Below are positions 1 to 20,152 of a stretch of DNA of 20,152 nt, piece after piece. Under the pieces are notes generated by a model that was given only the letters and a program-made list of their open reading frames with translations, did no database searches and was not told where the DNA came from. Location of the stretch: NCBI GenBank assembly GCA_021159235.1, contig JAGGSF010000038.1, positions 1 to 20,152 of the forward strand. Reading direction: 5' to 3'. This stretch comes from Deltaproteobacteria bacterium. Its GTDB lineage: Bacteria; Campylobacterota_A; Desulfurellia; JAGGSF01. A program made the position numbers and the translations under genes. Numbering within the stretch: the stretch's first letter is position 1; every line of letters begins with the position of its first letter.

Positions 1-184
1 ATGTTAAATTATTAGAAGAATATGCCAATATAAGAAGATGTTATCAAAATACCCGGGCAAAGATTTGATGGGATATTAAAGAGGTTAAGAAAAACGCTGC
101 AAAATGCACCCACGGTTTTCATCTATCCACACCATTCTGCTGATCTTCCTTTGTTTAAAATTAGCATGATCACCAGAATTCGTA

Positions 185-1219
185 ATGTTCGGAGATTTTT
201 TAGACATTTACTTTCAAAAAATAATCTATAAAATAAATTTCATGGATAGACTGTTGAGCATATCCACTTTTATCTATTTACTTACAGTATGGATGTTTGT
301 CATTTCCTTAGCCACGAAAAGAAGATATATTGACAGCATTTCCCGCGTTCTGTTTATCATAGCTGGAGCAGCAGAGCTCATCTATTTTATCTGGCGGTGG
401 ACAGAGAGCTACCGTCTGGGATTTGGACACATTCCTTTAACCAATGCATTCGAATCATTTGTTTTCTTCACATTATCTATAGCCTTTGTTACCTGTATAT
501 TCATCAAAAAGGTTCCCTCTTTAGTCATGCTCATTATATCCCTGGTAATCCTGGGTGTTTTATCCTATCTCTCTATTTCTCCCTTCAATAAAGAGATAGA
601 ACCGCTTATTCCTGCTTTGAGAAGCAATTGGCTAACTGTTCATGCTTTAACTTCCTTTTTGAGTTATGCCGCTTTTTTTTTGGCTTTCATCGGAGGTGTG
701 ATGCTCTTGATGAAGTCAAATGAGAAAAGGGGTTCCTTTTTCATTGGAAATCTTTCTTTTTCCATATGTGTAGGATTGATGCTTGATTTTCTTCTCATGA
801 AGGTCTGGCATATTAAATCCCTTGTTTTTATAATACTGTTTTTCGTCTTTTCTGTGATAGTTTTTCTGCTGGTTTTTCTCAACAGACACAAATTACAATC
901 ACTCATTCCGCAGGAGGAGGTGCTCAAAAACTTTACCCTTACCAGTGTATATATTGGTGTTCCATTTTTATCCATAGGTATTGTTACTGGCTCTGTCTGG
1001 GCAAAGTACGCCTGGGGCGCTTACTGGAGCTGGGATCCTAAGGAAACATGGTCTCTTATTACCTGGTTTGTCTATGTAGCTTTCCTCCATCTTGAGATCA
1101 GAAAAAAGAGTAATTATACCCTGGCTGTTATGTCCATTGCAGGATTTATCGCTGTTATTATCACCTATATCGGTGTGAACTTTATTCTACCCGGCCTTCA
1201 CAGCTATGGCTCGGCTTAA
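185..1219 (+). CDS. ccsA: CcsA/ResC-type cytochrome c assembly protein
   Basis: Multi-pass membrane protein of the CcsA family, which with ResB/CcsB handles heme and attaches it to apocytochromes c on the outer face of the membrane. The C-terminal half carries the tryptophan-rich WWD signature (WGAYWSWDPKETW, about residues 278-290), a conserved His in LTVHALTSFLSY (about residue 155) and the terminal GLHSYG His, which together are diagnostic. Roughly eight hydrophobic segments are visible. Neither candidate start has a clear ribosome-binding site: the ATG at 185 gives 344 residues, the in-frame ATG at 242 gives 325 and places the start just before the first membrane segment. No ResB partner is visible; it could lie upstream outside the window. 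The gene is followed after 23 bases by the NAD-salvage genes. Bases 1-184 contain no gene I recognise. Confidence 0.9.
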   Translation: MFGDFLDIYFQKIIYKINFMDRLLSISTFIYLLTVWMFVISLATKRRYIDSISRVLFIIAGAAELIYFIWRWTESYRLGFGHIPLTNAFESFVFFTLSIAFVTCIFIKKVPSLVMLIISLVILGVLSYLSISPFNKEIEPLIPALRSNWLTVHALTSFLSYAAFFLAFIGGVMLLMKSNEKRGSFFIGNLSFSICVGLMLDFLLMKVWHIKSLVFIILFFVFSVIVFLLVFLNRHKLQSLIPQEEVLKNFTLTSVYIGVPFLSIGIVTGSVWAKYAWGAYWSWDPKETWSLITWFVYVAFLHLEIRKKSNYTLAVMSIAGFIAVIITYIGVNFILPGLHSYGSA

Positions 1220-1242
1220 ATAAAGATTAAAAAGGAGGGAAG

Positions 1243-1755
1243 ATGAGGGCACTTTTAGTTGTAGATATGTTGAATGATTTTATTCTTCCAGGTGCACCAT
1301 TGGAGGTTCCTGAAGCAAGAGATATTATACCAAATGTAAAGAGAGAGATAGAGAAGGCCAGAAAAAACAGAGAATACATAATATATGTATGTGATTCTCA
1401 CACGGAGGATGATAGAGAATTTAAAATCTGGCCTAAGCATGCCGTAAGGGGCACAGAAGGTGCAAGGGTTGTAAAGGAACTGTCTCCTCAGGAGCAGGAT
1501 TTCATTATTGAAAAAACTACATACGATGGTTTTTATCAAACCAATCTGCAGGATCTATTGAAACAACTGGATGTAGATGAATTGACCATTGTAGGATGTG
1601 TTTCCAACATCTGTATAATGTATACGGCATCCAGTGCGGTTTTGAGGGGATACAAGGTAAACATTCCCTTAGATTGCATAGCTTCCATAGATGAGGAAGG
1701 AAGGAGCTGTGCTTTGAAGCAATTTAGGGAGGTATTGAAGGTAAATCTCATTTAG
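1243..1755 (+). CDS. pncA: Nicotinamidase / isochorismatase-family cysteine hydrolase
   Basis: Cysteine hydrolase that most likely deamidates nicotinamide to nicotinate, the first step of NAD salvage. The family triad is visible: D8 (in VVDMLNDF), K91 (IIEKTTYDGF) and the nucleophile C124 (GCVSNICIMYTA). D51, H53 and H66 match the metal-binding positions of mycobacterial-type PncA, although the third His of that site (near residue 57-59) is not obvious. At 170 residues it is a little shorter than classical PncA. A strong Shine-Dalgarno sequence (AAGGAGGG) precedes the ATG. The gene that follows, nine bases on, is nicotinate phosphoribosyltransferase, which uses the product of this enzyme; this context is why I prefer nicotinamidase over a generic isochorismatase-like hydrolase. 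Confidence 0.85.
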   Translation: MRALLVVDMLNDFILPGAPLEVPEARDIIPNVKREIEKARKNREYIIYVCDSHTEDDREFKIWPKHAVRGTEGARVVKELSPQEQDFIIEKTTYDGFYQTNLQDLLKQLDVDELTIVGCVSNICIMYTASSAVLRGYKVNIPLDCIASIDEEGRSCALKQFREVLKVNLI

Positions 1756-1764
1756 GGAGGAGAT

Positions 1765-2925
1765 ATGTTTTATACCGCTACAGAGGAAGAGATAAAAGAG
1801 GGGAAGACAACGGATGTTTATTTTGATCGCGCAGTTGAGGTAATCAAGAAAAAGAATGTAGACAAGTGGGTGAAGGCAGAATTCAGGGCAAAAGGTTTAC
1901 CCAGGAATTACAAGTGGGCTGTACTGGGCGGAGTGGAGGAGACGCTTACCTTACTGGAGGGCAAAAATGTGAATGTTAGGATACTGGATGAGGGAACCTT
2001 TTTTAAAGCCTATGATCCGGTGATGGAAATAGAAGGTATGTATACCGATTTTTCTGTATATGAAACGGCATTGCTGGGTTTTTTATGTGAAGCCAGTGGC
2101 ATAACTACAAAATCGGCTCGCATCAGGAAGATAGCAGATAAGAAAACGGTGTTGAGCTTCGGCGCGAGGCGTATGCATCCCGCTATTGCACCCATGATAG
2201 AAAGAGCTGCTTATATAGGAGGGTGTGATGGGTTTTCTGTTACCCTGGCTGGAGAGAAGATGGGGAAAAGAGCCTCTGGCACTATGCCTCATGCCTTAAT
2301 ACTTGTATTTGGAGATACGGTGGAAGCAGTAAAGGCGTTTGACGAGGTGATAGAAGAGGGTGTGCCCCGCATTGCATTGATAGATACATATAACGATGAA
2401 AAATTTGAAGCACTGAGAGTAGCGGAAGCGTTGAAAGAAAGACTTGATGGGGTAAGACTGGATACGCCCTCTTCCCGCAGAGGAAGTATGAGGGAGATAC
2501 TGAAGGAGGTGCGATGGGAACTGGATCTGAGGGGATACGATTATGTAAAGTTGTATGTTTCTGGTGGGTTGAATGAAGAAGAAATAAAGGATGTAATGGA
2601 ATATGCAGATGGCTTTGGAGTGGGGACATCCATAAGCAATGCCCCTACTATTGATTTTTCCATGGACATAATGGAGATAGAGGGGGAACCCGTTGCTAAA
2701 AAAGGAAAAAAATCCGGTTCAAAGAGTCTTCTGAGATGTAATAGGTGTTTCAATTCAAAGGTTGTGCCTTTTTCAGAGAAAACAGAGACCTGCTCTTGCG
2801 GAGGAGTGATGGAAGACATACTGAAACCTGCTATAAGAGGAGGAAAATTGCTCAAAGCACATCCTCCAGTAGATGAAATAAGGAACTATGTTTTAGAGCA
2901 ATTAAAACACTACGATATAGAATGA
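1765..2925 (+). CDS. pncB: Nicotinate phosphoribosyltransferase, zinc-ribbon type
   Basis: Cytoplasmic enzyme joining nicotinate and phosphoribosyl pyrophosphate to form nicotinate mononucleotide. Family landmarks are the region around ARRMHPAIAPM (about 132-142) and the SGTMPHAL segment (about 171-178) of the phosphoribosyltransferase barrel, then a YVSGG phosphate-binding stretch near residue 265. The C-terminal part has four cysteines, C325, C328, C343 and C345 (CxxC then CxC), which look like a zinc knuckle; such a domain is known in the archaeal Thermoplasma enzyme of similar length, and 386 residues fits that subfamily rather than the E. coli PncB type. GGGAGG precedes the start codon. 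The stop overlaps the start of the tatD gene (ATGA), so translational coupling is likely. With pncA this makes a two-step nicotinamide salvage unit. Confidence 0.9.
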   Translation: MFYTATEEEIKEGKTTDVYFDRAVEVIKKKNVDKWVKAEFRAKGLPRNYKWAVLGGVEETLTLLEGKNVNVRILDEGTFFKAYDPVMEIEGMYTDFSVYETALLGFLCEASGITTKSARIRKIADKKTVLSFGARRMHPAIAPMIERAAYIGGCDGFSVTLAGEKMGKRASGTMPHALILVFGDTVEAVKAFDEVIEEGVPRIALIDTYNDEKFEALRVAEALKERLDGVRLDTPSSRRGSMREILKEVRWELDLRGYDYVKLYVSGGLNEEEIKDVMEYADGFGVGTSISNAPTIDFSMDIMEIEGEPVAKKGKKSGSKSLLRCNRCFNSKVVPFSEKTETCSCGGVMEDILKPAIRGGKLLKAHPPVDEIRNYVLEQLKHYDIE

Positions 2926-3683
2926 AGATCATAGATACTCACTGCCATTTAGATGATGAAAGGTTTGATGAGGATTTACCTTCTGTGTTGCAGAGGGCAA
3001 AAGAAGAAGGGATAATCTATATGCTTACCGCGGCCACGGAACCGCAGTTTTTTCAAAAGGTTGTAAATATAGCTCAAAACTACGAACAGGTATATTTCTT
3101 CATAGGGGTTCATCCTCATGATGCAAAGAAGGCAAAGGAAGAGACATTCTTAGAGGTAGAAAAACTGCTTCATCATCCTAAATGCGTGGGGATAGGGGAG
3201 GTGGGGCTGGATTATCATTACAACCTCTCTCCTCCTGATATCCAGAGGAGCGTGTTTGAAAGGTTGGCGGATGTTGCCTGGAGTCATGGGAGCCCTTTAT
3301 CCGTTCATGCAAGAGACTCAGAACATGACATAATGGAGATATTGGGAGAGAGGGATTACAGAATCATCTTGCATTCTTACAACGGCAGTAAGTATCTTTT
3401 AGATTGGGCAAAAGAAAGAGATTGTTACTTTTCTATCTCGGGAATGATTACATTTAAAAATGCCAAAGATCTGCGTGAGAGTGTAAAAAAGATACCGTTG
3501 GATAGACTGCTTATAGAAACAGATGCACCTTATCTTGCGCCGGTGCCTGTGAGGGGAAAGAGAAATGAACCGGCATTTATAAAGCACACATTGAAGGTAT
3601 TGAGTGATGTTCTGGATGTAGATGAAGAAAGGTTGTCCAGAATTATTTACAACAACACCGTTTCGCTGTTTGGATTGCCTTAA
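2922..3683 (+). CDS. tatD: TatD-family metal-dependent hydrolase (DNase)
   Basis: TatD/YcfH-type metal-dependent nuclease, a TIM-barrel amidohydrolase relative that acts on DNA (and in some members RNA 3' ends). All expected metal ligands are visible: H7 and H9 (DTHCH), E93 (GIGEVGLDYH), H129 (SVHARD), H151 (ILHSYNG) and D201 (IETDAPYL). The length of 253 residues is normal. The ATG overlaps the preceding stop as ATGA. Its presence behind NAD-salvage genes does not reveal a special role; TatD genes commonly sit in housekeeping operons. It ends 16 bases before the convergent end of the next gene, and no hairpin terminator is evident there. Confidence 0.9.
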   Translation: MKIIDTHCHLDDERFDEDLPSVLQRAKEEGIIYMLTAATEPQFFQKVVNIAQNYEQVYFFIGVHPHDAKKAKEETFLEVEKLLHHPKCVGIGEVGLDYHYNLSPPDIQRSVFERLADVAWSHGSPLSVHARDSEHDIMEILGERDYRIILHSYNGSKYLLDWAKERDCYFSISGMITFKNAKDLRESVKKIPLDRLLIETDAPYLAPVPVRGKRNEPAFIKHTLKVLSDVLDVDEERLSRIIYNNTVSLFGLP

Positions 3684-3699
3684 ATAAATACAGAAATTC

Positions 3700-4812
3700 T
3701 CAACATTTGAACAGTTTTTTGGTCATCAGACAGGCCAATTTTAATGGGAGATGTTTGCTTTTCCTTGCCCTTTCATAAATTTTTTGATATGAGACATATC
3801 CTTTAGAGCAGAGTTCTGATGCAAAATCCAGGGTTGAGGTGCGCACCGCATACTTTTTAACCACAGCAAGGAGGGGGTAAAATAATCTTGAAAGGAGTAA
3901 GGCATATCTAAATTCTTTGTATATTGTATCTTCAAGCCGGTCTTCGTATCCAGAAATTTCGGAATTTCCACTTTTCAATGCTTTTTCAATGGTCTGACTT
4001 AAGATATGTGAAGAGAGTATTGCAGGGTATATACCACCTGCGCAGAAAGGATCAACAAGGTTTGCCGCCTCGCCCGTCAGGATCACCTGTCCTTTATGGA
4101 GTTTCTCTGGTTTTTCCCATAGAGATATCGGATATATCTTTGTTTTGTATTCACCTGGATGAAACTTTTGAACAGTGTTTTTTCTAAAGTATTTTCTAAT
4201 GGTTCCGCTTCCCACAGACAAAAATCCATCTTTGGGGAATATCCAGCCATAACCTGGGGAATTGTACCCGAGAAATATTTTCATTGTTCTGTCAAACTTT
4301 CCCTTGAAAGGAATTTCCACTTCTTCTGCAACAATAAACCGTCTTTTGGGAGCAAGACCGGAGACAAGTGAGACCCTGCTTCCAATTCCGTCTGCACCTA
4401 CGAGGAATTTTGCAAAGTATTTGCCTTTGTCTGTTCTTGCAATTATTCCATCTTTTGTCTCCGTATAGTCCAAAAATCTTTCATTATACCGAACATCCAA
4501 TCCACTTCTCAGATAAGCATCGAACTCTGAACGCAGGATACCGTAAGCGAAGACAATCTCTTTTGAAGAGACCGCTTTTAGCCCATCCTTATGAGAAAGT
4601 TCAAGTAAGCTGTATTCAACCTTTTTAAAGTTGCGCAGATGTTCAGGTAGAATAGATTTTACCGCAACCGGTAAAGCGCCAGCACACACTTTATCTCTAT
4701 TTGGTCCACCTCTTTCTATAACAATTGAATCAATATTTCTGTCTTTAAGGAAATGTGCAAGAGATGAACCTGCCGGACCTCCTCCTATGATGAGAATATC
4801 AGACCGTTCCAT
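3700..4812 (-). CDS. Geranylgeranyl-reductase-family FAD-dependent oxidoreductase
   Basis: Flavoprotein of the geranylgeranyl reductase family, members of which saturate double bonds in isoprenoid chains. Visible features are the N-terminal dinucleotide-binding motif (IIGGGPAGSS, residues 8-17), a family cysteine motif KVCAGAL (C43), the GADG motif (139-142), the substrate-side PGYGWIFPK signature (186-194) and the second FAD motif LTGEAANLVDPFCAGGI (245-261). The usual Asp of that last motif (GDA) is Glu here (GEA, 247-249), which is uncommon. At 370 residues it is typical. The substrate is unknown; quinone side chains or polyprenols are the natural candidates in a bacterium. It lies 21 bases downstream of tRNA-Ser on the same strand, with no clear Shine-Dalgarno sequence and no evident promoter in that gap. 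Confidence 0.85.
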   Translation of the reverse strand: MERSDILIIGGGPAGSSLAHFLKDRNIDSIVIERGGPNRDKVCAGALPVAVKSILPEHLRNFKKVEYSLLELSHKDGLKAVSSKEIVFAYGILRSEFDAYLRSGLDVRYNERFLDYTETKDGIIARTDKGKYFAKFLVGADGIGSRVSLVSGLAPKRRFIVAEEVEIPFKGKFDRTMKIFLGYNSPGYGWIFPKDGFLSVGSGTIRKYFRKNTVQKFHPGEYKTKIYPISLWEKPEKLHKGQVILTGEAANLVDPFCAGGIYPAILSSHILSQTIEKALKSGNSEISGYEDRLEDTIYKEFRYALLLSRLFYPLLAVVKKYAVRTSTLDFASELCSKGYVSYQKIYERARKSKHLPLKLACLMTKKLFKC

Positions 4813-4833
4813 ATCTGTCTTTAAAGGTAAAAA

Positions 4834-4924
4834 TGGCGGAGAGAGTGGGATTTGAACCCACGAGGGACATAAAGCCCCTACCTGATTTCGAGTCAGGCGC
4901 CTTCAGCCACTCAGCCATCTCTCC
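4834..4924 (-). tRNA. tRNA-Ser (anticodon CGA)
   Basis: Complete class II tRNA on the minus strand. The acceptor stem pairs GGAGAGA (from 4924) with TCTCTCC (4844-4838), followed by discriminator G and an encoded CCA (4836-4834). The anticodon arm CCTGA-CTCGAAA-TCAGG gives anticodon CGA, reading UCG. A long variable arm (AGGGGC / GTCCCT with a UUUAU loop), typical of tRNA-Ser, sits before the T arm GTGGG-TTCAAAT-CCCAC. Identification is by folding and anticodon only. The geranylgeranyl-reductase-like gene follows closely on the same strand. Confidence 0.97.
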
Positions 4925-4932
4925 GTCTTGTA

Positions 4933-4960
4933 ATGATACTACTTTTCTTGCAATAATCAA
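4933..4960 (-). promoter_or_regulatory. Possible sigma70-type promoter for tRNA-Ser
   Basis: Reading the minus strand, TTGATT (4960-4955), 16 bases, then TATCAT (4938-4933), whose end lies eight bases before the tRNA 5' end. Transcription would begin within a few bases of the mature end. The -35 box lies inside the spacer of the divergent promoter driving the kinase gene. Motif match only. Confidence 0.4.
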
Positions 4961-4976
4961 AGTGTTGCCCTATAAT
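4948..4976 (+). promoter_or_regulatory. Sigma70-type promoter for the c-di-GMP signalling operon
   Basis: TTGCAA (4948-4953), a 17-base spacer and a perfect TATAAT (4971-4976) on the plus strand, 31 bases before the ATG at 5008. The predicted start near 4983 leaves a leader of about 25 bases, too short for a riboswitch. It is the best-looking promoter in the window and the only obvious one for the six genes from 5008 to 12925. Confidence 0.7.
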
Positions 4977-5007
4977 CGTGAGGACTTAAGAAATAGGTGA
5001 ATAAAAG

Positions 5008-7284
5008 ATGAGTTGGAGAAATCCCCATCTATGGTATATCACCGTTATGATGATGGTCCTTGCGGTATTTTACTATCTTCTCAATCTCAATATACCCCAT
5101 GATTTGCACCGGAGTTTGTTTTTTATACCCGTATTGTATGCAGCTTACAGGTTCAGAATAAAAGGCGTAATAGTGATTGCTTCAATTTCAATGCTGATCT
5201 TTCTCCCCCGGGCTTTGTTTATATCTCCTTATCCTTACGCCTTAATCAGGCCTGTAGTTTTTGTTGTTGGTCTTTTTTTCTCGGGTTTTTTCTTTGCTGT
5301 GGCATTAAACACCATTGACAGGCGTAAGCAAGTAGGGGAAAGATTACGGGAGAGTGAAGAGAAATTTCGAGCTATGGCTGCTTCTGCTCAAGATGCCATC
5401 ATTATGATGGATAATGAAGGGAATATTTCATATTGGAACGAGGCTGCGGAAAGGATGTTTGGCTATAAGAAAGATGAAATTATAGGAAAACATTTACATA
5501 GGACTCTTGCTCCGGAAAGGTTTTATGAATCTTATTTAAAGGGATTTAAGAAATTTCAGATTACAGGAGAAGGTGCGGCTGTTGGGAAGACGCTGGAGTT
5601 GGCTGCAGTAAGCGTAGATGGAACAGAATTTCCTGTAGAGCTTTCTCTTTCCGCGGTAAAATTAAAAGGTAAATGGAATGCAACGGGAATAATAAGGGAT
5701 ATTACAGAGCGAAAGAAGGTGGAGGAAGAATTGGAAAAAGCCAAAAAAGCGGCAGAAGAGGCTAATCGGGCAAAGAGTCAGTTTCTTGCCAGCATGAGTC
5801 ATGAAATCAGAACCCCCATGAATGCTATAATAGGTATATCCGAGCTTCTCTCTGGCACCTCTCTCTATGATGAACAAAAAGAATATGTGGAGATGATAAA
5901 AATTTCAGCAGGCAATTTGCTGAACATCATAGATGATGTTCTGGATCTGTCTAAGATTGAGTCCGGAAAGCTTGAGCTTGAAGAGACAGAATTTAACCTG
6001 AGGGATGTTGTAGAGGAAACAGCTGTCAGTTTTGTAACTCAGGCCACCAAAAAAGGGATTGAACTTTTGTGTCATATAGATCCAGAGATACCTGCATACA
6101 TTATCGGTGACCCTATGAGATTACGTCAGATCCTGGTTAATCTTATCGGTAACGCTATAAAATTTACAGAAAGGGGTCAAGTTGTGGTTGATGTAAAAAC
6201 GGAGGAAAGAAAAGGCAATAGAGCAATTTTAAGGTTTTGTGTCTCTGATACCGGGATTGGCATTCCCAGAGAAAAACAGGCAAAGATATTTGAAAGTTTC
6301 ACCCAGGCAGATGGTTCTACCACCAGAAAATATGGAGGCACAGGATTGGGGCTTACTATTTCAAAACAGCTGGTAGAAAAAATGGGAGGTAGAATATGGG
6401 TAGAAAGTGAGATAGGAAAAGGAAGTAATTTTTATTTTACTATTTCTTGTTCTGTGGTTGAAAAAATGGAAAAAAGGGTTGTTCCACCAGGGATAAGAAA
6501 TCTCAGAGTTTTGATTGTAGATGACAATGCTACAAATCGTTTGATTTTGAGAGAGATGGTCTCTGGCTGGGATTTTTCACCAACCGAGGCAGAAGATGGT
6601 TTATCTGCCTTAAAACAACTGGAAAATAATTTTTATCAGTTGATTTTGCTGGATAAGAGTATGCCGGGTATGGATGGATTTGAGGTAGCAAAAAGGATAA
6701 AGCAGATGCCAAAGTATGCCGATGTGCCTATTATTGTTTTGAGTTCGGCTGAAGAGAAAGGTGATAGAAAGAGGGCTAAAGAGCTGGGAATTTCGGATGT
6801 GTTGATAAAACCTGTGAGACGCTCCAAACTTTATAATAGCATTGTAGCTGCTTTAGCAAAGAAAGAGAAAACGAAGGTGCCAGAGACAAAAGTTGAATCT
6901 ATATTTAAAGGTAGACCCTTAAAGGTTCTGTTGGCAGAGGATAATCCAATCAATCAGAAATTGGCAGTGAGGATTTTAGAAAAACAGGGCTGGAAGGTAA
7001 CGGTTGCAAACAATGGTAGAGAGGCGGTGGAATGGGTGAGGAAGAATGGGTTTGATTTTGTGCTTATGGATATCCAGATGCCAGAGATGGATGGGTTGGA
7101 GGCTACTAAGGAAATAAGGGAAAGAGAAAAAACAACAGGAAAACATATTCCCATTGTTGCCCTTACCGCTCATGCTTTCAGGGAAGATGAGGAAAAATGC
7201 CTTTCTGCAGGAATGGATGGATATGTGACGAAACCTATTAAGATTCAAGAGTTGTTTAAAACAATAGAAGATATTCTAAAGTAG
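5008..7284 (+). CDS. Membrane hybrid histidine kinase: PAS-HisKA-HATPase-REC-REC
   Basis: Sensor kinase feeding a phosphorelay. In order: four N-terminal hydrophobic segments (about 8-27, 36-49, 51-71, 80-100) with almost no periplasmic loop; a PAS domain (about 115-235); a short coiled linker; HisKA with the phospho-acceptor H265 (SMSHEIRTPMN); an HATPase domain with its N box (VNLIGNAIKFT), DTGIGI and GGTGLGL motifs; receiver 1 (about 497-615) with phospho-acceptor D549 (LLDKSMPGMDG); and receiver 2 (about 637-755) with D688 (LMDIQMPEMDG). Both receivers keep the paired acidic residues, Ser/Thr and Lys, so both look functional. With no extracytoplasmic domain, input is probably sensed in the membrane or by the PAS. 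The start has AGGTG upstream and lies 31 bases from a good promoter. It heads a six-gene operon and is followed by a free Hpt protein, the expected relay partner. Confidence 0.93.
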   Translation: MSWRNPHLWYITVMMMVLAVFYYLLNLNIPHDLHRSLFFIPVLYAAYRFRIKGVIVIASISMLIFLPRALFISPYPYALIRPVVFVVGLFFSGFFFAVALNTIDRRKQVGERLRESEEKFRAMAASAQDAIIMMDNEGNISYWNEAAERMFGYKKDEIIGKHLHRTLAPERFYESYLKGFKKFQITGEGAAVGKTLELAAVSVDGTEFPVELSLSAVKLKGKWNATGIIRDITERKKVEEELEKAKKAAEEANRAKSQFLASMSHEIRTPMNAIIGISELLSGTSLYDEQKEYVEMIKISAGNLLNIIDDVLDLSKIESGKLELEETEFNLRDVVEETAVSFVTQATKKGIELLCHIDPEIPAYIIGDPMRLRQILVNLIGNAIKFTERGQVVVDVKTEERKGNRAILRFCVSDTGIGIPREKQAKIFESFTQADGSTTRKYGGTGLGLTISKQLVEKMGGRIWVESEIGKGSNFYFTISCSVVEKMEKRVVPPGIRNLRVLIVDDNATNRLILREMVSGWDFSPTEAEDGLSALKQLENNFYQLILLDKSMPGMDGFEVAKRIKQMPKYADVPIIVLSSAEEKGDRKRAKELGISDVLIKPVRRSKLYNSIVAALAKKEKTKVPETKVESIFKGRPLKVLLAEDNPINQKLAVRILEKQGWKVTVANNGREAVEWVRKNGFDFVLMDIQMPEMDGLEATKEIREREKTTGKHIPIVALTAHAFREDEEKCLSAGMDGYVTKPIKIQELFKTIEDILK

Positions 7285-7288
7285 TAAT

Positions 7289-7294
7289 GGGAGG
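7289..7294 (+). promoter_or_regulatory. Ribosome-binding site fixing the Hpt start
   Basis: GGGAGG four bases before the ATG at 7299. An earlier in-frame ATG at 7287 overlaps this site and has none of its own, so 7299 is the better start. Confidence 0.7.
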
Positions 7295-7298
7295 AAAC

Positions 7299-7649
7299 AT
7301 GGAAAAGCCAGTGTTTGATCTAAATAAGGTATTAAAGATAGCGGATGGAGATGAAAAATTTTTGAAGGAAGTGGTAGAACTGTTTAAGGAAGATTGCGCT
7401 GATAAGCTGGAGGAGATTTCTTCTGCCATACAGAAAAAGGATTTTAAAACTATCGACGAGGTTGCCCATAGTTTAAAGGGGGCAGCCGGTAGCCTGGGTG
7501 CAGCAAGGATGTATGAACTGTCATTTGAGATGGAGAAGATGGGGAAAGAAGGCAGGTTAGAGGGTATAGAAGAGCTTTACGAACAGCTGAAAGAGGAATT
7601 CAATAACTTTAAAGAGTTTGTATCACAACCAGGATGGGAGAAAGAGTGA
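7299..7649 (+). CDS. Free-standing Hpt phosphotransfer protein
   Basis: Single-domain histidine phosphotransfer protein of 116 residues, predicted four-helix bundle, soluble. The phospho-acceptor is H57 in VAHSLKGAAGSLGA, with the flanking Lys and Gly of the family intact. It is expected to carry phosphate from the upstream hybrid kinase's receivers to the output receivers encoded just downstream. An upstream in-frame ATG at 7287 would add four residues, but the Shine-Dalgarno GGGAGG at 7289-7294 points to 7299. Its stop codon overlaps the probable GTG start of the next gene (GTGA), implying coupled translation and roughly matched amounts of Hpt and the first cyclase. Confidence 0.92.
   Translation: MEKPVFDLNKVLKIADGDEKFLKEVVELFKEDCADKLEEISSAIQKKDFKTIDEVAHSLKGAAGSLGAARMYELSFEMEKMGKEGRLEGIEELYEQLKEEFNNFKEFVSQPGWEKE
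7636..7640 (+). promoter_or_regulatory. Ribosome-binding site supporting a GTG start
   Basis: GGGAG five bases before GTG at 7646, which overlaps the Hpt stop as GTGA. An alternative ATG at 7634 abuts this site and lacks its own Shine-Dalgarno sequence. Confidence 0.55.
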
Positions 7650-8557
7650 AGATCCTTATTGCAGAAGATGATGAAGTTATTCAGTTAATCCTGCAAAAGC
7701 TTTTAGAGAGGGAAGGATATAGAGTAATTCTTGCTAATAACGGTCTGGAAGCCTGGAATGTTTTTCAAGAGAAAAGGGAAGAAATTGATATGGTTATCAC
7801 TGATTGGCTTATGCCGGAGATGGATGGCCTGGAATTATGTAAGAAAATAAGGAGTTTGGATGTATCTCATTATGTATACATAATTTTTATTACAGTGAGA
7901 GAAAGGAGGGAGGATGTTGTAGTAGGTCTTGAAGCGGGGGCAGATGATTATATTTCCAAGCCCTTTGATCCTCATGAACTTTTATCTCGGATAAGGTCAG
8001 GGGAGAGGATTATAGAGCTTGATGGGCAACTGAGAAAAAGGCAGAAAGAACTCGAGCATCTTTCTCTTACCGATGAGCTTACGGGGGTGTTGAATAGAAG
8101 AGGAATATTCAGGCGATTAAGGGAAGAGCTGAATCGTGCGGCCCGTGAAAAGTATTCCTTTAGTGTGATGATGCTGGATATTGATAATCTTAAGGAAATA
8201 AATGATAAGTACGGACATAGTACAGGGGATAAAGTGCTGTATGAGGTAGTTAGAAGAATTAAAGCCTGTTGCAGGCCTTATGATGTAATAGGCAGATATG
8301 GTGGAGATGAATTTTTGATGATTGTGCCGGTAGAAGAGAAGGGTATGGCTTTTAAACTTGCTGAACGCTTTCAGAAGGCGGTTTGTGAGAAATTCCTTAG
8401 CATAGATAATAAGCGCATAAATATAACCATAAGCATAGGAGCAAGTTTTGTAAAAACATCTGAGTATGGGCTTAAAGAGATAATAAAAAAAGCTGATGAA
8501 TGTCTTGTTAAGGCAAAAACAGCAGGGAAAAATATGGTGGTAATTCAGGAACTTTAG
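7646..8557 (+). CDS. Response regulator diguanylate cyclase, REC-GGDEF (first copy)
   Basis: PleD/WspR-like output protein that should make c-di-GMP from two GTP when its receiver is phosphorylated. The receiver (residues 1-120) begins ILIAEDDE and has D53 (ITDWLMPEMDG), the conserved Thr and the Lys of SKPFD. The GGDEF domain (about 135-300) begins LTDELTGVLNRRG and has the intact active-site loop GGDEF at 219-223. Five residues upstream is RPYD (210-213), the RxxD inhibitory site for c-di-GMP feedback. Start choice: GTG at 7646 with GGGAG five bases upstream and a GTGA overlap with Hpt; ATG at 7634 is possible and would add four residues. It is collinear with the next gene, position for position at the key motifs, which indicates tandem duplication. 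Confidence 0.93.
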   Translation: MKILIAEDDEVIQLILQKLLEREGYRVILANNGLEAWNVFQEKREEIDMVITDWLMPEMDGLELCKKIRSLDVSHYVYIIFITVRERREDVVVGLEAGADDYISKPFDPHELLSRIRSGERIIELDGQLRKRQKELEHLSLTDELTGVLNRRGIFRRLREELNRAAREKYSFSVMMLDIDNLKEINDKYGHSTGDKVLYEVVRRIKACCRPYDVIGRYGGDEFLMIVPVEEKGMAFKLAERFQKAVCEKFLSIDNKRINITISIGASFVKTSEYGLKEIIKKADECLVKAKTAGKNMVVIQEL

Positions 8558-8567
8558 TGAGTTTTCT

Positions 8568-9479
8568 ATGAAATTTTTGATAGTGGAAGATGAAGCTGTT
8601 TCTCGTCTGCTTTTGCAGAGGGTATTGCAAGATCAAGGGTATGAGGTTTTAGTTGCCAAAGACGGTCGGGAAGGATGGGAGATTTTTCAAAGAGAAAAGA
8701 AAGATATTTATCTGCTTATCGTTGATTGGATGATGCCTGTGATGAGTGGCCTGGAATTGTGTAAAAAGATAAGGGAAGCAGAGACATCACATTATGTTTA
8801 TATTATATTTCTTTCGGCAAAGGGAGAAAAGAAGGATATTGTAAGAGGACTTAAAGCAGGAGCAGACGATTATTTAACAAAGCCATTTGATAAAGAGGAG
8901 CTGTTTTCTCGAATAAATGTAGGACTCAGGATTATCAGACTTGAGCAGGCATTGAAGGCGGCAAATCAAAAACTTTATCTTCTGGCTACACTGGATGGTC
9001 TTACTAAGATTTTGAATAGAAGAGAGCTTTTAAACCGGTTGAAGGAGGAACTTTCCCGGGCGAGCCGTAAAGGAACTACTTTTTATCTGTTTATGCTGGA
9101 TATTGACCGTTTCAAGAAGGTTAACGATGAATATGGGCATGAGGCAGGAGACAGGGTTTTAATTGAGGTGGTGAACAGGATAAAATCCCGGTTGAGGTCT
9201 TATGATGTTTTCGGTAGATATGGAGGAGAGGAGTTTTTAATTGGTATCTCTGAAGCCGATAATGGAATTGCCAGGGAAATTGCGGAGCGTTTGCGCAGAT
9301 GTATCTGTGAGAAACCTTTTAATATCGGGGGTAGAGATTTAACGGTTAGTATAAGTATTGGTTTAGCTGAAGTTAAGCCCTCCCGAAATATAGACTTAGA
9401 AGCTGCAATAAGAAAAGCGGATACTGCTCTTTATAAGGCAAAACAGCGGGGAAGAAATAGAGTGGTCTGCATTGAATAA
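8568..9479 (+). CDS. Response regulator diguanylate cyclase, REC-GGDEF (second copy)
   Basis: Second REC-GGDEF protein, 303 residues. The receiver has the acidic pair (LIVEDE), D53 (IVDWMMPVMSG), Ser and the Lys of TKPFD. The cyclase domain begins ATLDGLTKILNRRE, with active-site GGEEF at 219-223 (an active variant of GGDEF) and RSYD at 210-213 forming the c-di-GMP inhibitory site. The key positions fall at exactly the same residue numbers as in the first copy, and stretches such as SHYVYIIF and GLELCKKIR are shared, so the two arose by duplication and have since diverged. The ATG lies 10 bases after the previous stop with only a weak Shine-Dalgarno sequence (AGTGAG). Both are probably phosphorylated by the same Hpt protein; differences between them could set different activation or feedback thresholds, which is inference. 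Confidence 0.93.
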   Translation: MKFLIVEDEAVSRLLLQRVLQDQGYEVLVAKDGREGWEIFQREKKDIYLLIVDWMMPVMSGLELCKKIREAETSHYVYIIFLSAKGEKKDIVRGLKAGADDYLTKPFDKEELFSRINVGLRIIRLEQALKAANQKLYLLATLDGLTKILNRRELLNRLKEELSRASRKGTTFYLFMLDIDRFKKVNDEYGHEAGDRVLIEVVNRIKSRLRSYDVFGRYGGEEFLIGISEADNGIAREIAERLRRCICEKPFNIGGRDLTVSISIGLAEVKPSRNIDLEAAIRKADTALYKAKQRGRNRVVCIE

Positions 9480-9485
9480 TCTGCT

Positions 9486-9490
9486 GGAGG
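9486..9490 (+). promoter_or_regulatory. Ribosome-binding site fixing the binding-protein start
   Basis: GGAGG five bases before the ATG at 9496, which is followed directly by a signal peptide. An earlier in-frame ATG at 9472 lies inside the preceding gene. Confidence 0.7.
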
Positions 9491-9495
9491 TTTTT

Positions 9496-10539
9496 ATGAA
9501 AACCGGATGTCAGATATTGTTAGCTATCATTGTATTTGCGTGTTTATTTCCCATAAGTTCTCTTTCTGAAGAAGTGAAGATATTTATGGTTCAGAGTTAT
9601 TCGGAGAGGGATTTATGCGGAATGCCTCAGCTTGAAGGAGCGCTAAAAGCGTTAAAGGACAGCGGTTTTACAGAAGATAATTCAAAGATTTATTATTTCT
9701 TCATGGATACGAAAAAACACTATACCACAGAGAAGCAGATTGCAGAAAGGGGGAATATTGCCTGCAGGAAGATTACTTCTGTAAAACCTGATGTTGTGAT
9801 TACCTTTGATGACAATGCCTTCAGAACTTTGGCGCCAGAGCTTATTCATACCAGGTACAAGTTGATATTCACCGGTATAAACAGACCGCCGGAGGAATAC
9901 AACAAAAAACTGCATTTTATGGATAGAAACAGAAAACCTACTGCAAATATAACGGGTGTTTATGAAAAGTTGCATATTGAAGACAACCTTAAACTTTTTG
10001 AAAAGATAATTCGTAAACCAGGAAGGGTGGTTTTCATATACTCGGATGATTCTGTAGGAAGAATTTTAGCAAATCAGGTGAGGTTTGAATTGAAGAATAC
10101 AGAGTATAAAGATAATTGTGAAATAGTAATGGTCAGGACTTTAACCGAATATAAGAATGCTTTAAGAAAGGTGGATGAGGACAAGGATGTAATTGCTTAC
10201 TCCCCACATGCCCACTCCTTGATTGATGAGAAAACAGGCAAAAGACTTAGCTTTAATGACACTATAACCTATACATTAAACAATTGTAAAAAGCCCGATA
10301 TAGTAACAAATGCTGATTTTTGCAAGGCAGGATTTTTTGGCGGTGCAGCTGTGGATTTTTATCATATGGGTTATCAGGCGGGGAATATGGCAGCGAAGGT
10401 CTTGAGAGGCGTTGATACAAAGAATATCAAGGTTGAGGATGCTAAGAAGTGTAAAATTGTCTTCAATGCAAAGAGAGTGCAGCAGTTAAGGGTAAAGATT
10501 CCACTGGATATACTGAATGTGGTGGATGAAATTTATTGA
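9496..10539 (+). CDS. Secreted ABC-type substrate-binding protein without a transporter
   Basis: Periplasmic binding protein resembling the ABC_sub_bind (TrpX-like) family, 347 residues. An N-terminal signal sequence (Lys2, then a hydrophobic core to about residue 22) precedes the mature part starting near SEEVKIF. C16 follows Val-Phe-Ala, a poor lipobox, so a soluble protein is likelier than a lipoprotein. Family-like segments include PDVVITFDDNA, LIFTGINRP, ITGVYEKL and VVFIYSDDSVGR, the alternating strands of a two-lobed binding fold. No permease or ATPase gene is next to it. Its end overlaps the start of a membrane HD-GYP sensor by 23 bases, and it lies behind two cyclases, so I infer a sensory rather than a transport role: presenting a ligand to the sensor's ectodomain. 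The ligand is unknown. Confidence 0.8.
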   Translation: MKTGCQILLAIIVFACLFPISSLSEEVKIFMVQSYSERDLCGMPQLEGALKALKDSGFTEDNSKIYYFFMDTKKHYTTEKQIAERGNIACRKITSVKPDVVITFDDNAFRTLAPELIHTRYKLIFTGINRPPEEYNKKLHFMDRNRKPTANITGVYEKLHIEDNLKLFEKIIRKPGRVVFIYSDDSVGRILANQVRFELKNTEYKDNCEIVMVRTLTEYKNALRKVDEDKDVIAYSPHAHSLIDEKTGKRLSFNDTITYTLNNCKKPDIVTNADFCKAGFFGGAAVDFYHMGYQAGNMAAKVLRGVDTKNIKVEDAKKCKIVFNAKRVQQLRVKIPLDILNVVDEIY

Positions 10540-12925
10540 AACCTTAAAAAAGCATATAATACCCATACTCGGGTTTGTATTTATATTTTTTGTGGTTATT
10601 TCTGTTGTGCGTTCCACCGGTCTGCTGAAAACGAAAATAAACCATTTAGTGAAAAAACAGGCACTCATACAGGCACGGGCAGTCAAGATGAATCTGACAC
10701 AATTTTTGGAGAGAAATAGGAAAATCACCGATGATATATTTCTAAATATACCAGAAGAAAACAGGAAAATGGTTTTAAAAACTTATATAAATAAATATAT
10801 AGATTTTTCAGACAGAGATTGTATAAATACCGTTTATTTCATTGATGAAAAGAAAGGAGTTCTGCTTCTTTATCCTGCATTTTCTGAAAGATTTCTCCCT
10901 CTTGAGTTCGTAGAAAATAGTGACTCTTTAATAGAAAAGGTAGAGAGGGTTAAAAAAGCACATAAGGCTTTGTATTTTGAGGAGGAGTTGATGGGGGAGA
11001 AATTTATTCCTTATACCGCAATTTGCCTTGTGAAACCTGTGTTTTTCAATGATGGTTCTTATGCCGGCAGTGTGGTTGAAATTGTTGATCTTAAGAAAAA
11101 GCTTACTGATATTTCCTCATATTTTGAGGATTATGCAATAAATTTGATAGACAAAAGGGGTGTGTATGTATTAAAGACTGAGGTTGACAAATCTTTCTTA
11201 TCTGCCTTTGTCTCGCTGTATGTTGATGAATGTTGTTTTGGTATAGAGGTGATAGGAAAGACCGGTTTAGATAAAGAACTTACCCGGAGCATTTCAAAGA
11301 TTGTCTTTAGTTTAGCTCTGGTTACACTGATAGCTTTTCTGATTGTAATAGGTGTGATTTTCACAGAGAGTGTAAAAAGAAAACAGGTTTTTGAACGCAG
11401 TCAGAAGAGATTAAACAGAAGAATAAAGGTATTGGAAGATATAATGACCTATTTCGGAAGGGAGATATCGGATGATTCTATAAGGAATTTGCTTATCGGT
11501 TTGAATGAAGCATTCGCATCTGAGATTTCTTCTATTTTCCTGAAGAAACAGGAAAAATTTTATATGTTTGATGGAAAAATTAAACGAAGGGATTATCTGA
11601 ACACAGAGGGAACTTTTGCTTATTATGTATGGAAAAACAAAAAGGATATGATGACAAACAGGTTTCAAGAGGAAGAATTCATAAGCAACGAGATAAAAAA
11701 GGAGACAGGGTTGCATGCTGCTATCTGTGTGGTTATAGCTTTGAGGGGAAATCTTTACGGCACTATATGTGTTGGTTACAGGGATAGGAGAAAGAAGTTT
11801 AACGAGGAGGATTTGAGATTTTTAAAACTCGTTGCGCATAAAATTGCCACCAATATCTATTACGCCACTATATCCAATGAAACCATAGAGACACTTGTAA
11901 ACTCCATTGAGGCTCGTGACAAATATACCAGGGGTCATTCCCGGAGGGTGGCGGAATATGCGAGGTATATAGCGAAGGTGATGGGATTTGGGAGTGATTT
12001 TCAAAGAGATATCTTCACAGCAGGGCTTTTTCATGATGTGGGCAAGATTGGCATTCCCGATATAGTGCTTCTAAAACCGGGCAAACTATCTCCAAACGAG
12101 TATAAAATAATGAAATTGCACCCTGTTTTCTCGTATGAAATATTGAAAGATATGGATACATTAAAGCCTGTTCTTGGTGGTATAAGGGCTCATCACGAGA
12201 GATGGGATGGAACAGGTTATCCCGATGGATTAAAAGGTGAAGAGATTCCTGTTAGCGGAAGAATTCTTGCCGTAGCCGATGCATTTGATGCTGTCACCAC
12301 GGATAGACCGTATAGAAAGGCTATGACTCTTTCTGAGGCTGAAAGGGAATTGGTAAGGAATTCAGGGATACAATTTGACCCCGAAATTATAAAAAAGGTA
12401 TTGCCCCATTTAAAACAGATGTATGAGTTAGGAAAATCAGTTAATGTTGAGGGGCGTAGCTTTTTCCCGGAGTATGTGGAAAAGGTAAGGCAAAATATGT
12501 TTTATACGGATTGGTTTACAGGTCTTTTGACCATGGCCTCACTCCAGAATGTTGTGGATAATCTGATAAATAAAGGTATTAATTTTACTGTGTATAGAAT
12601 AGATGTAGTAAATTTTTCCTATGTGAATTATAAGATGGGCAGAGAAAAGGCTAATAGTTTTTTATCGGAGATTGCGGACCTGTTGAGGGAGAATGTAGGG
12701 GAGGATGTTGCAAGGAGCGGTATAGATAGTTTTGCCTTTATTGTTAAAGATACAAAACAACCGGAGAATTTTGCTCGAAATATTTCAGATTTAATAAAGA
12801 AGAAGGTAGGTTTATCTGTCAGATATGCCTATGCTGTTTATCCTGAAGATGGAGAAAATACAAAAGATCTCATGTATAGGCTGGATGTAAGATATAAGCG
12901 GAGTAAGCTGTCAGGCTTTTTTTAG
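10517..12925 (+). CDS. Membrane sensor with GAF, HD-GYP phosphodiesterase and degenerate GGDEF domain
   Basis: Likely c-di-GMP phosphodiesterase controlled from outside the cell. In order: membrane segment (about 14-34); periplasmic domain of about 220 residues, probably Cache-like; second membrane segment (about 257-282); linker helix; GAF-like domain (about 300-455); HD-GYP domain (about 460-635); and a C-terminal region (about 650-802) that aligns by eye with GGDEF domains. The HD-GYP is intact: RGHSRRVAEYA, FHDVGKIG (H506, D507), HHERWDGTGYP (H559, H560; GYP 567-569). In the last region LTGLLNR has become FTGLLTMASL and the GGDEF loop is SGIDSF (734-739), so cyclase activity should be lost. 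ATG at 10517 is used; an in-frame ATG at 10526 is possible. It overlaps the binding-protein gene upstream, and its 3' end overlaps the convergent gene by 15 bases. Confidence 0.9.
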   Translation: MWWMKFIETLKKHIIPILGFVFIFFVVISVVRSTGLLKTKINHLVKKQALIQARAVKMNLTQFLERNRKITDDIFLNIPEENRKMVLKTYINKYIDFSDRDCINTVYFIDEKKGVLLLYPAFSERFLPLEFVENSDSLIEKVERVKKAHKALYFEEELMGEKFIPYTAICLVKPVFFNDGSYAGSVVEIVDLKKKLTDISSYFEDYAINLIDKRGVYVLKTEVDKSFLSAFVSLYVDECCFGIEVIGKTGLDKELTRSISKIVFSLALVTLIAFLIVIGVIFTESVKRKQVFERSQKRLNRRIKVLEDIMTYFGREISDDSIRNLLIGLNEAFASEISSIFLKKQEKFYMFDGKIKRRDYLNTEGTFAYYVWKNKKDMMTNRFQEEEFISNEIKKETGLHAAICVVIALRGNLYGTICVGYRDRRKKFNEEDLRFLKLVAHKIATNIYYATISNETIETLVNSIEARDKYTRGHSRRVAEYARYIAKVMGFGSDFQRDIFTAGLFHDVGKIGIPDIVLLKPGKLSPNEYKIMKLHPVFSYEILKDMDTLKPVLGGIRAHHERWDGTGYPDGLKGEEIPVSGRILAVADAFDAVTTDRPYRKAMTLSEAERELVRNSGIQFDPEIIKKVLPHLKQMYELGKSVNVEGRSFFPEYVEKVRQNMFYTDWFTGLLTMASLQNVVDNLINKGINFTVYRIDVVNFSYVNYKMGREKANSFLSEIADLLRENVGEDVARSGIDSFAFIVKDTKQPENFARNISDLIKKKVGLSVRYAYAVYPEDGENTKDLMYRLDVRYKRSKLSGFF

Positions 12926-13990
12926 TTCATCTGTTAACTCTTTCATCAATTCTTTAACCGATACGATGCGGTCTATTCTCCAGGCATTATAGCCGGCGAA
13001 GGTAAAGCCGTCCTTTAGATTGCCTTTCTGGGCATTGGTTAAAGCTAAGGCAATACAATAGGGAGCCTTTTCTATTCTGGCATCTTTTATATAATGATAT
13101 ACACACTTAAAGGGTTTTTTCTCTCCCCTCTTTACACTTTCTAAAAATTCATTGTTTATTGCTCTTCCTGGCATACCCAGAGGACTTTCAATGAGAACAA
13201 TATCTTCTTTTTTTGCTTTTATGTAGCTCATCTTAAACTCTATAGAGGCATCACATTCATGTGTGGCTACAAATCGGGTAGCCATTTGAACACCAGATGC
13301 TCCCATTTTCAAGAATTTGGCAATGTCATAACCTGTATAGATACCGCCAGCTGCAATCACCGGTATCTTTTTCCCATACTTTTCTTCAAGCGGTCTTACT
13401 ACTTCTAAAACCTCTTTTACTAAATCTTCTAATTTGAACCTGTTGTTTACCAGGTCTTCCATTTTGAATCCCAGATGTCCACCTGCAAGTGGCCCTTCTA
13501 CAACAAAACCATCGGGAATGTAATTGTAGTGTTTTATCCATCTTTTGCTGATTAAATTAGCTGCTCTGCCTGAGGAGACGATAGTAACTAATGCTGTTCT
13601 ACTGTCTGGATAATAGGATTTGAACTTTGGTAAAGTTAAAGGCAGTCCTGCTCCGGAGAAGATGATATCTATATTTTCTTTTAACGATACATTTGCCATA
13701 ACTTTGTAATCGTTGGTAGAAACCATTATGTTTACCCCTATGATACCTTGAGGTGCTAATTTTCTCGCTAAATGTATTTCTCTCTTCAGTGCCCTGCTGC
13801 TTGCTTTAAAATAGTGTTGAGCTCCATCTGGTTCTAACATCCCTATACCGGCTGTGGCAATAACTCCTATTCCACCTTCCTTAGCTACGGCTGAGGCAAG
13901 CCTGTGTAAAGAAACACCTACGCCCATTCCTCCCTGTATAATGGGTATGCGGGCTGTATGTTCACCTATTTTCAGTGCTGGTATATTCAA
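12911..13990 (-). CDS. Nitronate monooxygenase / FabK-family FMN oxidoreductase
   Basis: TIM-barrel FMN enzyme of the nitronate monooxygenase (2-nitropropane dioxygenase) family, 359 residues. Features: IIQGGMGVGVS (18-27), GVNIMV (85-90), FSGAGLP (111-117), the GGHLG motif containing H172, IAAGGI (212-217) and GASGVQMATRF (230-240), all FMN-site elements. The same family includes FabK enoyl-ACP reductases, so the true reaction is open; no fatty-acid genes are nearby, and nitronate monooxygenase is the safer family label. Translation appears to start at TTG (13990-13988), four bases after a strong GGAGG; a nearby ATG is out of frame. It lies 51 bases downstream of the ArsA-like gene on the same strand and is probably cotranscribed with it. 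Confidence 0.85.
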   Translation of the reverse strand: MNIPALKIGEHTARIPIIQGGMGVGVSLHRLASAVAKEGGIGVIATAGIGMLEPDGAQHYFKASSRALKREIHLARKLAPQGIIGVNIMVSTNDYKVMANVSLKENIDIIFSGAGLPLTLPKFKSYYPDSRTALVTIVSSGRAANLISKRWIKHYNYIPDGFVVEGPLAGGHLGFKMEDLVNNRFKLEDLVKEVLEVVRPLEEKYGKKIPVIAAGGIYTGYDIAKFLKMGASGVQMATRFVATHECDASIEFKMSYIKAKKEDIVLIESPLGMPGRAINNEFLESVKRGEKKPFKCVYHYIKDARIEKAPYCIALALTNAQKGNLKDGFTFAGYNAWRIDRIVSVKELMKELTDELKKA

Positions 13991-13994
13991 CTTT

Positions 13995-13999
13995 CCTCC
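13995..13999 (-). promoter_or_regulatory. Ribosome-binding site fixing a TTG start
   Basis: GGAGG on the minus strand, four bases before TTG at 13990. It decides the unusual start codon of the flavoprotein gene. Confidence 0.7.
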
Positions 14000-14041
14000 A
14001 GTATAAAGAGTATCTCATTTTTACCTCTATAGGAAAAAAAT

Positions 14042-14947
14042 TCAAGTGGGTTTTGCTTCATAGAGCATATGAGCAATGGCAAGAAGCTTATCTTTCCTGG
14101 TTATATCTCCCATCATCTCCGGTATGATCTTTACCTGTGCATCAGCTCTCTTGATAAGGTTTTCTTTCCACTTTAATTGTTGCTCTCTCTTCTGTTTTAA
14201 AAAATCATTTCCCTTACATACATCTTCTGGAAATATACGATTGAGAATGTAGCCGTTTAGCTCTATTCCATACTTTGTGATGGATTTCCCTATAAACAGG
14301 GCCTGTTCCACGGGCAGCCTTTCCGGATTTGCTACAATCCAGGTGGAGGCATCGGTGGATAGCATATTCAAAACATGTTCGGTGAGTTTTCTCCAGCTTT
14401 TAATGAGTTCTAACGGTTCTCCTTCTGGCCTTCTCTTGATCTTGGAAAATACTCCCTTTAAGCTTAAATACAGTTTTTGTGCTTCTCCTAAGTGTGAGTA
14501 GAAAAGATACTGAATATTTAAAAGATTTAAGGTGGAAGCAGTAGGAGCTGTATCCCATACGATATAATCGTATCTTTTTGACTTTACCGCTTCTGATACA
14601 TAATCCAGCATGAACTCCTCATCCAAACCGGGCGCACCTTCCAGATAATCGAGAATGTCTCTTTCTACCGGAAATAAGGATGAAACTACAGTGTATACCT
14701 CATCGCCAAATCTTTTCCTCCACAATTTCAAAATAGCGGGACGGGTAAGTTCTATAACATCTAAATTTTTATCCACATTTACTATCTTATCCCCAAATTC
14801 TACATTGAATATGTTGGACAATGAACCGGCAGGGTCTGTGGAAACTAAAAGGACTCTTTTGTGTTGGGAGAACAGAAGAGCTGTAGCTACGGAGGTTGTT
14901 GTTTTTCCTACCCCTCCTTTTCCGGTGAACATTACAATCTTTCTCAT
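14042..14947 (-). CDS. ArsA/Get3-family ATPase (single domain)
   Basis: Deviant-Walker ATPase of the ArsA/Get3 group, 301 residues. It has the P-loop GKGGVGKTT (9-17), switch I STDPAGSLSN (36-45), the PGLDEEFML segment typical of this family, switch II DTAPTASTL (132-140) and an ILNRIFPE nucleotide-base loop. It is a single-domain protein, unlike the duplicated E. coli ArsA, and no arsenite pump, regulator or reductase gene is nearby. Only one cysteine is evident (about C235 in PEDVCKG), so neither the CxxC dimer zinc site of eukaryotic Get3 nor the cysteine triad of ArsA is present. Its client is unknown; arsenite extrusion seems unlikely. The start ATG has no Shine-Dalgarno sequence and sits seven bases from a TATATT box, so the mRNA may be leaderless. 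Confidence 0.85.
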   Translation of the reverse strand: MRKIVMFTGKGGVGKTTTSVATALLFSQHKRVLLVSTDPAGSLSNIFNVEFGDKIVNVDKNLDVIELTRPAILKLWRKRFGDEVYTVVSSLFPVERDILDYLEGAPGLDEEFMLDYVSEAVKSKRYDYIVWDTAPTASTLNLLNIQYLFYSHLGEAQKLYLSLKGVFSKIKRRPEGEPLELIKSWRKLTEHVLNMLSTDASTWIVANPERLPVEQALFIGKSITKYGIELNGYILNRIFPEDVCKGNDFLKQKREQQLKWKENLIKRADAQVKIIPEMMGDITRKDKLLAIAHMLYEAKPT

Positions 14948-14954
14948 CTTATCT

Positions 14955-14984
14955 AATATAACTCAGATGTGGTGGAAAAAGCAA
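14955..14984 (-). promoter_or_regulatory. Possible promoter giving a leaderless arsA-like mRNA
   Basis: On the minus strand, TTGCTT (14984-14979), 18 bases, then TATATT (14960-14955). Seven bases separate TATATT from the ATG at 14947, so the expected transcription start falls at or beside the A of the start codon. The -35 match is weak. Confidence 0.45.
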
Positions 14985-14988
14985 TAGC

Positions 14989-15017
14989 TTGACAGAAATA
15001 AGAATATTTCGTAAGAA
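14989..15017 (+). promoter_or_regulatory. Possible promoter for the cysteine synthase operon
   Basis: A perfect TTGACA (14989-14994), 17 bases, then a poor -10 candidate TAAGAA (15012-15017), six bases before the ATG at 15024. If real, it too would give an almost leaderless mRNA. Confidence 0.3.
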
Positions 15018-15023
15018 AATAAG

Positions 15024-15899
15024 ATGATTTATAAAACATTGATCCAGCTTATAGGGAATACCCCCCTTTTAAGGTTGAACAAATTGTGTAAGAACGATGA
15101 GATATTTGTAAAACTGGAGTGTTTTAATCCCTGGTTCAGCATAAAGGATAGAGCAGCCCTTTTGATGATTGAAGACTTAGAAAAAAAGGGAATAATAGGA
15201 AAGGGAGATGTTATTGTAGAAGCAACCAGTGGTAATACAGGTATTGCTGTAGCCGGCATCTGTTCGGTAAAAGGTTATAAAGCAAAAATCATTATGCCTG
15301 AGGGAATGAGCGCAGAGAGGATAAAGTTGCTCAATCTTTTGGGGGCAGAGGTGGTGCTGGTCAAAGGAATGGGAGAGGCGATAAAAGAGGCGGAGAAATT
15401 GGGAAACAAATCTCATCATTTTTTCTTGAGGCAGTTTGAGAATGAAGCAAATGCTTTGGCTCAGGAGAAAACAGGTGAAGAGATATGGAGAGATATGAAT
15501 GGAGATATTGATATGGTTGTATGTGGAATAGGAACAGGGGGAACAATCACCGGTGTGGGAAGATACTTAAAAAACAAAGACAGAAACATTAAGGTCATCG
15601 GGGTTGAACCTTCATCCTCACCGTTTCTTTCCAGAGGAATAAAGGGAGAACACAGGATTCAGGGTATTGGTGCGGGATTTTTACCCCCTATACTGGATGA
15701 ATCTGTGATAGATGAGATTGTAGCCGTGAGCGATGAGGATGCATTTGATACCATGGAGAGATTGGCGAAAGAGGAGGGAATATTGGCTGGTATATCTTCA
15801 GGAGCTGCTATGTGGGCAGCACTGAATGTTGAACAAAGAGGAAAAAGAATTGTAGTAATCTTCCCGGATAGTGCAGAACGATACTTGAGCGTAATATGA
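15024..15899 (+). CDS. cysK: PLP-dependent cysteine synthase family protein
   Basis: Fold-type II PLP enzyme that probably makes cysteine from O-acetylserine (or a related activated serine) and sulfide. Features: GNTPLLRL near the N terminus, the Schiff-base lysine K41 in FSIKDRA, the substrate loop EATSGNTG (66-73), QFENEAN, and the phosphate-binding GIGTGGTITG. At 291 residues it is somewhat shorter than standard CysK or CysM. Two departures from consensus are NPWFSIKDR, where NPxGSVKDR is usual, and PDSAERYL, where PDSGERYL is usual; these may alter substrate choice, and CysM-like or phosphoserine-using activity cannot be excluded. The next gene, nine bases on, is a CoA-disulfide-reductase-like enzyme, forming a thiol pair. 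It diverges from the ArsA-like gene. Confidence 0.87.
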   Translation: MIYKTLIQLIGNTPLLRLNKLCKNDEIFVKLECFNPWFSIKDRAALLMIEDLEKKGIIGKGDVIVEATSGNTGIAVAGICSVKGYKAKIIMPEGMSAERIKLLNLLGAEVVLVKGMGEAIKEAEKLGNKSHHFFLRQFENEANALAQEKTGEEIWRDMNGDIDMVVCGIGTGGTITGVGRYLKNKDRNIKVIGVEPSSSPFLSRGIKGEHRIQGIGAGFLPPILDESVIDEIVAVSDEDAFDTMERLAKEEGILAGISSGAAMWAALNVEQRGKRIVVIFPDSAERYLSVI

Positions 15900-15908
15900 G
15901 GTAAAGAC

Positions 15909-17238
15909 ATGAGAGTTGTGGTTATAGGAGGTGTGGCTGCTGGAATGAGCGCAGCCTCTCAGGCAAAGAGGCGTATGAAGGAAGCAGAGGTTATTGTTTT
16001 AGAGAAGACAGGTGATGTTTCTTACGGCTCATGCGGCATGCCTTACAATTTGATGAGATTGGATAATCCGATGGATGAGCTTGTTGTTTTAACCGCGGAC
16101 GATTTTCGCAACAAAAGGGGTATAGATGTAAGGTTGTTTCAGGAAGCAAGGAGAATTGACAGAGAAAAAAAGGAAGTAGAGGTATGGGACAGTAGAGAAA
16201 ACAGGATATACAACATCGGTTATGATAAACTGGTTATAGCTACAGGTGCCCGTGCCATAAATCTTCCCATGGAAAAACAGATAAATGGTGTTTTCACTTT
16301 ACGCACCCTGGAAGATGGAAAGAGATTGAAGAATTTTATTAAGGAGAGAAAACCGAAAAAGGCATTTCTTATTGGAGCGGGGAGAATTGCTTTAGAGATT
16401 GTTCATGCTTTGCACGAACTGGAGATGAGTATTGTTATGGTAAAGAAAAGACCGGGTCGTATTCTACCTCAATTTGAGGAGGAGATTTCTGAAAAGGTAG
16501 AGGCAAAATTAAGAGAAAAGGGGATAAACTTTATAAGTGGAGTAGAAATAAAGGGTTTTATGGAAAAAGATGGTTTTTTAAAGAAGGTAGTGACAAGTGA
16601 AGGTGAATTTGAGGCAGAGCTGTCCGTTATTTCTATTGGTGTTCAACCAAATATAGAAGTAGCTGAGAAAGCAGGTATAAAGATAGGTGAAACGGGAGCA
16701 ATAGAGGTAGATAGATACTTGAGAACATCGGATAGAGATATATTTGCCTGCGGTGACTGCTGTGAACATTATCACAGACTTTTAAAGAAACCTGTGTTTT
16801 CTCCCTCTGGAACGGTGGCAAATAAACAGGGAAGGATTGCCGGAGCAAATGCCATAGGAGCAAATATCATCTACCCCGGTGTAGTGGGCACATCTATATT
16901 CAGCTTTTTTGATTTAACAGTGGCAAGGACAGGTCTTGTGAAAGAAGAGATAAAAGAAGATTTTGTTAAAACGGTTATCCTTTCTCAGACCAGAGGGCAC
17001 GCCTATCCAGGTTCTTCACCCATAAAGATTGTTTTATTCTCTGAAAGAGGAACGGGAAGGTTGCTTGGTGCTCAGATGATAGGGAAAGAATATGTATGGG
17101 GAAGGATAAATGTGGTTGCTGCCTGTTTGTATAAAGATTTTACAGTAGATGATCTGTCCAGTCTGGATATGGCTTATTCACCACCCTTTTCACCGGTATG
17201 GGATCCGTTGCTCATTGCGGCAAATCGTGCTAAAAAAT

Positions 17239-17246
<8 letters not shown>
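15909..17246 (+). CDS. CoA-disulfide reductase / NADH oxidase family flavoprotein
   Basis: FAD-dependent pyridine nucleotide-disulfide oxidoreductase with a single active-site cysteine, as in CoA-disulfide reductase, NADH oxidase and related persulfide or polysulfide reductases. Features: FAD motif VIGGVAAGMSAA (5-16), active-site C42 in YGSCGMPY, VIATGA (109-114), the NAD(P)H motif GAGRIA (156-161), second FAD motif FACGDC (279-284) and the C-terminal MAYSPPFSPVWDP typical of the CoA-disulfide group. The NAD(P)H motif departs from the usual GGGYIGLE: Tyr is Arg and the last Gly is Ala, the latter often seen in NADPH-preferring enzymes. No rhodanese domain is fused. GAGG overlapping the cysK stop serves as its ribosome-binding site, so the two are likely coupled. 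Its 3' end overlaps the convergent LysE-type gene by eight bases. Confidence 0.87.

Positions 17247-20152
<2,906 letters not shown>

Follow-up and report, generated by a model that had tools for sequence, protein, structure and literature searches.

The window analysed here, 20,152 nucleotides long, is the whole of contig C18 of a Desulfurellaceae-like genome (G000; 1.13 Mb in 122 contigs). Between positions 5008 and 12925 it carries six open reading frames, all on the forward strand, which fall into a module A (kinase to second cyclase) and a module B (binding protein and receptor). A first-pass annotation of this DNA had described six same-strand genes with most of the domains named below, among them a secreted binding protein; the reading frames, the Pfam matches and the signal-peptide-like N-terminus of the binding protein bear this out. 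The features are:

4948..4976, + strand, putative sigma-70-like promoter serving the kinase gene, TTGCAA-N17-TATAAT (matches the consensus at 10 of 12 positions)
5008..7284, + strand, module A, membrane-bound hybrid histidine kinase carrying a PAS domain and two receivers (Pfam HisKA, HATPase_c, PAS and two Response_reg)
7299..7649, + strand, module A, stand-alone Hpt phosphotransfer protein (Pfam Hpt, E 8e-18; the reading frame opens at 7287)
7634..8557, + strand, module A, predicted REC-GGDEF diguanylate cyclase 1 (Pfam; D57, GGDEF, RPYD I-site)
8568..9479, + strand, module A, predicted REC-GGDEF diguanylate cyclase 2 (Pfam; D53, GGEEF, RSYD I-site)
9480..9495, + strand, boundary between modules A and B (a gap of 16 nt; in the congener G002 it measures 362 nt)
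9496..10539, + strand, module B, secreted solute-binding protein, sensor type (Pfam PF04392, E 1e-22; signal-peptide-like N-terminus)
10526..12925, + strand, module B, membrane receptor with GAF, HD-GYP and degenerate GGDEF domains (Pfam HD_5, E 8e-44; GAF; GGDEF, E 4e-8)

All parts of a multistep phosphorelay are encoded in module A: a phosphoacceptor histidine, the ATPase boxes, receivers with their Asp and Lys residues, the Hpt histidine and the aspartates of the output receivers. In the kinase, which is 83-85% identical to its counterparts in the congeners G001 and G002, a script located H265, the N378 box, DTGIG (414), GTGLG (444), D549 and D688, with the phosphoacceptor and the two receiver aspartates at the positions previously claimed. 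Translation of the Hpt protein probably begins at 7299, which has a good Shine-Dalgarno sequence; its phosphoacceptor is H57, as annotated earlier, when counted from this start, but H61 when counted from the opening of the reading frame. A receiver D53 had been assigned to each cyclase, which is correct for cyclase 2, whereas the residue in cyclase 1 is D57.

Both cyclases have the hallmarks of the PleD/WspR type, i.e., a GG[D/E]EF signature (GGDEF at 223 in cyclase 1, GGEEF at 219 in cyclase 2), an RxxD I-site (RPYD at 214 and RSYD at 210, respectively) and a guanine pocket of the c-di-GMP type, in which the shared stretch NDxYGHxxGD supplies Asp and not Ser. GGDEF proteins that make cGAMP carry a serine in this pocket; since the Asp of GHxxGD is kept in both cyclases, both should make c-di-GMP. 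They are 49% identical over 303 residues and, on their sequences, are a tandem duplication. In the proposed mechanism, the membrane kinase would autophosphorylate at H265, and the phosphate would pass through the kinase's own receivers and the separate Hpt protein to cyclases 1 (at D57) and 2 (at D53), which in the phosphorylated state would raise c-di-GMP, subject to product inhibition at the RxxD sites. Like the BarA, ArcB and TorS phosphorelays and the PleD and WspR cyclases, module A has all His-Asp-His-Asp components with intact residues; its particulars are a separate Hpt protein, two receivers on the kinase and the cyclase pair in tandem. It is an ordinary combination of known parts.

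The start of the row is less distinctive than the earlier description of one strong promoter implied. The candidate promoter ends 31 nt upstream of the kinase start, a plausible placement; however, promoter-like matches number 24, against 22.2 +/- 4.0 expected from shuffled sequences, and the DNA upstream of the kinase is not conserved between the window and G001, so that this part of the description is not established. At the other end of module A, the reading frame of the binding protein opens at TTG 9472, while its start is placed at ATG 9496, just downstream of a TGGAGG; with this start, the gene does not overlap cyclase 2 and the gap between them is 16 nt. In the window genome, the two modules probably share one transcript. 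The spacer that separates them in G002 might have been lost in the window genome, or never gained there, bringing both into that probable transcript.

Comparison of 25 genomes of the class, three of which belong to the same genus-level group (the window genome, G001 and G002), separates the modules. Module A is complete in these three (in G002, on contig C157) and in none elsewhere in the class; for the Hpt protein, no counterpart was present in any of the other 22 genomes. It stands without module B in G001, where the kinase, the Hpt protein and the two cyclases are 83%, 79%, 79% and 86% identical to those of the window. Searches of this draft genome, 95% complete, gave no binding protein and nothing that closely matches the HD-GYP protein; the contig with module A ends 277 nt past cyclase 2, in non-coding DNA with a palindromic repeat. 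Module B, conversely, stands without A in Hippea maritima and relatives: the binding protein and HD-GYP pair lies amid unrelated housekeeping genes in G009 (1,694,430 b; H. maritima-like, with the genome size of strain DSM 10411), G011 and G023, and G022 has the binding protein without module A, its receptor gene being cut by the contig end.

Apart from the window genome, G002 alone has both modules in one place; this is the nearest named relative (the bin "Desulfurellaceae bacterium RS_18_25", JAGMDW010000025), and its binding protein is 80% identical; a search of genome contigs with the binding protein gave this congener as the sole match. The first-pass annotation had proposed a search for conserved synteny of the six families, and G002 does repeat the succession of cyclase 2, binding protein and HD-GYP protein, although its cyclase 2 and binding protein genes lie 362 nt apart and no other genome has the arrangement; the six genes do not form a fixed operon family. 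Moreover, the nitronate monooxygenase gene that follows the HD-GYP gene in the window adjoins the P-II gene glnB in both congeners, which argues that the gene row has been locally rearranged. That each module is found without the other argues that the two, as far as these genomes can tell, came to lie side by side recently, within a single small lineage, and that the six-gene operon is no conserved unit.

The row had also been presented as a single circuit, and a synthesis arm driven by the kinase and a degradation arm facing the periplasm, both with intact motifs, do stand side by side in it; the separate occurrence of A and B does not fit such a unit. An integrated six-gene circuit, whose arms coevolved, are co-regulated and set the c-di-GMP level by their opposition, is therefore regarded as unlikely. 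The tight spacing of the genes in the window and the common order with G002, albeit interrupted by the longer gap, would suit it, as would the fact that no intact cyclases other than these two are visible in the assembly. All three GGDEF domains of the assembled genome lie in the operon, and searches for EAL and PilZ domains found none (for comparison, G009 encodes 22 GGDEF, 5 EAL and 2 PilZ domains). Against the integrated circuit stand the modules found alone, the local rearrangement and further HD-GYP proteins encoded in the genome. One of these is a stand-alone protein of 228 residues on contig C1; in addition, a fragment at the end of contig C13 shares 85% identity with the C-terminal end of a G001 protein of PAS-GGDEF-HD-GYP architecture, which suggests that another cyclase domain lies in an assembly gap. 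At least one further cyclase domain is thus probably missing from the assembly, and the idea that the operon is the only c-di-GMP source of the genome was withdrawn owing to this fragment. Nor could the attribute "self-contained" be upheld, given the second HD-GYP protein and the GGDEF-HD-GYP fragment. The two arms might balance each other.

The receptor of module B had been described as a membrane HD-GYP sensor; both elements of this description stand, while the GAF domain and the C-terminal degenerate GGDEF domain had been missed. Translation probably starts at 10526 (the reading frame opens at 10517), and two transmembrane helices flank a periplasmic region of ~220 residues, which spans residues 30 to 255 or thereabouts. 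The HD-GYP signature is intact (HD and HHERWDGTGYP), which matches the phosphodiesterase consensus HD/HHExxDGxGYP. The closest solved protein is PmGH from Persephonella marina (PDB 4MCW), to which the receptor is similar in GAF and HD-GYP domains over 340 residues, and from which it differs in having a periplasmic sensor, a C-terminal degenerate GGDEF domain and a Tyr in place of a Glu. The three-metal subtype represented by PmGH has an extra Glu ligand, four residues before a conserved His; Y470 of the receptor aligns with this Glu, and a two-metal centre would be expected.

The degenerate domain raises the question of whether module B degrades c-di-GMP at all, since the receptor might act on another cyclic dinucleotide, or serve mainly as a sensor of c-di-GMP or GTP through its GGDEF domain. 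This domain has lost its catalytic signature, reading GIDSF here and EDNF in relatives, and yet is kept, in equally degenerate form, in all orthologues, and one HD-GYP protein among the PDB matches is a 3'3'-cGAMP phosphodiesterase. Such a reading is nevertheless improbable: the HD-GYP catalytic signature is complete, PmGH cleaves c-di-GMP, and the cyclases encoded in the same genome belong to the c-di-GMP type. Hydrolysis of c-di-GMP thus remains the predicted activity of the receptor.

The periplasmic region of the receptor matches no Pfam or PDB family, and profile comparison with the periplasmic regions of the two types of kinase partner described below gave no significant match (0.6% and 0.5% probability), which leaves a docking domain common to both kinds of receptor hypothetical; the two kinase types do match each other via a Cache-like stretch (74%). 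The structure model of the region is poor (mean pLDDT 43).

The binding protein had been called an orphan, which is contradicted by its gene neighborhood: it is the constant partner of a downstream receptor. An overlap of exactly 14 nt between its 3' end and the start of the HD-GYP gene recurs in the window, G002, G009, G011 and G023, i.e., in all five Desulfurellia loci in which both gene ends are readable. The protein is secreted, its gene is accompanied by no transporter genes, and its constant neighbor is a receptor whose two transmembrane helices enclose a periplasmic region. An ordinary TrpX-like ABC-transporter subunit that happened to land beside signalling genes is very improbable despite the Pfam name ("ABC transporter substrate binding protein"), the weak TrpX match (57 bits against a curated cut-off of 390) and the transport-type relatives in the PDB, because domain annotation found no permease or ATPase gene in the window and none adjoins the binding protein in the Hippea loci (G009, G011, G023), the pairing with a receptor is constant, and the tree described below separates the protein from transporter-type sequences. 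By its sequence and gene neighborhood, the binding protein is most likely a subunit of a receptor and not of a transporter.

Outside the Desulfurellia, the partner is of a different kind. A search with the binding protein through 297 genomes from a different class (the one that includes G047, presumably Desulfovibrionia) yielded close homologs with E below 1e-43, and a histidine kinase gene lay directly 3', overlapping or within about 20 nt, in 28 of the 28 loci inspected (27 genomes); these kinases nearly always contain a receiver. Among more distant relatives, some form a single polypeptide with a kinase, and others are encoded beside kinases (G488, G406) or beside a chemoreceptor (G560), while transporter-type relatives (G046, G051) adjoin permease and ATPase genes, as read from sequence. 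In a sample of 386 genomes, most of them distant from this class, a match at 1e-15 turned up in just four others. In a maximum-likelihood tree of 51 binding proteins, those paired with HD-GYP proteins in Desulfurellia form one clade (94/89), whose sister is a kinase-paired clade (100/99); 24 further kinase-paired proteins come next outside, and the whole signalling group is split from the transporter-type sequences (100/100). That the HD-GYP-paired proteins nest within the kinase-paired group indicates that the output partner was swapped, and a single replacement of a kinase by an HD-GYP protein, on the line to Desulfurellia, would be the simplest account. Ancestors of the binding protein would thus have paired with hybrid histidine kinases before an HD-GYP enzyme took over as the output.

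Similar receptors are known with other outputs. In NspS-MbaA of Vibrio cholerae and Sinorhizobium, a polyamine-binding periplasmic protein acts with a GGDEF/EAL receptor (PMC8967002, PMC9993111); kinases can be activated by binding proteins encoded next door (PMC11113362), and stimulation of kinases, chemoreceptors and cyclase/phosphodiesterases by binding proteins is described as widespread (PMC9602780). Module B resembles NspS-MbaA in that a non-transporting periplasmic binding protein is encoded with a membrane c-di-GMP enzyme, but differs in its HD-GYP output, its degenerate GGDEF domain and its PF04392 binding protein, where MbaA has a GGDEF-EAL output. It likewise resembles LuxP-LuxQ, TorT-TorS and XylFII-LytS in placing a binding protein beside a receptor, an arrangement that its nearest relatives outside Desulfurellia share through their hybrid kinases; in those systems the output is a kinase, whereas here it is a predicted phosphodiesterase. 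By analogy with NspS-MbaA and the kinases activated by binding proteins, the secreted protein would take up a periplasmic ligand and, once loaded, should dock on the periplasmic region of the membrane protein encoded next to it, thereby tuning the cytoplasmic HD-GYP domain and its hydrolysis of c-di-GMP.

Taken together, the row is quite likely composed of two modules set end to end, a phosphorelay driving two cyclases and an HD-GYP receptor gated by a solute-binding protein. A more specific proposal is possible but tentative, namely that a PF04392 binding protein directly gating an HD-GYP enzyme has, in this reduced genome, been spliced behind the only visible cyclase pair, so that one transcript would set an internal signal from the kinase against one carried by a periplasmic ligand, both acting on a single second messenger. 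Known outputs triggered by solute-binding proteins include kinases, chemoreceptors and GGDEF/EAL enzymes; in the literature searched, whose partial coverage makes it weak evidence of absence, no precedent was found for an HD-GYP receptor with a binding protein, for PF04392 receptors or for Hippea HD-GYP proteins.

As regards the organism, the locus suggests how a small genome may bring c-di-GMP enzymes of opposite effect under one transcript even where they form no long-standing functional unit. Its more interesting content is the pair of binding protein and HD-GYP receptor with its traceable change of partner. With a kinase as partner in one class and a phosphodiesterase in another, this natural swap would offer a ready test of how such a binding protein docks on unrelated outputs and drives them.

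A PAS-GGDEF-HD-GYP protein encoded by the congener G001 has a multi-helix membrane domain in common with the PAS hybrid histidine kinase that opens module A, where this domain is N-terminal:

L055 (G001:C60), 142-2397: gene for the PAS-GGDEF-HD-GYP protein

The two copies share ~44-50% identity over 250 residues, and the pair is a case of one sensor with two different outputs. In G001, a lytic transglycosylase gene takes the place of the following stretch next to the kinase gene.

Window 3700-4924, minus strand: FAD reductase gene and tRNA-Ser (CGA), between tatD and the kinase gene

The border between modules A and B was examined in the congener G002, where an intergenic stretch separates cyclase 2 from the binding protein gene.

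L016, 481-842: G002 intergenic stretch, cyclase 2 to binding protein

This stretch contains two kinds of repeat, one direct (13-15 nt, GGCTAATATTCTT) and one inverted, as well as a short ORF (MTKIKDLSRKNFKGGDF...) that has a GGAGG of its own. The same stretch seems to have been lost from the window, its GGAGGTTTTTATGA now apparently serving the binding protein. In G001, the intergenic DNA 3' of cyclase 2 carries a palindromic repeat of the CATTCCCGCG...CGCGGGAATCCAG type, which reaches the contig end (L054, 1-277).

Members of the module B binding-protein family are also encoded in other genomes.

L131 (G158), 6114-9559: tandem array of binding-protein genes
L132 (G348), 293-3731: tandem array of binding-protein genes
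L022 (G012:C11), 1-1982: more distant binding protein, from a Hippea relative

The arrays comprise two or three tandem genes, followed in G158 by a Cache-PAS histidine kinase; in G012, the gene after that of the binding protein encodes a membrane Cache protein of 456 residues in which no output domain is recognisable.

Domain searches of the three genus-level genomes (G000, to which the window belongs, G001 and G002) gave no PilZ or EAL domain, despite the cyclases and HD-GYP proteins that all three encode; judging from this domain content, their c-di-GMP effectors must be of some other type.
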